From NCBI RefSeq assembly GCF_006965545.2, contig NZ_CP041372.2:992001-1056000 (forward strand): a DNA stretch of 64,000 bases, in the 5' to 3' direction. Source of the stretch: Paenalkalicoccus suaedae (GTDB lineage Bacteria > Bacillota > Bacilli > Bacillales > Salisediminibacteriaceae). The notes under the pieces were generated by a model. It made no database searches and was not told where the DNA came from. It worked only from the letters and a program-made list of their open reading frames with translations. Made by a program: the position numbers and the translations under genes. Of the stretch, positions 1-64,000 are shown piece by piece. Numbering within the stretch: the stretch's first letter is position 1; each line of letters starts with the position of its first letter.

Positions 1-582
1 AATTAGCATTGGTGTACCCAGGTCATGTAAAATTTCCACAGCTCTTTTCGTTTGTTCTGCATCATAGCTGGAGACTCCAACGTAAAGTGCTTTTCCTTGT
101 TTAACCATTTGATCAAGTGCACCCATCGTTTCTTCTAAAGGTGTGTCAGGGTCAAAACGGTGAGAATAAAATATATCAACATAGTCAAGATTCATTCTTT
201 TCAAACTTTGATCAAGACTAGCTGTTAAGTTTTTCTTAGAACCCCATTCACCGTATGGGCCATCCCACATCTTATAGCCTGCTTTAGATGAGATGATCAT
301 TTCATCCCTATAAGGCTTAAAATCTGTTTGAAGAATACGTCCAAACATTTCTTCTGAAGATCCTGGAGGTGGGCCATAGTTATTAGCAAGATCAAAATGA
401 GTAATTCCAAGGTCAAAGGCTTTTCGTAGCATTGCCCGTCCATTCTCATAAGAATCTACTCCACCAAAATTATGCCATAGACCTAAAGAAATAGCTGGTA
501 GCTTAAGGCCTGACTTACCGGTGCGGTTGTACATCATATTATCGTAGCGCTGATCGTTTGCAATGTAAGGGTTTATTGGCAT
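1..582 (-). CDS. Aldo/keto reductase, C-terminus cut by window edge
   Basis: 194 codons are visible, starting at an ATG at 582 behind a GAGAGGAAG ribosome site; the 3' end lies outside the window. The (beta/alpha)8 NADPH-dependent oxidoreductase family is clear from the active-site pattern: D and Y in THFDLANNYG, K in IISSKAG and H in IFYSHRFDP. The opening (NRTGKSGLKLPAISLGLW) and the GPPPGSSEE stretch after the catalytic Y resemble the YghZ/L-glyceraldehyde-3-phosphate reductase branch. Substrate is inferred from that resemblance only. It is transcribed alone leftward, away from the paiB-like gene, with a cre-like site about 100 bp upstream. Confidence 0.9.
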   Translation of the reverse strand, partial: MPINPYIANDQRYDNMMYNRTGKSGLKLPAISLGLWHNFGGVDSYENGRAMLRKAFDLGITHFDLANNYGPPPGSSEEMFGRILQTDFKPYRDEMIISSKAGYKMWDGPYGEWGSKKNLTASLDQSLKRMNLDYVDIFYSHRFDPDTPLEETMGALDQMVKQGKALYVGVSSYDAEQTKRAVEILHDLGTPMLI

Positions 583-683
583 GTAGGTACTTCCTCTCTA
601 ATTCGATTTTTTATTCGGGTAATCGTGAGTATGTAAGAAAGGTAATCTATTACGAAACGAACCTCCTATTTAAGTTAATTATT

Positions 684-698
684 ATGGAAGCGCTTTTC
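684..698. promoter_or_regulatory. Possible catabolite-responsive (cre-like) site
   Basis: ATGGAAGCGCTTTTC contains the GAAGCGCTT core of CcpA-binding cre sites with one or two departures from consensus. It lies about 100 bp upstream of the aldo/keto reductase start, which would fit carbon-source control of that gene. Assignment rests on motif resemblance only. Confidence 0.3.
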
Positions 699-784
699 AT
701 TCATAAGTATAATTCTAAATGGATAAAAAAACAAACAGGGTGCCTTCCACAAAACAATACAGGTTTTTTATTATGAAGCGGTTT

Positions 785-832
785 GGCTGGTTTAAGTTCG
801 GTTTTCTACTGGACTTAAGCTAGCCAGTTTTT
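785..832 (+). terminator. Orphan intrinsic terminator
   Basis: A 13-bp stem (GGCTGGTTTAAGT with ACTTAAGCTAGCC, two G-U pairs) is followed by a T run. No credible gene ends just upstream on this strand, so it may be the remains of a lost gene. Apart from this hairpin and the cre-like site, the 570 bp between 583 and 1152 show nothing I can assign. Confidence 0.55.
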
Positions 833-1152
833 GTCTGATACGAATCATAATGGACCATTTATGGGGGACATGTTTAGTCAACATATTATTAATACAATTC
901 AATATCATCAATCTATCAAAACGTATGTGAAGCGGGTGGCGTTGTTGATGTTTATGAGGACAACGTATAACGGTGATGATGGGGCTTTCTTAAATGAGGG
1001 AAACTATTTTTAATAATCTGAGTATAAGGATTATAGTACAATAGAAGTTATGTACCGAATAGATAAAGTAGATACCTTAAACAAGATTCAGGTATTGTAA
1101 GCAAAGAAATACATCCTACACACACAAATAAACTAATGAAAGGAGCACCTCC

Positions 1153-1779
1153 ATGTACATTCCCACTTATTACAAGGTTACCGACGAAAAAACAATGTAT
1201 GAAATTATACAAGAAAATAGCTTCGCGACTCTGTTTTCTCAAAGCGATAAGATACCTCACGCCACGCATTTGCCACTGCTACTAAACTACGAAAAGACGC
1301 ATTTATACGGGCATTTTGCGCGTCCGAATCCGCAGTGGCAAGAAATCATGGATCAGACGGTGCTCGCGGTGTTTCATGGACCGCCCTGCTACATCTCACC
1401 ATCTTGGTATGAGACGAATCAGACGGTGCCGACGTGGAATTACGTGACGGCGCACGTGTATGGCAAGGTTAAACTCGTCCATGATGAGCAGGAGCTACGT
1501 GATTCGCTAAGTCAGCTGGTGGAGTACTATGAGTCACCGGACAGTGGCTATACGTTAAATGATATGGAGGAGAAATTTGTGGCTGGGTTGAGTAAAGGCG
1601 TGCAGGGCTTTCGGATGACTATTACGAAGATCGAGGCAAAGGCGAAGCTGAGTCAAAATCATTCCGAGGAGCGGCGAGAGTTAGTTGTGAAGGAATTAGA
1701 GAAGGTTCCACATACGAATGAGCAGCAAATTGCATCACTGATGAAAAAGTATCTTAACAAAGAAATGGATCCTAAGTAA
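1153..1779 (+). CDS. PaiB-like FMN-binding regulator, copy 1
   Basis: 208 residues, the normal length for the PaiB family (FMN-binding split-barrel proteins; Bacillus subtilis PaiB affects sporulation and degradative-enzyme genes). Family marks are the start [31 protein letters not shown], the [13 protein letters not shown] stretch and [13 protein letters not shown]. An AAAGGAGCACCTCC ribosome site sets the ATG. By eye it is about three quarters identical to the copy at 12028-12639. Each copy is followed by the same VanZ-like gene, so the pair was duplicated as a unit. No paiA acetyltransferase lies beside either copy. The exact role here is not known. Confidence 0.88.
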
Positions 1780-1842
1780 TTAGATTTTGGTCACACCAAC
1801 ACCCTTATATAATCATATAAACAAGAGAAAAGGGTACATACA

Positions 1843-2793
1843 ATGCTTATGGGACGAACGAGAACTGTAACTGCATTCGCACTTTTTATTTAGACAGGTG
1901 TCATGCTGTACTTTTTATATATTGGATTTGGGCGCACCATTTCTACAGGCTTAGGGACAGGCGGATTTAGTCTTATACCCGACGGTATCCCGTTATCCTT
2001 GCCGACAAATGGAGTAACGTGGTATTGGTTTTATAACACGGCAAACTTTGCGACGTTTATACCGTTTGGATTAGTACTTCCATTGCTTGTTAACGTTCGT
2101 TTTCCTATACTGATCGGTGTTTTTTTAGTCACAATTACCATACTTGAGCTTGGGCAATGGGCTACTGGACTAGGTATTTTTGATACATCGGATATTTTGA
2201 CCAATGCCCTCGGAGTATCAGTTGGTTACGTGGCACAGGCTATAGGTCGAGGCAAACATCCTATCACTACAGCTACTATTGTAAGACTAATAGGCACTGT
2301 GACTGCGCTGACTATCGCAACAATTGTTTTGTTTCACGTGGTGAATAGGGCATACGATGCGGTTACGCGCGTCGAGCTGGGAGATGAGATTTGAGTGGAT
2401 CAATTGCCTATCCTCTCTGGCTCCTTAAATTGGGAAACAAATGTGCAACCGTTTCAAATCAACGGGGAAGATGTGACCCCTCTATTAAATATGTTCCGTT
2501 ATGATAACCAAAACAAAGCGAGTGTAACCTATGAGTTAGGTAGCAACTATATAACCCTTTCAGGGTCGATTGGTGTACCTGACGACATAGATGATGGAGA
2601 AGTGACGGTCACAATTACCATGGATGATGGGGAGGCTGTATCTGATGCAAACACACTTGGTTCTAGTAACCGAGGTCCAAACTCTTTCGAGATGATGGTG
2701 CAAGGCGTCGATGAGATGACGATCACAATTGACGTTGGAGACGAACTTTCATCCGTAATTCTTTGGGATTTCATCGTTACAGAAAAGAAGTAA
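1843..2793 (+). pseudogene. VanZ-like membrane protein, inactivated by two in-frame stops
   Basis: Reading from the ATG at 1843 gives one continuous frame of about 316 codons that aligns end to end with the intact paralogue at 12695-13642, but with TAG at 1891-1893 (codon 17) and TGA at 2392-2394. No frameshift is needed. The first stop falls in the first membrane segment. The second separates the VanZ membrane part from the C-terminal beta-rich domain (ending WDFIVTEKK in this copy, WDFILTEKK in the other). Rescue starts at GTG/ATG codons after each stop would give pieces of 163 and 132 residues, but neither has a good ribosome site. I read it as a decayed duplicate; a split two-protein form cannot be excluded. 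Confidence 0.8.
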
Positions 2794-3294
2794 AAAATGC
2801 CACGATAGATAGAGGGGCAATTCTCTTATTGAAGTAGAGGAGTGTCCGTTATTGTATAAACTTGTAAGTACGACTTCTTGCATAGTTAGTATCATCTTAA
2901 CTTTTATGACTGTAGGGCATTCTCTTTTACTGGGCTATCCTTTAGAGGAAGAGGCCCTTTTATATTGTTGTAAACATACGGCATCTCCAAAAAAACGCCC
3001 TATTCGCACTATAATCCTACATAGTAGTAATAATTCATTCATCTTCTTGATAGTTTATTCACATAGCTTTAACTTTCACTCAACAATTACCTTTTATACT
3101 AGACAAGGTGTGGTAAGAACGGTTCCGATTTAAAACCATGAATTCGGAATGAGCGAGACTTACTTAGATACATAACTAAAGGGGGATTATGGAACAGTTA
3201 GTATTAAAGCCCCGCCTTAGCGAATAGAGATCGCAATTAGTTGCTGGCTTTCCGCACAACGAGTGTCAGAGTAGTATAAAAGGAGGAATAGAGT
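2794..3294. other. Gene-free interval
   Basis: I see no credible gene here. A weak hairpin (GGGC...GCCC followed by TTTT) at 2932-2960 could terminate the vanZ remnant. The AAAGGAGGAA ribosome site of the SLH protein sits at the right end. The rest is unassigned. Confidence 0.5.
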
Positions 3295-6030
3295 ATGAAC
3301 GGGTGGAAAAGACAAGGGAAAAAAATCGTTACAGTATTAGTTGTACTTGCTGTTGTAATCACGTCGATGAACACAGCGTATGCTAACGGGTCGGTGTATG
3401 CAAACAATGTAAGCATTCAAGCAGTTCAGTTTTCAGATATTAACGGACATTTTGCTGAAAAGCAAATTGAAGATTGGAATAAAAAAGGATTAATCATAGG
3501 TTTCCCAAATGGGACATTCCAACCTAACCAAGCTATTACGCGAGCAGAGTTTATGAGTCTTGCTAATAGAGCATTTAATTATACGACTAAAGCTGATATT
3601 AGCTATCAAGATGTTTCAAAAAATATGTGGTTTTACGATACTGTTGCAGTAGCTAGCGCAGCGGGTTATATGCAAGGGTATACGGATAATACGATAAAGC
3701 CTCAACAAGCTATTACTCGTCAGGAAGCAGCAAAGGTGATAGCTGTCATAAAGAATCTACCAGAGAAGGAGCAGTCTGCTAGCTCTTTTCAAGATTCATC
3801 CTCTATTCCTACTTGGAGCAAAGGCTTTATAGGCGCAGTTGCAGCAAGTAACATGATGAATGGATATCCAGATGGAAGCTTTAAACCTCAACGAAATATG
3901 ACGCGCGCAGAAGCCGTTATTACGTTTAGTAATGCTTTAGACATTGATGCTTCAAAGCCATCAAAACCAACAGGAACTACATACAACTTAAATGTTGATG
4001 CTCCGGCGGTAGAAGCTCCGCTACCTGTCGTGCAAAATGGTGGGAATGCTGGGGATAGTATCTTAAAAAATATTGCCGCAACCAATCCGTTTATTAAGAT
4101 TTTAGATGGTTTTGAGCAGGTCTGGTCTTTAAACCAGCCAGAGTGGAGAGACGCTACAGCATTAACGGTTCCGGGTGCAAATGGAGAAGTAGCGAACTAT
4201 GGAGACGGACCTACTGTTTATTTTGACGGATACAAAAATGATAAGAATGCAGTAGTTGCAGATAAAAAGACGTATGCTAGTGAAGAAATTAGAAATAAAG
4301 CAACGTGGGAAGCGAACATTAAATATGTGGAGGAAGTCACTCAAAATCGCACAGATGAAGAGGCTTTGGCGGCATATTATGATGATCAACGAGACAAAAT
4401 TTACAGTATGATCGATGGTTTTGGACCTTTGGCGAATACGTATGTAGATATTGTTGAACCAACTACAAGTGTAGTGAGATCAGTCGATGAAATGAATAAT
4501 GTGTTAGAAGAGGCGACTGTAGAGGATCAAAGTCAAGGAATTGGATCTAACTGGGACGAAAAGGAATTGGCAGATATGGTAGGTTTAGTTGATTTATTTA
4601 GATTTAGAATACCTGCTTCCTCCAACCCAGCTAAATATTTCTTCTCCTCTCCACGACCATATCGTATGAATTCGAATGGAGAAGTAGTAGAAGTAGTTGA
4701 TGAGAATGGATTAGCTGTGTGGGAAACAATCGGAAGTGGGGAGTCATCACGCGAACCGCTTGCATCCGGTGGCTCAAAGCAATCAGGAGAGCGACACTTC
4801 CAACAATATGAAACAAATGTAGAAGTTATCCCTGCATTAAAGTATGTAGGTAGAATAGCAGAAGATGGACGAGGAAAAGATGGTGCCTTCCCAAGTGGTC
4901 ACACTAGTGCATCTTATTTATCAGCGTTCGGATTTGCAATGGCAACTCCTGAAAGATATGCAGAATTTTTAACAAGAGCTGCTCAAATGGGAGAGAATAG
5001 AGTCGTAACCGGCATGCATTCTCCGCTTGACATTGTAGGAGGAAGAATTCAATCTACGGCAATGATTGCTTACGCGTTAAATCAGGATGAGAACAAAGAG
5101 AAGTTTGAGAAAGCATATGAAAATGCTGGTGAGGTATTCGGAGCGCTAGCAGAAGAAAATGGCATGAGCTTATATGATTTTGCCCATACAGTAACAGAGG
5201 ATTATATGTTCGAAAGTGCGTATGATGAGACGAAATGGGAAGATCACGATGAAAATAAAGCGTTCTATAGAGAGAAACTCACCTATGGACTTCCACAAAC
5301 TGGAGAAAAAGGTTTAGACCCTGAAGTGCCAGAAGGAGCAGAGGTTTTACTTGAAACTCGTCAACCATATTTAAATGACGAGCAACGCAGAGAAGTATTA
5401 TATACAACTTCCATTGATTCTGGTTATCCAGTAATAGACGAATCTAATGGTTGGGGGAGAATAGATTTAGTAACAGCTGCTGATGGCTATGGAGCGTTGT
5501 TAAGTAATGTAACGGTTGATATGGATGCTTCTAAAGGACGTTTCAATTCCCAAGACTGGTGGAGAAATAATATCAGTGGAAGTGGAATGCTGACGAAAAA
5601 AGGGACAGGTACACTTACATTAACTGGAGATAACACCTACGAAGGTGGAACCGTCCTTCAAGCAGGAGTGTTAGAGGCCACATCTAAGACTGCTTTTGGT
5701 AAAGGTGATTTTTATTTAGAAAATGGAACAGTCTTAGTCAATACTTACGGAGCTTTACGTATTGCTGGCAACTTTACTATGGAAGATGGAGACGTATCTC
5801 TAAAAGTGAATAATGGTAGCAGTCAAATGAATGTAGATGAAACAGTCTATATTGACGGAGGAGATCTAACGTTAGACCTCTCGGAAGTTGACATCAAGGA
5901 TTCTGCTACTATGACGCTAATGACGGCTGGAACAGTAATCGGACAATTTGATAACGTCATGGCTGAAGGCTTTGAAGTTAGCCTTTCCTACGAGAAAGAT
6001 CGAATTACTGCACGTGTAACAGCTAAATAA
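3295..6030 (+). CDS. S-layer-anchored PAP2-family acid phosphatase with beta-strand repeat
   Basis: 911 residues. A signal peptide ends near residue 30 (AYA-NG). Three SLH domains follow at about 46-95, 103-152 and 165-215, which would bind secondary wall polymer and hold the protein on the cell surface. The catalytic region has the complete PAP2/haloperoxidase signature: K447-X6-R454-P455, P533-S-G-H536, and R569-X5-H575-X3-D579. The last ~170 residues contain an autotransporter-associated beta-strand (PATR-like) motif, GTGTLTLTGDNTYEGGT. The likely role is surface hydrolysis of organic phosphate esters. The gene stands alone behind AAAGGAGGAA and ends in its own terminator. Confidence 0.9.
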   Translation: MNGWKRQGKKIVTVLVVLAVVITSMNTAYANGSVYANNVSIQAVQFSDINGHFAEKQIEDWNKKGLIIGFPNGTFQPNQAITRAEFMSLANRAFNYTTKADISYQDVSKNMWFYDTVAVASAAGYMQGYTDNTIKPQQAITRQEAAKVIAVIKNLPEKEQSASSFQDSSSIPTWSKGFIGAVAASNMMNGYPDGSFKPQRNMTRAEAVITFSNALDIDASKPSKPTGTTYNLNVDAPAVEAPLPVVQNGGNAGDSILKNIAATNPFIKILDGFEQVWSLNQPEWRDATALTVPGANGEVANYGDGPTVYFDGYKNDKNAVVADKKTYASEEIRNKATWEANIKYVEEVTQNRTDEEALAAYYDDQRDKIYSMIDGFGPLANTYVDIVEPTTSVVRSVDEMNNVLEEATVEDQSQGIGSNWDEKELADMVGLVDLFRFRIPASSNPAKYFFSSPRPYRMNSNGEVVEVVDENGLAVWETIGSGESSREPLASGGSKQSGERHFQQYETNVEVIPALKYVGRIAEDGRGKDGAFPSGHTSASYLSAFGFAMATPERYAEFLTRAAQMGENRVVTGMHSPLDIVGGRIQSTAMIAYALNQDENKEKFEKAYENAGEVFGALAEENGMSLYDFAHTVTEDYMFESAYDETKWEDHDENKAFYREKLTYGLPQTGEKGLDPEVPEGAEVLLETRQPYLNDEQRREVLYTTSIDSGYPVIDESNGWGRIDLVTAADGYGALLSNVTVDMDASKGRFNSQDWWRNNISGSGMLTKKGTGTLTLTGDNTYEGGTVLQAGVLEATSKTAFGKGDFYLENGTVLVNTYGALRIAGNFTMEDGDVSLKVNNGSSQMNVDETVYIDGGDLTLDLSEVDIKDSATMTLMTAGTVIGQFDNVMAEGFEVSLSYEKDRITARVTAK

Positions 6031-6138
6031 TTGTTGCTTTTTGATAACCATTGAATCCAAGACAAACTCTTAGGCAATCCCCCTTTATCGGACGGGAGGC
6101 TACTGATAAAGTCCAAAATGATACACATAATTAAATAG

Positions 6139-6184
6139 ACCGTTCAATTCTCGCATTATAAGGGATTGAGCGGTTTTTATTTTA
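6139..6184 (+). terminator. Intrinsic terminator of the SLH phosphatase gene
   Basis: An 11-bp stem (CCGTTCAATTC with GGGATTGAGCGG) is followed by TTTTTATTTT, about 110 bp after the stop codon. Confidence 0.8.
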
Positions 6185-6266
6185 TACTGTAGATAATCTA
6201 ATGGGAATCGCTGGGTTTCATGAGGTCAATTAGAAGTGAGGAAGCGAATAGACGCCACAGTCATAT

Positions 6267-6539
6267 ATGATGAGTTGGAGGAGAGTCAATCATCTAGTAA
6301 TTCCTACACAGACTATATATTTGACCTTAACGATATTAAAGAATATATTAGGAGAAATTATTTCATACGAAACGTATATAGATGGTAATTGGAGTAATAC
6401 GTTTGACTTACCTAATGTAGAAGACGTTAGTTTGGGCATAGAAAGAAGGTTTGGAGATTGGGAAATTTCTGAAGTATCGCTTTCTTTATTGGGTATAAGT
6501 CTTACCGGAAAGGGGAAAACCCTGATCCAAAAAAGCTAA
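6267..6539 (+). pseudogene. Hypothetical small frame, probably a frameshifted remnant
   Basis: A 90-codon frame without a convincing ribosome site. A second frame just upstream (about 6250-6385) encodes a charged stretch (DELEESQSS, FDLNDIKEYIRRNY) that runs into a stop where the first frame becomes acidic/aromatic (FDLPNVEDVSLGIERR). This looks like a longer gene broken by one frameshift. I recognise no family and assign no function. Confidence 0.3.
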
Positions 6540-6724
6540 GCCTGCATATAAATAAGAAGGACGGCACAATTATTTCAATGAAGTAAGTATATATTAGCGA
6601 TCAACACGAAGGGGACATCTAACACTTATGGCAGATAGCTTGCCCCTCAAACGGTACGTTCCATTTCTATAAACGAAAAAAATATTTTTTAAAATACAAA
6701 TTAATACAAAGAAGAGAGGAAAAT

Positions 6725-7447
6725 TTACGTTTCTCTCTTCTTTTCTATTAGTCCTTTAATCGCATTAATAACGTGATCAGGTTGATCATGGTGAACGTAG
6801 TGTGAGCTGTTTTCAACGATGAAGAATGTGCAATTAGTAAAGAAATCGGCTTCCTCCATTTGTAACTTGTTCCACAATTGCTGTGAAGCGGTAGTATAAA
6901 GATTTTTATTACCTGCCGCAAGTATGAACGTTTCAATTGATTCCCTTATGGGAGAGTGATGCGCCAGCTGTAAACTTGAGTGATATTCCTCGTAATTCCC
7001 CTCGCTAGTAAATTGTTCAGTATAAGCCTTTTGAAATGAGGATGGCATGGTAGGTAAAAAGTTCTCCTTATATGTTGTGGGAGGAGTATCAAGGAGTAGT
7101 AAACCCACAACAGTATCAGGGTTAGTCGATGCAAATACCCTCATATTAATTCCTCCGAAAGAGTGACCGACCAATATATATGGAGGAGGCACAGATGCTT
7201 TCTCTATGAGTTCTTTTAATTCTTTAACGATGAATAAAGAAGTTCTCGGATTGATACTTTTGCTGCTTTTTCCTGTTCCTGCTCGATCATATATAAAAAC
7301 GGACGCTAGCTTCTGTACGCTATGAACAATGGAATCCCACGTTTGAGAAGAATCTCCATATCCAGCATCTAAAATAACTGTCGCTCCCCCATGTAAAACT
7401 TGGGTAAATCTATAATATATTTCGGACGATATTAATTGTGCTTTCAT
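6725..7447 (-). CDS. Alpha/beta-fold hydrolase
   Basis: 240 residues, typical of single-domain alpha/beta hydrolases. The nucleophile elbow GHSFGG gives the Ser. DRAGTGKS and the late SSHYVHHDQP supply the usual oxyanion-region and catalytic His contexts, and VVGLLLLDTPP is the strand carrying a likely acid. No signal peptide, so cytoplasmic. The substrate cannot be told from sequence. It is followed by a GAAGAGAG/CTCTCTTC hairpin at 6708-6741, and upstream lies the ISL3 element. Confidence 0.85.
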   Translation of the reverse strand: MKAQLISSEIYYRFTQVLHGGATVILDAGYGDSSQTWDSIVHSVQKLASVFIYDRAGTGKSSKSINPRTSLFIVKELKELIEKASVPPPYILVGHSFGGINMRVFASTNPDTVVGLLLLDTPPTTYKENFLPTMPSSFQKAYTEQFTSEGNYEEYHSSLQLAHHSPIRESIETFILAAGNKNLYTTASQQLWNKLQMEEADFFTNCTFFIVENSSHYVHHDQPDHVINAIKGLIEKKRET

Positions 7448-7537
7448 TATCGATCAATCTCCTTTTTTTCATATGAAAATTGGGTCAGACTTCAATATAA
7501 TTGCCTATATACATCATATCATTGATGGTAAAATTAA

Positions 7538-8845
7538 GGTTCTTAACCATAAAGTGTAGTTGACAGGTCAATTCGATTGACCTGTCTCTAAATAGATCCG
7601 CATTTTAAAGTGCTCATTATTTCGATATCCATATGCGCGACGCTTAATAAGTTTGATCTTATTATTGATTCCTTCGATCATGCCATTAGAAGCTTCATAA
7701 TATTGCAGCCGCCACTAATGAAGCCTTTCGCTTAGAAAGAGTTTTGGCAATACTTTGAACGGAGCTAACAGAATGAAAGGACCAGCGTTTAAACCAAGCG
7801 TCTACTTGTTGGTTGGCTTCTTTTTTCGTGGTGCTCTGAAAAACAGCACGAATATCCTGTAAAGCTTGATAAAGAGCCCTTAGGGGCTCGTCTTGTTTCA
7901 ACCTTTTCTCGACTTCATGTTTTTCCTCATCCTTTAATTCATTTGGATCTTGGTACAAAAGACGAATCGCTTTACGTACGTCACCATGTTTTTTATCTGC
8001 GGATACGAGAGTTTTTCTACGTCTATTTAACGCATCGGTAAAGAATTGAAAAATGTGAAATCGGTCTAGCACATGCACAGCGGAGGTGCAAACCTCCTCA
8101 ATTGCTTTTGCCATCGCTGAAGCAGCGTCGCTAACTACGACCTCAGCATACGGTGCCGATGAAGTTAATACACGCTTTACGGACTCTGTACTTCGCCCTT
8201 CTGCAATATCTAAGACTTGTCCGGTCTCCAGATCAGCGATCGCCACACCGTAGGTGTGACCTTTTCGCATAGCAAAATCGTATACACTAACATGGGTTGC
8301 TTGCTTATGTTGGGCATGTTTTGGAGCTTCTTCATAGAACCATCTTTCCAACGTCGAATAAGGAATATCAAAATGACGAGAGATATCGGCAATGGCTCGG
8401 CCACGACACTCTTCAAAGAGAAAGGTGCGAAAAGAATCCGTAGCTCTTCCTCGTTCAGGAATCCCTGGCAAACACACGGTATAAGTGGCACCACATGGAC
8501 GACAATATCGTCGTTCCGATGGGACGCGTACCCAGATGATACCTGTTTGTGGCGTAAAGCTGTGCATGAGTGTTCGAGTTTTCGTTGTCATACGATTCGT
8601 TTTCCCGAAACAAATTGGGCACAGATGGCACACGGGAACATCAGATAAAGAAAGCACCCAGCTTCCATCTTCTTTATTAGCATCTACTAGCTCGTAATGT
8701 GGCAAATCAATGAATTCTTTGATAAACTGATGTAGCAAGCGGCAAACCTCCTCGTGTTTGTCTAGACAACTTCCACGATAAAGGATCTGTCGCTTGTTTT
8801 CATTTTATCTGCTTACGTGTCAACTACACCTCGTGGTGAAGAACC
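7538..8845. mobile_element. ISL3-family insertion sequence
   Basis: 1308 bp bounded by 28-bp inverted repeats at 7538-7565 and 8818-8845 that match at 24 of 28 positions, beginning GGTTCTT. The flanks AAAATTAA (7530-7537) and AAAATTAG (8846-8853) look like the 8-bp target duplication usual for ISL3, with one later substitution. A paralogous uninterrupted site exists at about 17308-17350, so the insertion point is visible directly. The element sits in the upstream region of the small membrane gene at 8935. Its transposase is frameshifted. Confidence 0.9.
7568..8738 (-). pseudogene. ISL3-family transposase, frameshifted near the C-terminus
   Basis: From the ATG at 8738 an intact frame of 347 codons carries the N-terminal zinc-finger cysteines (CHLCPIC, CRPCGATY), the helix-turn-helix and two of the DDE acids (VSVYDFAMRKGHTYG, VVSDAASAM), then stops at 7695. 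A +1 shift near 7700-7710 restores the family's C-terminus (YYEASNGMIEGINN, then KLIKRRAYGYRN), ending at 7568 just inside the inverted repeat. The catalytic E of MIEG lies beyond the shift, so the main product should be inactive unless frameshifting rescues it. Confidence 0.85.
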
Positions 8846-8934
8846 AAAATTAGTGTGTATCTAATAAAAATTGACATGGGAGGGTGCTTAACTAACTTAT
8901 AAAGGAGTCGGTTAAAAATGAAGGAGGAAGAAAA

Positions 8935-9144
8935 ATGTTTTTTAGGATGAGGCGGTTATCAACACTATTTTTTGTGGTAAGTGGTATTAGCTTATTCGTG
9001 ATCATATTGCGACTACCTAATGATAATTGGAACGCTCTTTTCACTTCTTTGCCTTTACTACTGCTAATGATTAGCTTACTTTTAACGTTAACACTTCAAG
9101 TGATAGTAAATGATGTAAAAGAGTACGTAGAATCTGTAAGGTAG
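8935..9144 (+). CDS. Small two-TM membrane protein, copy 1
   Basis: 69 residues behind a strong AAGGAGGAA site. The N-terminus MFFRMRRLST is basic; two hydrophobic segments (about 11-25 and 38-57) and a charged tail NDVKEYVESVR follow. It is a clear paralogue of the 69-residue protein at 17505-17714: both start MF-RMRRLST and end DVKEY--S-R. No family is recognised. ISL3 sits 89 bp upstream and IS4 72 bp downstream, so its native promoter has been displaced and expression may be altered. Confidence 0.75.
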   Translation: MFFRMRRLSTLFFVVSGISLFVIILRLPNDNWNALFTSLPLLLLMISLLLTLTLQVIVNDVKEYVESVR

Positions 9145-9373
9145 CTTCTATGTCTGCAAAGAGTAAATAATATGGCGGAGCACAACCTATCTATTTTCTG
9201 AAAAATAACTGGGGTCACTAGTGTTGCATAAAACGCCTTACTTCAGTTCTGAAAATTCAGATTAATAATCCTTGTTCAAAAAAGTAAAAAAAGACAATAA
9301 CTCTTTAAAGGTGAGTCCGTCTATTTGTAAAAAAATATACATCTATGCCTGTGCAACAACGACGACAAGTCCC

Positions 9374-10479
9374 TTAGGGGACTGTTTTTCCTTTTATCTT
9401 GCGTATCCAGTAGTGTGCGGACTTCCATAATCCAGCTCGTAGATAGCGGCTAATTTGTAGCGTTTTTCGTTTACTACCTGTTTCAAGTTGAACAAGCACA
9501 TGAAGGCAATAGACCATCAACGCGATAAATACCTGATTATAAATAGCCTTATCACTCTGACCATAGAACTTTTTAATGTTGAGATGTTGCTTGATCCATT
9601 TGAAAATAACTCAATGGCCCAACGGGACTTATACATCTCCGAGATCTCTTCTGCATCTAAATCAAAGCGGTTTGTCAGTAAAGAGAGCTCATTCCCTTTC
9701 GAATCAACAATTTTGATAACGCGAAAATAGTTTTCAGCTCGATTATGAGATGTTCCGATCACGACCATGTCATCCGATAAGATCGCCTCATTCTCAGGCA
9801 CTCGAAAGGAATAAATCCTGCGTACAACTGCGTTCTTGCGCAATCGAGTAAGAAAGAAGTAACCATCATCAGTCATCCGATCAAAGCGCTCGTAGTCGAG
9901 GTAGCCACGATCAAACACGTAAATGCATTCTTTATCATCGACCATGACTTCTAGCTGACCAAGGTCATGTTCTTTCGCTGGTGTAAGGACCGCTTTTTCT
10001 GGATAAGACATGCCTTTTTCCATAAAAACGAGACGCAAGTGGAGTTTCACGCCGGCTTTTGTTTTCCGGAACGATGCCCATTTATGATTGGTTAGATTTA
10101 ACGGTAAGGTACTAGAATCAATGATCTTAACGGGCATGATGAGCTTTGTATAGTGGGTTTTCGCATTTATTTGAGCGACGAGATCAAGAAAAAGCCGTTG
10201 AAAAAGATCTGGATTCAAGTTGTTCAGACGCCGTGATAATTGCGAAACACTAATCGAATCGAGGTCGATTTCTCGCTGGAGATCATCATTAAAAAGATGA
10301 TCACTGACCTCATGAAGACTTTCAAGCTCTTCGAGCTGCGAATAAAGCAAGAGTTTCAGAAGGGATTCTGTCGTTAATTTCTTTGTGTAGTAGTCGGTAT
10401 TCATGGACTCGACGAGTCCATCTAATAAAGCAAAGTCAATGGAAGAAGCCCATTGCTCAAATGATGTTTTCCGTGACAA
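9374..10479 (-). pseudogene. IS4-family transposase with one-base deletion
   Basis: Starts at TTG 10479, directly after an in-frame stop, so no earlier start is possible. The N-terminus (TSFEQWASSIDFALLDGLV) is DUF4372-like. DDE acids appear in KIIDSSTLPL and YVFDRGYLDY, and the family motif Y-X2-R-X3-E in YKSRWAIEL. At 9603-9606 the homopolymer is one base short. The frame then runs to a stop at 9517 instead of continuing as FFKWIKQHLNIKKFYG to 9374. The conserved K of the YREK signature is lost, so the protein is probably inactive. Confidence 0.85.
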
Positions 10480-10493
10480 TTAACCATGAGTTG

Positions 10494-10554
10494 GTCCTTT
10501 ATATGTGGATTTAGACGGGTTCCCACCTGGCTTATCCATTATAAAGGACTTTTT
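10494..10554. promoter_or_regulatory. Hairpin upstream of IS4 transposase
   Basis: A 10-bp stem (GTCCTTTATA / TATAAAGGAC) extends inward through GGAT/ATCC and lies 15 bp before the TTG start; AAAGGA lies within it. In several IS4-family elements such a leader hairpin limits transposase translation from transcripts entering from outside; that role is inferred here. On the plus strand it is followed by TTTTT and could also act as a terminator. Confidence 0.5.
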
Positions 10555-10623
10555 GTTTACAATAAATAAGATTCACGAATCTTTAGAAGATTAAATCAAA
10601 TCGAAGATTTTAATGCAACACTA

Positions 10624-10710
10624 GTGAAAACATATGAATTTTACACAAGTAATATTATTAGTAAAGAAGACTTTAAAGAGATATTAAAACCGCATTACCT
10701 TTATTTATAA
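10624..10710 (+). pseudogene. C-terminal gene fragment cut by IS4
   Basis: An open frame runs out of the right IS end: V-K-T-Y-E-F-Y-T-S-N-I-I-S-K, then EDFKEILKPHYLYL and a stop. Its composition is protein-like, but no upstream half can be matched confidently on the other side of the IS. No family recognised. Confidence 0.3.
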
Positions 10711-10759
10711 GTTAGATTTGTATAAACTTGTGAAAATAGTGTTTGGAAATTTTAATAAG

Positions 10760-10789
10760 ATTATCGGCACTGACAGCGTGCCGATTATG
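10760..10789. other. Hairpin with no T run
   Basis: ATTATCGGCAC and GTGCCGATTAT pair at ten of eleven positions around a 7-base loop. A third GTGCCGA follows. No poly-T tail, so its role is unclear. The surrounding 10711-10986 is AT-rich and shows no gene. Confidence 0.35.
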
Positions 10790-10986
10790 TGCCGACTTCT
10801 TTGATAACATAGCATAAACTTTGAAAGTGATATTTCGCCAAAAGTTTATATAGCGGTGTATTTGACACTATTTGAAAAACTTTGAAAACTATAATTAATC
10901 AAGTTCGAACTAGAAGGTTCAAATTGGATAAGGTTGTGAATTAACGTTAAAACAAGTCGGAGTTTATACCACGGTTTAGTAAATAA

Positions 10987-11241
10987 ATATTAAAGATATT
11001 AAAGTTTTGGACGGTATGGCGGCATGATGTAAAGTATAATAAGGCGAACACTGAACATCTATGTTTGGATTGTCAATATTACATCGTCCAGTCATGTGGA
11101 GTGTGTGGTATTGCAAGAGTTACGATAGCATCAAGAGCAGTGTACTTAAATAATCACGTTATATCGCTCTCGCCAATCAGTCAAAAAGCCCACTATCTAC
11201 TAATTATCATTCGAGATGAAAAGGAAGATTGGAGGCAATAA
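10987..11241 (+). pseudogene. Start-less frame with zinc-ribbon-like cysteines
   Basis: 84 consecutive open codons lead straight into the ribosome site of the next gene. The translation contains two C-X2-C pairs ten residues apart (CLDCQYYIVQSCGVCG), suggestive of a zinc-binding knuckle. There is no ATG, GTG or TTG with a ribosome site at its left end. It is probably the remains of a larger gene; it could be chance in AT-rich DNA. Confidence 0.3.
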
Positions 11242-11243
11242 GT

Positions 11244-11675
11244 ATGAGTAATAAAAAGTTAGAAGTATGGGAACCTATTGAAGGCTTTAAAGACTCCTTA
11301 CACTTTACATCTATGACGTATGAGGATGGTTTAACGTTCATTTTTACGGACGACTTAGAAAATGAATTCCACATCGTGTACGATCAAAATAAGGATGGCA
11401 TGTACGTTTGGTCTGTGAGGTTTACGGAGGAGTTTAAACGTGGAGATCTCGTGCAGATAGCTGCAGATGCGAGAAAAGAATTTTTTGGATCGGAAACGAC
11501 AGAATGGTGTTTTTACAAAATGATCAACTCTGATTTTATGCGTTGGCACGATCAACTCTCAGGACCAGGAAGTGACGTATTCGCTGCTGAACACCATTTG
11601 TTTATGACGACAACAGATACGTTTGAAGTACTGAGTGAATATGAGCCTAAGATTATTGTAAGGAAAAAAGATTAG
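11244..11675 (+). CDS. Hypothetical acidic cytoplasmic protein
   Basis: 143 residues from ATG 11244, placed 8 bp after GGAGG; an upstream TTG at 11229 has no ribosome site. Rich in aromatic and acidic residues (FTDDLENEFHIVYDQNKDG, EWCFYKMINSDFMRWHDQL), without signal peptide or membrane segments. The look is that of small immunity- or SUKH-type proteins, but I recognise no family. It ends near a weak AAGCTGT/ACAGCTT hairpin at 11696-11726. Confidence 0.65.
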   Translation: MSNKKLEVWEPIEGFKDSLHFTSMTYEDGLTFIFTDDLENEFHIVYDQNKDGMYVWSVRFTEEFKRGDLVQIAADARKEFFGSETTEWCFYKMINSDFMRWHDQLSGPGSDVFAAEHHLFMTTTDTFEVLSEYEPKIIVRKKD

Positions 11676-12027
11676 TATATAAAACTTTAGAAAATAAGCT
11701 GTTGGGGTGGAGACTCTTGACAGCTTGATTTAGGTTGTCTTAATAGGATTACCTTTTAGGTGGATGCGAGCTAGTTTAAATGAGTTTATTAAATCTGTGC
11801 CTCCTATCGGCTCTGCTCAGAGGGAAATTGTTTATTCGAATTTGCTTTTCATATCTCTTGAGCAGGCGGTTCGGATTTTTTGTATTTGTATATAATCATT
11901 AGATTAACTAAACTGAAAGTAGCGATGATTACTGAAAAGGAGGTCATTTTAAAAATAAATCAACGGTCTGAAAAATAAACAAACCAAATGATAGGCTACC
12001 CCTATTACCAACGAAAGGAGCATTCCC
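11676..12027. other. Gene-free interval
   Basis: Holds the weak hairpin at 11696-11726 and, at its right end, the AAAGGAG site of the second paiB-like gene. Nothing else is assignable. Confidence 0.5.
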
Positions 12028-12639
12028 ATGTACATTCCCCCTTACTACAAGATTACCGACGAACAAACCATGCATGAGATTATACAAGATAATAGCTTTG
12101 CAACACTCTTTTCTCAAAATCAAGGGATGCCTCACGCGACGCATTTACCGCTCCTTTTTAATGAAGAGAAGACGCATCTCTGTGGCCACTTTGCGCGCCC
12201 GAATCCGCAGTGGCGTGATATCGAGAGGCAGACGGTGCTTGCGGTGTTCCACGGTCCGCACTGCTACATCTCGCCTTCGTGGTATGAGACGCATCAGACG
12301 GTGCCGACATGGAATTATGTGACGGCGCACGTGTATGGCACAGTGGAGCTCGTCCATGATGAGCAGGAGCTGCGTGAGTCGTTACGTCAGCTGGTTGATT
12401 ACTACGAGGCACAGGATAGCGGATATAAGCTCGATGATGTGGATGAAACATATGTGGCTGGGTTGAGCAAAGGCGTGCAAGGCTTTCGGATAGCGATTAC
12501 GAAGATCGAGGCGAAGGCAAAGCTTAGCCAGAATCACTCTGAGGAGCGGAGAGGGCTTGTCATAAACGAACTCGAGAAGATTTCGCAGACGAATGAGCAA
12601 CAGATTGCGGCGCTCATGAGAGAAGGGATTCACAAATAA
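12028..12639 (+). CDS. PaiB-like FMN-binding regulator, copy 2
   Basis: 203 residues, full length for the family, with the same landmarks as copy 1 ([47 protein letters not shown]). The differences from copy 1 are spread along the protein, with a divergent tail, so the duplication is not recent. It lies 55 bp before the intact VanZ-like gene and is probably cotranscribed with it. Expected to be a cytoplasmic flavin-binding protein; its regulatory role is inferred from the family name only. Confidence 0.88.
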   Translation: MYIPPYYKITDEQTMHEIIQDNSFATLFSQNQGMPHATHLPLLFNEEKTHLCGHFARPNPQWRDIERQTVLAVFHGPHCYISPSWYETHQTVPTWNYVTAHVYGTVELVHDEQELRESLRQLVDYYEAQDSGYKLDDVDETYVAGLSKGVQGFRIAITKIEAKAKLSQNHSEERRGLVINELEKISQTNEQQIAALMREGIHK

Positions 12640-12694
12640 ACGAGACAAACTGGATACCTTTTTTAACTACTTCATTATAGGAGAGAAGGAACGA

Positions 12695-13642
12695 ATGATG
12701 TTATTGGGACGAGCAAGGCTCATCGCACTACTTGCATTGGCTGTTTACACAATTGTAATGCTGTATTTTTTGTATATTGGCTTTGGACGGAGCATGTCAC
12801 TTGGGGCAGGCGGCTTTAATCTTATACCTTCGACGATACCATTGTCTCTACCGATAAATGGAGTTACGTGGTATTGGTTTTATAATACTGCCAATTTTTT
12901 AGCCTTTATACCTTATGGATTCATTATTCCGCTACTTGTTAAAGTCCGTTTTCCTAAGATTATCGGTGTCTTTTTACTGGTCATTACGACACTTGAGCTT
13001 ATTCAATGGGCTACTGGCTTAGGTAGCTTTGACGCGGAGGATATTTTGACAAATGGGCTTGGTGTTACAATCGGTTACGTTGCTCAAGTTATTGGTCGAG
13101 GGAAATTGCCGTTAAGGCTCGTCACTTTCTCAAGAATAATCGTGATTAGCGTTGCCTTAGCCGTAACAACGATCACGATCGTGCATCTTTTCCATGTTGC
13201 CTATGCGAAGGTGACACAAGTTGAGCCTGGAGAGGCGTTCGGTCTTCATGAACGAACGCCAATGACCGAATCGTTTGCTTGGGAAACGGGGGAAGCACCT
13301 TTTACCATCAGAGGTGGCGAAGTGGACGTGACCACTAACTATGTACTAGTTGATAGTGAGCAACCAGACCGTGTAACGTATCAGTTGAATAGGAACTACT
13401 ACTCTCTTACTGGATTTATCGGCGTTCCCGATGATTTTCCTATATCAGAAGTGGAAGTCGAGATTAGCTTGAATGATGGAGAAGCTGGAGCGGATCTCTA
13501 CTTGTTAAGCAACATGACTCCAGGACCAAATTCCTTTGAAATGCCACTGCGAGAGGCCGACACACTCACTATCACGGTCCATCGAAATGATGCTACATCT
13601 ACGATTCTTTTATGGGACTTCATTTTGACAGAAAAGAAATAG
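12695..13642 (+). CDS. VanZ-like membrane protein with extracytoplasmic beta domain
   Basis: 315 residues. Residues ~1-170 contain about five membrane segments with the VanZ pattern (NGVTWYWFYNTANF, FIPYGFIIPLL, LELIQWATGLG, DILTNGLGVTIGY). VanZ proteins are best known from teicoplanin resistance but most have other or unknown roles. Residues ~190-315 form a soluble domain (YQLNRNYYSLTGFIGVPDD, then VEVEISLNDGEAG and LTITV) that resembles NPCBM-type carbohydrate-binding modules; that resemblance is my inference. ATG at 12695 or 12698 follows AGGAGAGAAGGA. The second copy at 1843 is a pseudogene, so this is the working one. Confidence 0.82.
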   Translation: MMLLGRARLIALLALAVYTIVMLYFLYIGFGRSMSLGAGGFNLIPSTIPLSLPINGVTWYWFYNTANFLAFIPYGFIIPLLVKVRFPKIIGVFLLVITTLELIQWATGLGSFDAEDILTNGLGVTIGYVAQVIGRGKLPLRLVTFSRIIVISVALAVTTITIVHLFHVAYAKVTQVEPGEAFGLHERTPMTESFAWETGEAPFTIRGGEVDVTTNYVLVDSEQPDRVTYQLNRNYYSLTGFIGVPDDFPISEVEVEISLNDGEAGADLYLLSNMTPGPNSFEMPLREADTLTITVHRNDATSTILLWDFILTEKK

Positions 13643-13662
13643 GATAGGTCATGCATGGATTG

Positions 13663-13694
13663 AAACACTTCCTAATCAGAGTAGGTGTTTTTTT
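13663..13694 (+). terminator. Terminator of the paiB-vanZ pair
   Basis: AAACACTT and AGGTGTTT form an 8-bp stem followed by seven T, about 20 bp after the vanZ stop. Confidence 0.75.
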
Positions 13695-13776
13695 CTTGCC
13701 AAAATATAACCATGATCTCATCATATATCCAATATTATCCATGCAAATACGTCACTCTAGGTCTTCCTTATCTTCA

Positions 13777-13797
13777 TTGACAGAATATGTTGTCGAA
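13777..13797 (+). promoter_or_regulatory. TTGACA with an overlapping 0A-box-like sequence
   Basis: TTGACA at 13777-13782 is followed 8 bp later by TGTCGAA (13791-13797), the core of the Spo0A-binding 0A box. No good -10 lies at 17 bp (GAATCG), so the promoter is uncertain. If real it would control the small membrane genes at 13900 and 14160 and be blocked by Spo0A~P. Confidence 0.3.
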
Positions 13798-13899
13798 AAG
13801 AATCGATATTTTCTTAAATACAGAAAAGTCCTTAGAGGCGAATAAACGAAAAAAGCGATATTCTTGAAGGGCATATAGGAGTGAGGCTGGAGAGGGATC

Positions 13900-14136
13900 A
13901 TGATGATAATAAAAGTAGTCGGCACGATATTCGCTGTGCTCACAATCATATCGGCAGTCCTTGGCTTGATCCAATCAACAGACACGTATACGAGCTACAT
14001 GCTTTTTTTCATGAGTATGGCAATCTTAAGTTTAGGGGTTGAGAGTCTACTAAAAAACAGACGATCCATCATTGGTGTTGCGAGCTTACTTGTGGGAGTT
14101 TTTCTTTTAGTAGTATGGGTAAGCGAGATTTTGTAA
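13900..14136 (+). CDS. Small membrane protein, DUF3953/YczI-like
   Basis: 78 residues with three hydrophobic segments (about 4-24, 33-48 and 57-76) and the central YMLFFMSMAILSLGVESL stretch seen in YczI-like proteins. ATG follows GGAGAGGGATC. It is followed closely by another small membrane gene and may share its transcript. Function unknown. Confidence 0.65.
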   Translation: MMIIKVVGTIFAVLTIISAVLGLIQSTDTYTSYMLFFMSMAILSLGVESLLKNRRSIIGVASLLVGVFLLVVWVSEIL

Positions 14137-14159
14137 AAGGTTGAGGAAGGTGAATATAA

Positions 14160-14381
14160 TTGAACGCACATAAAGTCTTATACAGCATGCTGCACCTCGT
14201 CATGCCACTCATCCTTTTCAGTAGCTATTTTCTCTGGGGGCAGTTCGTCCTTTCCAAGCCTCTTTGGGAAAATGTCACGGACAATCTCTCTATTTTAGCG
14301 ATCTACTACATAGGTGTGAGTGTGCTTTGGTTAATGAATATAGATAACGTGGAGAAGGTACGAGATGCTAAGTCAGGGTAG
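14160..14381 (+). CDS. Small two-TM membrane protein
   Basis: 73 residues from TTG 14160, positioned 8 bp after AGGAAGGTG. Hydrophobic segments at about 8-26 and 44-60, with a short charged tail (DNVEKVRDAKSG). No family recognised. The stop codon lies inside the stem of its terminator. Confidence 0.6.
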   Translation: MNAHKVLYSMLHLVMPLILFSSYFLWGQFVLSKPLWENVTDNLSILAIYYIGVSVLWLMNIDNVEKVRDAKSG

Positions 14382-14398
14382 GGATACTCTGGCTTTTT
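14370..14398 (+). terminator. Terminator overlapping a stop codon
   Basis: AAGTCAGGGTA pairs with TACTCTGGCTT over 11 positions (two G-U), loop GGGA, then TTTTT. Confidence 0.75.
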
Positions 14399-14487
14399 AG
14401 TGTGGGAAGACATTAATGCAGGGTTTTACATGCAGGTTGTAGAATGGAACATGACAAAAAAATTCGAGATAGAGAGGAATAGATCAA

Positions 14488-15057
14488 ATGAGTGTGTTCG
14501 GCTTCGAAAAAGCGTTCCCGAGAGAATTTCAGGCAGATGTCGAATATATACGACAGCGCCTTTATCATAAAAAAGTCATTATTAATAGATTACTTGATCA
14601 CAGCGACATGTGTCATTATAAGCAACGCGGAGTTGATATTAAATTTCCATACAGAATTTACTGGAATAAACTTGATTTGGACTTCTTGAACGAATGTAAC
14701 CCTCGCCAACAAGTAATTCTGCACTGTATGTATACTCGTCATCATGACGGACATGAGAGACATTGGCATGCGCGTGCCCTCATTGCTTCAGAAAACTACT
14801 GGGTAATCCCATACCTTGCAAAACTCTCAGACGAATATGTGCTTGCGATTATCCAAGATATGTATGCAAGTTTAGAGGACACCAATTCAAAGGAATTCGC
14901 TCATTTTTGGTCCGAAAATAAGGAACAGCTCCGAACTAGCTATGATCGTATGGTGAGCTATTGGAATGAATATCATCGTTGGAAGTATAAAGACCTCAAA
15001 AAATATCCTGGAAAAATGCTTTTTGATTATCACTTCTCGAAGCTGGATAAAGACTGA
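14488..15057 (+). CDS. Hypothetical His- and aromatic-rich protein
   Basis: 189 residues behind GAGAGGAATAGATCAA. No signal peptide or membrane segment. The middle has a striking cluster of His (MYTRHHDGHERHWHARALI), which could bind metal. The second half is helical and charged and ends KDLKKYPGKMLFDYHFSKL. It has the proportions of a HEAT-like or DUF-type cytoplasmic protein, but I recognise no family. About 50 bp separate it from the next gene. Confidence 0.7.
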   Translation: MSVFGFEKAFPREFQADVEYIRQRLYHKKVIINRLLDHSDMCHYKQRGVDIKFPYRIYWNKLDLDFLNECNPRQQVILHCMYTRHHDGHERHWHARALIASENYWVIPYLAKLSDEYVLAIIQDMYASLEDTNSKEFAHFWSENKEQLRTSYDRMVSYWNEYHRWKYKDLKKYPGKMLFDYHFSKLDKD

Positions 15058-15107
15058 AGCAATAATTATGACGATGTAGATTACTAATAGAAAGGAAGAA
15101 TGAATAC

Positions 15108-15548
15108 ATGAAAACGATCGTATTTTCTATCCATATAAGTGCTAGTAAAGAAAGGGTTTGGCGAGTGTTGTGGGACGACGAGTCATTCCGCGATTGGGGA
15201 GACCTGATTGATGAGGGGATGTATATGAGAGGTGCTTTGGTGGAGGGAAGCACGGTGGAATTCATGTCGTCGGTCAATGGATATGGGGTCACGAGTCTAG
15301 TAAAGACGCTTCGTCCAAACGATTACGTGTTGTTTAGCCATGCTGCGGATACGCAGGAAAGTGGGCAGTTAACGCGGGAGGATGAGTGGACTGGTGGACA
15401 GGAGAGTTATTCATTAAAAGAGCAGGATGGGATGACGCATCTCGAGATTCAAACAGATATTCCGGAGGAGAAGGAAGAGACGTTTGAAGTTCGGCTACCG
15501 AAGGCGCTGGAGCGAATCAAGTATTTAGCGGAGCGTGAAGGAGCTTGA
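15108..15548 (+). CDS. SRPBCC (AHSA1/START-like) family protein
   Basis: 146 residues beginning with the usual strand and helix (IVFSIHISASKERVWRVLWD) and ending in the long C-terminal helix (LPKALERIKYLAEREGA). This helix-grip fold binds hydrophobic ligands; members with this layout are usually annotated as polyketide cyclase/dehydrase-like. No ligand can be inferred. RBS GAAAGGAAGA. About 70 bp before the alcohol dehydrogenase, so cotranscription is possible. Confidence 0.78.
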   Translation: MKTIVFSIHISASKERVWRVLWDDESFRDWGDLIDEGMYMRGALVEGSTVEFMSSVNGYGVTSLVKTLRPNDYVLFSHAADTQESGQLTREDEWTGGQESYSLKEQDGMTHLEIQTDIPEEKEETFEVRLPKALERIKYLAEREGA

Positions 15549-15620
15549 GCTGTGAATTAGCTGCTTACTAAAGAAAGATCAACAGTAGTTTCTGTGTAGA
15601 GAGAAGGGGGAGGATTTACT

Positions 15621-16838
15621 GTGTTATTCCGACTGTACTGTCGCGTGTATCAGGGCGTCATGAGGCTCGTCTCGGCCGTATTACCTTGGAGAAGCCCACT
15701 GATTATTGAAGGGGAGGGGAGCGTTTTAAAGCTACCGAGGGTGCTGAGCAAGGAGGGGTTGGATCGCGTTCTCGTTGTGACGGATAAAGATATCGTAAAG
15801 CTAGGGTTGATGGACGCATTTTTGCGTGAGCTTGAAAGAGAGGGAATCGTCGTTACCATTTATGATCGGACCGTTCCGAATCCGACGATTGCGAATATTG
15901 AAGAGGCCGTGGCGATGTATCAAGCAAACGCCTGTAACGCAATTATCGCCTTTGGCGGTGGCTCCGCTATCGATTGCGCGAAGACGGTTGGCGCAAGAAT
16001 TGTGAAGCCGAAGAAATCTGTGCGAGAGATGAAGGGGCTTCTTAAAATCATGAAGACCCTCCCGCCGCTTGTCGCGATTCCGACAACAGCAGGGACTGGT
16101 AGCGAAGCGACGATCGCAGCTGTTGTGACCGATCCTGCTAACCATGAGAAGTATGTGATCACAGACATCTCGCTCATCCCTCACTACGCTGTGTTGGATC
16201 CGCTACTAACAAAGACGCTCCCGCCGGCTATTACGGCTGCGACTGGGATGGACGCCTTGACTCACGCGGTGGAGGCCTATATTGGTCAGAGTAGCACGCA
16301 GGAGACGCGAGAGTTGAGTAAAAAAGCAACGAAGCTCATTTTTGAGAATATCCAAGAGGTCTATACAAACGGCTCGAATCTTTCTGCTCGAGAAAAGATG
16401 TTAAAGGCTTCCTACTATGCTGGCGCGGCCTTTACGAAAGCTTACGTTGGAAATGTGCATGCTATTGCGCATGCGCTAGGAGGGCGTTATGGCACTCCGC
16501 ACGGATTAGCGAACGCTGTGATTTTGCCGCACGTGCTAGACTATTATGGTCCTGTTATTTATCCATCACTTGCAGAACTAGCGGACCATGTAGGAATTGG
16601 TGATTCTACTCATACAGATAAGGACAAGGCGCTTTTATTCATAGCGGTGATCAAAGAATTAAACGAACGGATGGGTATCCCTTCGTTTATAGCGGACATC
16701 AAAAAGAGCGACATTCCTGAAATGGTGGAGCGAGCTTATAAGGAGGCAAATCCTTTCTATCCGGTGCCTGTGATCTTTTCGAAGAATGATTTTGAAGTGG
16801 TGTTTAGGGGGTTGCAGAGCGGTGGCGTGAGAGAATAA
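15621..16838 (+). CDS. Iron-containing alcohol dehydrogenase
   Basis: 405 residues; group III metal-dependent ADH fold. The NAD-binding GGGSAID motif and the TTAGTGSEAT loop are present. The metal ligands are expected in the TGMDALTHAVEAY, AHALGGRYG and TPHGLANAVILPH stretches, all intact. An N-terminal extension of about 25 residues (MLFRLYCRVYQGVMRLVSA) is more hydrophobic and basic than usual and could contact the membrane. Start is GTG 15621 after GAGAAGGGGGAGG. Alcohol or aldehyde substrate unknown. Closed by a terminator 5 bp after the stop. Confidence 0.88.
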   Translation: MLFRLYCRVYQGVMRLVSAVLPWRSPLIIEGEGSVLKLPRVLSKEGLDRVLVVTDKDIVKLGLMDAFLRELEREGIVVTIYDRTVPNPTIANIEEAVAMYQANACNAIIAFGGGSAIDCAKTVGARIVKPKKSVREMKGLLKIMKTLPPLVAIPTTAGTGSEATIAAVVTDPANHEKYVITDISLIPHYAVLDPLLTKTLPPAITAATGMDALTHAVEAYIGQSSTQETRELSKKATKLIFENIQEVYTNGSNLSAREKMLKASYYAGAAFTKAYVGNVHAIAHALGGRYGTPHGLANAVILPHVLDYYGPVIYPSLAELADHVGIGDSTHTDKDKALLFIAVIKELNERMGIPSFIADIKKSDIPEMVERAYKEANPFYPVPVIFSKNDFEVVFRGLQSGGVRE

Positions 16839-16842
16839 TGGG

Positions 16843-16869
16843 AGGAGAGCTGACTGCTCTTCTTTTTTT
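16843..16869 (+). terminator. Terminator of the alcohol dehydrogenase gene
   Basis: AGGAGAGC/GCTCTTCT stem of 8 bp, loop TGACT, seven T. Confidence 0.85.
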
Positions 16870-16940
16870 GTGAGGAAAAGTAGTTTTTTTCTAAATATAA
16901 GCGGTGAGTTATTCTGCTTGGCGCATATGGACGTCCATTT

Positions 16941-17261
16941 GATGCAAAAAAAAGGCAACTGACGCAAACGTAGAGCTAGGTGATGCAACAAGCCCCTTGT
17001 TTGATGCAAATGAAACCCAATATGATGCATACCAATGCCACTTTGACGCAAGGTGATTTGAACTGATGCAAACGAAAGCCTAAGTGACGCGCTCACTTTT
17101 AAATTTGGTGCAAACGCTAAGCCAAGTTAAGCAAACGAGCGGTCATTAGACGCATGCCAAAATGGGGATACTCGAACGACTTTTCAACTGACGCACTTTC
17201 ACTTCGATCTGATGCATACATCGCTTCAAGTGAAGCAAACGGAACTTCGCTTGACGCAAAG
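16941..17261. repeat. Phased word array A: GAYGCAAAC every 20-21 bp
   Basis: Words of the form GATGCA/GACGCA (variants GGTGCA, TAAGCA, GAAGCA) start at 16941, 16961, 16982, 17003, 17024, 17045, 17065, 17086, 17107, 17128, 17149, 17190, 17211, 17232 and 17253. Steps are 20 or 21, with one place (near 17170) where the word has decayed. The spacer sequence varies. Mean period is 20.8 bp. The array begins 72 bp after the alcohol dehydrogenase terminator. Short frames within it are by-products of the 21-bp period. The rest of the gap to 17504 holds the paralogue of the ISL3 target at 17308-17350. Confidence 0.9.
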
Positions 17262-17504
17262 CAAACATATATACTTTTCAATACTCTAGAAAAATGCTGT
17301 CATCAAAATTTATACCTATGTACATCGTATCACTAATGGTAAAATTAGAGTGTATCTATTAACATTTTCCACGATGAGTGAGCTTAAAAAATGACTTCTT
17401 AGCTATCGCATTGTATAAGTGCTTGATTAAAAATGATAAGAACACTCACAGAAATCGAACACAATTAAACGTGCAATCATCCTTAAACAGGAGGGCTAGT
17501 AAAC

Positions 17505-17714
17505 ATGTTTTCTCGAATGAGACGTTTATCCACAATTTTGTTTATGGTAAGTGGGCTGTGTCTGTTCATTCTAGTTTTTCGTTTGCCTCATATACAGTTC
17601 GATAATTTTTATACCAGCTTTCCTTTTCTTTTACTTGTACTAACCACTTTATTAGCTATAACGATTCGCCTGATAGAAAAGGACGTGAAAGAGTACATCG
17701 ATTCGATTAGATAA
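17505..17714 (+). CDS. Small two-TM membrane protein, copy 2
   Basis: 69 residues behind ACAGGAGGG. Same length and layout as the product at 8935 (RMRRLST start, two hydrophobic segments, DVKEYIDSIR tail). Its upstream region keeps the uninterrupted version of the sequence into which ISL3 inserted at the other copy. Function unknown; membrane location inferred. Confidence 0.78.
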   Translation: MFSRMRRLSTILFMVSGLCLFILVFRLPHIQFDNFYTSFPFLLLVLTTLLAITIRLIEKDVKEYIDSIR

Positions 17715-17797
17715 TATAGATAAAAAACAATCAAGAGTAACTTGTACATCATTTTCTAAAAAAGTAGGTTCATGACGTGCGACTAGGGGGAGAAGCT

Positions 17798-18259
17798 GTG
17801 AAAAAGGCAATTATAGTAGGGTTAAGTGCGTTTGCTATTTTAATTGGCTGTTTGTATGTGGTGGAGTGGTTGGATAATCGTGAATTAGATAGGTTAGCTA
17901 TTGAAAGGCGCGAGACGCGAACACTTTACGATTTAATGACGTATACAAACAAGCAGCTTGAGGCAGAAAGTATGGTAACGCGAGACGGCAGAACAGCCCC
18001 TTATTCTTTCTATGTAAATTTTGCTTATAATGCTTTTTTGACAGAGATGTTTTCGAATGAGCTAAATTACAGACATGTTTTTGAGGATAGCACGCAAGTA
18101 ATGGGTGCATATAATTCAGAAATTGCAAATTTTGAAGGTGGAAGTGTTGACCGACTGTGGGAGCTAACGAACCAACTAAAAGCCATTCATGATCGATCTC
18201 TCGATGAATACGCAGAGGTAGATGATCGAATAGAAAGCTACTGGTGGAGGCCCTTTTAG
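17798..18259 (+). CDS. Hypothetical membrane-anchored protein
   Basis: 153 residues from GTG 17798, six bases after AGGGGGAGA; an earlier GTG at 17777 has no ribosome site. One N-terminal hydrophobic segment (AIIVGLSAFAILIGCLYVV) anchors a soluble, mainly helical domain outside the cell. LIGC resembles a lipobox, but the hydrophobic residues that follow favour a plain signal anchor. The domain ends DDRIESYWWRPF. No family recognised. Confidence 0.65.
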   Translation: MKKAIIVGLSAFAILIGCLYVVEWLDNRELDRLAIERRETRTLYDLMTYTNKQLEAESMVTRDGRTAPYSFYVNFAYNAFLTEMFSNELNYRHVFEDSTQVMGAYNSEIANFEGGSVDRLWELTNQLKAIHDRSLDEYAEVDDRIESYWWRPF

Positions 18260-18283
18260 TTGGTAAAAGTGATTTGATGCTAG

Positions 18284-18316
18284 GCACCTCGCCATACAGA
18301 TGGTGGGGTGCTTGTG
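18284..18316 (+). terminator. Hairpin terminator
   Basis: A 12-bp stem (GCACCTCGCCAT with ATGGTGGGGTGC), loop ACAG, then a modest T-rich stretch TTGTGGTTT, just after the gene ending at 18259. Confidence 0.6.
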
Positions 18317-18339
18317 GTTTGGAGTAAAGGGAGTTGGTT

Positions 18340-18656
18340 GGTGTAAACCAAATTGCCTGACGCAAACGGAGGCCTAAGTGATGCAACAGACCCCTTAGTT
18401 GATGCAATCAAACAAGCATATGATGCATACCAATGGCACTTTGACTTAAAGCGATTTGAACCGACTCAAACGAAGTCCAAAGTGACGCATTCTCCTTTTG
18501 ATTTGATGCAAACGTAATCTAAATTGACTTATAAGAACCTTAAGTTGATGTAACGCAAACAAACCTCAATTTGAAGCAAGCGCCACCTGATTTCAAGCAA
18601 TTCCCACCTGATATGAAGCAAATAAATCTTCATTCGACAAAAACCACCTTCGACTA
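18340..18656. repeat. Phased word array B: GAYGCAAAC every 21 bp
   Basis: Words start at 18340 (GGTGTA), 18359, 18380, 18401, 18422, 18443 (GACTTA), 18463 (GACTCA), 18484, 18505, 18526, 18547, then after a 5-bp insertion 18573 (GAAGCA), 18594, 18615 and 18636. It is homologous to array A unit by unit: both have a word followed by TACCAATG and another preceding CCTAAGT. Begins 29 bp after a terminator. The remaining 18657-18882 shows only the AAAGGGGGCGG ribosome site of the next gene. Confidence 0.88.
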
Positions 18657-18882
18657 ACAAAAGTAACCCCCTATTAATTCACACCCAACATCCCCTCCAG
18701 CTTCAACGCAACCCACAGTAATCCTCACTTTCTATCCTCTACGCCCTGTAATCAAAATAATATAGTCAATAAATCTCCCCCTTTTTTATCATTTACACGG
18801 AAACATTTGCCATAATCAAAAGGAAGCTATAAAATATAAGTACTATCATAATTGGTCGATTCACGCACAAAGGGGGCGGAAT

Positions 18883-21132
18883 ATGAAGATCGATGAACCT
18901 TACTTCATCACAAAATCAAAGCAGCTATGTAAGGAAAGTGGGATGGATCCTGATGTCGTTTCTTCACCAAAGCATTTCTTGTCGGAGTCTGCATTAGCTT
19001 CGAAGCGAGATTCTTATAATGAAATACTTCAAGTCGTACGCTTTTTCATCGACAAGTTACTTAAATCGCTTGAAGGGACTCCGCTGTTTATCGTTATTTC
19101 TGATGCAGAAGGGTATCTACTTGAGATGGCGGGAGATAGCACGATTCAGCAGATGGTCGAAAGTCTAGGCATCAAAAACGGAAGCCTGTTTAGGCAGGAA
19201 GATACGGGGACCAATGTCATTAGTCTAACGCTTCAAGAGCAACGTCCAATCAGTCTCATTGGAGACAACCACTATCACACGTTCCTTCATGGTGTTGCTT
19301 GCTACGGGGCTGTCTTTACGTATACGGACGAGGACCATTTACTTGGTAGCGTGTGCATTATGATGCCTTACGATCTTCGTAATCCACTATATTTAACGAT
19401 GCTGACGCAGGTCGTTGATTCGATTGAGCGTGAGCTCCTTTTACGCAAGCAAAATCATAAGCTAAATATTATGAATCAAATCATGCTTAGCCGAACGCGG
19501 AATGGTGTGGTTATTACTGATGAAGTAGGTGTCACAACAGAGTTTAATGAATTCGCTGAAAAGATTTCAAACAAGAGCCGTGATTCAGTTTTGGGCAGAA
19601 GTATTTTAGAGTCCGAACTTACTGGTAGCTACTTCAAACTAGTCATTCAAGAGGAGAAAAAATTTGAGAATGTGGAACTCAGTTTCCTCAATGATCATGG
19701 GGAGCGAGTCGTGTGTCTATTCGATGCACAGCCAATCTATAACGGCAACAAAATGATTGGCGCATTTGGCCAATTTCGAGATATCACCGAACGTTATTTA
19801 ATGCAGGAAAAATATAATTATCTTGCCTTCCATGATGATCTGACAAGTTTACCGAACAGACGATATATCCAACAGGATATGGAGCAAATCATTGATGGAC
19901 ACCAACCGGATGAGCGACTTCGCTTAGCTGTGTTATTTATGGACATTGATCGTTTTAAAGTGATTAATGATACATTTGGTCATTCAAAAGGGGACCTTTT
20001 ACTCCAGGATGTTGCCCAAAGACTGCAAGATTGTATCGGTCCAAATACTAAGCTTGGCAGAATGGGCGGAGATGAATTTATTTTCGTCGTACAGGATTTT
20101 ACAAACGAAGAAGATGTTGTACGACTAGCAGATCAAATTATTTCTCAATTTTCTGAACCATTCATGGTAAGCTCGAATGAGATTCATATTACAACAAGTA
20201 TTGGTATCTCCTTTTATCCAGAGACGCCTGTCTCCTATGAGGCGTTTATGGTAACGGCTGATACAGCGATGTACGAAGCCAAATCACGAGGTAAAAACCG
20301 TTATATTATCTATACATCGGATATGTACGAAAGCTCAATGGATAAGCTTAAGTTGGAATCAGATCTACGTCATGCGGTCACGCATAACGAACTTGTGCTA
20401 CACTATCAGCCCCAATTTTCGAACATAACGGGAGAGATCATGGGGGTCGAGGCATTGATAAGATGGCAACATCCGTCGAGAGGGCTCATTTATCCAGATC
20501 AATTCATTTGGCTAGCGGAGGAAAGTGGACTCATTTTTGAAATTGGGAAGTGGGTCATTACGGAAGCATGTAGGCAAAATAAAGAATGGCAGGATCACGG
20601 GTGTCGTCCAATTCAAATGTCTGTGAATCTATCATCAAAGCAATTCTTCCGTTCAGATTTAGTAGACTTTGTTAAAGATGTATTAGACGAGACGGAGATG
20701 CCATCTTGCTATCTAGTGCTTGAGATCACGGAGTCGATGGCAATGGACGCGGACTATGCACGCCACGTGCTAAAACACCTAAAAGAGCTTGGTGTATGTA
20801 TTAGCATTGATGATTTTGGGAAGGGTTATAGCTCGCTCGTTTACCTAAAGACGTTCCCGATCGACAGCCTTAAAATTGACAAATCCTTTGTGAAGGATAT
20901 TACGAATGACGATGATGACGTCAATATCGTAAAGGCGATTATTATGCTCGCGCATAACTTAGGGCTACAGGTAATCGCGGAGGGTGTCGAAACGAAGGAG
21001 CAGCTTGACCTCTTAAAAAGCTACGAGTGCGATGAGGTGCAGGGATACCTATTAAGTAAACCGATAACCGCTAAGCAATTCGAGGATTCCTATGAATCCT
21101 TAGTAAATTCGATGAAGAACTTATATGAATGA
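18883..21132 (+). CDS. GAF-PAS-GGDEF-EAL cyclic-di-GMP protein
   Basis: 749 residues. An N-terminal GAF-like sensor (about 50-190, of the type found in sigma-54 activators) is followed by a PAS domain (about 195-305), a GGDEF diguanylate cyclase (about 315-475) and an EAL phosphodiesterase (about 485-735). The active-site signatures are intact: G395-G-D-E-F399 and E523-A-L525, with later EAL acids in LEITES, SIDDFGKGYSSL and IAEGVE. Both making and breaking c-di-GMP are therefore possible; which dominates cannot be seen. No membrane segment, so cytoplasmic. The last 8 bp of its frame overlap an upstream ATG in the next gene's frame, suggesting coupled transcription. Confidence 0.92.
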   Translation: MKIDEPYFITKSKQLCKESGMDPDVVSSPKHFLSESALASKRDSYNEILQVVRFFIDKLLKSLEGTPLFIVISDAEGYLLEMAGDSTIQQMVESLGIKNGSLFRQEDTGTNVISLTLQEQRPISLIGDNHYHTFLHGVACYGAVFTYTDEDHLLGSVCIMMPYDLRNPLYLTMLTQVVDSIERELLLRKQNHKLNIMNQIMLSRTRNGVVITDEVGVTTEFNEFAEKISNKSRDSVLGRSILESELTGSYFKLVIQEEKKFENVELSFLNDHGERVVCLFDAQPIYNGNKMIGAFGQFRDITERYLMQEKYNYLAFHDDLTSLPNRRYIQQDMEQIIDGHQPDERLRLAVLFMDIDRFKVINDTFGHSKGDLLLQDVAQRLQDCIGPNTKLGRMGGDEFIFVVQDFTNEEDVVRLADQIISQFSEPFMVSSNEIHITTSIGISFYPETPVSYEAFMVTADTAMYEAKSRGKNRYIIYTSDMYESSMDKLKLESDLRHAVTHNELVLHYQPQFSNITGEIMGVEALIRWQHPSRGLIYPDQFIWLAEESGLIFEIGKWVITEACRQNKEWQDHGCRPIQMSVNLSSKQFFRSDLVDFVKDVLDETEMPSCYLVLEITESMAMDADYARHVLKHLKELGVCISIDDFGKGYSSLVYLKTFPIDSLKIDKSFVKDITNDDDDVNIVKAIIMLAHNLGLQVIAEGVETKEQLDLLKSYECDEVQGYLLSKPITAKQFEDSYESLVNSMKNLYE

Positions 21133-21148
21133 GAGGGTGGTAACAGGT

Positions 21149-22783
21149 ATGGAGAGTTGTGCATCGCTACTTGCAAGGCATTTTAAAAAGTGGGGGATCG
21201 ATCATATTTTTGGGATTCCAGGAAAAGCGATCGCCCCATTGATTTTTGCTACAGATAAGCATGATGTGGAGTTTGTATTAAGTAAGCACGAGTCAGGAGC
21301 TGGCTATAATGCAGCAGGTTACGCGATGCAAAATCGAAAGCTAGGCGTGGCTTTAGGAACGTCAGGACCCGGTGGGACCAATCTACTTACTGCAGCAGGA
21401 CAGGCGAAAGCTTCTAATGCTCCTGTCCTCATCATTACAGGCCATCCTAGCATGCGAGATACGGGCAAAGCGATGGGGCAGGACTCCTCTATGTTTGGAA
21501 CTGATCTCCAGGAAATGTTTAAGCCTGTAACGAAATTTAGTGCTCGCGTAGAGCGATCTGATCTACTCGAAATTTATTTAAGACACGCGCTAGAACACGC
21601 CTACTCAGGTGTGAAAGGACCTGTTCACTTAAACATTCCATTTGATATTTTAATCGAAGAGATTGAGCCATTTGACATTGACTTGCCAGAGCTCCCTACC
21701 CTTGTTTCGCCCAATTTATTAGACGTTCGGGATAAGCTCAATGACGCCACAAGACCGCTCATCCTTGTCGGTAAAGGTGTGCATTCAAGCAATGCTTATG
21801 AAGAGCTACAGCGATTATCCGAGCACTGGCGCATCCCTGTGATGACAACGCCTGGTGGAAAAGGAACATTCCTCTCCTCTCATGAGTTATCCTTAGGCGG
21901 ATTGGGCCTCGGGGGCACCGACGAGTCAAAAGCATACATAGCAGAAGGGGTCGACACGCTCGTGGTCATTGGCAGTAAGCTCAGTGACATGTCGATCGTC
22001 GGCCTGACGCAAGAGCTTTATCCGGACCACTTGATTCACTTCGATCATGAGCCAACCTTTATCGGTAAGACGATCGGCGTACCGACGACACCTGTGCTCG
22101 GGGATATTCGTGCAAATCTACGTTTTATCCTTGATCAGGTCGATGCAGATCCTGTAGGCGAAACGGTGGAAGAGCCGCTAGAGCAAGAGATTGAAGACAC
22201 CCATGAAGGAGACCGCATGTCGGCTGTTACAACTCTTCAAGTAGTAAGGCAGTCGTTACCGGACGATGCGATCGTATATGGTGATGACGGAAGTCACTCG
22301 TTTTATGGCATTCGCTACTATGATATTAAAAGACGCGGGAGCTTCTTTTTTGATGATGTATTTGGGGCAATGGGTCACGCAATCGGGTACTCCATCGGGG
22401 CAAAGCTCGCTTCACCAAATGAAACGATTGTTTGCTTAGTTGGAGATGGGTGTATGTTTATGCACGGAGCAGAGATCTCCACAGCACAAAACTATGACTC
22501 TGCTGTTCTATTTATTGTGCTCAACAATGGACGTCTTGATATGGTTGAAAAAGGAATGCGTAAAATGATTGGAAAGTCGATCGGGGCTGTTTATGATGCA
22601 CCACTTGATGCCAGTCTATTTGCGAAATCGATGGGACTGACTTCTTATAAGACGCGGTCAAAAGATGAACTGTCTCATGCGATATCAGAAGCGCTCGCTC
22701 ATATAGCAGCAACAAACAAACCAGCAGTCGTAGAAGTATTAGTTGATGAGAATGAAACACCACCAACAATGGGGAGGCAGTAA
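21149..22783 (+). CDS. Thiamine-diphosphate enzyme, acetolactate synthase/pyruvate oxidase-like
   Basis: 544 residues from ATG 21149, which sits 8 bp after GAGGGTGGT; an in-frame ATG at 21125 inside the upstream gene has no ribosome site. The three-domain ThDP layout is complete: FGIPG and catalytic E48 in SKHESGAGYNAAGYA; a central Rossmann-like domain (LVGKGVHSSNA); and the G432-D-G434...NN cofactor motif (CLVGDGCMFMHGAE, IVLNNGR). It could be a 2-oxo-acid decarboxylase, oxidase or carboligase. It lacks a partner regulatory subunit and is followed 1 bp later by a carboxymuconolactone decarboxylase-like gene. Confidence 0.85.
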   Translation: MESCASLLARHFKKWGIDHIFGIPGKAIAPLIFATDKHDVEFVLSKHESGAGYNAAGYAMQNRKLGVALGTSGPGGTNLLTAAGQAKASNAPVLIITGHPSMRDTGKAMGQDSSMFGTDLQEMFKPVTKFSARVERSDLLEIYLRHALEHAYSGVKGPVHLNIPFDILIEEIEPFDIDLPELPTLVSPNLLDVRDKLNDATRPLILVGKGVHSSNAYEELQRLSEHWRIPVMTTPGGKGTFLSSHELSLGGLGLGGTDESKAYIAEGVDTLVVIGSKLSDMSIVGLTQELYPDHLIHFDHEPTFIGKTIGVPTTPVLGDIRANLRFILDQVDADPVGETVEEPLEQEIEDTHEGDRMSAVTTLQVVRQSLPDDAIVYGDDGSHSFYGIRYYDIKRRGSFFFDDVFGAMGHAIGYSIGAKLASPNETIVCLVGDGCMFMHGAEISTAQNYDSAVLFIVLNNGRLDMVEKGMRKMIGKSIGAVYDAPLDASLFAKSMGLTSYKTRSKDELSHAISEALAHIAATNKPAVVEVLVDENETPPTMGRQ

Positions 22784-22784
22784 C

Positions 22785-23159
22785 ATGGCAAAAGAGGGAC
22801 GTTACAAAAAAGGGATGGATACATTAAAAGAAATGATCTCAGAGGATACGCTACAGGCCATCTCAGGGATGAAGGACATTTCACCTGATTTTTGGGAGAT
22901 GATCGTTGGCTTCGGATATGGAGAAGTGTATTCGCGTGAAGGGATGTCTTTAGCAGAGCGCGAGATCGTGACATTAACGACGCTTATTACGCAAGGAGCA
23001 TTCGGTCAGCTCGAATTTCATCTGCGAGCAGCGCGTAAAGTAGGTCTCACTGAAGCACAAATAATTGAGATCATTATCCAATGTGCAGCATACGTTGGCT
23101 TCCCAAAAGCCACGCAGGCGATGCAGCTTGCGGGTAAGGTATTTGAAGAGACGAGATAG
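22785..23159 (+). CDS. Carboxymuconolactone decarboxylase family protein
   Basis: 124 residues from ATG 22785, 8-9 bp after GGGGAGG. The family core EREIVTLTTLITQGAFGQLE and HLRAARKVGLTEAQI is clear, with the C-terminal QCAAYVGFPKATQAM helix. The C-X2-C pair of AhpD peroxidases is absent, so it is the decarboxylase/unknown branch. Tight spacing with the ThDP enzyme points to one pathway, perhaps aromatic or keto-acid catabolism (inference). Confidence 0.85.
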   Translation: MAKEGRYKKGMDTLKEMISEDTLQAISGMKDISPDFWEMIVGFGYGEVYSREGMSLAEREIVTLTTLITQGAFGQLEFHLRAARKVGLTEAQIIEIIIQCAAYVGFPKATQAMQLAGKVFEETR

Positions 23160-23165
23160 AAAACG

Positions 23166-23215
23166 AAGGCCGGTCCGTGTCTAAAGGGAAACCTTTTGGA
23201 CATGGCCTTTTTTTT
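23166..23215 (+). terminator. Terminator of the ThDP-enzyme operon
   Basis: AAGGCC...GGCCTT outer stem with an inner AGG/CCT helix, followed by eight T. Confidence 0.8.
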
Positions 23216-23262
23216 GCTGGCGTTTGTGTGAGTAGTAATGTCTAGGAGGATGTGATGTTTAC

Positions 23263-23721
23263 ATGATAAAAAAGATAGATGTGAGAGAGGTGCACGTCGC
23301 TGAACAAGTGAAGGAGCTTCAGCAACTTTCCTATCGTGTGGAGGCCGAATTAATAGGATTTGAGGCACTGCCGCCACTATCGGATACCGTCTTAAGCATT
23401 CAACATAGCGGAGAGACGTTTTGGGGCTACTTTTCAGATGAGAAGCTTTGCGGAGCGATTGCTTACACAGAAGATGGTGATACCTGCGATGTTTGCCGCC
23501 TCATGGTGCACCCGGACTACTTTCGTAAAGGGATCGCTCAAGCATTGTTTGATCATGTGCGTGCAAATATCGACGTTACAGATTTTGTGGTCGCGACAGG
23601 AGCTAAAAACATGCCGGCAATTCGTTTTTATGTGCGCAATGGATTTCAAGTTGAGAGGACTGTAGAGGTCCATCCAGAGCTCTCTTTAACCTATTTAAGA
23701 AAATCGGATGAAGGTGGTTAG
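23263..23721 (+). CDS. GNAT-family N-acetyltransferase
   Basis: 152 residues. Motif A is VCRLMVHPDYFRKGIAQALF, with the acetyl-CoA pyrophosphate loop R-K-G-I-A. Motif B, AIRFYVRNGFQVER, ends the fold. Acceptor substrate unknown. Preceded by GGAGGATGTGATGTTTAC, and sits alone between a terminator and a membrane protein gene. Confidence 0.85.
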   Translation: MIKKIDVREVHVAEQVKELQQLSYRVEAELIGFEALPPLSDTVLSIQHSGETFWGYFSDEKLCGAIAYTEDGDTCDVCRLMVHPDYFRKGIAQALFDHVRANIDVTDFVVATGAKNMPAIRFYVRNGFQVERTVEVHPELSLTYLRKSDEGG

Positions 23722-23798
23722 TGTGTGTGTAGCCTTTGGATGTGTTGCCCAAATATGGTACAATTGTAGTAGGAACGAATCGAAAGAGGAGGCCTACC

Positions 23799-24188
23799 AT
23801 GATTCATCGGAAGCTAGTATCATTGCTAGTAGCTGCAACTGTTGTCATGCTTATAAGTTTGGATATGTCGGTATTCTCCGAAGAAGGCGTATTTGGGTTA
23901 ATTCTGATTGGTGGAGTTGTGCTGTTCTCGATTAGCCTGCTATATGTGTTGCCAGGACTTCTACTCATTGAGTGGATGACAAACAAGATAAACGTCATGC
24001 GAATGCCCGCTGCTTTCCTTATGCACGTAATACTCGTTATTCCAGTAGTGTTGCTAATGCCTGCATTGGATTGGTTTTTAGGGTCCATATTTGTGGCAAT
24101 TGTGTTCATTCTCGATCTTGCACTGCGCCAGTGGGAACAGCGCTCAGAGCGCCAGTCAGCCAAATCAACAGCATCCTTTACGTCTTGA
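23799..24188 (+). CDS. Hypothetical four-TM membrane protein
   Basis: 129 residues from ATG 23799, 7 bp after GAGGAGG; an earlier in-frame ATG at 23736 lacks a ribosome site. Four hydrophobic stretches (about 6-22, 30-54, 70-88 and 92-107) end in a polar tail rich in Q, S and R. No family recognised. Confidence 0.65.
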   Translation: MIHRKLVSLLVAATVVMLISLDMSVFSEEGVFGLILIGGVVLFSISLLYVLPGLLLIEWMTNKINVMRMPAAFLMHVILVIPVVLLMPALDWFLGSIFVAIVFILDLALRQWEQRSERQSAKSTASFTS

Positions 24189-24215
24189 CAGAAAATTAAA
24201 TAACAGTAAATTTGG

Positions 24216-24247
24216 AGCACATGGTGAACAGCACCGTGTGCTTTTTT
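24216..24247 (+). terminator. Intrinsic terminator
   Basis: A perfect-length 11-bp stem (AGCACATGGTG with CACCGTGTGCT, one G-U), loop AACAG, six T. Confidence 0.88.
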
Positions 24248-24269
24248 AGTGTTCGTTTGAGGGGGGGAC

Positions 24270-24462
24270 GTACAAATCAGATCGACGTACGCGCAAACGG
24301 AAGTGGGAAGAGCAAACAAGATACGAAGACAAGCAAACGAAGTGCAAGCAGGTGCAAAGCACCATGTAGAACGTGCAAGCCAGGTCGACGGACGAGCAAA
24401 CAAAAGCCGAAGGAGCAAACGAGGTCCGCGGACACGTAAACGGAGTCCCAGGAGGTGCATAC
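24270..24462. repeat. Phased word array C: GCAAAC every 19-21 bp
   Basis: GCAAAC or close variants start at 24293, 24312, 24333, 24354 (GCAAAG), 24375 (GCAAGC), 24396, 24415, 24436 (GTAAAC) and 24457 (GCATAC), with GTACAA at 24270. Steps are 19, 21, 21, 21, 21, 19, 21, 21. It fills the gap between two facing terminators (24216-24247 on plus, 24475-24505 on minus), so it is probably not part of either mature transcript. Confidence 0.82.
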
Positions 24463-24474
24463 AAAGATCAAACC

Positions 24475-24505
24475 AACAAAAAGAACCGCACCCACGGCAC
24501 GATTC
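24475..24505 (-). terminator. Terminator of the minus-strand small membrane gene
   Basis: Read on the minus strand: GAATCG pairs with CGGTTC (one G-U), then TTTTTG, directly after the stop codon of the gene at 24506-24730. Confidence 0.55.
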
Positions 24506-24730
24506 TCAGGAAGGTATAAACAGCCATACAACAAGAAGTACACTTACAATCCCCCACAAAACGGTGCTGACAATCCACCATACAAGGGAGGAAAGTAAGC
24601 GGGAGTGTTCAACATTATCAGGCTGTGACTGGACCTCTCGAAGCCTTCGTTCCATTTCTTTTTTAGTCGACAGAAGTGATGTAAATCCGACGATGACAAA
24701 TGCAAGGGCTAACCAATGAACAGCAGTCAT
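24506..24730 (-). CDS. Small two-TM membrane protein
   Basis: 74 residues from ATG 24730, nine bases after AGGAGG. Hydrophobic segments at about 3-20 and 49-72 flank a charged loop (TKKEMERRLREVQSQPDN). No family recognised. Confidence 0.6.
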   Translation of the reverse strand: MTAVHWLALAFVIVGFTSLLSTKKEMERRLREVQSQPDNVEHSRLLSSLVWWIVSTVLWGIVSVLLVVWLFIPS

Positions 24731-24783
24731 ATTACCGAGCCTCCTCACGCAGCTTTATTCTAACAGCTCCACTCTATTTTCTG

Positions 24784-25386
24784 TCAATAAGTGGGGTAAT
24801 GCTGGTGGGGCATGGGATAGTATGTGTGCGCCTGAGCAGGTGGGCTAGGTGGCTGATCGCAGTCTGTGTAAGGGCCGATGTAAGTGGATGGTTTGACAGG
24901 TGCGATGGCGTCCTTCCATGTCTGCTCATCCATGCAGTATGTGTGTGCCATGACGGAGGACGGCGTGAACCTCAGAATGTCTGAGCCTAACACGACCTCT
25001 GGCGTCGGTGCGTCAAAAATTGCGAGCAGGTGCGTACGGTCGACTAAGGCGACCTCGTAATGCCACCATCCCTGAGGAACGTTTGCGACTTGCCCCGGTG
25101 TGATGGTGTACGACTGAAGTTGCTTCGTAAAAGGGTTGAGTATGTTGACGGTGGCAGATCCAGAAATACAGTAGACAAGCTCTGCCGCATTCTGATGATA
25201 GTGTGGCTCTACGACGTTATTCGTGCTGAGAAAAATGTCTAATAACGAGCTACCTTGAAGTGTGTTGAGCTGTTTGACACCTAAAACGTTGATGTAATTC
25301 TGACTATCCTTTACAAACAAAGGACTTTGATTCATGTCGAACGTAAACTGTGCGTTTGGTGAGATGTAATCCATATTGGAGACCAT
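24784..25386 (-). CDS. Cupin-domain protein with Pro/His/Tyr-rich tail
   Basis: 200 residues. Cupin motif 1 is PHYHQNAAELVYCISGSATV (H-X-H...E...G) and motif 2 is PGQVANVPQGWWHYEV, so one metal site is expected, with the two His of PHYH, the E and the later His. The last ~25 residues are low-complexity (PPSPPAQAHTYYP, then MPHQHYPTY), unusual for an enzyme and reminiscent of spore-coat or surface proteins. Similar cupins are annotated as oxalate-decarboxylase-like; activity is not shown here. RBS AGGAAGGAAAGC. Confidence 0.8.
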   Translation of the reverse strand: MVSNMDYISPNAQFTFDMNQSPLFVKDSQNYINVLGVKQLNTLQGSSLLDIFLSTNNVVEPHYHQNAAELVYCISGSATVNILNPFTKQLQSYTITPGQVANVPQGWWHYEVALVDRTHLLAIFDAPTPEVVLGSDILRFTPSSVMAHTYCMDEQTWKDAIAPVKPSTYIGPYTDCDQPPSPPAQAHTYYPMPHQHYPTY

Positions 25387-25472
25387 GCTTTCCTTCCTTT
25401 CTCAGCTAAAGGTGCTTGTGAAGGCAGGATATGCACGGTCCGCCGTTTAGGTGTATGGACTAGTCATCCCTC

Positions 25473-26378
25473 TTATTTGGAAACGTAGTTGGCATGGTAC
25501 CAAGAAGGAATGATAAGATTCATATCGTCGTACCACGTTAAAATCTCATTTAACTGGCGGGTCATGACCTCGAGTTGAGCATCGCCGAAAGGAATAGCCC
25601 AGGCGATAGAGGATAGTGCGTTGGAGCTTATGTAAAGTGCCATAAGACGAAAGAACAGCTCAGGAGGCTCGCCGCCAAAGTAGCCGTGAAGTCTGCCAGT
25701 CGCAAAGGGTGAACTCACGCTCGCACACCAAACGATACGATTAAACTCCTCCCACGGATCCCCGTAGTCCGCGCGATTGAAGTCAATAATAGATAGTGTT
25801 CGGTTGTCTGACACGACCATGTTATGAATATGATAGTCACCGTGATGAAAGCTTTGCGGTCGATTAGCTAATAGATCCCGATTGGCCTCCAAATAGTCAA
25901 TGATCGGCTGAACGCCATCCACCACCACACCGCATTCCGCATACAAAGCAAGCTTCTTATCGATCTTGCGATTAAACATGGACTCCCACGGCTCTATTGT
26001 TGCGGGGGCTGCAATTGCATGGATGTCTTTCAGCATCTGCCCAGATTCGACCCCGAGCTTATACTGCACGTCAGCTGGCGACTGAGGGAGGACGTCTGCC
26101 GCATCCTCCCCCTCACACCAAGAGAAGAGGGCATAGACGCGCGTCCCCTGATCACATGTCCCAAATGCAAGAGGCATGGGCATAGCTATACCGCTCTTTG
26201 CGATCTCTTTCATTTGCAGAAAATCATGTTGCTTCTTTTCGTAACTAGCGATGTCGCTTACTCGAAGCAATCGCTTCTCACCGCTCTCCATCTCAATCAA
26301 GTACTTCTCTTCGTCTGACCAACCCTTTGTAATAAGAGTGGTGGTTTTTAGTTGTTGGAGCTCAGGAATTCCGTACAT
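25473..26378 (-). CDS. Aminoglycoside phosphotransferase-fold kinase
   Basis: 301 residues. The kinase-like catalytic loop HHGDYHIHNMVV (D acceptor base, N metal ligand) and the metal-binding IIDFNRADYGDPWEEF are intact. The N-lobe YLIEMESGEKRLLRV contains the nucleotide-binding Lys/Arg region. The family includes antibiotic, choline and homoserine kinases; this divergent member is most like uncharacterised APH proteins of Bacillus and need not confer resistance. It ends 86 bp from the cupin start and begins 12 bp from the stop of the HTH-TPR regulator gene on the same strand, so the two may be cotranscribed. Confidence 0.82.
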   Translation of the reverse strand: MYGIPELQQLKTTTLITKGWSDEEKYLIEMESGEKRLLRVSDIASYEKKQHDFLQMKEIAKSGIAMPMPLAFGTCDQGTRVYALFSWCEGEDAADVLPQSPADVQYKLGVESGQMLKDIHAIAAPATIEPWESMFNRKIDKKLALYAECGVVVDGVQPIIDYLEANRDLLANRPQSFHHGDYHIHNMVVSDNRTLSIIDFNRADYGDPWEEFNRIVWCASVSSPFATGRLHGYFGGEPPELFFRLMALYISSNALSSIAWAIPFGDAQLEVMTRQLNEILTWYDDMNLIIPSWYHANYVSK

Positions 26379-26390
26379 CGTTAGACCTCC

Positions 26391-27605
26391 TTACGTTTGT
26401 TCTTCGACTAAGCGAAGCGTATCCCTCATAAAGTCTTTAAAAACAGATTCAGGAAGAGGCGCATAAATCTCTTCTGCTTTTTTGGCATATTCACGTGCTT
26501 TTTCTACGTTTCCTAGGTGGAGGTGGCAGCGTGCCAAGATGACGTCCACTTCATAAATGAGCGCAAGGTCCATTGGATGAGTAAGATACTCAGGAAAATT
26601 TACCTCACTTAATATTTTGCTTGCTTGTTCAAAATCACTGTTTAGATAATATAGTCGCCCTTTCTCTTTTAAAAACCATGGTAATAATAATGGATCTTTG
26701 TTCGACTCATACTCGGAAATGAAGTTCCGTGCTTCTTCAAACTGTTCGCGCTTTATCAAACTAGCAACATTTAGAAACTCATAAAACTCTACTGCAAATT
26801 TATAATCTGTTAGCTCTCCATATTTCTTTAATTTGAAAATATACTTGTTGGTTAATGTATTTCCTTTCATAAAGAGCGTGTGAGTAGCGGCTAAACGATA
26901 AAAATCATCCGTTCTATAAAAAATGTGCGATTCTTGAGAGAGATGAAGTGCGCTCTCGGTAATATCAATTGCTTTATCATATTCTCCAACAGCATAGTAA
27001 AGAAGTGCTTCATGATAGTGTAAATCTATTAAAGATAACGTATCGATTCGTGGGAAGAAATCCTCAATGATACGACGTTCCTCGAGAAATAACTCTAAAG
27101 AATCTCTATAGCTTTGTTTTTCAAATAGTATTCCGCTTTTAAAAAGAGCTATTTTCACGCGTGGGTGAACCATATTCATATTCTCGTAAAGTGTTGCTGC
27201 TCGTTTGATGTAGCTTTGCCATGTTTGATCGTTAACGGATTCTAAAGCAAATGCATATAGGTGAAGTAAACGTGCTGATTCATAGCTAGTACCTATAGAA
27301 GGTAAAACTTCTTCTATAGCTTTTTTTATTTTTTCGGGATGAGTGATGTGAAGATACCTTCCTCCAGGTATATATCCTTCTACTTCATCAAGTACAGCCT
27401 GCAATTTTTGTTTATCCTCTGTATCCAAAAGCTCGGACACCGTCACGTCCAACCGCTCCGCTAAATACGTTAGGCTCTCCATCGATGGCTTCGATTTTTC
27501 ATTCTCTATTAAAGACAGCATGCCTTTTGTTAATTGATCGCCGGCAAGCGCCTCGAGCGTTAGCTTTTTTTGTTTGCGTAATGTGCGAATTCGTTGTCCT
27601 AGCAT
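26391..27605 (-). CDS. HTH-TPR transcriptional regulator
   Basis: 404 residues. An XRE-type helix-turn-helix fills 1-65 (GQRIRTLRKQKKLTLEALAG, SLIENEKSKPSMESLTYLAE), followed by a long array of TPR-like helix pairs to the C-terminus. This is the plan of Rgg/NprR/PlcR-like or ArsR-independent peptide-responsive regulators. No peptide gene is seen beside it. It diverges from the MFS exporter at 27730, and the shared 124-bp gap holds two matching dyads, so it probably controls that exporter. Confidence 0.85.
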   Translation of the reverse strand: MLGQRIRTLRKQKKLTLEALAGDQLTKGMLSLIENEKSKPSMESLTYLAERLDVTVSELLDTEDKQKLQAVLDEVEGYIPGGRYLHITHPEKIKKAIEEVLPSIGTSYESARLLHLYAFALESVNDQTWQSYIKRAATLYENMNMVHPRVKIALFKSGILFEKQSYRDSLELFLEERRIIEDFFPRIDTLSLIDLHYHEALLYYAVGEYDKAIDITESALHLSQESHIFYRTDDFYRLAATHTLFMKGNTLTNKYIFKLKKYGELTDYKFAVEFYEFLNVASLIKREQFEEARNFISEYESNKDPLLLPWFLKEKGRLYYLNSDFEQASKILSEVNFPEYLTHPMDLALIYEVDVILARCHLHLGNVEKAREYAKKAEEIYAPLPESVFKDFMRDTLRLVEEQT

Positions 27606-27632
27606 AGATGTCGACTCCTTTTTTGTTTCATT

Positions 27633-27705
27633 AGTTTAATTATATTAAACTTTTGTCTTGATGGAAAGAAAAACCTATGCTATGATTTGTTTAATTAAAT
27701 TAAAT
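27633..27705 (+). promoter_or_regulatory. Exporter promoter flanked by two matching dyads
   Basis: TTGATG (27658-27663) and TATGAT (27681-27686) are 17 bp apart. AGTTTAAT-TAT-ATTAAACT (27633-27651) is a perfect dyad upstream of the -35. GTTTAAT-TAA-ATTAAAT (27689-27705) repeats the TTTAAT-N3-ATTAAA core at the expected start point. Paired operators around one promoter suggest looping repression by the divergent HTH-TPR protein (inference). Confidence 0.65.
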
Positions 27706-27729
27706 TTTACAAAATCAAGGAGGTTTCAC

Positions 27730-29022
27730 ATGGACCACGCTCAAAAACTCAAACAAGCTACATACCATCTTTACACGTTTATGATCAGTAAAATGATTTC
27801 ATCCTTCGGAGCACAAGTGTATGCTTTTGCAATGAGCTTTTACATTTTGCAGGTCACAGGATCTGCCACAAGCTTTGCGATGAATCTCGTTTGTAGCATT
27901 GTCCCTCGAACAATCGCAGGGCCGATTGCAGGAGTCGTCGCAGATCGATATCCAAAGAAACGCATCGTCATTACGGCACAAATTTTAATGACGGTAACGA
28001 TCGCAGTCCTATTACTTATTGTCTTGACACAAGGACTCTCATTAACAGCAATCTATATGACAACAGCTATTTTAGCAACTGCTTCCTCCTTTTCTTCAAT
28101 CGCATTTACTTCATCCATAACAGGATTAATTGATCAGGAGCGTATTCAAAAAGCAACCTCTTTAAATCAAATCTCGATCTCATTCGCCGCTATTGCTAGT
28201 CCCGCAGTCGGCGGACTACTCTACGGTACCGTATCCATTCCAACGATCCTTCTCTTGTATATTGTCGCGTCCTCTATAGCTGTACTCTTAGAGTCAACGA
28301 TGCAATTTACTCTTTTTACAAAAGAAAATACTGACGAAACACCTTCTAAAGAATCTGCTTGGGAAAGCTTTAAATCAGGTATTCGTTATGTGGGACAACG
28401 ATCTGTCATGATGACGATGATTTCTATTTCACTAATCGTTAATTTTTTCATCGGAGCGTTTGAAATTGGCTATTCGTATATTTTAATTGATACACTCCAA
28501 GTTGAATCAACCCACTTTGGCGTGACGCAAGGAGCATTTTCACTCGGCATGCTTGTATTATCCATATATTTTGTGAAACGGCAGGAAGTGCAGTTTCCGC
28601 TCCTTTTTGTTAAGTGGGGAATCGTTGCCCTTGGATTCATCATCGCGGGTATATCACTCCCATTATTTATCTCCATGAGCTACACCTTCATGATTGTCTA
28701 CTTTATTCTCATTCAATTAGCCATGGGTGCGACGATTATGATTATTAATACTCCTCTTCAAGTTATGCTACAAAAAACTATTCAAGATGAGTTTAAAGGT
28801 CGTGTCTTTTCCGTACTGGAGACGTGCGCGATGGCATTAGTTCCACTAAGTATGATCATTTATGGATACTTATATGATCGTTTCCCAAGCGAGCAAATTT
28901 TACTAATATCTGTTTGTATGCTCGTCGGAGCTGTTTTGTATTTAGGTCGAGCGAGCGTTATCAAACGAGTTCACCCTGAGCTTCGTGCGAAGACAAAGCT
29001 ACGTGAGAAGGAAGCGGTGTAA
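27730..29022 (+). CDS. MFS efflux transporter
   Basis: 430 residues from ATG 27730 after AAGGAGGTTTCAC. About 11-12 membrane segments. MFS motif A is recognisable after segment 2 (GVVADRYPKKR). A cytoplasmic loop of about 30 residues (TKENTDETPSKESAWESF) splits the halves. The closest-looking group is Bacillus multidrug/macrolide-type exporters. Substrate unknown; control by the adjacent HTH-TPR regulator is likely from the shared dyads. Confidence 0.87.
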   Translation: MDHAQKLKQATYHLYTFMISKMISSFGAQVYAFAMSFYILQVTGSATSFAMNLVCSIVPRTIAGPIAGVVADRYPKKRIVITAQILMTVTIAVLLLIVLTQGLSLTAIYMTTAILATASSFSSIAFTSSITGLIDQERIQKATSLNQISISFAAIASPAVGGLLYGTVSIPTILLLYIVASSIAVLLESTMQFTLFTKENTDETPSKESAWESFKSGIRYVGQRSVMMTMISISLIVNFFIGAFEIGYSYILIDTLQVESTHFGVTQGAFSLGMLVLSIYFVKRQEVQFPLLFVKWGIVALGFIIAGISLPLFISMSYTFMIVYFILIQLAMGATIMIINTPLQVMLQKTIQDEFKGRVFSVLETCAMALVPLSMIIYGYLYDRFPSEQILLISVCMLVGAVLYLGRASVIKRVHPELRAKTKLREKEAV

Positions 29023-29173
29023 GTAGCTCCCTTTACAACCTACACATATTTGTTACAGAAAAAATATACGAGAATACTGGAGTATATAAGCATATTATTA
29101 TATAGTTAAGTCGTCAGGGGTTATACGAGTTGAGAGGACCCCACTATATTTTGTGTGAGAGGGCGATTTAACG

Positions 29174-30835
29174 ATGAAATTAGTCATTATTGGATCAGTT
29201 GCGGCAGGGACTTCTGTCGGCGCTAAAGCGAGACGTAACAGTGAGGAGCTTGAGATCACTGTTTATGATAAAGATGTAGATATTTCTTATTCAGGCTGTG
29301 GAATTCCTTACTATGTAGGTGGTACGGTTGAGGCGCTAGATGATCTCACTCCACGGAATGCGGCATGGTTTAAGAAGCGATATAGCATGGATATTCATAC
29401 AGCTCATGAGGTCATGAACGTTGATCACGAGAGTAAAACACTCACGATTAAAAACCTTGCGACAGGTGAAACATTAACAGACACGTACGACACGCTTGTG
29501 CTTGCGACGGGTGCAACGAGCTTTATTCCTCCTATCAATGGCGTTGATGCGTCAAACGTATTTTCTGTCCGAAATATTCGTCATGCAGATGCCATTCGCT
29601 CGTTCGTCGACCGCGAAGATCCGAAGCAGGCAGTTGTCGTCGGTGGTGGATTTATTGGTTTAGAAATGGCCGAGCAGCTTACGGAGCGCGGGATTAAAGT
29701 AACGTTGATCGAGCGATTGAATCAAGTGATGCCTCCATTAGACGCTGATATGGCAGCGCGTGTGAGTGCTCATTTAGCGGATAAAGGGGTAGAGCTGAAG
29801 CTAGGCGAGACAGTGAAAGAGTTACACCACGCGGAAGCAGGCACGAAGGTGGAGCTTGAGAGCGGCGAGGTTGTGGACACAGACTTTGTCATTATGTCGG
29901 TAGGAGTACGTCCAAATACGACTCTTGCGAAGCAAATTGGCGTCGAGCTTGGCGCAACAGGCGCTGTTAAGGTCAATAAGCAGATGCAAACGAACGTCCA
30001 GGACGTGTATGCCGTGGGAGACGTTGCAGAGAGCTTTTCATTGATCACAGGCAAGCCGATCTACCGTCCTCTTGGATCCACCGCGAACAAAATGGGGCGC
30101 ATTGCCGGCCAAGTCATTACAGGTGAACAGACGGAGCATCGTGGGATTTTAGGGACAGGCATTTTTAAAATCTTTGACCTAGCAGTCGCTCAAACTGGCT
30201 TGACAGAAAAAGAAGCCGAAGAGCACGGATACGAAACGGCTGTGTTACACAACATTAAGCCTGACCGTCCGGAGTATTTAGGTGGTAAGGAAATGGTGAT
30301 TAAAGCTTTAGCAGATAAGGAAAGCGGTCGCTTATTAGGAGCGCAGATAGTCGGACCACAAGGTGTAGATAAGCGTATTGATGTATTTGCTACAGCTATC
30401 TCCTTTGGAGCAAAAGCGGAGGATCTTTTCCACTTAGACCTTGCTTATGCACCACCATTTGCGACAACGAAGGACCCTGTAATGTACACAGGTATGGCGC
30501 TCCATAATGCATTAACAGAGAAATCGCCGCTCTTAACACCACAGCAGCTTTTAGCTTGGATGAAAGAAGGAAAAGCGTTACAGGTTATTGATACACGCGC
30601 TACTTCACAGTATGAGAAGGCGCACGTTGACCACGCTGTAAACATTCCTTTAGGAGCACTACGAGAGAAGGCATCGACATTGGATCCCTCTATTGTGACC
30701 GTTGTTTATTGCAATAAAGGTACAACAGGGAACGCAGCTCAAAACATCTTACAGAATCTTGGATTTGATAAAGTGTACAACATTTCTGGCGGGCACAAAA
30801 ACTATCAGCATGTAAAAAAGCAGCTAGACCTTTAA
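29174..30835 (+). CDS. CoA-disulfide reductase with C-terminal rhodanese domain
   Basis: 553 residues. An N-terminal FAD fold (VIIGSVAAGTSVGAKARR) carries the single redox Cys at C42 in SYSGCGIPYYVGG, diagnostic for the CoADR/NADH-oxidase class. An NAD(P)H site (VVVGGGFIGLEMAEQL), FAD-binding DVYAVGDVAE, and a dimerisation domain follow to about 450. A rhodanese domain (about 460-553) has catalytic C513 in VVYCNKGTTGNAA. Such CoADR-RHD proteins reduce CoA disulfide, persulfide or polysulfide in the cytoplasm. The gene is alone, with a GGGGT/ACCCC leader hairpin at 29117-29142. Confidence 0.92.
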   Translation: MKLVIIGSVAAGTSVGAKARRNSEELEITVYDKDVDISYSGCGIPYYVGGTVEALDDLTPRNAAWFKKRYSMDIHTAHEVMNVDHESKTLTIKNLATGETLTDTYDTLVLATGATSFIPPINGVDASNVFSVRNIRHADAIRSFVDREDPKQAVVVGGGFIGLEMAEQLTERGIKVTLIERLNQVMPPLDADMAARVSAHLADKGVELKLGETVKELHHAEAGTKVELESGEVVDTDFVIMSVGVRPNTTLAKQIGVELGATGAVKVNKQMQTNVQDVYAVGDVAESFSLITGKPIYRPLGSTANKMGRIAGQVITGEQTEHRGILGTGIFKIFDLAVAQTGLTEKEAEEHGYETAVLHNIKPDRPEYLGGKEMVIKALADKESGRLLGAQIVGPQGVDKRIDVFATAISFGAKAEDLFHLDLAYAPPFATTKDPVMYTGMALHNALTEKSPLLTPQQLLAWMKEGKALQVIDTRATSQYEKAHVDHAVNIPLGALREKASTLDPSIVTVVYCNKGTTGNAAQNILQNLGFDKVYNISGGHKNYQHVKKQLDL

Positions 30836-30855
30836 GGAAGAATAGAGAAGGATGA

Positions 30856-30924
30856 AGCACGGGCGACCAATGGTTGCTCGTGTTTCTTATCGAAAAGAAG
30901 TACCCCAATAATAGAGGTACTTTT
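30856..30924. terminator. Two hairpins between convergent genes
   Basis: A 13-bp stem (AGCACGGGCGACC with GGTTGCTCGTGTT) at 30856-30885 terminates the plus gene. AAGTACC/GGTACTT at 30898-30922 followed by TTTT can serve both directions. Confidence 0.7.
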
Positions 30925-30928
30925 AGTA

Positions 30929-31486
30929 TTAGAGAGTATCAAACGTACTTATATCTAATCCAATGATGGCATGCACAGGAAGCCTTTCTTCATCTAGTGT
31001 TTGTAATTCATAGTTAGCGGGATTTGTGAGGTAGTCTAGTTGATCCTGTGTGACATTATTTTTTATATGCAGCTCTTGCTGAACGATAAAATGAGAGCTC
31101 TCTTCATTTAATGAATCAATTAACGCCTGCCCTTCAATTGGTCTAGGTAGCTCTTCTAAAGCTTCACTTACTTCATTGGATCCCTCGAGATCGGCAAACG
31201 TATAATAAAATTCATTCGTCGTGTTTTGGAGCTTGTGTAAGAGTTCTTGCGTTATTGCTACTTCAATAGATAGAGTAAGCTCCTCTTCTCCTTCCGTAAT
31301 CTCCAATAAATCATTTTTTACATTGTCTCCATGAAACGAATCTTGAAAATCTCTAATAGATAAGAACTCATCCGCAGTCTGATTATTATCATTAGGTTCG
31401 GTGGGAGCAGGCTGATTAGCGGTATCTTGACAACCTATTAATAAGCAGATAGTTAAACTAAGCAAGACATAAATAATAGATCTCAT
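30929..31486 (-). CDS. Putative lipoprotein
   Basis: 185 residues. Signal peptide ends in lipobox LLIGC with C19, followed by a Pro/Asn/Gln-rich linker (QDTANQPAPTEPNDNNQ). The rest is a soluble acidic domain. Expected on the outer face of the membrane. No family recognised. No clear operon partner. Confidence 0.75.
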   Translation of the reverse strand: MRSIIYVLLSLTICLLIGCQDTANQPAPTEPNDNNQTADEFLSIRDFQDSFHGDNVKNDLLEITEGEEELTLSIEVAITQELLHKLQNTTNEFYYTFADLEGSNEVSEALEELPRPIEGQALIDSLNEESSHFIVQQELHIKNNVTQDQLDYLTNPANYELQTLDEERLPVHAIIGLDISTFDTL

Positions 31487-31704
31487 GAGGGGCTCCTTTT
31501 ACATATTATTTTTGTAAGGATTTGTTAGTTGTATGTCAGTAAGAAGAGGATAATCCATTATTTTGAAGGTGTAAAGATATTTTTTTCTAAATGGTCATTT
31601 ATGGTTGTGTGTTGAAGAACTCTTAAAGTCCATTGAATAGAATGGATCGATAACGTTTTTTTGGAACTAAATAGGGTATGGGTTCGTAAAGAGGAGGTAT
31701 GTTT

Positions 31705-31911
31705 GTGGTTACAGTATTTTTGATCATAGGTTTAATCGGTCTAGGTATTTGTTCGTTTGTTGTCTATAGCTTTATGTATCAAGCGCAACAGCGTGCAACA
31801 TTTAAAACGGAGGCTCCTGCTAAACGAGATGTTCGAGTAAAGGTTGCAGCAGTGTCAGGTGGGGTAGGTATTCTGTTTATTTTATTAGCAGCTTTACTGT
31901 ATTTTCTGTAA
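31705..31911 (+). CDS. Small two-TM membrane protein
   Basis: About 68 residues from GTG 31705, seven bases after AGGAGG; the ATG at 31699 is only one base from the ribosome site and less likely. Two hydrophobic segments (about 2-23 and 50-68) flank a basic loop (FKTEAPAKRDVRVKV). Unknown function. The methyltransferase follows within 25 bp. Confidence 0.6.
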   Translation: MVTVFLIIGLIGLGICSFVVYSFMYQAQQRATFKTEAPAKRDVRVKVAAVSGGVGILFILLAALLYFL

Positions 31912-31933
31912 CGAAGAGGGGTTGGCGAAAGAC

Positions 31934-32713
31934 ATGGATGTGAGTAAGCATAATAGTGTGGCGTGGGATAAGAAGGTTGCCGAGCGGTCGACGTATACGC
32001 AGGCTGTGTCTCGAGAAGTGATTGAGAGAGGGAAGCGGGGCGACTGGGAGATTGGTGTAACAACGACAAAATCGGTACCTCGGAACTGGTTCCCTTTAAA
32101 TATGGATGGGGTGAATGTGCTTTGCGTTGGATCTGGAGGTGGGCAACAGGCTCCGGTATTAGCGGCGGCGGGAGCGAGCGTGACCGTAGTTGATATCTCA
32201 TCCGCTCAGATTGCGAAGGATGAGTATGTCGCAAGAGAGAACGGACTCGAGCTTACGACTTATTTAGCCGATATGACAAAGTTAGACTTTTTGGAATCGG
32301 AGAGCTTTGATATGGTTGTCCACCCAGTATCGAATCTGTTTGTTGCAAATGTGCAAGCAGTGTGGGATGGGATTGCTCGCGTGTTGAAGCGTAACGGCGT
32401 ATTAATTGCGGGATTCACCAACCCATTGCTATGGATATTTGATGACGAGAGTGAGAGGCGCGGAATGTTAGATGTAAAGCATCCTATTCCATCATCAACG
32501 CTTGACCATTTACCTGCAGAAAAGCACGTCGAATTTTTGGAATCGAAGCAAACGATCGAATATGCCCATACATTGGAGCAACAAATCAAAGGTCAGTTGC
32601 AAGCTGGGCTAGTGATGACAGGGTTTTATGAGGATGACTTCGGTGGCAGTCGAATGATTGATACATATATTAAAACGTTTATGGCGACGCGAGCGGTGAA
32701 AATGAGAGTTTAA
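31934..32713 (+). CDS. Class I SAM-dependent methyltransferase
   Basis: 259 residues from ATG 31934; a TTG at 31922 is possible but abuts the ribosome site. The SAM motif I is VLCVGSGGGQQAPVLAAAG, with acidic strand-2 end VTVVDIS and motif IV SFDMVVHPVSNLF. Family members starting with HNSVAWDKKVAE are usually left as uncharacterised methyltransferases. Acceptor unknown. Terminator 20 bp after the stop. Confidence 0.85.
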   Translation: MDVSKHNSVAWDKKVAERSTYTQAVSREVIERGKRGDWEIGVTTTKSVPRNWFPLNMDGVNVLCVGSGGGQQAPVLAAAGASVTVVDISSAQIAKDEYVARENGLELTTYLADMTKLDFLESESFDMVVHPVSNLFVANVQAVWDGIARVLKRNGVLIAGFTNPLLWIFDDESERRGMLDVKHPIPSSTLDHLPAEKHVEFLESKQTIEYAHTLEQQIKGQLQAGLVMTGFYEDDFGGSRMIDTYIKTFMATRAVKMRV

Positions 32714-32733
32714 GGCATTTTTGAAACATGGAG

Positions 32734-32766
32734 AAGGACTTGGCAGAGGATAGCCTAGTCCTTTTA
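32734..32766 (+). terminator. Terminator of the methyltransferase gene
   Basis: AAGGACT-GGC pairs with GCC-AGTCCTT; TTTT follows. Confidence 0.82.
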
Positions 32767-32805
32767 GTTTGTTTAGGGAGTGTGAGTGTTTTATGGTGAG
32801 TGATT

Positions 32806-33245
32806 GCGTGAGTTGAAAGGCGAACTGCGCGAAAAAAGGCAGTAACCGCGCGAATCGAGGGGTGAACCGCGTGAGTTGAAGCCACAAATGCGTAAGCGTA
32901 AAAAAATCGCGCAAGTTGAATAGAGAATTGCGCGAAAAAAGGCAGTAACCGCGCGAATCGAGGGATGAACCGCGTGAGTTAGAGCCATAAATGCGTAAGC
33001 GTAAAAAAATCGCGCAAGTTGAAAGGTGAACTGCGCGAAAAAAGGCAGTAACCGCGCGAATCGAGGGATGAACCGCGTGAGTTAGAGCCATAAATGCGTA
33101 AGCGTAAAAAAACCGCGCAAGTTGAATAGCAAACTGCGCGAAAAAGAGCGTTAACCGCGCGACTCGAGGGCAGAACCGCGTAGGTTGAAGCCACAATCGC
33201 GTAAGCATAAAAAAATCGCGCGACTCGAACACCGAATCGCGCAAT
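32806..33245. repeat. Phased word array D: GCGYRA every 21 bp inside a 103-bp repeat
   Basis: 22 words (GCGCGA, GCGTGA, GCGTAA, GCGCAA) start at 32806, 32827, 32848, 32869, 32890, 32909, 32930, 32951, 32972, 32993, 33012, 33033, 33054, 33075, 33096, 33115, 33136, 33157, 33178, 33199, 33218 and 33239. Steps are four of 21 and then one of 19, giving a 103-bp unit repeated four times (starting 32827, 32930, 33033, 33136). Because 103 is not a multiple of 3, no coding frame is kept. It lies between the methyltransferase terminator and the convergent arsA-like gene. Confidence 0.95.
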
Positions 33246-33268
33246 CCCATTAATTAAACTAACCTAAC

Positions 33269-35005
33269 CTACACTTCCAGCAATACCTTTAACTGATCAA
33301 TCCCAACAATCGCATCAGCCTGCCATGGAACGATTGCAGCGTTCGTTGCTTCCTTTTCCACTACGCGCTTTATCCACTGTTGTTCTGCTAAAGCACGATT
33401 TTGCAGGAGTGGATCTCTCGTTTCTGTCGCGCCGAAGCTTTGGTTAATGATCCACCAAGATGGCACGATGGAAGCTCGTTTTAAATCCTCTTGAAGACGG
33501 CTTGCTTCAAATACTGGTGTAGCTTCCGGTAAGGTAACAAGTGCGACCGTTGTAAACGCTGGGTCACGGAGTTTTGGTAATAGCTCTTTTACAGAGCGAT
33601 CCAAGTTGCCAGCTGCTCGCTCTACTTCGCGATGGTAGGACTGAGCGGCATCTAATAATAGGAGCGTGTGTCCTGTTGGAGCTGTGTCAATGACAACAAA
33701 CGAATCCTGTACGTCATCAACAACCTTAGCAAAGGCTTGGAAGACGGCGATTTCCTCTGTGCAAGGGGAATCGAGGTCTTCTTTCATAAATGCGAGCTCA
33801 TCCTCTGATAGAGATTCCCCTGCTGTTTGTAGCACGCGCGCTTTATAGGCCTCGACCTCTTCCTTTGGATCGATGCGACTAACTTGCAAGAACTCGTGAT
33901 CTTGAACGAGATTACCAACATGTGCAGTTGGGTCCGTCGTCGTTAAATGAACGCGATGACCTTTTTCCGCAAGTCCGACGGCAATTGCACAGGCCATCGT
34001 CGTTTTACCAACGCCACCCTTGCCCATTGTCATAATAACGCCTTCGGATTTTTGAGATACGTGATGAACGAGCTCTTGCACGCCAGGAATGGCAGGAAGA
34101 TCAACGGCTTCTAATGCACGAGGCACGTCTGTATTTTCGCCAAATGCACGAAGGGCATCAAGTCCTGTGATCGTATAGCCGACTAGTGGGATGTAGCTAG
34201 CCTGGTCATCAATCGTGTCTAGTACCTTGCGCTGTTTATTCTCAAGAGCAATAGCTGTTGGATCATCGGAATTACGCTCAAAAACCCCGTTTATAATCAG
34301 CTGTTGATTAAGAATCCCAAGATCACCGAGCTCCTTACTCGCACGATTCGCTTCTTGAATTGTTGCTTCATCTGGACGCGCAACGAGCACGAGCGTCGTT
34401 TGCGAGGAGTCCGCCAATGCTTTAACCGCCTGCTCATAGCTTTCCTTTTTCGCCTTCAGGCCAGAAACAGGGCCAAGACAGGAGGCACCATGCTCATTTT
34501 CATCTAAAAAATCACTCCACGCAGAAGGTAGCTGGAGGAGGCGAAGAGTGTGACCAGTCGGTGCGGTGTCAAACACGATATGATCATAGCGATCGGTATG
34601 GGTGTTGTCTGTTAACAGTTGCGTAAATTCATCAAACGCCGCAACCTCCACCGTACATGCTCCAGACATTTGCTCTTCCATCTGATCGACAGCGGGCTTC
34701 GGGAGCTTATCGCGATAAGGACCGATAACGCGGTCTCGATATGCTTGCGCCGCTTCTTCAGGATCAAGATTAGCAGCATCAAGATTCGCTACGTTTGGCA
34801 CAGGTGCCGGTGCGTTCGATAGCTCCACTCCAAACACATCCTGGAGGTTAGACGCAGGATCGGTACTCACAATTAACACGCGCTTGCCAGCATCAGCTAG
34901 TGCAATCGCGGTTGCAGCGGCAGTTGACGTTTTACCGACTCCACCTTTCCCTGTGAAAAATAGGTATGGGGTGTGTCCAAGCTGTGTAGGTGTAAATCTC
35001 TTCAT
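33269..35005 (-). CDS. arsA: ArsA arsenite-pump ATPase
   Basis: 578 residues in two homologous halves, each with a Walker A (FFTGKGGVGKTST, near 20; MTMGKGGVGKTTM, near 330) and the DTAPTGHT signal-transduction motif. The metalloid-binding cysteines are all present: C117 (SGACTVE), C176 (GASCLGP) and C415 (DSPCTEE). ArsA hydrolyses ATP to drive As(III)/Sb(III) export through a membrane partner. No arsB or acr3 gene lies in this window. RBS AAAGGAG. It is 15 bp downstream of arsD on the same strand. Confidence 0.95.
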   Translation of the reverse strand: MKRFTPTQLGHTPYLFFTGKGGVGKTSTAAATAIALADAGKRVLIVSTDPASNLQDVFGVELSNAPAPVPNVANLDAANLDPEEAAQAYRDRVIGPYRDKLPKPAVDQMEEQMSGACTVEVAAFDEFTQLLTDNTHTDRYDHIVFDTAPTGHTLRLLQLPSAWSDFLDENEHGASCLGPVSGLKAKKESYEQAVKALADSSQTTLVLVARPDEATIQEANRASKELGDLGILNQQLIINGVFERNSDDPTAIALENKQRKVLDTIDDQASYIPLVGYTITGLDALRAFGENTDVPRALEAVDLPAIPGVQELVHHVSQKSEGVIMTMGKGGVGKTTMACAIAVGLAEKGHRVHLTTTDPTAHVGNLVQDHEFLQVSRIDPKEEVEAYKARVLQTAGESLSEDELAFMKEDLDSPCTEEIAVFQAFAKVVDDVQDSFVVIDTAPTGHTLLLLDAAQSYHREVERAAGNLDRSVKELLPKLRDPAFTTVALVTLPEATPVFEASRLQEDLKRASIVPSWWIINQSFGATETRDPLLQNRALAEQQWIKRVVEKEATNAAIVPWQADAIVGIDQLKVLLEV

Positions 35006-35020
35006 AACGTAAGGACTCCT

Positions 35021-35371
35021 TTAAAGTAAGTTAATCGCGTTTTTAGGCTGCTTCGGTCGAAGTGCTCCTTCATCTAACTGAAGCCAATCCATAAGCTCTG
35101 CTTCTGTTGGATACGCTCCTTTTTTTACAACCTTCCCATCAATAGCAGTGAGTGGTAGAAGGGATAAGTCTTCGTTAATAATTGCACCAACCTCTGGATT
35201 TTCGACAAAAGGACCTGGCTCTTGAGATAAGTTGTATCTGGAAGCATCTACGCCAGCGCGCTGTAACTCCACGTGAAGCTTAGCAAATCGCGTTAATTCT
35301 GGGTCTACGTCTGGTCCACATACTCCAGTCGAGCAGCAAAGTGCAGGGTCAAAAATTTCTATTTTAGGCAT
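35021..35371 (-). CDS. arsD: ArsD arsenite metallochaperone
   Basis: 116 residues. The conserved N-terminal cysteines of ArsD are seen in FDPALCCSTGVCG (C12, C13, C18), which bind As(III) and pass it to ArsA. The downstream arsA on the same strand supports this. ATG follows AAGGAGCGATCACG. The ArsR-like operator lies 14 bp upstream. Confidence 0.95.
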   Translation of the reverse strand: MPKIEIFDPALCCSTGVCGPDVDPELTRFAKLHVELQRAGVDASRYNLSQEPGPFVENPEVGAIINEDLSLLPLTAIDGKVVKKGAYPTEAELMDWLQLDEGALRPKQPKNAINLL

Positions 35372-35384
35372 CGTGATCGCTCCT

Positions 35385-35426
35385 TATATAATCATTTGAT
35401 TATATACTAACGTAAATGCGAGGCAA
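35385..35426 (-). promoter_or_regulatory. arsDA promoter with ArsR-type operator
   Basis: A perfect 10-2-10 inverted repeat (TATATAATCA-TT-TGATTATATA, 35385-35406) overlaps a minus-strand -10 TATAAT (plus positions 35399-35404), with TTGCCT as -35 at 35421-35426, spacing 16. The ATCA...TGAT arms match operators of ArsR/SmtB repressors. The repressor gene itself is not in the window. Confidence 0.75.
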
Positions 35427-35434
35427 TCACAACT

Positions 35435-35516
35435 GTGAAGGGTGGAAGAAGTGAAGAGAAAGGTTGACGTTGTGAAGAGAACGAACCAAGTAGTGACGAG
35501 CAAGTACGAAGTGAAA
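35435..35516. repeat. Weak word array: GTGAAG
   Basis: GTGAAG or GTGACG/GTGAAA begin at 35435, 35451, 35472, 35493 and 35511 (steps 16, 21, 21, 18). Spacing is less regular than in the other arrays, so membership of the same class is uncertain. Confidence 0.35.
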
Positions 35517-35551
35517 TCGTAAAGTAATCAAAGCAATAGTAAATAATAAGA

Positions 35552-35581
35552 GACGGTTCACCAACCACCTGGTAAACCGTC
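35552..35581 (-). terminator. Terminator of the DUF4256 gene
   Basis: GACGGTT/AACCGTC with inner ACCA/TGGT pairing, followed on the minus strand by a weak T-rich stretch. Confidence 0.55.
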
Positions 35582-35596
35582 CTCGCATCACCACAC

Positions 35597-36154
35597 TTAT
35601 ATAACAACCCGACCTCGAAACCCGCGCGCGGCATAGTATGAATCTGCACCGTTATGATACGTAAACACGTGATCATAGCGTCTATCGCAAAATAGTGCGC
35701 CACCCTTTGCGCGAATCGCATCAGGGGTTTGCACCCAGCTTGATGTCTTGAGATCAAATGCACCTAGCGTTTGAAGCTCTTTATACTGAGCCTCTGTCAA
35801 AAGCTCGAATCCGATCTCTTTTGCTAATTGAACAGCACTAGTCTCAGGTGGGAATTTTTTGCGAGCCTCAAGCGCTGCCTGATCATAGCACACGCTGCGA
35901 CGTCCTTTTGGACTTTCCTTCGAGCAGTCGACAACAACAAATTCGCCATTATCCGTCGTCCCAACAACGTCCGGCTCTCCCTCGGTCCGCTCCATCTCCG
36001 CAACAACACGGAGCTTGTCCTCATTCGCCAAAAGTCTCGCCTCAACTTCCTCCCACGCAATGCCCTCATGCCTTCCCATATGCTTATCAAAGCGTTTTTT
36101 GAGCGTACCTAACAGCTCTTCTTTACTTTCTTTAGAAAATATAGTCGCACTCAT
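35597..36154 (-). CDS. DUF4256 domain protein
   Basis: 185 residues from ATG 36154, placed 6 bp after AAGGAGGGC; an in-frame ATG at 36190 is upstream of the ribosome site. Conserved-looking blocks are GEPDVVGTTDNGEFVVVDCS, SVCYDQAALEARKK and GGALFCDRRYDHVFTYHNGA, which match the DUF4256 family as I recall it. Soluble, no known activity. Confidence 0.75.
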   Translation of the reverse strand: MSATIFSKESKEELLGTLKKRFDKHMGRHEGIAWEEVEARLLANEDKLRVVAEMERTEGEPDVVGTTDNGEFVVVDCSKESPKGRRSVCYDQAALEARKKFPPETSAVQLAKEIGFELLTEAQYKELQTLGAFDLKTSSWVQTPDAIRAKGGALFCDRRYDHVFTYHNGADSYYAARGFRGRVVI

Positions 36155-36402
36155 GACCAAGCCCTCCTTTACCATATCGATTGTTCTCATGCTATCGTAC
36201 TATTAGCGAGTAAGATTTTAAAGCGCTTCTTTCTTGAAACGAATGCCAACACAGCGCGTAGCTAATAGAAGAGAGGGGCAGACAAAATGATGAGAAAGTA
36301 TATGACCTTTACTCACTTGTCACTCCTGCCAAACTATAGTTGAGATTAAAATCAGGATTGGCTACTAGATCAAGTAAACAAATGACTATGGAGGAACGAT
36401 AC

Positions 36403-37062
36403 ATGAACGCGCTTATTTTTGATATGGACGGCACGTTATTTCAAACGAATCTCATTTTAGAAATGACCTTAGAAGACACCTTTAATCAACTACGAGAGAC
36501 GGGTGAATGGGAGGGCGCAACACCTATTGAGACATACCGCAACATTATGGGAGTCCCCCTTCCAAAGGTGTGGGCTACCTTATTACCAGCCCATTCACAG
36601 CAAGTAAAAGAGCAGGTCGACGCGTATTTTCTGGAGCGATTAGTGGCGCATATAGAAGCGGGTAACGGCGCACTATATCCAAGCACATTAGAGACGATGG
36701 CTGAGCTCCAAAAAACTCACCGAATCTACATAGCTAGCAATGGACTAATCCCGTATTTAAAAGCGATTGTCGACTACTATGGATTGGACGAATTTGTGCA
36801 AGGGGTATATAGCATCGATCAAATTGACTCCATGTCCAAATCGGATTTAGTTGCGACAATTATCAAAGACCACGATATCAAAAGTGGCGCTGTGATAGGA
36901 GATCGCCTCTCAGACATTAATGCTGCAAAGGATAATGGGCTTGTTGCAATCGGCTGCCGCTTCGATTTTGCACAAGAGGACGAGCTCGCGCAGGCGGACG
37001 TCGTGATAGAGGAATTAGGGGAGTTGCTAATGCTTGTGGAAAAGAGCGTTATAGGAGATTGA
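36403..37062 (+). CDS. HAD-superfamily hydrolase
   Basis: 219 residues from ATG 36403 after GGAGGAACGATAC. Motif I FDMDGTLF (nucleophile D plus acid/base D), motif II IYIASNG, motif III region around the K of SMSKSDL, and motif IV VIGDRLSDINAAKDNG are complete. The alpha-helical cap between motifs I and II puts it with phosphoglycolate phosphatase / beta-phosphoglucomutase-like members. Substrate unknown. Confidence 0.88.
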   Translation: MNALIFDMDGTLFQTNLILEMTLEDTFNQLRETGEWEGATPIETYRNIMGVPLPKVWATLLPAHSQQVKEQVDAYFLERLVAHIEAGNGALYPSTLETMAELQKTHRIYIASNGLIPYLKAIVDYYGLDEFVQGVYSIDQIDSMSKSDLVATIIKDHDIKSGAVIGDRLSDINAAKDNGLVAIGCRFDFAQEDELAQADVVIEELGELLMLVEKSVIGD

Positions 37063-37070
37063 ATGTCGAG

Positions 37071-37100
37071 TGGTCCATGCGTGTGCATGGGCCATTTATT
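37071..37100 (+). terminator. Terminator of the HAD hydrolase gene
   Basis: TGGTCCATGC and GCATGGGCCA pair over 10 bp, loop GTGT, then TTTATT. Confidence 0.75.
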
Positions 37101-37134
37101 ATGTCGTTACTTTGATTTTGTGTACGCGCAAGTC

Positions 37135-37380
37135 CATAAATCCAAAATGCGGAACATAAAACTTGGATTAGGAACATAACTCCTCAATCAGGAACATAAA
37201 TGCCTTAAAGCATGCTACAAAGTCCATAAATCCAAAATGGGGAACATAAACATTGGATTAGGAACATAACTCCTCAATCGGGAACATAAATGTCCTTAAG
37301 CATGCTACAAAGACCATAAAGTCAAAACACGGAACACAACCATGTGTATTAGGCACATAACTCAAAAATGCGGAACATAA
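37135..37380. repeat. Phased word array E: CATAA every 20 bp inside a 90-bp repeat
   Basis: CATAA (often GGAACATAA) begins at 37135, 37155, 37175, 37195, 37225, 37245, 37265, 37285, 37315, 37335 (CACAA), 37356 and 37376. The pattern 20-20-20-30 gives a 90-bp unit (starts 37135, 37225, 37315), two near-identical copies and a divergent third. Begins 35 bp after a terminator. Confidence 0.9.
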
Positions 37381-37451
37381 CTCTGTGAGAATGAAAGATT
37401 TTAAGCTGACTGGCACTTTATTAACCTATGTTTTTATGTTGTTTAGGGAGG

Positions 37452-37645
37452 TTATCCGTAATTAACACATGATAATCCGGAAAGGTAGTGGGTTATCCAC
37501 ATTTTAAGTGGGGTTATCCGAAAAAGCGACGAGATTATCCGGTATCAAGGCAAGGTTATCCGGAAATGTAGAGAAGTTATCCAGAAAAGAAGCAAAGTAA
37601 TTCAGAAATACGATAAAATAACCCTCACATGGCAAGTAGTTATCC
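37452..37645. repeat. Phased word array F: TTATCC every 21 bp
   Basis: TTATCC (consensus GGTTATCCGGAA) starts at 37452, 37473 (TAATCC), 37493, 37514, 37535, 37556, 37577, 37598 (TAATTC), 37619 (TAACCC) and 37640. Nine steps total 188 bp, mean 20.9. It follows array E and stops 30 bp before the scr promoter. The same word inverted forms array H. Confidence 0.9.
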
Positions 37646-37674
37646 CCACTTCCAACGTTTACTAAAATCCGTTG

Positions 37675-37785
37675 TTGACAACTTAGGGGAGAAACTCTAT
37701 TATAAATGTAAAGGTTTACACAAAAGCATTCAGCAATCATAATTAGCAATAATTTTTTATTTAAATCAAAATGTAAAGCTTTACA
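37675..37785 (+). promoter_or_regulatory. Sucrose operon promoter with two operators
   Basis: TTGACA (37675-37680), 17 bp, TATTAT (37698-37703). TGTAAAGGTTTACA (37707-37720) covers the start point and TGTAAAGCTTTACA (37772-37785), a perfect palindrome, lies just before the ribosome site. Both are LacI-family style dyads and are best assigned to the regulator at 40784. Confidence 0.85.
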
Positions 37786-37804
37786 TAAAAGGAGGATGAC
37801 GAGG

Positions 37805-39253
37805 ATGAACTACAGGAACGAAGCAGAGAACATACTTGAAGCGATTGGTGGTCAAGAGAATATCCAAGCGATGACACATTGCGCAACAAGATTACGATTA
37901 GTTTTACAGGATGAGGAGCTCATTGACCAAAAGCGCCTTGATGACATGGACATTGTAAAGGGAACGTTTTCTACTGCTGGTCAGTACCAAATTATTTTGG
38001 GGACGGGCATTGTAAACAACGTATACAGAGAGCTTGTAGCTATTACAGGAATAGAGGAAATGTCTAAGGATGACGTCAAGCAAGCTGGATCAAAAAAGGG
38101 GAATCCTCTACAGAGATTTGTAAAAATGCTCTCAGATATCTTTGTACCGATTATTCCAGCAATCGTAGCGGCTGGGTTACTAATGGGTATCCATAATGTC
38201 TTTACTGCTACAGGATTATTCATCGATGATGCAAGCTTAATAGATGTGTATCCACATCTCGAAGACACGGCAGCGATGATCAACACCTTTTCAAACGCAG
38301 CATTCGTGTTTTTGCCTATCCTGATTGGATTTTCGGCAGCAAAGAGGTTTGGAGGCAATGCGTATTTAGGGGCTGCCCTCGGAATGATCATGGTGCACCC
38401 GGATTTACTTAACGGATACGGATACGGCGAAGCGATCGTAAATAACGAAGTGCCTGTATGGAATATTCTCGGGCTCGAAATTGAGCGTGTTGGCTATCAA
38501 GGAACCGTTCTACCTGTGTTAGTTGCATCATTTGTACTTGCAAAAATCGAAATTGGGATTAGAAAAATCATGCCGGCTGCGCTTGATAACTTATTAACAC
38601 CTTTGTTAACTATTATTCTGACTAGCTTTATTACCTTCGTAGCGGTTGGACCGTTCACTCGCTCTGCGGGGGATGTCCTAACTAATGGAATCGTGTGGCT
38701 GTATGAAACAGCTGGATTTGTCGGTGGGGCATTAATGGGAGTCTTATACGCACCATTTGTTATTACTGGTATGCACCATAGCTTTATTGCAGTTGAAACA
38801 CAGCTTTTAGCAAACGTGATGGTAACAGGAGGTTCCTTTATATTCCCTATAGCGGCGATGTCGAATATCGCACAGGGAGCGGCAGCAATTGCGGTCATCT
38901 TCATTACTCGTAATAAGAAAATGAAAAGCGTCGCATCGGCTGCTGGGATATCTTCTTTACTCGGCATTACAGAACCGGCAATGTTTGGAGTCAATTTAAA
39001 GCTGAAATATCCATTCGTTGCTGCCATCATCGGTTCAGCTGTGGCGTCTGCATATATTACATTTAATCAGACACTGTCCGTTGCACTTGGAGCTGCCGGA
39101 TTACCTGGGATCATCTCCATTCGAGCAGAGTCCATTGTCCATTTTATTATCGGAATGGCGATATCATTTACTGTCACGGTCATACTGACGTATTTATTTT
39201 CTAAACGAAAAAAGAATCAAATCGCGAATCAAGAGGAGCAACAGGCAGCTTAG
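37805..39253 (+). CDS. PTS sucrose-type EIIBC component
   Basis: 482 residues from ATG 37805, nine bases after AGGAGG. The EIIB domain (1-90) carries the phosphorylated Cys C26 in MTHCATRLRL. The EIIC domain has about ten membrane segments and the substrate-site motif GITEPAMFGVNLK. It has no EIIA domain, so a glucose-type EIIA from elsewhere would supply phosphate. Sucrose (or a sucrose-like disaccharide) is inferred from the GH32 hydrolase 23 bp downstream. Induced when the operators upstream are freed. Confidence 0.92.
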   Translation: MNYRNEAENILEAIGGQENIQAMTHCATRLRLVLQDEELIDQKRLDDMDIVKGTFSTAGQYQIILGTGIVNNVYRELVAITGIEEMSKDDVKQAGSKKGNPLQRFVKMLSDIFVPIIPAIVAAGLLMGIHNVFTATGLFIDDASLIDVYPHLEDTAAMINTFSNAAFVFLPILIGFSAAKRFGGNAYLGAALGMIMVHPDLLNGYGYGEAIVNNEVPVWNILGLEIERVGYQGTVLPVLVASFVLAKIEIGIRKIMPAALDNLLTPLLTIILTSFITFVAVGPFTRSAGDVLTNGIVWLYETAGFVGGALMGVLYAPFVITGMHHSFIAVETQLLANVMVTGGSFIFPIAAMSNIAQGAAAIAVIFITRNKKMKSVASAAGISSLLGITEPAMFGVNLKLKYPFVAAIIGSAVASAYITFNQTLSVALGAAGLPGIISIRAESIVHFIIGMAISFTVTVILTYLFSKRKKNQIANQEEQQAA

Positions 39254-39275
39254 ATAACAAAGGGGACAGGTAAAG

Positions 39276-40754
39276 ATGGAATGGACGAGAGAAGAAAGAT
39301 ATCGATTATTAGATGATGTCGACGAGCAGGAGCTTATCGAATTAAAGCGGCGCGTTGACGATAGTCCGTACAGACTTCACTATCATATCCAGCCGCCAAT
39401 TGGCCTGTTAAACGACCCAAATGGCTTTGCGTATTATAACGGCGAGTATCATTTATTTTATCAGTGGTTCCCGCTAGGACCCGTGCATGGGCTCAAGCAC
39501 TGGTATCACCTTACCTCTACAGATCTAGTGCAATGGGAAGAAAATGGAGTAGGAATTGCTCCAACTCATTACTACGACAGCCATGGGGCATTTTCTGGAA
39601 CGGCGATGGAGCATGATAATAAACTTTATTTGATGTATACCGGAAATACGCGAGATCAGGAGTGGAATCGTACCTCATATCAGGCGGTCGCTGTTATGGA
39701 GGCAGGAGAAATTACAAAATCGGATCACCCGGTGATCTCGGAGCTTCCGCCAGGCTACACGTCTCATTTTAGAGATCCCAAGCTGTGGAAGGAAGGCGGC
39801 ATGTTTTATGCATTGATTGGTGCGCAGCGAACGAATCAGACTGGCTGTGTGCTATTATATCAATCTTCTGATTTACAAACATGGGATTTCGTTGGTGAAG
39901 TGAATGTTCAAGAAGAGCTTAAGTCGTTTGGCTTTATGTGGGAGTGCCCGGATTATTTAAAGGTTGATGGGGAGCATGTGTTTATGTTTTGTCCTCAAGG
40001 GCTTGAAGCCGATGGTATGCACTACCAAAACCTTTATCAATCAGGGTATATGCTAATTGATCAAATAGATGTCGATCAACCTGCGCTTTACTCTTCTACG
40101 TTTTATGAATTTGATCGTGGGTTTGATTTTTACGCACCTCAGACAACGACAGATGAGTTTGGAAATAAAGTCTTAATCGGCTGGATGGGACTACCGGAAA
40201 TAGAGTATCCATCTGATCAAGGTGGATGGGCGCACTGTATGACGATCCCTCGAGAGCTTCGTATAGAATGTGGTAAACTAAAACAAATGCCAGTAACGGC
40301 TATAACAAAGCGAAGACAGACGAGTCGGCATGTGACCGATGATCTATTGAATGAGCAACAATCATACGATGGGTTTTCTGGAGTAAGCTATGAGTTAGAC
40401 TGCAATCTCCGAGCTACAACAGCTAAGAGAATGGGAATCCTAGTGCGAACGGGTGTCGGAGAACAAACCAAGCTAATCTTTGATCTTGAGACCAACTTAT
40501 TTACATTAGATCGTTCTTCAGCTGGCAAACCGTTCGCAATAGACTACGGAACGACGCGATCTTGCTCTCTCAAAGGGAGTAGTATTGATTTACGTGTCTT
40601 CGTAGATACATCTTCCATCGAAGTGTTTTTAAATGGCGGAGAAGAAGTTTTTACAGCACGAATATTTCCTGATCAAAAAAGTGATGGCATTGTGTTTTTT
40701 ACAGAGGGCGGCGAAGCTAAACTCGAAGCCTCTTTTTATCGTTATCACTCTTAG
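39276..40754 (+). CDS. Sucrose-6-phosphate hydrolase (GH32)
   Basis: 492 residues. Five-bladed propeller motifs are intact: nucleophile D47 in LLNDPNG, transition-state D167 in FRDPKL, acid/base E223 in MWECPD. A C-terminal beta-sandwich ends near 492 (SIEVFLNGGEEVFTAR). No signal peptide, which fits an intracellular enzyme splitting the phosphorylated sugar brought in by the PTS protein. ScrB/SacA-like by context. Followed by its regulator. Confidence 0.93.
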   Translation: MEWTREERYRLLDDVDEQELIELKRRVDDSPYRLHYHIQPPIGLLNDPNGFAYYNGEYHLFYQWFPLGPVHGLKHWYHLTSTDLVQWEENGVGIAPTHYYDSHGAFSGTAMEHDNKLYLMYTGNTRDQEWNRTSYQAVAVMEAGEITKSDHPVISELPPGYTSHFRDPKLWKEGGMFYALIGAQRTNQTGCVLLYQSSDLQTWDFVGEVNVQEELKSFGFMWECPDYLKVDGEHVFMFCPQGLEADGMHYQNLYQSGYMLIDQIDVDQPALYSSTFYEFDRGFDFYAPQTTTDEFGNKVLIGWMGLPEIEYPSDQGGWAHCMTIPRELRIECGKLKQMPVTAITKRRQTSRHVTDDLLNEQQSYDGFSGVSYELDCNLRATTAKRMGILVRTGVGEQTKLIFDLETNLFTLDRSSAGKPFAIDYGTTRSCSLKGSSIDLRVFVDTSSIEVFLNGGEEVFTARIFPDQKSDGIVFFTEGGEAKLEASFYRYHS

Positions 40755-40783
40755 CATTCGTCATGAATAGAGGAGATCGACAG

Positions 40784-41803
40784 ATGACTAAAGATATTAG
40801 TATTACAGAAGTAGCAAAGCGTGCCGGCGTGTCTATTGCGACGGTCTCACGCGTTTTCCATAATCGTGGACCTGTAAAGGAGTCGACGAGACGTAAGATT
40901 GAATCGATTATCGAAGAGACTGGATACACGCCAAATCAATTAGCTCGTGAGCTTGCGAATAAAAAGACGCAGCTCATTGGCTTAATTGTGCATGATTTCA
41001 CTGGTGAAGGCTTACCGAGAGCAATTAATGGAGTTAATCAAATCGTAGAGGATCAAGGCTACCACGTTCTTATGACTAGTACGCGAGGAAATTTGGACAG
41101 TGAGCTACGTAATTTTGAGATATTGCGTTCAAAACGCGTCGAGGGGATTATTTTTGCAACAAGGTCCTTTAAGAAGGAGCATCAAGAAATCATTGAGAAG
41201 CTTCCAATTCCTGTTGTTGTGATGCTTCAGGATACAACGGAAAATGGTATTTCAAGCGTCTTCTTTCAGAACAAGCAGTTTGCCTATGATGCAACGAAAG
41301 CATTACTCGGCATGAATCATAGGCAGCTTGCCTTCTTTGGTGGACCATCCGCTTCAGTAAACTCCTCTCATCGAAAAGATGGATTCATTCAAGCATTCAT
41401 GGAAGCGGGTATGACACCTGACGATAAGATGGTGAAGCACGGGGATTTTTCCATCGAATCAGGCTATATTCAAATGAACAAGCTGTTAGCACTCAAAAAA
41501 CCTTTTACCGCGCTTGTTACAATAAATGATGCAGTAGCAATTGGTGCGATAAATTGTTTGTTGGACCATGGGATGCGCATTCCTGAAGATGTTTCTATCA
41601 TTGCGCTTGATAAAACAGTAGTAGCTGATGCATCACGTGTGCAACTTTCTGCTGTAAGTTATTCGTATCAGGATCTAGGCATTCAAGCAGCTAAGCTACT
41701 AGTGAAGCAAATTGGTTCTGGAAATAAGACGATAGAGCAAATTAAAATTGATTACGATGTACATTTACAAGATAGCACGCAACGGTTAAACGTTAAAGAA
41801 TGA
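40784..41803 (+). CDS. LacI-family repressor of the sucrose operon
   Basis: 339 residues from ATG 40784 after GAGGAGATCGACAG. The helix-turn-helix is SITEVAKRAGVSIATVSRVF with hinge helix TPNQLARELANKK; the rest is a periplasmic-binding-like effector domain. It lies 29 bp after the hydrolase and is part of the same operon, so regulation is probably autogenous through the TGTAAA-N2-TTTACA dyads. Effector likely sucrose-6-phosphate or a derivative (inference). Confidence 0.9.
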   Translation: MTKDISITEVAKRAGVSIATVSRVFHNRGPVKESTRRKIESIIEETGYTPNQLARELANKKTQLIGLIVHDFTGEGLPRAINGVNQIVEDQGYHVLMTSTRGNLDSELRNFEILRSKRVEGIIFATRSFKKEHQEIIEKLPIPVVVMLQDTTENGISSVFFQNKQFAYDATKALLGMNHRQLAFFGGPSASVNSSHRKDGFIQAFMEAGMTPDDKMVKHGDFSIESGYIQMNKLLALKKPFTALVTINDAVAIGAINCLLDHGMRIPEDVSIIALDKTVVADASRVQLSAVSYSYQDLGIQAAKLLVKQIGSGNKTIEQIKIDYDVHLQDSTQRLNVKE

Positions 41804-41851
41804 TCCAGTCTATGAATTACCCTGTAAACCAACATTCGACATAACTAGGAC

Positions 41852-41884
41852 CCGAGCTCTTCTGATATGAAGGAGCTCGGTTTT
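41852..41884 (+). terminator. Terminator of the sucrose operon
   Basis: CCGAGCTC/GAGCTCGG perfect 8-bp stem extended by TTC/GAA, then TTTT. Confidence 0.85.
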
Positions 41885-41932
41885 GTCGTTATGTACATCG
41901 TATAGATCATTAATTATGAAAGTCCGAAAAGA

Positions 41933-42012
41933 TGTTACCCGATGTTAGAAATGATAAACCCCTTGTAACGGAATGTTAATGACTTATCATCGTTTTGTTA
42001 TACGACTGTAAT
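41933..42012 (+). promoter_or_regulatory. WalR-box-like direct repeats
   Basis: TGTTAT-N5-TGTAAT at 41996-42012 is an exact match to the WalR consensus TGTWAH-N5-TGTWAH. Two further pairs with N4 spacing lie upstream (TGTTAC/TGTTAG at 41933-41948; TGTAAC/TGTTAA at 41964-41979). All precede a cell-wall endopeptidase gene, the usual kind of WalRK target. Confidence 0.6.
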
Positions 42013-42105
42013 CTATTAACCTCTTAAGAATGATACGATGTATTTCGTGGACAGGACAAGACGATTCATAAGAAAAACTATCATTTACATGGGGGAATTT
42101 AATTT

Positions 42106-42930
42106 ATGAAACGGTGGTTAATCGCAGCAGTCGCTTTTGTATTTGCATTTGTACCATTTTTTGAAAATAATGAAGTACGCGCTTCGTCAATCGCAGATCA
42201 AGTTATCAGTGCAGGTAATGCACAGTTAGGTACACCATATCGCTACGGCGGGACAACAACTAGCGGATTTGATTGCTCCGGATTTACGCGTTATGCGTTT
42301 GATCAAGCAGGTATTTCATTACCGCGCACAGCAGCGCAGCAATACGAGGTTGGTACACCTGTATCACGCTCAAATCTCCAGCGAGGAGATCTCGTATTCT
42401 TCAATACAGTTGGCGGCATTTCTCATAACGGAATTTACATTGGGAACAATCAGTTCATTCACTCTTCATCTTCACAAGGCGTTTCAATCGCTAGTCTAGG
42501 AAACTCGTATTGGGCTCCACGCTATGTTGGTGCAAAGCGAGTGATCCAAGAAGAGGTGGAAGTAGCAGCAGCTTCTTATGAAGAAGTAGACGTTACGATT
42601 AATGGATCAGCATTAAATACCGATCAAAGTGCGGTTTTAACAAACAACGGTAGCACGTTAGTACCAATGCGAGCGATCTTTGAAGAACTAGGTGCAGATG
42701 TAGACTTCGACAATGCTTCTAAAACAGTAAAAGGTTCTCAAGGTGAGATGACAATTAGTCTCACTATCGGTAACGAGGTGGCATATACGTCTGCGTCATC
42801 CATCCAGCTAAACGAACCAGCTCAATTAGTAAATGGGCATACACTTGTACCACTCCGCGTCGTAGCGGAAGCATTCGGTGCATCGGTTGACTGGGACGCG
42901 CAAACTAGAAAGGTAACAATCAGCAATTAA
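42106..42930 (+). CDS. NlpC/P60 peptidoglycan endopeptidase with stalk domain
   Basis: 274 residues. Signal peptide to about residue 26 (NNEVRA-SS). The NlpC/P60 domain (30-145) has C57 in GFDCSGF, H107 in GISHNGIYIG and H119 in QFIHSS as the catalytic triad. The C-terminal ~110 residues form a copper-amine-oxidase N-terminal-like domain (STLVPMRAIFEELGADV, HTLVPLRVVAEAFGASV), also found in the L,D-transpeptidase at 48379. Secreted wall hydrolase. Probable WalRK control. Confidence 0.93.
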   Translation: MKRWLIAAVAFVFAFVPFFENNEVRASSIADQVISAGNAQLGTPYRYGGTTTSGFDCSGFTRYAFDQAGISLPRTAAQQYEVGTPVSRSNLQRGDLVFFNTVGGISHNGIYIGNNQFIHSSSSQGVSIASLGNSYWAPRYVGAKRVIQEEVEVAAASYEEVDVTINGSALNTDQSAVLTNNGSTLVPMRAIFEELGADVDFDNASKTVKGSQGEMTISLTIGNEVAYTSASSIQLNEPAQLVNGHTLVPLRVVAEAFGASVDWDAQTRKVTISN

Positions 42931-42938
42931 TAATGATC

Positions 42939-42975
42939 ACCGCGAAGGAGGTAACTCTCTCTTCGCGGTTTTTTT
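42939..42975 (+). terminator. Terminator of the NlpC/P60 gene
   Basis: ACCGCGAAG/CTTCGCGGT perfect 9-bp stem with inner GAG/CTC, seven T. Confidence 0.9.
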
Positions 42976-43021
42976 AATGGAAGTTGGTTGAATTAGCGTT
43001 TTACTAAAGGTTGAGTTAACT

Positions 43022-43066
43022 GACGTAAACGGTGCCTAATTTGTCGCAAACAATTAATTGACGAAT
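43022..43066. repeat. Short word array G (GACGTAAAC type)
   Basis: GACGTAAAC at 43022 and GTCGCAAAC at 43043 (step 21), then GACGAA at 43060. It has the same word family as arrays A and B and follows a terminator by 47 bp. Only two or three units, so it may be a remnant. Confidence 0.5.
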
Positions 43067-43173
43067 TTACCAGCCTTTTACCTATCCAGAAGCGGCTCAC
43101 ATCTATATGCATGTACTTTAGATAACGTTATAATAGATGAATAGTAAAATTGCTCAATCAAGGGGGACGTGTT

Positions 43174-43377
43174 GTGAACTACAAAGCAAAAATGCGCATG
43201 TTTGTAAGCGTGCAGCTTATTATAATTGCGTTACTGCTTGCAGGGATGATTTATTTTATCGTTAATCGCGAAACGTACGATGCATTTTTCGTAGCAATAC
43301 TATTGTTACTTATTGTTTTGGGTATGTCTATTCGAAATCTTACTAGAATGATAGCGGGTATAAAGGAAAGTAAATAG
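43174..43377 (+). CDS. Small two-TM membrane protein
   Basis: 67 residues from GTG 43174, six bases after AGGGGGA. Hydrophobic segments at about 8-26 and 34-53, with a basic end (MIAGIKESK). Unknown family. Next gene begins 36 bp later. Confidence 0.6.
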   Translation: MNYKAKMRMFVSVQLIIIALLLAGMIYFIVNRETYDAFFVAILLLLIVLGMSIRNLTRMIAGIKESK

Positions 43378-43413
43378 AGATAAGAGTTTCAGACAGCATA
43401 GAGGGGTGAAGAT

Positions 43414-43974
43414 GTGAAAATAGCGTTTGTGGATGTAGAGACGACGGGGATGAGTCCTGGCGTAGCGGAGATTTTAGAGCTCGGAATTGTGTTGGCAGAA
43501 TTTAAGGATGGTCATCTGACATCTTATATAGATGAATACTGTGAATTTCAGGATCCGATGTATCAAATCCCCCCTATGATTACAGAGCTAACAGGCATTA
43601 CAAACGACATGGTGAGTGGAAAATATTTAGATCATGACCGTTTGTTAACAATATTTGATCAGGCAGATGCGATTGTTGCGCACAATGCCTCCTTTGATAG
43701 AGGATTCATTACCCGTGTGTATCCAGAGACAAAGGATTACAACTGGTATTGCTCCGTTAGGCAAATTAAATGGAAGACTTACGGCTTTTTAAATGGCAAG
43801 CTACAACAGCTTTTAGCGGCTCATCGTATTGAAATGCCGAACGCTCACCGAGCATTAGACGATGCGAAAGGATTAGCGACGTTGCTTAACAAAGATTTTC
43901 CAGGTGCTACTGGAGAAAAAACGTATATCGATTATTTGCTTCAAAAGAAACCAATGAAACGGATTGGGTCTTAA
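43414..43974 (+). CDS. DnaQ-like 3'-5' exonuclease
   Basis: 186 residues from GTG 43414 after GAGGGGTGA. DEDDh motifs: D7 and E9 in FVDVETTG, D in HNASFDRGF, H and D in HRALDDAKG. Resembles stand-alone Bacillus exonucleases of the epsilon/PolC-exo type. Acts on DNA or RNA ends in the cytoplasm; substrate not defined. Stop codon lies in its terminator stem. Confidence 0.9.
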   Translation: MKIAFVDVETTGMSPGVAEILELGIVLAEFKDGHLTSYIDEYCEFQDPMYQIPPMITELTGITNDMVSGKYLDHDRLLTIFDQADAIVAHNASFDRGFITRVYPETKDYNWYCSVRQIKWKTYGFLNGKLQQLLAAHRIEMPNAHRALDDAKGLATLLNKDFPGATGEKTYIDYLLQKKPMKRIGS

Positions 43975-44006
43975 CCTCTCTAAATGACAGGTTAAGGCTT
44001 TTTTTT
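43971..44006 (+). terminator. Terminator of the exonuclease gene
   Basis: CTTAACC/GGTTAAG 7-bp stem, then GC and eight T. Confidence 0.82.
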
Positions 44007-44023
44007 GTTGAAAATAAATCAAC

Positions 44024-44070
44024 TTGACAGTAAAGTATGTTGTTGTGTAATATACCTGTATGGGTATATG
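44024..44070 (+). promoter_or_regulatory. Rhodanese promoter with CstR/CsoR-like operator
   Basis: TTGACA (44024-44029) and TGTAAT (44047-44052) are 17 bp apart. ATATACC-N6-GGTATAT (44051-44070) overlaps the -10/start region and resembles operators of CsoR-family repressors; CstR, the persulfide-sensing member, controls rhodanese genes in Firmicutes. No cstR gene is in the window. Confidence 0.6.
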
Positions 44071-44106
44071 CATAGAGAATGTTTCTAAAAAAAAGGAGTG
44101 ACTCAC

Positions 44107-44391
44107 ATGAAAACAATTATGCCAAAAAATGTATTAGATCATAAAGATGCGGTTATTTTAGATGTGCGAGAGGTGGAAGAGGTCCAGGCAGGAAGAATTG
44201 AGGGAAGTACCCACATTCCACTTGGACTATTAGAATTTAGACTTCATGAGCTAGATAAATTGAAGCCTCATATTGTTGTTTGTCGGTCGGGTGCAAGAAG
44301 TGGAAGAGCAACTGCCTATCTAACAGAGCAGGGCTTTGATGCAACGAATATGGTCGGTGGCATGAATGAATGGCAAGGAACGACTGTCTAA
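44107..44391 (+). CDS. Single-domain rhodanese sulfurtransferase
   Basis: 94 residues from ATG 44107 after AAAGGAGTGACTCAC. Rhodanese marks are AVILDVREVEE and the active loop VVCRSGARSG with C59. It ends GGMNEWQG as usual. Carries sulfane sulfur on C59 in the cytoplasm. The CstR-like operator suggests induction by persulfide or polysulfide, together perhaps with the CoADR-rhodanese at 29174 (inference). Confidence 0.9.
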   Translation: MKTIMPKNVLDHKDAVILDVREVEEVQAGRIEGSTHIPLGLLEFRLHELDKLKPHIVVCRSGARSGRATAYLTEQGFDATNMVGGMNEWQGTTV

Positions 44392-44399
44392 TTTAAAAA

Positions 44400-44436
44400 A
44401 AGACTTCCTTTCACTAAATGAAGGGAAGTCTTTTTT
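44400..44436. terminator. Bidirectional terminator
   Basis: AAGACTTCC-TTTC pairs with GAAG-GGAAGTCTT, with A and T runs outside. It serves the rhodanese gene and the convergent chemotaxis gene ending at 44438. Confidence 0.85.
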
Positions 44437-44437
44437 A

Positions 44438-45346
44438 TTAAATAATCCAGTTTAGCTCCATTTCCTCGCGCTGCAGGGATTTACCGAGCTCAACAATTTC
44501 GTCGTAAATATCGGATGCCTCTTCGATCTGCTTAGTCGAAAGACGTAAATCCTTTTGGATGGCAGTCGTTCCAGTAGACATATTACCGATCTCTTGATTG
44601 AATTCTTTAATGTGGTCGTTTACTTCCGCAATTTCGCGATCCACTTGATTTGCAAGCTTACGGACTTCTTTTGATACGACTTCAAAGCCACGACCATGCT
44701 CGCCAGCTCTAGCGGCTTCAATAGCTGCGTTGAGTGCTAAAAGATTTGTTTGGGAGGCGATGGCTTTTATTGTTTTGACAATACCCTCAATATCAGAGGC
44801 CTTCGTATGCAGAGCACCGAGCACATCTGTATTACTGGAGGAAACTTCTTCAATCTGATTCATCATTGATGTAAGGCTTTCGTGATGAGATAAGCCTAAT
44901 ACAGCCTGCTCCTTAAGCTTAGATGACGTTTGCTCTAATCGGTTTACAACTCCGCGGATATTTTGTTGGCGTGAAGTGATATCTGTTGCTACCTTCATTA
45001 CTCCAACGATTGTTCCTTCTTGATACATGGGCATGTAAGTCGCTTCTAACCATACTTTATTACCTTCAGCATCCTTGCGCAAAATCTTATCTTGAAAGCT
45101 TCTTCCTTTTTTTAAAAGGTCATCCCAAAAGACTCTGTAATCGCCACTATTTACAAAATCGTCAAAACAAAATTCTCTGTGGTGAACACCAATAAGTTCT
45201 TCTTTCCTTCTAAACTTCATTGCAGTCGCGAATAGATCGTTGACGTAAGTAACCGTGCGATTCGTGTCAAATTGGATCATTGCAACGTGCTTCTCCATGG
45301 TATGAAACATCATGGATTCGTTATTTGTTATTGTGTGTGGTGCCAT
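44438..45346 (-). CDS. Soluble PAS-type methyl-accepting chemotaxis protein
   Basis: 302 residues without membrane segments. A PAS domain (about 15-130, with [20 protein letters not shown] and a PAC end [13 protein letters not shown]) is followed by the MCP signalling hairpin, tip region [20 protein letters not shown] and [20 protein letters not shown]. The kinase-control module is short, as in cytoplasmic energy/redox sensors. The cofactor, if any, cannot be told. Confidence 0.9.
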
Positions 45347-45505
45347 AAGTCATTACTCCTTCTACTTGATAAGTCCCGTGATTTATGCCAGATTCTCTAG
45401 GTTGTGTAAGTCTTTTATACTAATTATACAGATTGGGGTATAGAAAAGCGAGAACAAAAGTGTGAGATTTACTAACAATTATTAAGTTGCAAACAATTTT
45501 CTGCT

Positions 45506-46972
45506 TTATCGAAATACAAAGGTCGTCGTAGCTGAGCTTGAAGCATGATCCTTTAGGGATGAATCACTTTGAACCGTATACGTGCCTCGTGGGAATTGAC
45601 GCGTAGTAGACATCGTAAAGCTAATGGAACCATTTTTACCTGTACGACCTCGGTAAGATCTCACTTTACCTGCTGGGTCCGTCACTTTCACTTGAACCAT
45701 AGCACTTGCAATGGGCTCCTCGTTTACTGTCACAACTTTTGTAGTCATTCGCACTCGGTTAGGGACGCGATAGGTTGCTTTGTCGGTCGAAACAGATGTA
45801 AATGTTTCTGTCACAGCAGGTGGCTCTGGAGCTGGTGACATTATAGTTGGTGCTTGGGCGCGAACGGTTGGCGCTTGTACTAAGCCAAATCCGTAGTGAG
45901 CATCCCTGCCTGTTACACCTAGGTCAACGGAGCTCTTTTGTAACTCAGCTCGTAACTGACTAGGGGAAGCCTGTGGGTTTGCTTGCTTTAATAGTGCTAG
46001 AACACCAGCTACGTGTGGTGCGGCCATGGAGGTTCCACTTTTACGACCGTATCCGTTATTTAGAACGGTGCTTGTAATGGAGACTCCTGGTGCTGCTACT
46101 TCAACTGTGTTACCTGTAGCAGAAAAGGATCCACGTGCATCGCGGATATCTGTTGCTGCTACAGCAATAACAGAGTCATAGCGTGCTGGGAAGTCTACAG
46201 TGTCGCCGGTCCCGTTTGGATTACCTTTGTTGCCAGCAGCTGCAACTAACGTGATACCTTGGCTTTGTGCTTTATCAACAGCTGTTTTTAATGCAGAAGT
46301 AGCTGTGCTTGATCCTAGGCTCAAATTCACGATATCCATTTTATTTGTGATAGCCCAATCAATACCAGCAATTAAGCCAGACTGAAAGCCGGAGCCTTGC
46401 TGATCCAATACTTTCACTCCATATAGTGATACATCAGGAGCGACACCTAGTGTACCAATGGTATTATTTTGAGCGGCGATAATACCTGCGACGTGTGTGC
46501 CGTGACCATGATCATCAGCGAATGAATTCGTATAAGAAACAAAGGATGCGCCACCGGCAATCTTCAAATCAGAGTGAGGAGCAATACCACTATCAATAAC
46601 AGCAACTTTCACTCCTTTACCTGTGAAACCAGCTTGGCGTGCTTTTGGAGCCTGAACTTTTACATTACCGTAATCTTCTGTTTGTGAGGAAACTCTTACA
46701 GGAAGGTCCTTCTCTACAGATAAAACATTCGGATTATTCTTTAGTCTCTGTATGGAAGCTGAAGGGACCGTCATTGCTACAGCAGGAATATTCCGGTATT
46801 GCCTTGTTAGTTGTCCACCAATGCTAGTAATAGCAGCTCGATCAACTGATTGTTTAAACGTAACAATCACTCTTTCCTGAGGCAGGTTGATAGCAGCAAA
46901 GCTCGATACTGGAAATAAGCCAATAACAAACGTACTAATAAGTAAAAGTGCAAAAAGTTTTTTCATGCTCAT
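45506..46972 (-). CDS. Secreted subtilisin-like serine protease (S8)
   Basis: 488 residues. Signal peptide to about 27; I9 propeptide 33-95 (RVIVTFKQSVDRA...NPNVLSVEKDL); catalytic domain with D127 (VAVIDSG), H157 (HGHGTHVAG), oxyanion N248 (AAAGN) and S315 (SGTSMAAPHVAG). A ~110-residue C-terminal beta domain (MVQVKVTDPAGKVRSYRGR, GTYTVQSDSSLKDHASSSAT) looks like an Ig-like module. ATG 46972 or, 6 bp later, ATG 46966 (MKKLFALL) could be the start. 0A-box-like sites lie in the 375-bp upstream gap. Confidence 0.93.
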   Translation of the reverse strand: MSMKKLFALLLISTFVIGLFPVSSFAAINLPQERVIVTFKQSVDRAAITSIGGQLTRQYRNIPAVAMTVPSASIQRLKNNPNVLSVEKDLPVRVSSQTEDYGNVKVQAPKARQAGFTGKGVKVAVIDSGIAPHSDLKIAGGASFVSYTNSFADDHGHGTHVAGIIAAQNNTIGTLGVAPDVSLYGVKVLDQQGSGFQSGLIAGIDWAITNKMDIVNLSLGSSTATSALKTAVDKAQSQGITLVAAAGNKGNPNGTGDTVDFPARYDSVIAVAATDIRDARGSFSATGNTVEVAAPGVSITSTVLNNGYGRKSGTSMAAPHVAGVLALLKQANPQASPSQLRAELQKSSVDLGVTGRDAHYGFGLVQAPTVRAQAPTIMSPAPEPPAVTETFTSVSTDKATYRVPNRVRMTTKVVTVNEEPIASAMVQVKVTDPAGKVRSYRGRTGKNGSISFTMSTTRQFPRGTYTVQSDSSLKDHASSSATTTFVFR

Positions 46973-47027
46973 GCATCTCCTTTTTCATGATAAATTTTTA
47001 TAGAATATGTCAAATGAATGATTATTT

Positions 47028-47034
47028 TGTCGAA
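47028..47034. promoter_or_regulatory. 0A-box-like site upstream of the protease
   Basis: TGTCGAA within TTTTGTCGAAAAAAG, about 55 bp upstream of the protease start. The same 15-mer recurs at 47244-47258. It matches the Spo0A box core TGNCGAA and the extended form known at abrB. Confidence 0.45.
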
Positions 47035-47246
47035 AAAAGTATTTTAATGTAATTAGAAAGTTACCAGTAAAATACGTCAAAAATAAGTGTAATTAGAACT
47101 ATTAAATGTGTAAAAAAATACTTTTAGACAGGCTTTATTAGCTTAGTAAAGTTCAATTTAGTTATTATATGTTCATAGATTCAGTCCTTTATGAGTAAGT
47201 ATTCTTTGCTATATAAACGAATATATTGTCTTTTAGGATCATTTTT

Positions 47247-47253
47247 TGTCGAA
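47247..47253. promoter_or_regulatory. Second 0A-box-like site
   Basis: TGTCGAA in an identical 15-base context, about 95 bp upstream of the membrane gene at 47348. The rest of the 46973-47347 gap is AT-rich with no gene. Confidence 0.45.
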
Positions 47254-47347
47254 AAAAGCAGAAAAAGAGATAATGATTTATTGATTGTTTAGTGAGACTT
47301 AAAGAGAGGGTAGAACGTAGAGGTAAGAAGTAAGGGAGGTTGCACGG

Positions 47348-47575
47348 ATGACAATCGCTATGTTTGTAGTGTTTATATGTGGATTGGCTGTTGTGATTAC
47401 AGCTCTTCAAAGGCATTCAAAATTATTATTATTTTTAGGTACTACCGTCACAATTGTAGGCTTACTTTATATAACTGGACTTAGTCACTGGTATACATTC
47501 TTGCCTTTAGCTCCATCTATTGGTTTGTTAGTCACATTTGTCTCAACACGTTTTCTTTTTAAAGAAGGGTTTTGA
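47348..47575 (+). CDS. Small membrane protein
   Basis: 75 residues after GGGAGGTTGCACGG. Two to three hydrophobic segments (about 3-18, 25-44, 50-66) end in FLFKEGF. No family recognised. Confidence 0.6.
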   Translation: MTIAMFVVFICGLAVVITALQRHSKLLLFLGTTVTIVGLLYITGLSHWYTFLPLAPSIGLLVTFVSTRFLFKEGF

Positions 47576-47620
47576 TTACGTAACTTCGTCACGAAATGGA
47601 CACCCATTTAAATTAGCTCT

Positions 47621-47646
47621 ATGATACATTAGTAGTATCATGATAC
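47621..47646. promoter_or_regulatory. Overlapping dyads, candidate operator
   Basis: ATGATAC-N7-GTATCAT (47621-47641) overlaps the perfect palindrome GTATCATGATAC (47635-47646), 16 bp before the start of the next gene. The regulator is unknown. Confidence 0.45.
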
Positions 47647-47662
47647 AAACAGAGGTGTAGGA

Positions 47663-48067
47663 ATGAATAAAACAAAGATTCTCGTGCAATTTTCCGTCAT
47701 TTATGCGTTAATCGGAACGTTTTTAGGTAGTCACATGGCCGGTGATGGATCCATGTTATTTAGAGCCATCCACGCTCATATTTTAGTCGTAGGCTGGCTA
47801 TCGTTATTCGCATTCGGAATTTTTTATGCAGTTTTTGCAATACCAAAGAACTCAAAATTAGCTAAATGGCAGGTGATTACAGCTCTAATTGGTAGCTTCG
47901 GATTATCCTTTGGTATGTGGATGCACTACTTCCAACCAGCATGGGCTCCTGATCTGTTCTCTCTTCTTTTTTATATCGTAGGTGGTACTATTCTCGTTAT
48001 TAGCTTCATTTTATTTGCGGTCATCGCATTTTATTTCGGAGATTTGTTAAAAGAGAAGCAAGCGTAG
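47663..48067 (+). CDS. Heme-copper oxidase subunit I-like small membrane protein
   Basis: 134 residues, four membrane segments. The stretch RAIHAHILVVGWLSLFAFGIFY resembles the helix with paired His in cbb3/NnrS-like heme proteins (H-V-H-L...G-W), and a further His is in MWMHYFQP. Such short proteins are common in Bacillus but uncharacterised; heme binding is inferred. RBS AGAGGTGTAGGA. Confidence 0.65.
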   Translation: MNKTKILVQFSVIYALIGTFLGSHMAGDGSMLFRAIHAHILVVGWLSLFAFGIFYAVFAIPKNSKLAKWQVITALIGSFGLSFGMWMHYFQPAWAPDLFSLLFYIVGGTILVISFILFAVIAFYFGDLLKEKQA

Positions 48068-48076
48068 AATATGGAT

Positions 48077-48121
48077 AGAGGCTGAGACAAAGTGGTTTGA
48101 CTTGTCTCGGCCTCTTTTTTT
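48077..48121 (+). terminator. Terminator of the heme-protein-like gene
   Basis: AGAGGC-GAGACAA pairs with TTGTCTC-GGCCTCT, then seven T. Confidence 0.88.
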
Positions 48122-48171
48122 GAGAATATAGAGGAAGGTAGTTATCAAGTGAGATGCTTGTAAAGCATATT

Positions 48172-48242
48172 CGGATAATGGAGGGCCGAAAGCGGATAAT
48201 CGAAGCCAATTCTCGGATAATCAAAGCCCCGCTTCAGTTAAT
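48172..48242. repeat. Phased word array H: CGGATAAT every 21 bp
   Basis: CGGATAAT starts at 48172, 48193, 48214 and, degraded to CAGTTAAT, 48235. All steps are 21. It is the reverse complement of the array F word ATTATCCG. It lies between two facing terminators (48077-48121 and 48279-48316). Confidence 0.8.
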
Positions 48243-48278
48243 CAAAGCACACCCTCTCACCAACACGACATCCAACAC

Positions 48279-48316
48279 AAAAAAAGCTGGGACAAATTAA
48301 TCGCATTTGTCCCAGC
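48279..48316 (-). terminator. Terminator of the L,D-transpeptidase gene
   Basis: GCTGGGACAAA/TTTGTCCCAGC perfect 11-bp stem; on the minus strand seven T follow. Confidence 0.9.
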
Positions 48317-48378
48317 ATCATTTCAAATTATTCAATTGTTTCAACCGGATTCGCAGCGGCCCCAACAACCAGATATGA

Positions 48379-49626
48379 TTAATTGGCTGTTATAGATAAA
48401 ATCCCACGCTGCTGGTCCCAAGAGAGAGAACCGCCTAATACATTCGTTACTGCACGAACCGGTACATGTAGTGTCCCTTTCGAAATAAACGGTGTGTGCG
48501 AAATAGCGTAAGGCTGCCCGTTTAATGTAGCCGATTTCGTGCCTGCAGTCACCGAAAACTCCGTAGAGCCCTTATAAGCGGTAGCAGTAGATGTAGCACC
48601 ATCATAGGCAACAGTTGCATCTAACCATTCAAAAATGTTTCTCATAGGTACATACGTAACACCAGATTGAACAAATGCGATTCCGTCAGATTTTGAAACA
48701 ACTCGAGATCCGTTTACATGAACCTCGATATTCGTCTTCGCTGGAACAGCTGGTGCAGGAGGCTTAGCCACAGGGTTTGTTAATGTTACCGTTCGCGTCG
48801 CATTACTCCATCCGAGACCAACATTTAGTGATTCCGCAACAAAACGTGTAGGAACGAATGTTACACCTCGCTGAACAGTTGGAGCTACATCTAATGTAAC
48901 GGCGCGACCGTCAACAGTTGCTCGTTTTGAACCTACAGTAAGTTTAATTTCTTTTCCACGATGAGTGGCAGTGATTGTTTGAGCGGATTGATTCCATCTC
49001 ACTGTTGCACCTAGCGAATCAAAGATATTACGCATAGGAACTAATACACGTCCGCTTTGCTCAATTGGATCAGCGCTCAGCGAGAGTTGCTTGCCGTCGA
49101 CAATAACTTTAATAGGTGGTCGCATTTGATATCCATAGTCTTGTGCAATTTGAGTAAATGATTTGCTTGAGCGCAGGATAACGACATTTGTGCCAACCTT
49201 CACGCGATCATAAAGCCAACGAACCTCTTGGTTATGCATGCGAACGCAACCTGCACTTACATATCCACCGATGGAAGAAGCATTATTATTCCCGTGAATA
49301 GCATACGTTGTCCCGTATGTTCCACGCGCATTTAATCCAAGCCAGCGATCGCCTAACGGATTACGTGGGTCTCCTCCGGCAATACCATCTGTATAATAAG
49401 GGCGGTTTTTAATTTTGTTTACGATTGGAAATACACCTTCAGGCGTCAGGGTCGATGTTCGACCTGTACCAACGGAAAACGTTCGGACAATTTCCCCGTT
49501 ATCAAAGAAGGCTAACTGGTTGTTGCTCTTATTTATTATAATCAATTGATCAGATGAGGCACTTGCACTTATTGGAATAAGTAAAATCCCCGCAATAATG
49601 GCTAGTAACCAAAGAAATTTTTTCAT
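48379..49626 (-). CDS. L,D-transpeptidase (YkuD) with copper-amine-oxidase-like domains
   Basis: 415 residues. Signal peptide to about 24. The YkuD domain (26-155) carries H111 and the S-A-G-C127-V-R-M signature in GGYVSAGCVRMHN. The rest comprises two or three copies of the stalk-type domain (VLVPMRNIFDSLGATVRW, VTFVPTRFVAESLNVGLGW, VTYVPMRNIFEWLDATVAY, LHVPVRAVTNVLGGSLSW). It should form 3-3 crosslinks or anchor proteins in the wall. Shares the stalk domain with the NlpC/P60 protein at 42106. Confidence 0.93.
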   Translation of the reverse strand: MKKFLWLLAIIAGILLIPISASASSDQLIIINKSNNQLAFFDNGEIVRTFSVGTGRTSTLTPEGVFPIVNKIKNRPYYTDGIAGGDPRNPLGDRWLGLNARGTYGTTYAIHGNNNASSIGGYVSAGCVRMHNQEVRWLYDRVKVGTNVVILRSSKSFTQIAQDYGYQMRPPIKVIVDGKQLSLSADPIEQSGRVLVPMRNIFDSLGATVRWNQSAQTITATHRGKEIKLTVGSKRATVDGRAVTLDVAPTVQRGVTFVPTRFVAESLNVGLGWSNATRTVTLTNPVAKPPAPAVPAKTNIEVHVNGSRVVSKSDGIAFVQSGVTYVPMRNIFEWLDATVAYDGATSTATAYKGSTEFSVTAGTKSATLNGQPYAISHTPFISKGTLHVPVRAVTNVLGGSLSWDQQRGILSITAN

Positions 49627-49652
49627 TATATTTCCCCTCTTTCTCTCTGTCT

Positions 49653-50708
49653 TTACTCTTCTATTACTTCTTCTATATGTTCATCAGTAAAATCTACCTC
49701 TATTTCTTTCACCTTTATAAAAGGATGTGACTCAGGAGGTATTTGTTGTAAAATTGCTTTTTCAACGTCCTTAGAATAATCTGTCACCTCTATAGAAATG
49801 TATTGATCCACCGTAGAAATATTCGTGTACCAACTATCAGATGGGATAGAGATATCTTCTATTGAGATAGCCAGCTCCTTGAGCTCTCCAAGCGATTTTT
49901 CGATATCCTTATACACAATCCGTTCTGGTAGAGGATGATTATCCATGACATATTCCTTAAGCTCCGAAGTCAGAGGGTCCTCTTCTTTGACATAAATCTC
50001 GACTGTGCGATGCTCAGGGTTAAAACGGAGGTCGCCAAGGTCTTTGAACTGTCCGGTTGCTTGAGGACCTATTAGTTTTAAAAGCATGGGCATGCTCTCA
50101 TGGATCCCTGAAGTTAGAGAAATTAATTCCTGCTCTTCATCTGAGATGTATCCGTAAAAAGAGCTGTTATCAGGATAAAGGGAGGCTACGGTTTGAATAT
50201 GCGCATCCGCAATCGATAATGCTTCCACTCTTCTTACTTCCTTTTCCCTTTCCACTTCTTCTTGGCTTAAAGGTTCGGGTAATTCGTCCATAATTAATAC
50301 AGGTTGTTCTGTTGGTTCATAAACGCCTTTTAGTGAGACATGCCATACTCCTTCTGTGAGCTCTAAATCATCTACATAATATGTTTCCGTAATGTCTTGA
50401 GTTGCAGCGGTAAGTATGTCTTGGACCGACGAGATAGCGCCATCCATAAATTCTTCCATCTGAGATATTTCTGTCAGTTCTCCATCGGTAACAATTGCGG
50501 TAACATGGGTACCGACACTCCACTCATGATCTTGGATAGAAAGTTGCCTCGCATGAGCCTCGCCTTGTCCGATAGCTGTTAATAAAATCTCGTCCTCGGT
50601 GACAGAAGATATCATGCCTTCTATTTCTTCTGTTGTTTGATCGGCAGTAGCTGTACCGCACGCACTTAGTAATATCGGAACGATCAGTAATGGTTTCTTC
50701 AACAACAT
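49653..50708 (-). CDS. Large putative lipoprotein
   Basis: 351 residues. Lipobox LLSACG with C17, then an acidic, mostly beta/alpha soluble part containing a charged helical stretch near residue 150 (EPLSQEEVEREKEVRR). No family recognised. It lies 26 bp upstream of the L,D-transpeptidase on the same strand and may be cotranscribed, suggesting an envelope role. The 293 bp upstream (50709-51001) show only the ribosome site of the divergent gene. Confidence 0.75.
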   Translation of the reverse strand: MLLKKPLLIVPILLSACGTATADQTTEEIEGMISSVTEDEILLTAIGQGEAHARQLSIQDHEWSVGTHVTAIVTDGELTEISQMEEFMDGAISSVQDILTAATQDITETYYVDDLELTEGVWHVSLKGVYEPTEQPVLIMDELPEPLSQEEVEREKEVRRVEALSIADAHIQTVASLYPDNSSFYGYISDEEQELISLTSGIHESMPMLLKLIGPQATGQFKDLGDLRFNPEHRTVEIYVKEEDPLTSELKEYVMDNHPLPERIVYKDIEKSLGELKELAISIEDISIPSDSWYTNISTVDQYISIEVTDYSKDVEKAILQQIPPESHPFIKVKEIEVDFTDEHIEEVIEE

Positions 50709-51001
50709 TGCTCCTTCAATTGCCTATTATGAAAAGCACAATTACATGTATTTGACACGAGGAATTCTTAAGTATGTACGCGCTCATGGTGATATCTTAT
50801 TAGACGTGTCATGTTACAGGAATGTTACGGTCAATAGTGGAAATGAGTCAATGGAACTAAATAATGGTATTGGAAGGAAAAGATTTCTAGTATTTTTATT
50901 CCTTAAAAGTATCATTGATAAACTCTTTTAAATAGGGACATATGTCCTTCCAATTACACGATAGAACCTATTATGATGAAAGATAGAGAGGAGTGACTGC
51001 A

Positions 51002-51427
51002 TTGAAAGGACTTATATTTGCCTTACTTGGAGGCATGTTCATTACATTACAGGGTGTGGCGAACGCGAGTATTAGTTTGTCTATTGGCACTTGGCAAGCC
51101 GCCACAATTACACAGTTAACAGGATTCCTAGTAGCTCTTGTCGTGCTACTCCTGATGAGAGATAAAGGATTTAAAGAATTCAAACAAGTAAAGCCACTTT
51201 ATTTGATTAGTGGCGCATTAGCATCAATTATTATTTTTACGAATGTTACGGCAATCCATTTATTGGGTGTCACACTTACGATTGCTGCGTTATTGATCGC
51301 ACAACTAGTAGTAACATTTTTTGTGGATAGCAGAGGTTACTTTGACATTCCGAAGCAAAAGATGCGGTTACCTCAGTTTATTGGAATAGGGTTAATGATT
51401 GTTGGCGTTATCGTGCTTCAATCATAG
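51002..51427 (+). CDS. DMT-family (DUF606/YdcZ) half-transporter 1
   Basis: 141 residues from TTG 51002, eight bases after AGGAG. Five hydrophobic segments starting ALLGGMFITLQGVANASIS, typical of the short DMT proteins that pair with a second half. The partner is at 52111, with a Crp-like regulator between. Substrate unknown. Confidence 0.82.
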   Translation: MKGLIFALLGGMFITLQGVANASISLSIGTWQAATITQLTGFLVALVVLLLMRDKGFKEFKQVKPLYLISGALASIIIFTNVTAIHLLGVTLTIAALLIAQLVVTFFVDSRGYFDIPKQKMRLPQFIGIGLMIVGVIVLQS

Positions 51428-51440
51428 GAAGGATAACTAA

Positions 51441-52109
51441 ATGAAGAACTATATTAATCAATTTGAACTAGATAAACTATTTCCTCCCCATGTGCAGGCG
51501 TCTATGCGTCTTCACACCTTCAAACAGGGAGATGTCATTTTTGATCAGGCTGATGAAGCGACAACAATGCTCTTTTTAGTAAAAGGGAAAATAAAAATAT
51601 ATACCTCCTCTTCTGAAGGTAAAACATTGTTACTCACATTTAAAACACCACTAAGCGTTATTGGAGATGTAGAGTTCGTGCAACAAGTACCTCTTATTAA
51701 TACAGTTGAAGCAGTTTCTGATGTGGAAATGCTCGGAATATCCTATGATGTCCTCCGTAAAGAGATGCGTGAGAACGTGGAATTTATCTCTTTTTTACTA
51801 CATGTTATAGCAGGTAAATTTTACTCTCGCTCGATGATGTCAAACACAGCGCAGCTTTACCCTGTTAATGTGAGGCTTGCGAGTTATTTAGTTTCTCACG
51901 CAACAGCAGGATCTGATCTCATCCCAACTGGGACACTTCATGATACAGCGAATTTGATTGGGACGAGCTATCGGCATTTAAATCGAGTTATTCAACAGTT
52001 TGAAGAGGATGGACTCGTAAAACGGACAAAGCAAGGGATCAAGATTACAGGACTTAATGGCCTGAGAGAACGCTCGGACGAAGCGAGCTACGAATGGGAG
52101 GAGGCGTAA
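51441..52109 (+). CDS. Crp/Fnr-family regulator
   Basis: 222 residues: cyclic-nucleotide-binding-like beta roll (KQGDVIFDQADEATTMLFLV), dimer helix, and C-terminal winged HTH (DTANLIGTSYRHLNRVIQQF). No Cys cluster for iron-sulfur, so not an oxygen sensor of the Fnr type. YeiL-like in layout. Placed between two transporter halves, 13 bp and 1 bp apart, so it likely controls the cluster. Confidence 0.88.
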   Translation: MKNYINQFELDKLFPPHVQASMRLHTFKQGDVIFDQADEATTMLFLVKGKIKIYTSSSEGKTLLLTFKTPLSVIGDVEFVQQVPLINTVEAVSDVEMLGISYDVLRKEMRENVEFISFLLHVIAGKFYSRSMMSNTAQLYPVNVRLASYLVSHATAGSDLIPTGTLHDTANLIGTSYRHLNRVIQQFEEDGLVKRTKQGIKITGLNGLRERSDEASYEWEEA

Positions 52110-52110
52110 T

Positions 52111-52578
52111 ATGGGACTTGGATTAGCGTTGGCAATAGTCGCAGGAGGGTTTGTAGCTATCCAAAACATCTTTAATAGTCGGGTCAATGAGAAGGCAGGA
52201 CAGCTCGCAACAACGACATTAGTGTTAGCCCTTGGATTTGTTGCGTCGTTTGCTGTTGGGCTTGTGACTCAAGGGGGCTCTATGTTTCGCCTAGAAGGGA
52301 TCGAGACGTGGCATTGGTTTAGTGGCTTATTAGGAATCGGTGTTGTTACCTGCGTTGTACAAGGGGTAAAAGCATTAGGTCCAACCTTTGCTATAGCGAT
52401 TATCATGACGAGCCAGCTTGGATTTGCACTCCTTTGGGATTCGTTAGGGCTATTTGGAGTAGAACGGATTCCGTTTACATGGCAACAGTTAGTAGGGGTA
52501 TTAATCATCGTTGCAGGGATCGTTGTGTTTAAATTCGGCGGGACTGAGGAGAAAGTTGTCCAAAAAAAAGCAGCATAA
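52111..52578 (+). CDS. DMT-family (DUF606/YdcZ) half-transporter 2
   Basis: 155 residues, five hydrophobic segments beginning LALAIVAGGFVAIQNIFNSR; conserved SQLGFALLWDSLGLFG near the middle of the C-terminal half. One base after the regulator stop. Probably a heterodimer with the product of 51002. Confidence 0.82.
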   Translation: MGLGLALAIVAGGFVAIQNIFNSRVNEKAGQLATTTLVLALGFVASFAVGLVTQGGSMFRLEGIETWHWFSGLLGIGVVTCVVQGVKALGPTFAIAIIMTSQLGFALLWDSLGLFGVERIPFTWQQLVGVLIIVAGIVVFKFGGTEEKVVQKKAA

Positions 52579-52605
52579 AAAAACCAGAGGTACGGTTACC
52601 TCTGG
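52578..52605 (-). terminator. Terminator of the small minus-strand gene
   Basis: CCAGAGGTA/TACCTCTGG perfect 9-bp stem; on the minus strand T's follow. Overlaps the stop codon at 52596. Confidence 0.78.
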
Positions 52606-52865
52606 CGGAAAAGGGTGAAGACAATTAACGTCATTCCATTTAACACAACTGCAGTTGTTAAAATGGTTGTTACTACTCTCGCGCCGAACGCATCAAGCGG
52701 TAGCAATAGTGCTTGGGCGGAAAAGAAGACGATAGGAGCAAGGACTAGCACCATAGCAAGTCCTGTTAGTACCTTTGTTTTTGGTTGTTTTTGATTCACG
52801 AGCACATTAATGCTTATAAGTATCACGATAATAATCGCTGCGAGTAAAATGTCTATGCTGACCAC
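52596..52865 (-). CDS. Small three-TM membrane protein
   Basis: 89 residues from GTG 52865 with a weak GAAAGG site close by. Hydrophobic segments at about 6-24, 35-55 and 62-84; ends FTLFRQR. No family recognised. Confidence 0.6.
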   Translation of the reverse strand: MVSIDILLAAIIIVILISINVLVNQKQPKTKVLTGLAMVLVLAPIVFFSAQALLLPLDAFGARVVTTILTTAVVLNGMTLIVFTLFRQR

Positions 52866-52952
52866 GACCTTTCTCTACTTATAAGTGTAGCAAAAATGCT
52901 TACGTTGAATCAATTGATGGGCAATTTATACAAGGAAAAAGCGCTGGATGTA

Positions 52953-53417
52953 CTACGTAAGCTTTTTGATTACTTCCTCATGCTCTGGGAATATTGGTAA
53001 CAAATCTGCCTTCGTAAACAACTCAAAATCCTCAAAGTCAAAGCCAGGTGATACCATGCAACTGACAAAGGCAAAGTCCGTTTCGACGCTTGATCCAAAG
53101 ATCGTGCCCTTCGGAACTGTGAGCTGAAGTCGTCCGTCTGACTGCAACGTTTCTTTTACATAATCTCCGTCTGGAGTAATCATATGAACAGTAAGTGGTG
53201 AACCATCGTGAAAGTACCAAACTTCATCGGATTTTAAGCGATGTAGCTTAGATGGGGACTCTTTCGTCAATAGGAAATGTATGCTCGTGTAAGCAGGACG
53301 TACACGACCATCTTCGAGTGTAAGTATGTCTGTGCTTCGTTCGATTTCTTTGTAGTATCCACCTTCAGGATGAGGAATCATCTCAAAGGAGTTTAGGTAG
53401 TATTCTTTCGATGCCAT
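52953..53417 (-). CDS. Cupin DUF985 family protein
   Basis: 154 residues. Family marks: MIPHPEGGYYKEIERS, SIHFLLTKESPSKLHRL, DEVWYFHDGSPLTVHMI and SCMVSPGFDFEDFELF. The single cupin barrel belongs to the YML079w-like group of uncertain function (possibly sugar-nucleotide or chorismate-related). Starts behind AAGGAGGGCGCTACG. Confidence 0.85.
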   Translation of the reverse strand: MASKEYYLNSFEMIPHPEGGYYKEIERSTDILTLEDGRVRPAYTSIHFLLTKESPSKLHRLKSDEVWYFHDGSPLTVHMITPDGDYVKETLQSDGRLQLTVPKGTIFGSSVETDFAFVSCMVSPGFDFEDFELFTKADLLPIFPEHEEVIKKLT

Positions 53418-53534
53418 CGTAGCGCCCTCCTTTTGATAGATAAAGTATACAAATCGTATCGAAGGGGCTTCTATTCGTCAAGTTTGTTGAACTAACACTT
53501 AAAGTAATATGAGAGCTGACTCAATTACTCTACG

Positions 53535-54422
53535 CTAGCGATACTTATAGTAGTCATATCCTGCAATAGATCGAAACCCGCATTCCTCATATAGTCGCAA
53601 GGCATTTGCGTTTGTCACTTCCACGTCTAACAAAATATCATAAATATTATCGGCCTGAAGCATTCCGACCGTTTGGCGTAATATTTTTTTCCCAAGTCCT
53701 TGCCCCTGAAGACGTCTGTCGACAACGAATCCGGAGATAAAGCCTTGTCTACCATCTAAATAAACAGTAATTGTACCAATGATCTCGCCAGATGCATCTA
53801 TCACTTTAAACGGGTGATATGGCTTGCTATCAATTGTTTTGGCTAAAAATTGCTCGGATTCATCCAATGGATCAGAGAATGCGTCAGCAACGATTGGGCT
53901 AATTATTGGTAAGTCCTCATGCTCGAGTGGTGTGAGCGTAAATGGCGTCTTCTCGCTTAAAAAAGAGCGCTTATCATGCTCAAGCGTAAATTCCGAGTGA
54001 CTCAGATTTATTTCCATGGCAGCAACAATTTTTCGACCTGCTTTCGAATTAGTTGGGATCACAATTAAGATCTCTTTTACTCCTTTTCGATCAAATTCAT
54101 GCTGTGCTTGCTTTAACAAGCCACTAAAAATACGATTCTTTCGGTAGCGGGGGTGCACAACAGCGGTTACTTCTAAGTGTTTGTCATCTATGATGTCAAA
54201 AGCGGCAAGGTAGCCGACTAAACGTTTTTTATCGTAGCAAAGAAAGTCAAATGTGTGCTCACCTGTTCGATTTTCGAGCATGGGTAGATTAAATAAAAGT
54301 TCTAGTTCCGCTTTATCCTTTTTTTCGCATTGCTCAAGTAACGAGTAAATAGCCATTAGATCTGCGGAATCTAAGGACGATTTTGATGTATAATGTAATT
54401 TCAAAGGGAGTACCTCCAGCAA
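53535..54422 (-). CDS. Two-domain GNAT acetyltransferase
   Basis: 295 residues with two GNAT repeats: an N-terminal one (HLEVTAVVHPRYRKNRIFSG) and a C-terminal one with a complete acetyl-CoA loop (GFVVDRRLQGQGLGKKILRQ, NANALRLYEECGFRS). The C-terminal domain is likely the active one. Acceptor unknown. RBS GGAGGTACTCCC region. Confidence 0.85.
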   Translation of the reverse strand: MLEVLPLKLHYTSKSSLDSADLMAIYSLLEQCEKKDKAELELLFNLPMLENRTGEHTFDFLCYDKKRLVGYLAAFDIIDDKHLEVTAVVHPRYRKNRIFSGLLKQAQHEFDRKGVKEILIVIPTNSKAGRKIVAAMEINLSHSEFTLEHDKRSFLSEKTPFTLTPLEHEDLPIISPIVADAFSDPLDESEQFLAKTIDSKPYHPFKVIDASGEIIGTITVYLDGRQGFISGFVVDRRLQGQGLGKKILRQTVGMLQADNIYDILLDVEVTNANALRLYEECGFRSIAGYDYYKYR

Positions 54423-54504
54423 TTCTATTTGTCGTTATCATAGCACATAATGACTAGATTTGAGGAATGTTACTTAAGCGGACAATGGAAGGAGAGATAG
54501 AGCA

Positions 54505-54699
54505 ATGACAGGAACGGAGCGAAAGAATATTGTACCAGGAAAGCGCGTGCGTGTTGTCCAAAAGCAGGATCAACGGTCGGGGAATTTAACAGAAGGAGTC
54601 GTAGATCGACTTTTAACAAACTCTGCGACGCACCCACACGGAATTAAAGTGAAATTAACCGATGGTACTGTCGGACGTGTAAAAGAAATTATCGAATAG
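54505..54699 (+). CDS. ywbE: YwbE family protein
   Basis: 64 residues. IVPGKRVRVVQKQDQRSGNL, TEGVVDRLLTNSATHPHGIK and VKLTDGTVGRVKEI are diagnostic of the YwbE family, a small basic beta-barrel-like protein of unknown role. RBS GGAAGGAGAG. Immediately followed by a bidirectional terminator. Confidence 0.92.
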   Translation: MTGTERKNIVPGKRVRVVQKQDQRSGNLTEGVVDRLLTNSATHPHGIKVKLTDGTVGRVKEIIE

Positions 54700-54708
54700 A
54701 TACGAGAG

Positions 54709-54749
54709 AAAAAGCCTTGCGGATCATAGTTGATACCGCAAGGCTTTTT
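54709..54749. terminator. Bidirectional terminator
   Basis: AAAAAGCCTTGCGG and CCGCAAGGCTTTTT form a perfect 14-bp stem shared by ywbE and the convergent gene ending at 54724. Confidence 0.92.
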
Positions 54750-55509
54750 CGGCATGCTTACATTCTTTTTGCTTATAATATTGAAGCTTTTCTTTATTAA
54801 GCTTAAGCATTTTCTCGTGATTCTCGTGCTTTACAATCTGCATGTTCGAGAGCTCTTCTTTCATTATAGTCTCGTTTTCAATTAACTGCGTATAAAACAC
54901 ACGCTGCCCTTTTGTTATCGACTCCCAGAGCTCATGCTTTTTCATTTGCTCGATGAATCGTTCGATCTTCTTCGTATTATCGGCAATTTCTTTTATCATG
55001 ACATATTGGAGTACGTCTAAAAGAGCTGCTGTATGAACGGCCTCTTCGATATCTTTCTCCGAGATTGGCTTTTTCGCTTCAGCGCGCTCTTTCAAAGAAG
55101 CGAAAAACGTCCGATACGTTTCTCGATATTTAAGCTGATATGCAAGCAATGACTCAATTAGCGCTCTCCCCTCTGCTAAATCCTCGTGTGGATGCTTGTC
55201 GATCATTTTTAATGGGGCTCTAAAATACGTCACATCAATCTGCGCGCGCATGTGACCGTCCTGCTGTATTTTTTCAGCTAGACGATTAAAAAGGTAAAGT
55301 CCCTTATAAGCAGCTTTTGCTTCAACTACTACCTCTTCTTCATCCGAAAATAATGCAGATCCAATAGGCTTTCTAAGTCGTACATAATCAACAAGATAAT
55401 AGCTCTTATCGTGTTCTATCCAAGGTCTAGGAAAGACATCAATCTTCTCAAATGACCGCTTGTAACGCCTTGCTTTCTTCTTCACGGCTCTTATTTTCCT
55501 ATCAAACAT
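54724..55509 (-). CDS. Hypothetical charged helical protein
   Basis: 261 residues, very rich in K/E and probably largely coiled or helical (KKARRYKRSFEKIDVFPR at the start, NKEKLQYYKQKECKHAEKA at the end). The C-terminus runs into the shared terminator. A central DEEEVVVEAKAAYKGLYLF suggests one folded strand region. No signal peptide. No family recognised. Confidence 0.7.
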   Translation of the reverse strand: MFDRKIRAVKKKARRYKRSFEKIDVFPRPWIEHDKSYYLVDYVRLRKPIGSALFSDEEEVVVEAKAAYKGLYLFNRLAEKIQQDGHMRAQIDVTYFRAPLKMIDKHPHEDLAEGRALIESLLAYQLKYRETYRTFFASLKERAEAKKPISEKDIEEAVHTAALLDVLQYVMIKEIADNTKKIERFIEQMKKHELWESITKGQRVFYTQLIENETIMKEELSNMQIVKHENHEKMLKLNKEKLQYYKQKECKHAEKALRYQL

Positions 55510-55569
55510 AATCTACCTCCCAAGTTACCTATATTATAGCTAACTATCAAAGATTAATGAACTAATTAC

Positions 55570-55592
55570 CTATTTTCTATCATAGAAAATAG
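55570..55592. promoter_or_regulatory. Perfect dyad between divergent genes
   Basis: CTATTTTCTA-TCA-TAGAAAATAG, a 10-bp perfect inverted repeat, lies about 60 bp from the start of the minus gene and 85 bp from the HemAT-like gene. Candidate operator for either; the regulator is unknown. Confidence 0.5.
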
Positions 55593-55676
55593 AGAAAATA
55601 CCCTGTACGTTTTATCATGGTTCCTTTATACTGTTAATTAGGTTATATCTAGGTAATTTTAGAGGGGGATATAGAA

Positions 55677-56954
55677 ATGGCATGGTTTAATCGTAGTAAA
55701 AAGTCGGGGGACGTCGCTGTTTTGGAACGTGAAGAAGTGAAAGTTTCAATAAGTATTGATCAGGATACAGATTTTTATAGACAGTCTAAAATGATTCACT
55801 TAAATGAACAAACATTAAGAAATTTGGCTAGTTTACAAGCAAATGTAGAAACACATATAGACGAGCTAGTTGACTCCTTTTATGCTTCGATGGATCATGC
55901 ACCTGAATTACTTGCAATGATCGAGCAACATAGTACAATTGACCGATTAAAACAAACATTACATAAACATATTATTGAAATGTTTGAAGGGACAATTGAC
56001 GATGCATTTATCCAAAAAAGAGTGAAAATTGCGCATATACATGCCTCTATTGGCCTGCAACCAAAATGGTATTTAGCAGCATACTCTGCGCTTCAAGATA
56101 AAATGTTTGAGCGAGTTGCGGAGACAATAGACCAATGTCGGGCAATCGCAACGATGATTAGTTTTGAACAACAGCTCGTTTTAGAAGCATTTGAAATGGA
56201 AATCGAGTCAAACCGAGTTCGTGAAAAAGAAATTCGAGATACGTTAGACACATATATTACTGGAAAGTCTGAAGAATTAGGCGCTATAGCGCAAGAAACG
56301 AATGCCTCGATGGAAGAAATGGCAAAGCAAGCTGAATCTATTACCTCTAACGCAGAGAAAGGGACCATTGTTGCTAAGGAGTCAGAATCCTCTGCGAAGG
56401 ACGGACAAGAGCGTATGCAGTCACTTGAAAAAGTGATGGAGGGAACAACGACTCGAGTAAACCAAATTGATCGTAAGATGACAGAGCTCTCTGGATTTTC
56501 GAAAGAGATTCAAGATATTGTTGGAATTGTACAGGGCATAGCGGACGAGACGAACCTGTTAGCACTTAATGCTGCAATTGAGGCAGCGCGAGCAGGAGAG
56601 CATGGAAAAGGGTTTGCGATCGTTGCGGATGAAGTACGCAAGCTCTCCGAACAAACAAAGAACTCTGTCGTAAAAGTACGTGACCTTACGAATAAAACGA
56701 GTCAGGGCGTCTCTGAAAACACTCGACTATCTAAGGAAATCTCTTCTGGAATTGAAGAAGGAAACGAATATGTACATCAAGTACGTCAGGCATTTGAGCA
56801 AATTTTATCGAATATGACTCGTGCTGTAGACCGAAACCAATCGATCGAGCAGGATTTAACGCAGTTTACGAAAGTAATTGCAGAGGTTTCTGCTGCCTCA
56901 GAGCAGGTTTCGGTGACAGCAGAAGAACTTTTAGATCACGCGAAAAAACTATAG
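55677..56954 (+). CDS. hemAT: HemAT-like globin-coupled chemotaxis transducer
   Basis: 425 residues, close to the known HemAT length. A protoglobin sensor (about 20-180) contains the proximal-His stretch [21 protein letters not shown] (H122 the likely heme ligand); a soluble MCP module follows ([40 protein letters not shown]). It should sense oxygen through heme and signal to CheA without a membrane anchor. Own terminator downstream. Confidence 0.92.
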
Positions 56955-56963
56955 TAGTAATCA

Positions 56964-56997
56964 AACGCCATGATACTTATCGTCATGGCGTTCTTTT
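56964..56997 (+). terminator. Terminator of the HemAT-like gene
   Basis: AACGCCATGA/TCATGGCGTT perfect 10-bp stem, then TTCTTTTATC. Confidence 0.85.
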
Positions 56998-57086
56998 ATC
57001 ATCTCGTTATACAAAGGTATGTTTAACACTTCTACAATTTGCTATAGTAGAGGGACAGAGAATGAAGTTTTGTTAGGGGGATGTAT

Positions 57087-57545
57087 ATGGAGATTAAAAT
57101 AAAAGCCTTTGATGAATTAACACCAAGAGAGCTTTATAGCATTTTAGAAGCACGAGTCCGAGTATTTGTTGTAGAACAGGAGTGCGCGTATCAAGAAGTG
57201 GATAATAAAGATATACATAGTCATCACGTCATGATGACAAATTCTGTTGGAGAGTTGATTGGGTACACACGACTACTTCCATCTGGTGTTGCATATGATG
57301 AGCCCTCTATTGGACGAGTGTTGGTAGATCAGTCTATTAGAGGTACAGGTTTAGGGAAAGAGCTTATGAAAGCATCTATGAAAGAGATGAGCGATGAGTG
57401 GGGAGTATCGTCAATCCGAATCCAAGCGCAATCTTATGCAAAAAAATTCTATGAGGCACTGGGGTTTATTGGCTTTACAGACGAATATTTAGAGGATGAT
57501 ATTCCACACGTTGATATGAGGTGGGAAAATAAGCAAGAAAGCTGA
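57087..57545 (+). CDS. ElaA-like GNAT acetyltransferase
   Basis: 152 residues from ATG 57087 after AGGGGGATGTAT; the ATG at 57081 is too close to the ribosome site. ElaA marks: FDELTPRELYSILEARVRVF, VEQECAYQEVD, and the acetyl-CoA loop IGRVLVDQSIRGTGLGKELM. Ends DIPHVDMRWE. Substrate unknown. Confidence 0.88.
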   Translation: MEIKIKAFDELTPRELYSILEARVRVFVVEQECAYQEVDNKDIHSHHVMMTNSVGELIGYTRLLPSGVAYDEPSIGRVLVDQSIRGTGLGKELMKASMKEMSDEWGVSSIRIQAQSYAKKFYEALGFIGFTDEYLEDDIPHVDMRWENKQES

Positions 57546-57628
57546 AAAAAATGATTGGGAAAATTAGCACTATTTAGGTATGATAGTATTAAGTATAATT
57601 TCCTACTCAGGGACGGGGGGTGAATGAT

Positions 57629-59752
57629 ATGGATAAAGAGTCACTTGATTATCGAGAGATGCTAACAGAAAGAAATATTGAGTCATTTTTTTCTCAACAT
57701 ATTAACTTGTTTAGTGTGCTTGATGACAAAGGATTTATTAAAGCAGTAAATCCAAGGTGGCAAAAAACGTTGGGACTCTCACAGACGGAGCTCGTTGGTA
57801 GTCGTATCCATAATCATATTCATCCAGAAGACATCGAGAAAACCATAAGTTCTATTAGTTTACTCAAGGAAACAGGGGAGTATCGTAATTTTATTAATCG
57901 TATTCGTTCCAAGGATGGTGAATACCAGTATATTGAATGGCAGTCTTCCTTTGACGGTGAGCTTTACTACTGCTCTGGTGTTGATGTCACTCAACGAATA
58001 CTTCTTGAGGCGGAAATTAGTAGGAAAGAAGCCTTTGTTAAAGATATTGTGTCTCAAGTACCTGGAGGTATTTATCAGCTTCGGCGCTTTGAAGATGGTA
58101 CGATAACCATTCCTTTTCACTCAGAGGGCTTTCTTACTTTCTTTCATGTAACAAGCGAGGAGATAGACAACGATCCTACTATCTTTTTCACTAAAATATA
58201 TCCGGACGACCTAGCGATGGTATTCGAATCGGTAAAACGATCTGCTATTACGATGGAAATTTGGCGATTAGAATTTCGAATCTATGCTGCCGATGGAGAG
58301 CTACGGTGGGTGCGAGGACGCTCTAAGCCTTCTTTGTTAAAGGATAACAGTATTGTTTGGGATGGTCATATTTATGATGTCACAGAGGAAAAAAAGCAGG
58401 AGCTTCAGTTAAGAGAACATGAGGAAAAAATTCGCGGCTTATTCTCGCAGGCTCCTGGAATGCTATTTCAATATGACTTAGAGCCTGACGGTTCAAGCTG
58501 TTTTAGTTTAGCATCGAATGGCATTTGGGATCTTATTCAAGTAACTCCTTGGGAAGCGAAGTATGAAGTGAAGAAAGTTTTTGAAAGAGTCCATAAAAAT
58601 GATGCTAACAGGGTTTCTGTTACAATGAATGAATCAGCTATGAACGGAACAATCTGGACAGAAGAGCTACGTATTTATCATCCTACAAAAGGAGTTCGTT
58701 GGGTTAGAGGTAATGCAAAGCCGAGCAAATTACAGGATGGAACGTTACGTTATTACGGATATGTATATGATATTACAGAGCTAAAAATGAAAGAATCAGA
58801 GATTGCCGAGCAAGAGCATTACATTCATGAAATTTCGCGGCGTGTGCCGGGTGTTCTTTATCAGTTTAGATACACAGAGGAAAAAGGCTATTATTTTCAC
58901 ACTGCAACGGGTGGAATTAGTGAATTATTGGGCAAGGAGCTCTCTCATCAGGAGATACAAAAATTATCTTTAACTGACTATATTCATCCTGAGGATATCG
59001 AGCACATTTGCCATGCACTTCACCATTCAGAGAAGACGATGACAACCTTCCAGGAGAGCTGTCGATTTATTAGCTTTCAAGGAGAGGTCAAGTGGGTTCG
59101 AGCTAACTCATCTCCAGTGAGGTTAGAGAACGGAGATATCGTTTGGAGCGGATATTTACATGACATCACGGTCGAGAAGAAACAAGAGCTCGCGCTTCAA
59201 GAGAGTGAAAAGCGGTATCGAAATCTTGCGAAGCGTATGGAAACGATGGCTAATCAAGATCCACTTACATCCCTTCCGAACAGGCGCTTCTTAGAGAAGC
59301 ACTTAGCGGAGTTGCGCCAGGATAAAGATCTGATCAAACGTAAAATTGGTATTTTATATTTAGATTTAGATGACTTTAAAACGGTTAATGACCGCTTTGG
59401 TCATGAGTGCGGTGATCAGCTTTTAAGACGCGTAGCAACCATTCTTAAGACTACTGTCGGACAAACGGACAAAGTCTTCCGCATGGCTGGGGATGAGTTC
59501 CTTGTTGTTTTAGAAAATATTGAGAATGAATGTAACTTAGAGAACATGCTTCATCGGCTGATCCGAGCCTTCAATGTTCCTTTAGAAGTAGAGGACAGAC
59601 ATATATTAGTAGGAGCTTCCATAGGAGCAGTTCTTTATCCTGATCATGGGGAAGAGCTCGAAGCATTATTAAGTAAAGCAGATCGCGCGATGTATCACAT
59701 GAAGCGATCATCAAAAGCAGGTTATACTATATTTAAACATGATTTAGAATAG
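57629..59752 (+). CDS. Multi-PAS diguanylate cyclase
   Basis: 707 residues from ATG 57629 (ATG 57620 abuts the GGGGGG ribosome site). Four PAS domains with PAC ends (GVDVTQR, IYDVTEEKK, VYDITELK, LHDITVEKK) lie in the first ~540 residues, then a GGDEF domain (about 550-705) with signature A620-G-D-E-F624. The first Gly is Ala, a change tolerated in active cyclases. DLDDFKTVNDRFGHECGD is intact. No EAL domain and no membrane segment. Confidence 0.9.
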   Translation: MDKESLDYREMLTERNIESFFSQHINLFSVLDDKGFIKAVNPRWQKTLGLSQTELVGSRIHNHIHPEDIEKTISSISLLKETGEYRNFINRIRSKDGEYQYIEWQSSFDGELYYCSGVDVTQRILLEAEISRKEAFVKDIVSQVPGGIYQLRRFEDGTITIPFHSEGFLTFFHVTSEEIDNDPTIFFTKIYPDDLAMVFESVKRSAITMEIWRLEFRIYAADGELRWVRGRSKPSLLKDNSIVWDGHIYDVTEEKKQELQLREHEEKIRGLFSQAPGMLFQYDLEPDGSSCFSLASNGIWDLIQVTPWEAKYEVKKVFERVHKNDANRVSVTMNESAMNGTIWTEELRIYHPTKGVRWVRGNAKPSKLQDGTLRYYGYVYDITELKMKESEIAEQEHYIHEISRRVPGVLYQFRYTEEKGYYFHTATGGISELLGKELSHQEIQKLSLTDYIHPEDIEHICHALHHSEKTMTTFQESCRFISFQGEVKWVRANSSPVRLENGDIVWSGYLHDITVEKKQELALQESEKRYRNLAKRMETMANQDPLTSLPNRRFLEKHLAELRQDKDLIKRKIGILYLDLDDFKTVNDRFGHECGDQLLRRVATILKTTVGQTDKVFRMAGDEFLVVLENIENECNLENMLHRLIRAFNVPLEVEDRHILVGASIGAVLYPDHGEELEALLSKADRAMYHMKRSSKAGYTIFKHDLE

Positions 59753-59762
59753 GCAAGGTGCG

Positions 59763-59793
59763 ACCAGTCTGGGTAAGGTAGGCTGGTTTTTTT
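59763..59793 (+). terminator. Terminator of the PAS-GGDEF gene
   Basis: ACCAGTCT/AGGCTGGT 8-bp stem, seven T. Confidence 0.82.
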
Positions 59794-59835
59794 GTTGAGG
59801 TAGAAGATGATTGTTGATACATATTAGTTGAGGGA

Positions 59836-59892
59836 CATAACTTTGAGGAAACGGTGTAAGAAGTCCATAACTCCAAAACCCAAAGCATAACT
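59836..59892. repeat. Short word array I: CATAACT
   Basis: CATAACT at 59836, 59866 and 59886 (steps 30 and 20), with a degraded word near 59856. Same word and same 20/30 spacing as array E, 22 kb away. It lies between two facing terminators. Confidence 0.6.
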
Positions 59893-59917
59893 CCCCCCTC
59901 AATTAATTCCACCAAAC

Positions 59918-59950
59918 AAAAAAAGACCAGGGTTCAATTAAACCCTAGCC
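59918..59950 (-). terminator. Terminator of the GH13 gene
   Basis: GACCAGGGTT pairs with AACCCTAGCC (one mismatch); on the minus strand seven T follow. Confidence 0.78.
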
Positions 59951-59970
59951 TTCTTAAACAAATTCCTAAC

Positions 59971-61635
59971 TTACTTCACTAGATACACTCTTGCTTCAAA
60001 TGGACGAAGCTCAAACGTTGTTAAATGATCATGATCAGCCACATCATAGTTAGATAAAATTAAATTCTCTGATTCGAGCTGAATATGTTTTTCTGTTACC
60101 CAAGTCGCTGGTCTTGAGGTTAAATTCGTGATAATAACGGCCTTAGTACCATCCAGTTCTCGCGTATAGCTGTAAACCTGTGGATCTTCTTCCATCAGTA
60201 CGTCATACGTTCCATAAACGAAGACATCTTCAGCTTTACGAAGGCGAATCAGCTCTTTATAAAACGCTAAAATAGAATCAGGATCCTGCTGCTGCGCTTC
60301 GACGTTAAGCTCCTTATAGTTTGGATTCACTTTAAGCCAAGGTGTGCCTGAGGTAAAACCAGCCTGAGGCTCATCTGACCACTGCATTGGAGTACGGCTA
60401 TTGTCACGAGAAGTTTGTGCTAAGTCTTCAAGAACAGCAGTAGCAGAACCTCCGTTACTTGTCGTTTCGCGATATAAATTCTTCGCTGCTACATCGTTAT
60501 AGTCATCAATTTTATCAAAATAAATATTCGTCATTCCAATTTCCTGACCTTGATAAATATAAGGAGTCCCCTTCATGAGGAAGTACATTGCAGCAAGTGA
60601 CGTCGCGCTTTCACGCCAATAGTCTTCGTCATCTCCCCAAGAAGACACGACGCGTGCTTTATCGTGATTTTCGATGAAGAGGGCATTCCATCCATCTTTA
60701 TCTAAAGCGTTTTGCCAACGGGATAGCACCTTCTTAAGGTTAACCACGTCCACACCTTCTCCAGACTTGTGATCCCATAAATCTAAGTGTTCAAACTGAA
60801 AGACCATATCCATTTTACCTTGCTCGCCAACCCATAGGTGCGCTTCATCCACACCGACTCCGTTTGCTTCTCCAACACTCATTGCGTGCGGGTACTTTTG
60901 ATACGTCTTTTCGGCAAATTCACCCAAGAATTCATGGATGCCTTCTTGGTTCATATGCATATCGAAAGAGGAAACGTAGCGCTCCTTTTTAGGATTCGGC
61001 ATATCTGGGAAGCCAGGACGCTTTTTGATATGGCTAATTGCATCGATTCTAAAACCATCGACACCTTTATCTAACCACCAATTTACCGTATCATAGAGCT
61101 CTTCACGAACCTCTTTGTTCTCCCAGTTAAGATCTGGCTGTCTCTCTGAAAAGACGTGGAGGAAGTACTGATCAGTTGTCTCATCGTATTTCCACGCAGA
61201 TCCACCAAAAATACTTTCCCAGTTATTTGGCTCTTTACCATTCTTTGCGTCCTTCCAAATATACCAGTCACGCTTCGGATTATCCTTAGAAGACTTTGAT
61301 TCGATAAACCAAGGATGCTCATCGCTCGTGTGATTTAACACAAGGTCAATAATGAGCTTCATCCCACGATTGTGCACCTCGTCTAACAGCTGATTAAAGT
61401 CTTCCATCGTACCGAAGTCCTCTAAAATATCCTTGTAGTCAGAGATGTCGTAGCCATTATCATCTAGTGGCGACTTATACATCGGACAAATCCAAATAAA
61501 ATCAATGCCTAGCTCTTGTAAATAATCTAAACGGCTGATCATTCCTTGAAGATCGCCAAATCCATCCCCATTACTATCTTGAAAGCTTCTTGGATATACT
61601 TGATAACCAACGGCTTCTTTCCACCATGTGCGCAT
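59971..61635 (-). CDS. GH13 alpha-glucosidase
   Basis: 554 residues from ATG 61635, after AGGAGTGCTTCAC. GH13 catalytic residues: D198 in DGFRIDAISH, E256 in VGEANGV, D325 in IENHDKAR. Conserved DLVLNHTSDEHPWF is present. In this subfamily an Ala after the nucleophile (DAI rather than DVI) has been linked with alpha-1,4 rather than alpha-1,6 specificity, so maltase-like activity is more likely than isomaltase or trehalose-6-phosphate hydrolase. Cytoplasmic. No transporter adjacent. Confidence 0.9.
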   Translation of the reverse strand: MRTWWKEAVGYQVYPRSFQDSNGDGFGDLQGMISRLDYLQELGIDFIWICPMYKSPLDDNGYDISDYKDILEDFGTMEDFNQLLDEVHNRGMKLIIDLVLNHTSDEHPWFIESKSSKDNPKRDWYIWKDAKNGKEPNNWESIFGGSAWKYDETTDQYFLHVFSERQPDLNWENKEVREELYDTVNWWLDKGVDGFRIDAISHIKKRPGFPDMPNPKKERYVSSFDMHMNQEGIHEFLGEFAEKTYQKYPHAMSVGEANGVGVDEAHLWVGEQGKMDMVFQFEHLDLWDHKSGEGVDVVNLKKVLSRWQNALDKDGWNALFIENHDKARVVSSWGDDEDYWRESATSLAAMYFLMKGTPYIYQGQEIGMTNIYFDKIDDYNDVAAKNLYRETTSNGGSATAVLEDLAQTSRDNSRTPMQWSDEPQAGFTSGTPWLKVNPNYKELNVEAQQQDPDSILAFYKELIRLRKAEDVFVYGTYDVLMEEDPQVYSYTRELDGTKAVIITNLTSRPATWVTEKHIQLESENLILSNYDVADHDHLTTFELRPFEARVYLVK

Positions 61636-61868
61636 GTGAAGCACTCCTGTCTATACAATTTGTGCAACCGATTTCCTCACAAAATAAAAAAAAGAGGCGA
61701 TTGCCGAATATTCAATTATGAATCCGCTTTTATAAGCTACTTAATTAATGATATCGAATCGAGCATCGTTCGTAAAGGCGTTTGTGAGAAATTAATCCAT
61801 TAATTTAGTTTGAGACATGATTTTGAGAGGGAAAGTCCATACTATAAGCAGGATAAAGGAGGGGTACA

Positions 61869-62858
61869 ATGAAACGATTTATTTTATTTGTTTTTATCAG
61901 TCTGTTAATTCCAAGTATTGCATACGGTCACGTCAAGTGGTTTACCGATGAAGAGGCCGTTCGAGCACCTATTGAGCAAATCCTATCTCCAGAATTTATC
62001 ATTGTGGCGCTCCTTTCCGCATTTCTTTTAGCTACGCTTCCAGAGGTCTCGCCTAGAATGAGACAAACGAAGGCATTTATTAAGTTTGAGCATATAGTTA
62101 AAAGTCTTCGACCTTATACATATGCGATTATAAAGTATGGTACAGCGATTGGGATCGCCATTCAAATATTTACTGGAGGGTTATTCGCTCCAGAGTTGTT
62201 GACTCCGATGGGGATTTGGGCACTATTACCTTGGCTTGCAGTTGTTCTTTTACTGATCCCAACAAAATTTACGGACCGCACAGGTGCTATCATTGTGCTA
62301 ATCCTCTTTATTGTGACAACGATGGAGTATGGCACTTTTCATATGCTTGATTATGCCTTCTATCCAGCCATCATCTTCATGCTGATCTTTCACGGCACAT
62401 CTTTTGAGCGCTTCAGCTTTCCGCTACTTTACTTAGCGACAGGATTATCCCTCTGCTGGGTCGCTACAGAAAAATGGGTTTATCCTTCGATGGGACAAGA
62501 CGTCATTGTTTCGCACGGAGTACCAACGTTTGGGTTTGATCCTGTTACCTTCTTAATGCTCGCAGGCTTTATTGAATTTATCGTTGGTTATTTACTAGTA
62601 GTAGGGATTTTAAATCGCGTGTTGGCGCTTGTGCTCACCATGATTTTTATCTCTACCACGTTCTTATTTGGTATAACAGAAATTATCGGTCACTTTATCA
62701 TCCATGCCATTCTACTAACGTTTATTATCGAAGGAACTTCGTTTTATAAACCACCAGTTGCGTGGCACGATACACGGATTGAAAAAATCATTTTTATCGG
62801 ACTAAATTTTATCTTTACACTTTCTCTTATTGTATTAATTTACTATCGTTTTGCATAA
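61869..62858 (+). CDS. Multi-pass membrane protein
   Basis: 329 residues. An N-terminal signal-like segment ends near GHVKWFTDEE, followed by about eight more hydrophobic segments. Some DoxX-like features (long membrane helices with an ITEIIGHFIIHAIL repeat), but I do not recognise the family with confidence. RBS AAAGGAGGGGTACA. A perfect hairpin follows about 75 bp downstream. Confidence 0.75.
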   Translation: MKRFILFVFISLLIPSIAYGHVKWFTDEEAVRAPIEQILSPEFIIVALLSAFLLATLPEVSPRMRQTKAFIKFEHIVKSLRPYTYAIIKYGTAIGIAIQIFTGGLFAPELLTPMGIWALLPWLAVVLLLIPTKFTDRTGAIIVLILFIVTTMEYGTFHMLDYAFYPAIIFMLIFHGTSFERFSFPLLYLATGLSLCWVATEKWVYPSMGQDVIVSHGVPTFGFDPVTFLMLAGFIEFIVGYLLVVGILNRVLALVLTMIFISTTFLFGITEIIGHFIIHAILLTFIIEGTSFYKPPVAWHDTRIEKIIFIGLNFIFTLSLIVLIYYRFA

Positions 62859-62933
62859 ATCCTTTCTAAATCCGAAATAGTTTGTGGTAAAGTAGAAGTA
62901 GTTCAAAATTTTCTGATAGAATGAAAATAGTTG

Positions 62934-62961
62934 AAGCTAGGCAATAGCTGTTGCCTAGCTT
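62934..62961 (+). terminator. Perfect hairpin upstream of the ABC transporter
   Basis: AAGCTAGGCAA/TTGCCTAGCTT, an 11-bp perfect stem, loop TAGCTG, but no T run. Weak terminator or leader structure. Confidence 0.5.
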
Positions 62962-62991
62962 TGCCCTATTTAACGAAAGAAGCGTGTGCCT

Positions 62992-64000
62992 ATGAAAACA
63001 GTTTGGTCCTTTTTATCTACATACAGAGTGGCTGTGTACATTGCCCTCAGCTTAACCCTATTAGAGCTTAGTGTGGAGCTTATTCAACCGCTCCTCATAT
63101 CACGAATAATTGACGAAGGAATTTTGCAAGAAGATTTGAGCGTCGTACTCGTATGGGGAGGAGTCATGGTACTGCTCTCACTCATTGCGTTTGCAGCCGG
63201 AATTACGAATTCCTTTTATGCGGCCCACGCGAGTCAGCATGCAGGCTACGATATGCGAGTCGCACTGTACAAAAAAATACAGCAGTTCTCCTTTGCAAAC
63301 TTTCAGCAGTTCCCAACTTCCTCTCTATTAACGAGAGCGACAAACGATGTTACACAACTACAAAATACAATATTTATGAGTTTACGCATCATGCTGCGCG
63401 CACCATTACTCGTACTTGGTTCCGTGATTTTAGCCCTTTTTGTGAACTGGCAGCTGGCTTTAATTCTCGTCGTCACAATACCGCTACTACTCGTGATTTT
63501 ACTTTATATTATGAAAAAAGCGGGACGCCTCTTTAAGGCTGTGCAGGCTCGTGTCGATCGAGTCAATAACGTCGTTCAAGAGAATTTAACAGCGATTCGA
63601 TTAATTAAATCATTTACGAGAAGAGACTACGAATCGACTCGTTTCCATGGGGCATCAGAAGAGTTGCAAAATAAAACCATTACGACGCTTCGAATAGTAG
63701 AAGCAACAATGCCAATCATTCTGCTCATCATGAACGTTAGTATTATGGCCGTTTTATGGTTTGATACAACAGGTGTGCAGACTGGAGGAGCATCTGTCGG
63801 GGAAGTGGTCGCGATTGTAAACTACGTGACTCGTATGACGGGGGCATTATCTATTTTCTCTATGATCATTATTATCTTTTCACGAGCAAAAGCCTCTGCA
63901 GATCGAATCGGAGATGTGCTTGAAGCCGAAGAGTACATGGAAGATGGGGAGACGAGCATGAAGCTCCAAGGGGAGATTGCCTTTAACGACGTGTCCTTCC
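62992..64000 (+). CDS. ABC exporter half-transporter, 3' end outside window
   Basis: 336 codons visible from ATG 62992. The type I exporter transmembrane domain is nearly complete: six membrane segments, RATNDVTQLQ and the coupling-helix region SFTRRDYESTRF. The nucleotide-binding domain begins at the window edge (LQGEIAFNDVSF), so Walker motifs are not visible. Members of this kind act as multidrug or lipid exporters, often as heterodimers with a second gene just downstream. Confidence 0.88.
   Translation, partial: MKTVWSFLSTYRVAVYIALSLTLLELSVELIQPLLISRIIDEGILQEDLSVVLVWGGVMVLLSLIAFAAGITNSFYAAHASQHAGYDMRVALYKKIQQFSFANFQQFPTSSLLTRATNDVTQLQNTIFMSLRIMLRAPLLVLGSVILALFVNWQLALILVVTIPLLLVILLYIMKKAGRLFKAVQARVDRVNNVVQENLTAIRLIKSFTRRDYESTRFHGASEELQNKTITTLRIVEATMPIILLIMNVSIMAVLWFDTTGVQTGGASVGEVVAIVNYVTRMTGALSIFSMIIIIFSRAKASADRIGDVLEAEEYMEDGETSMKLQGEIAFNDVSF

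Follow-up and report, generated by a model that had tools for sequence, protein, structure and literature searches.

A gap between two converging genes on the Paenalkalicoccus suaedae chromosome is filled by 22 CG-rich words set at fixed steps, which raises the question of what such a geometry in noncoding DNA is for and whether it belongs to this locus alone. The question extends well beyond this genome, as why many Bacillus genomes carry repeat families of constant size but unrelated sequence is still open in the literature (PMC8161180). Here we describe the array (Array D) within its window, the whole 64,000-nucleotide stretch of contig NZ_CP041372.2 that was analysed, and follow its geometry through the genome, searched as a 3.97-Mb chromosome and two small contigs with 844 kb of the chromosome sampled for an array survey, and through related and distant genomes.

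Organisation of Array D and its surroundings

The features at the locus, by position in the window, are as follows.

31922..32713, plus strand: upstream gene for a SAM-dependent methyltransferase, placed to class I but not to a subfamily, with no model above its cutoff
32728..32770, plus strand: intrinsic terminator of the methyltransferase gene, -15.6 kcal/mol, U run at 32762, ending before Array D
32802..33255, plus strand: Array D, 22 words (consensus AAYYGCGYRAGTTGAAGGGNG) spaced 21 bp apart, except that each fifth word is followed by a 19-bp step
32802..32904, plus strand: pentad 1 (21+21+21+21+19), A-rich 19-bp unit at 32886-32904
32905..33007, plus strand: pentad 2, A-rich 19-bp unit at 32989-33007
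33008..33110, plus strand: pentad 3, A-rich 19-bp unit at 33092-33110
33111..33213, plus strand: pentad 4, A-rich 19-bp unit at 33195-33213
32899..33145, minus strand: three weaker terminator-like hairpins for minus-strand transcripts, U runs at 33112, 33009 and 32906, 103 bp apart
33208..33248, minus strand: predicted intrinsic terminator for arsA, composed of Array D words 21 and 22 together with the A-tract from the 19-bp unit; the hairpin (-22.1 kcal/mol) precedes a U run
33269..35005, minus strand: arsA, arsenical pump-driving ATPase, downstream and convergent (TIGR04291, 827.8 bits against a cutoff of 650)

Unit parsing places the 19-bp steps after words 5, 10, 15 and 20, with words 21 and 22 trailing the fourth pentad, and Tandem Repeats Finder, which is independent of that parsing, returned a period of 103 with 4.0 copies, 89% matches and a score of 626. 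Both results confirm the description in the initial annotation of 22 CG-rich words arranged in four 103-bp units of 21+21+21+21+19 bp. Its boundaries (32806-33245) were correct to within 4-10 bases, the array running from 32802 to 33255, and the CG-richness it emphasised is a property of the words, the spacers being purine-rich rather than CG-rich. The pair pattern AANCGCGYRA-11N-AANCGCGYRA matches the genome 287 times against 4 matches for the reversed control, which excludes a chance origin of the word spacing. Two further features had been missed: the last two words form the minus-strand terminator of arsA, and other words are found in the same geometry.

The view that the 103-bp repeat is noncoding and its long frames artefactual also held, as the coding model calls no gene within Array D and the 213-aa minus-strand ORF that overlaps it (32609-33250) is mechanical. 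This ORF is the one observation in favour of remnants of protein-coding heptad repeats, in which 21 bp would stand for seven codons, an origin whose probability we regard as practically negligible. No reading frame survives the 19- and 20-bp steps or the 103-bp period, which refutes a coding heptad repeat, and the spacing in multiples of three within an open frame that marks such repeats was not found. Self-similarity of the intergenic DNA in the 844-kb sample peaks chiefly at lags of 20, 21 and their multiples, whereas coding repeats give multiples of three. Curvature, raised earlier as a property to check, is unremarkable as predicted for Array D (z -1.2) and was set aside as its basis; it is strong only in some arrays, mostly those of CGGATAAT, by an estimate from approximate wedge parameters in which bends tend to accumulate for every phased repeat.

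Word spacing across families and genomes

Array D is not a local oddity. The chromosome is estimated to hold about 300 such arrays, a rough extrapolation from the 65 arrays with at least three words in the 844-kb sample, and Array D belongs to a class that has already been published (PMC8161180). Used as a query, Array D gave 49 matches in the genome. At least ten array words are in use, namely CGGATAAT, TGAYGCAA, GCGCGA (the Array D family), GGTCAATAA, GTGCWAAA, GAGCAAAC, GTGCATT and GAAGTGACGCGCAA, together with GGAACATAA, GGTTCATAA and GGTACATAA at period 20. Further arrays in the window are listed below.

16940..17275, plus strand: sister array of word TGAYGCAA, 104-bp higher-order repeat with one 20-bp step
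18355..18660, plus strand: second TGAYGCAA-type array
24232..24500, plus strand: sister array of word GAGCAAAC, 103-bp repeat (19+21+42+21)
35403..35546, plus strand: period-21 array of word GAAGTGAAGAG
37130..37380, plus strand: period-20 array of word GGAACATAA, 90-bp higher-order repeat
37450..37660, plus strand: period-21 array of word GTTATCC
48140..48297, plus strand: period-21 array of word CGGATAAT

The proposal that 103 bp represents a whole number of helical turns remains the best reading of this period, as word steps in the sampled genome are almost all about two, three or four turns long. Across 13 words, measured in noncoding DNA as the distance of up to 45 bp to the next same-strand copy, 244 of 249 same-word steps fell at 19-21, 31 or 39-42 bp, with five exceptions of 11, 18, 22, 23 and 44 bp and not one of the 249 at 12-17, 24-30 or 32-38 bp. 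This whole-turn distribution matches the prediction for words placed on the same face of the DNA. The period-20 families build higher-order repeats of 90, 70 and 110 bp, which fit combinations of 20- and 30-bp steps, and they imply 10.0 bp per turn where other families imply 10.3-10.5. In six of the seven 52-bp arrays examined in this genome the top sub-periods are 21 and 31 bp, equal to two and three turns; as a general account of the 52-bp class, 21+31 fails, because three 52-bp arrays in three other genomes lack these sub-periods.

The short step obeys a strict rule. Over 24 GCGCGA loci holding 527 words, 397 steps measure 21 bp, 94 measure 19 bp and 6 have other lengths, and each of the 75 runs of four 21-bp steps (75/75) is followed by a 19-bp step, in a set where some loci were picked by similarity to Array D, which favours the pentad register. 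The rule also holds at loci, L150, L153 and L154 among them, that were identified solely by the 21-bp pair pattern. The spacing is rigidly kept between about two dozen arrays within one genome, the level at which it was compared, and the order of words within the pentad is likewise unchanged. Units also retain their identity between loci, with the same-position unit being the best match for four of the five and the A-rich 19-bp unit coming last. Outside the GCGCGA family, GTGCATT steps in this genome read 19, 21, 21, 21, 21, 19, 21, 21, 21, 21, and an array of the word TCAGC in another Bacillales genus (G231) repeats 21, 21, 21, 21, 19. With repeats of 103 bp for GAGCAAAC and 104 bp for TGATGCA, these words match the layout or come close to it. 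The short-step correction is not universal, as CGGATAAT arrays run for up to 12 straight 21-bp steps without one.

A search of 59 other genomes of the family and order recovered no copy of the Array D sequence, and the CGGATAAT pair pattern picks out true arrays in a small number of distant genomes (G038, G167, G231, G087 and G123), which together indicate that a similar geometry recurs with changing words. Several individual arrays were also recorded. In another genus (L133, G167:C79, 9672-10186) the word switches from TATGCGTGGC to TTATCCGC while the spacers remain similar and the 21-bp steps are kept, possibly a snapshot of word replacement. Dense 21- and 22-bp arrays occur in G038 (L127-L129), including a 22-bp family of TTATCTACCACTTCCGTGTCGA, with short steps of 18-19 bp among those of 21 bp. 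A genome of the same family (L067, G001, 13555-14072) carries a near-perfect 20-bp array of CGGACAAATCCAAAAAGTTA that is apparently young.

Within P. suaedae, period-20 arrays of GGTACATAA/GGTTCATAA (L023, 10247-10471 and 13494-13688; L025, 4881-5021, 7402-7542 and 10903-11065; L026, 15869-16047) occur in both orientations with a common flank resembling GTGGCAGTTTGGCAATTGAGATTTT at one end, and because of this shared flank they may represent copies of a dispersed, mobile-like element that carries the array inside it. The phased word arrays are not matched by a 53-bp repeat (L021, G000:C3, about 17475-17735, genome position 2417475) that contains an inverted repeat, AGCTCTTCGAGCT. Both small contigs (L147, G000:C1:1-20000, and L148, G000:C2, 5820 bp) are 100% identical to Bacillus subtilis plasmids, one of the pLS20 type and one a 5.8-kb plasmid, and the chromosome bears no sign of B. 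subtilis; culture or assembly contamination or recent transfer are possible origins.

Placement, strand and transcription termination

Arrays are concentrated where genes converge. Among intergenic spacers of at least 100 bp, with genes called by a simple hexamer model whose single calls may be off, those occupied by an array number 26 of the 58 between convergent genes, 29 of the 202 in tandem context and 3 of the 86 between divergent genes (P = 1e-9 for convergent against divergent, P = 2.6e-6 for convergent against tandem). Arrays in tandem context showed no tendency to lie nearer the upstream gene (18 of 31, P = 0.47). Such a distribution is relevant to a neutral or selfish satellite, in which 20-21-bp units would be amplified by slippage and unequal exchange and kept, functionless, wherever they do no harm. 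Harmless placement would likewise deplete divergent, promoter-bearing spacers, and higher-order repeats, varied copy number, species-specific words and near-perfect young arrays in other genomes are all expected of a satellite. Neutral slippage nevertheless fails to explain the narrow step sizes shared by unrelated words, the 75/75 rule, the 4x21+19 arrangement in another genus or the convergent-over-tandem enrichment, nor does it explain how words outlive their spacers, and we consider a satellite unlikely.

The persistence of words over spacers is seen when arrays of opposite orientation are compared. With the origin and terminus set from GC skew and gene strand, 17 GCGCGA arrays are co-directional with the replication fork and 6 are opposed; an orientation that follows replication is suggestive, the 17-to-6 count being biased by loci picked in part for similarity to Array D. 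Between the opposed and co-directional arrays, core identity is 0.64 with the selection anchors excluded and spacer identity is 0.33, and the purine content of the spacers is 60-81% in co-directional and 19-60% in opposed arrays. It seems that the spacers have drifted towards the base composition of the replication strand on which they lie, with words and step lengths left unchanged, and we read this pattern as selection acting on words and geometry. Some homogenisation of arrays by exchange may have occurred, and shared ancestry of the GCGCGA arrays could account for their rigid pentad in the absence of ongoing selection.

The GCGCGA word is nearly self-complementary, and because of this core Array D folds as RNA better than shuffled sequence (z -6.4). 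The hairpin predicted to end arsA transcripts begins 21 nt past the arsA stop and has the GC-rich stem and U run of an intrinsic terminator. Co-directional GCGCGA arrays carry terminator-like sites only on the strand that opposes the fork, with at least one site at 14 of 17 loci, and in the six opposite-oriented arrays 7 of 11 such sites also oppose the fork. These observations, together with the minus-strand arsA terminator and the three further hairpin/U-run sites spaced 103 bp apart on that strand, favour a tandem bank of intrinsic terminators that would halt transcription running against the replication fork. In such a bank, adjacent GCGCGA words would form the two arms of each hairpin, and the U run on the opposite strand would come from the A-tract in the 19-bp unit. 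As the primary role of the arrays this is rather unlikely, since the non-palindromic families share spacing and placement yet show no consistent gain in folding over shuffled sequence. The upstream methyltransferase gene already has its own terminator ahead of Array D, several opposite-oriented arrays lose sites, and purine-rich leading-strand spacers alone can yield the strand bias. Tandem terminators are most likely a secondary property of the GCGCGA word family. Stopping fork-opposing transcription may be a real secondary use of these arrays, and for arsA it very probably is; it does not explain those families that lack hairpins. Tandem terminators and the neutral satellite remain the serious rivals to the reading that we prefer, a lattice of docked protein.

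Folding also bears on whether the repeat acts as RNA, either as a transcribed small RNA or as a protein sponge, roles suggested for the 52-nt repeats of Bacillus coagulans, which appear in RNA-seq (PMC8625621). The good folding of GCGCGA arrays agrees with this, but Array D lies past the upstream terminator and behind that of arsA, most word families are unstructured, and it is not obvious what a spacing of two DNA turns would mean to an RNA, so that an RNA role is very improbable. RNA structure as a general basis was ruled out, as consistent folding is limited to the self-complementary family and a few single arrays. None of the known RNA families was detected in the 64-kb window.

A proposed docking lattice and its relation to known repeats

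The reading that we prefer, tentatively and at somewhat less than an even chance, is that Array D is a phased docking lattice for a putative protein at the ends of transcription units. Words would recur on nearly one face of the helix every two turns, and one short step per five words would bring the total back to about ten turns. Between transcription units, and above all at convergent genes, an architectural or boundary protein with sequence specificity could then dock cooperatively, and its job would be to isolate or constrain the converging units. The nearly self-complementary word would allow the GCGCGA family to fold as RNA in addition, and in Array D this fold would end the arsDA transcript. 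The pentad rule, the whole-turn steps, the conservation of words over spacers, the convergent placement and the unfolded non-palindromic families support the lattice; the straight CGGATAAT arrays and the difference between 10.0 and 10.3-10.5 bp per turn among families stand against it. Given the variety of words among families and species, no single conserved protein can recognise all of them by sequence. A broader and more doubtful extension is a Bacillales chromosomal lattice system, in which a putative protein or fast-evolving protein family would sit on two-turn words, use the 19-bp step to measure a five-word, ten-turn repeat and mark or seal the gaps between converging genes. If this were true, a fixed oligomer would have the pentad as its footprint, words would be free to change while the geometry holds, and the arrays would constitute a new layer of bacterial chromosome organisation.

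Comparison with known systems helps to place the array. CRISPR and TIGR arrays alternate constant and variable segments regularly, as Array D does, and CRISPR spacers are unique, of constant length and set between near-identical repeats. The spacers of Array D share a loose consensus and recur between units, and the estimated number of arrays is a few hundred per genome; a CRISPR- or TIGR-like array was ruled out by the lack of unique spacers. REP/BIME elements of enterobacteria are likewise dispersed, intergenic, present in many copies and close to gene 3' ends, with proposed roles in termination and DNA topology. REP/BIME mosaics are made of palindromic units of about 20-40 bp, around 35 bp in BIMEs, in contrast to the direct 21-bp words seen here, most families of which do not self-pair; they are also characterised by the binding of gyrase or IHF.

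The closest relatives are the noncoding tandem repeats of Bacillus, which have a constant size of 20-21 or 52 nt and a variable sequence (Subirana and Messeguer 2021, PMC8161180; also PMC6749651 and PMC8625621). In that work several families were described per species, each with short conserved words, the correspondence to two helical turns was remarked upon, and the function was left unexplained, with a DNA-protein polymer at the nucleoid or small RNAs put forward (PMC8161180). Array D shares the noncoding unit, at 21 bp and intergenic with one step in five shortened to 19 bp, and the short conserved word inside a variable repeat. Its genome holds several families that agree in size and differ in sequence, and its sequence is species-specific, while the CGGATAAT word recurs in a few distant genomes. 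The 52-nt repeats of the same authors are also constant in size, and 52 is half of 103-104. The terms 'convergent', 'intergenic', 'orientation' and 'higher-order' are absent from the text of PMC8161180, and the authors' 2020 J Bacteriol paper may report some of these aspects. Relative to that text, the 4x21+19 pentad and its recurrence over words and genera are new, as are the whole-turn step statistics including 31 bp, the convergent-end enrichment and the strand-dependent spacers. We judge Array D to be a structured variant of this published constant-size class, for which a concrete and testable model is provided by the pentad rule in combination with the whole-turn statistics and convergent placement.
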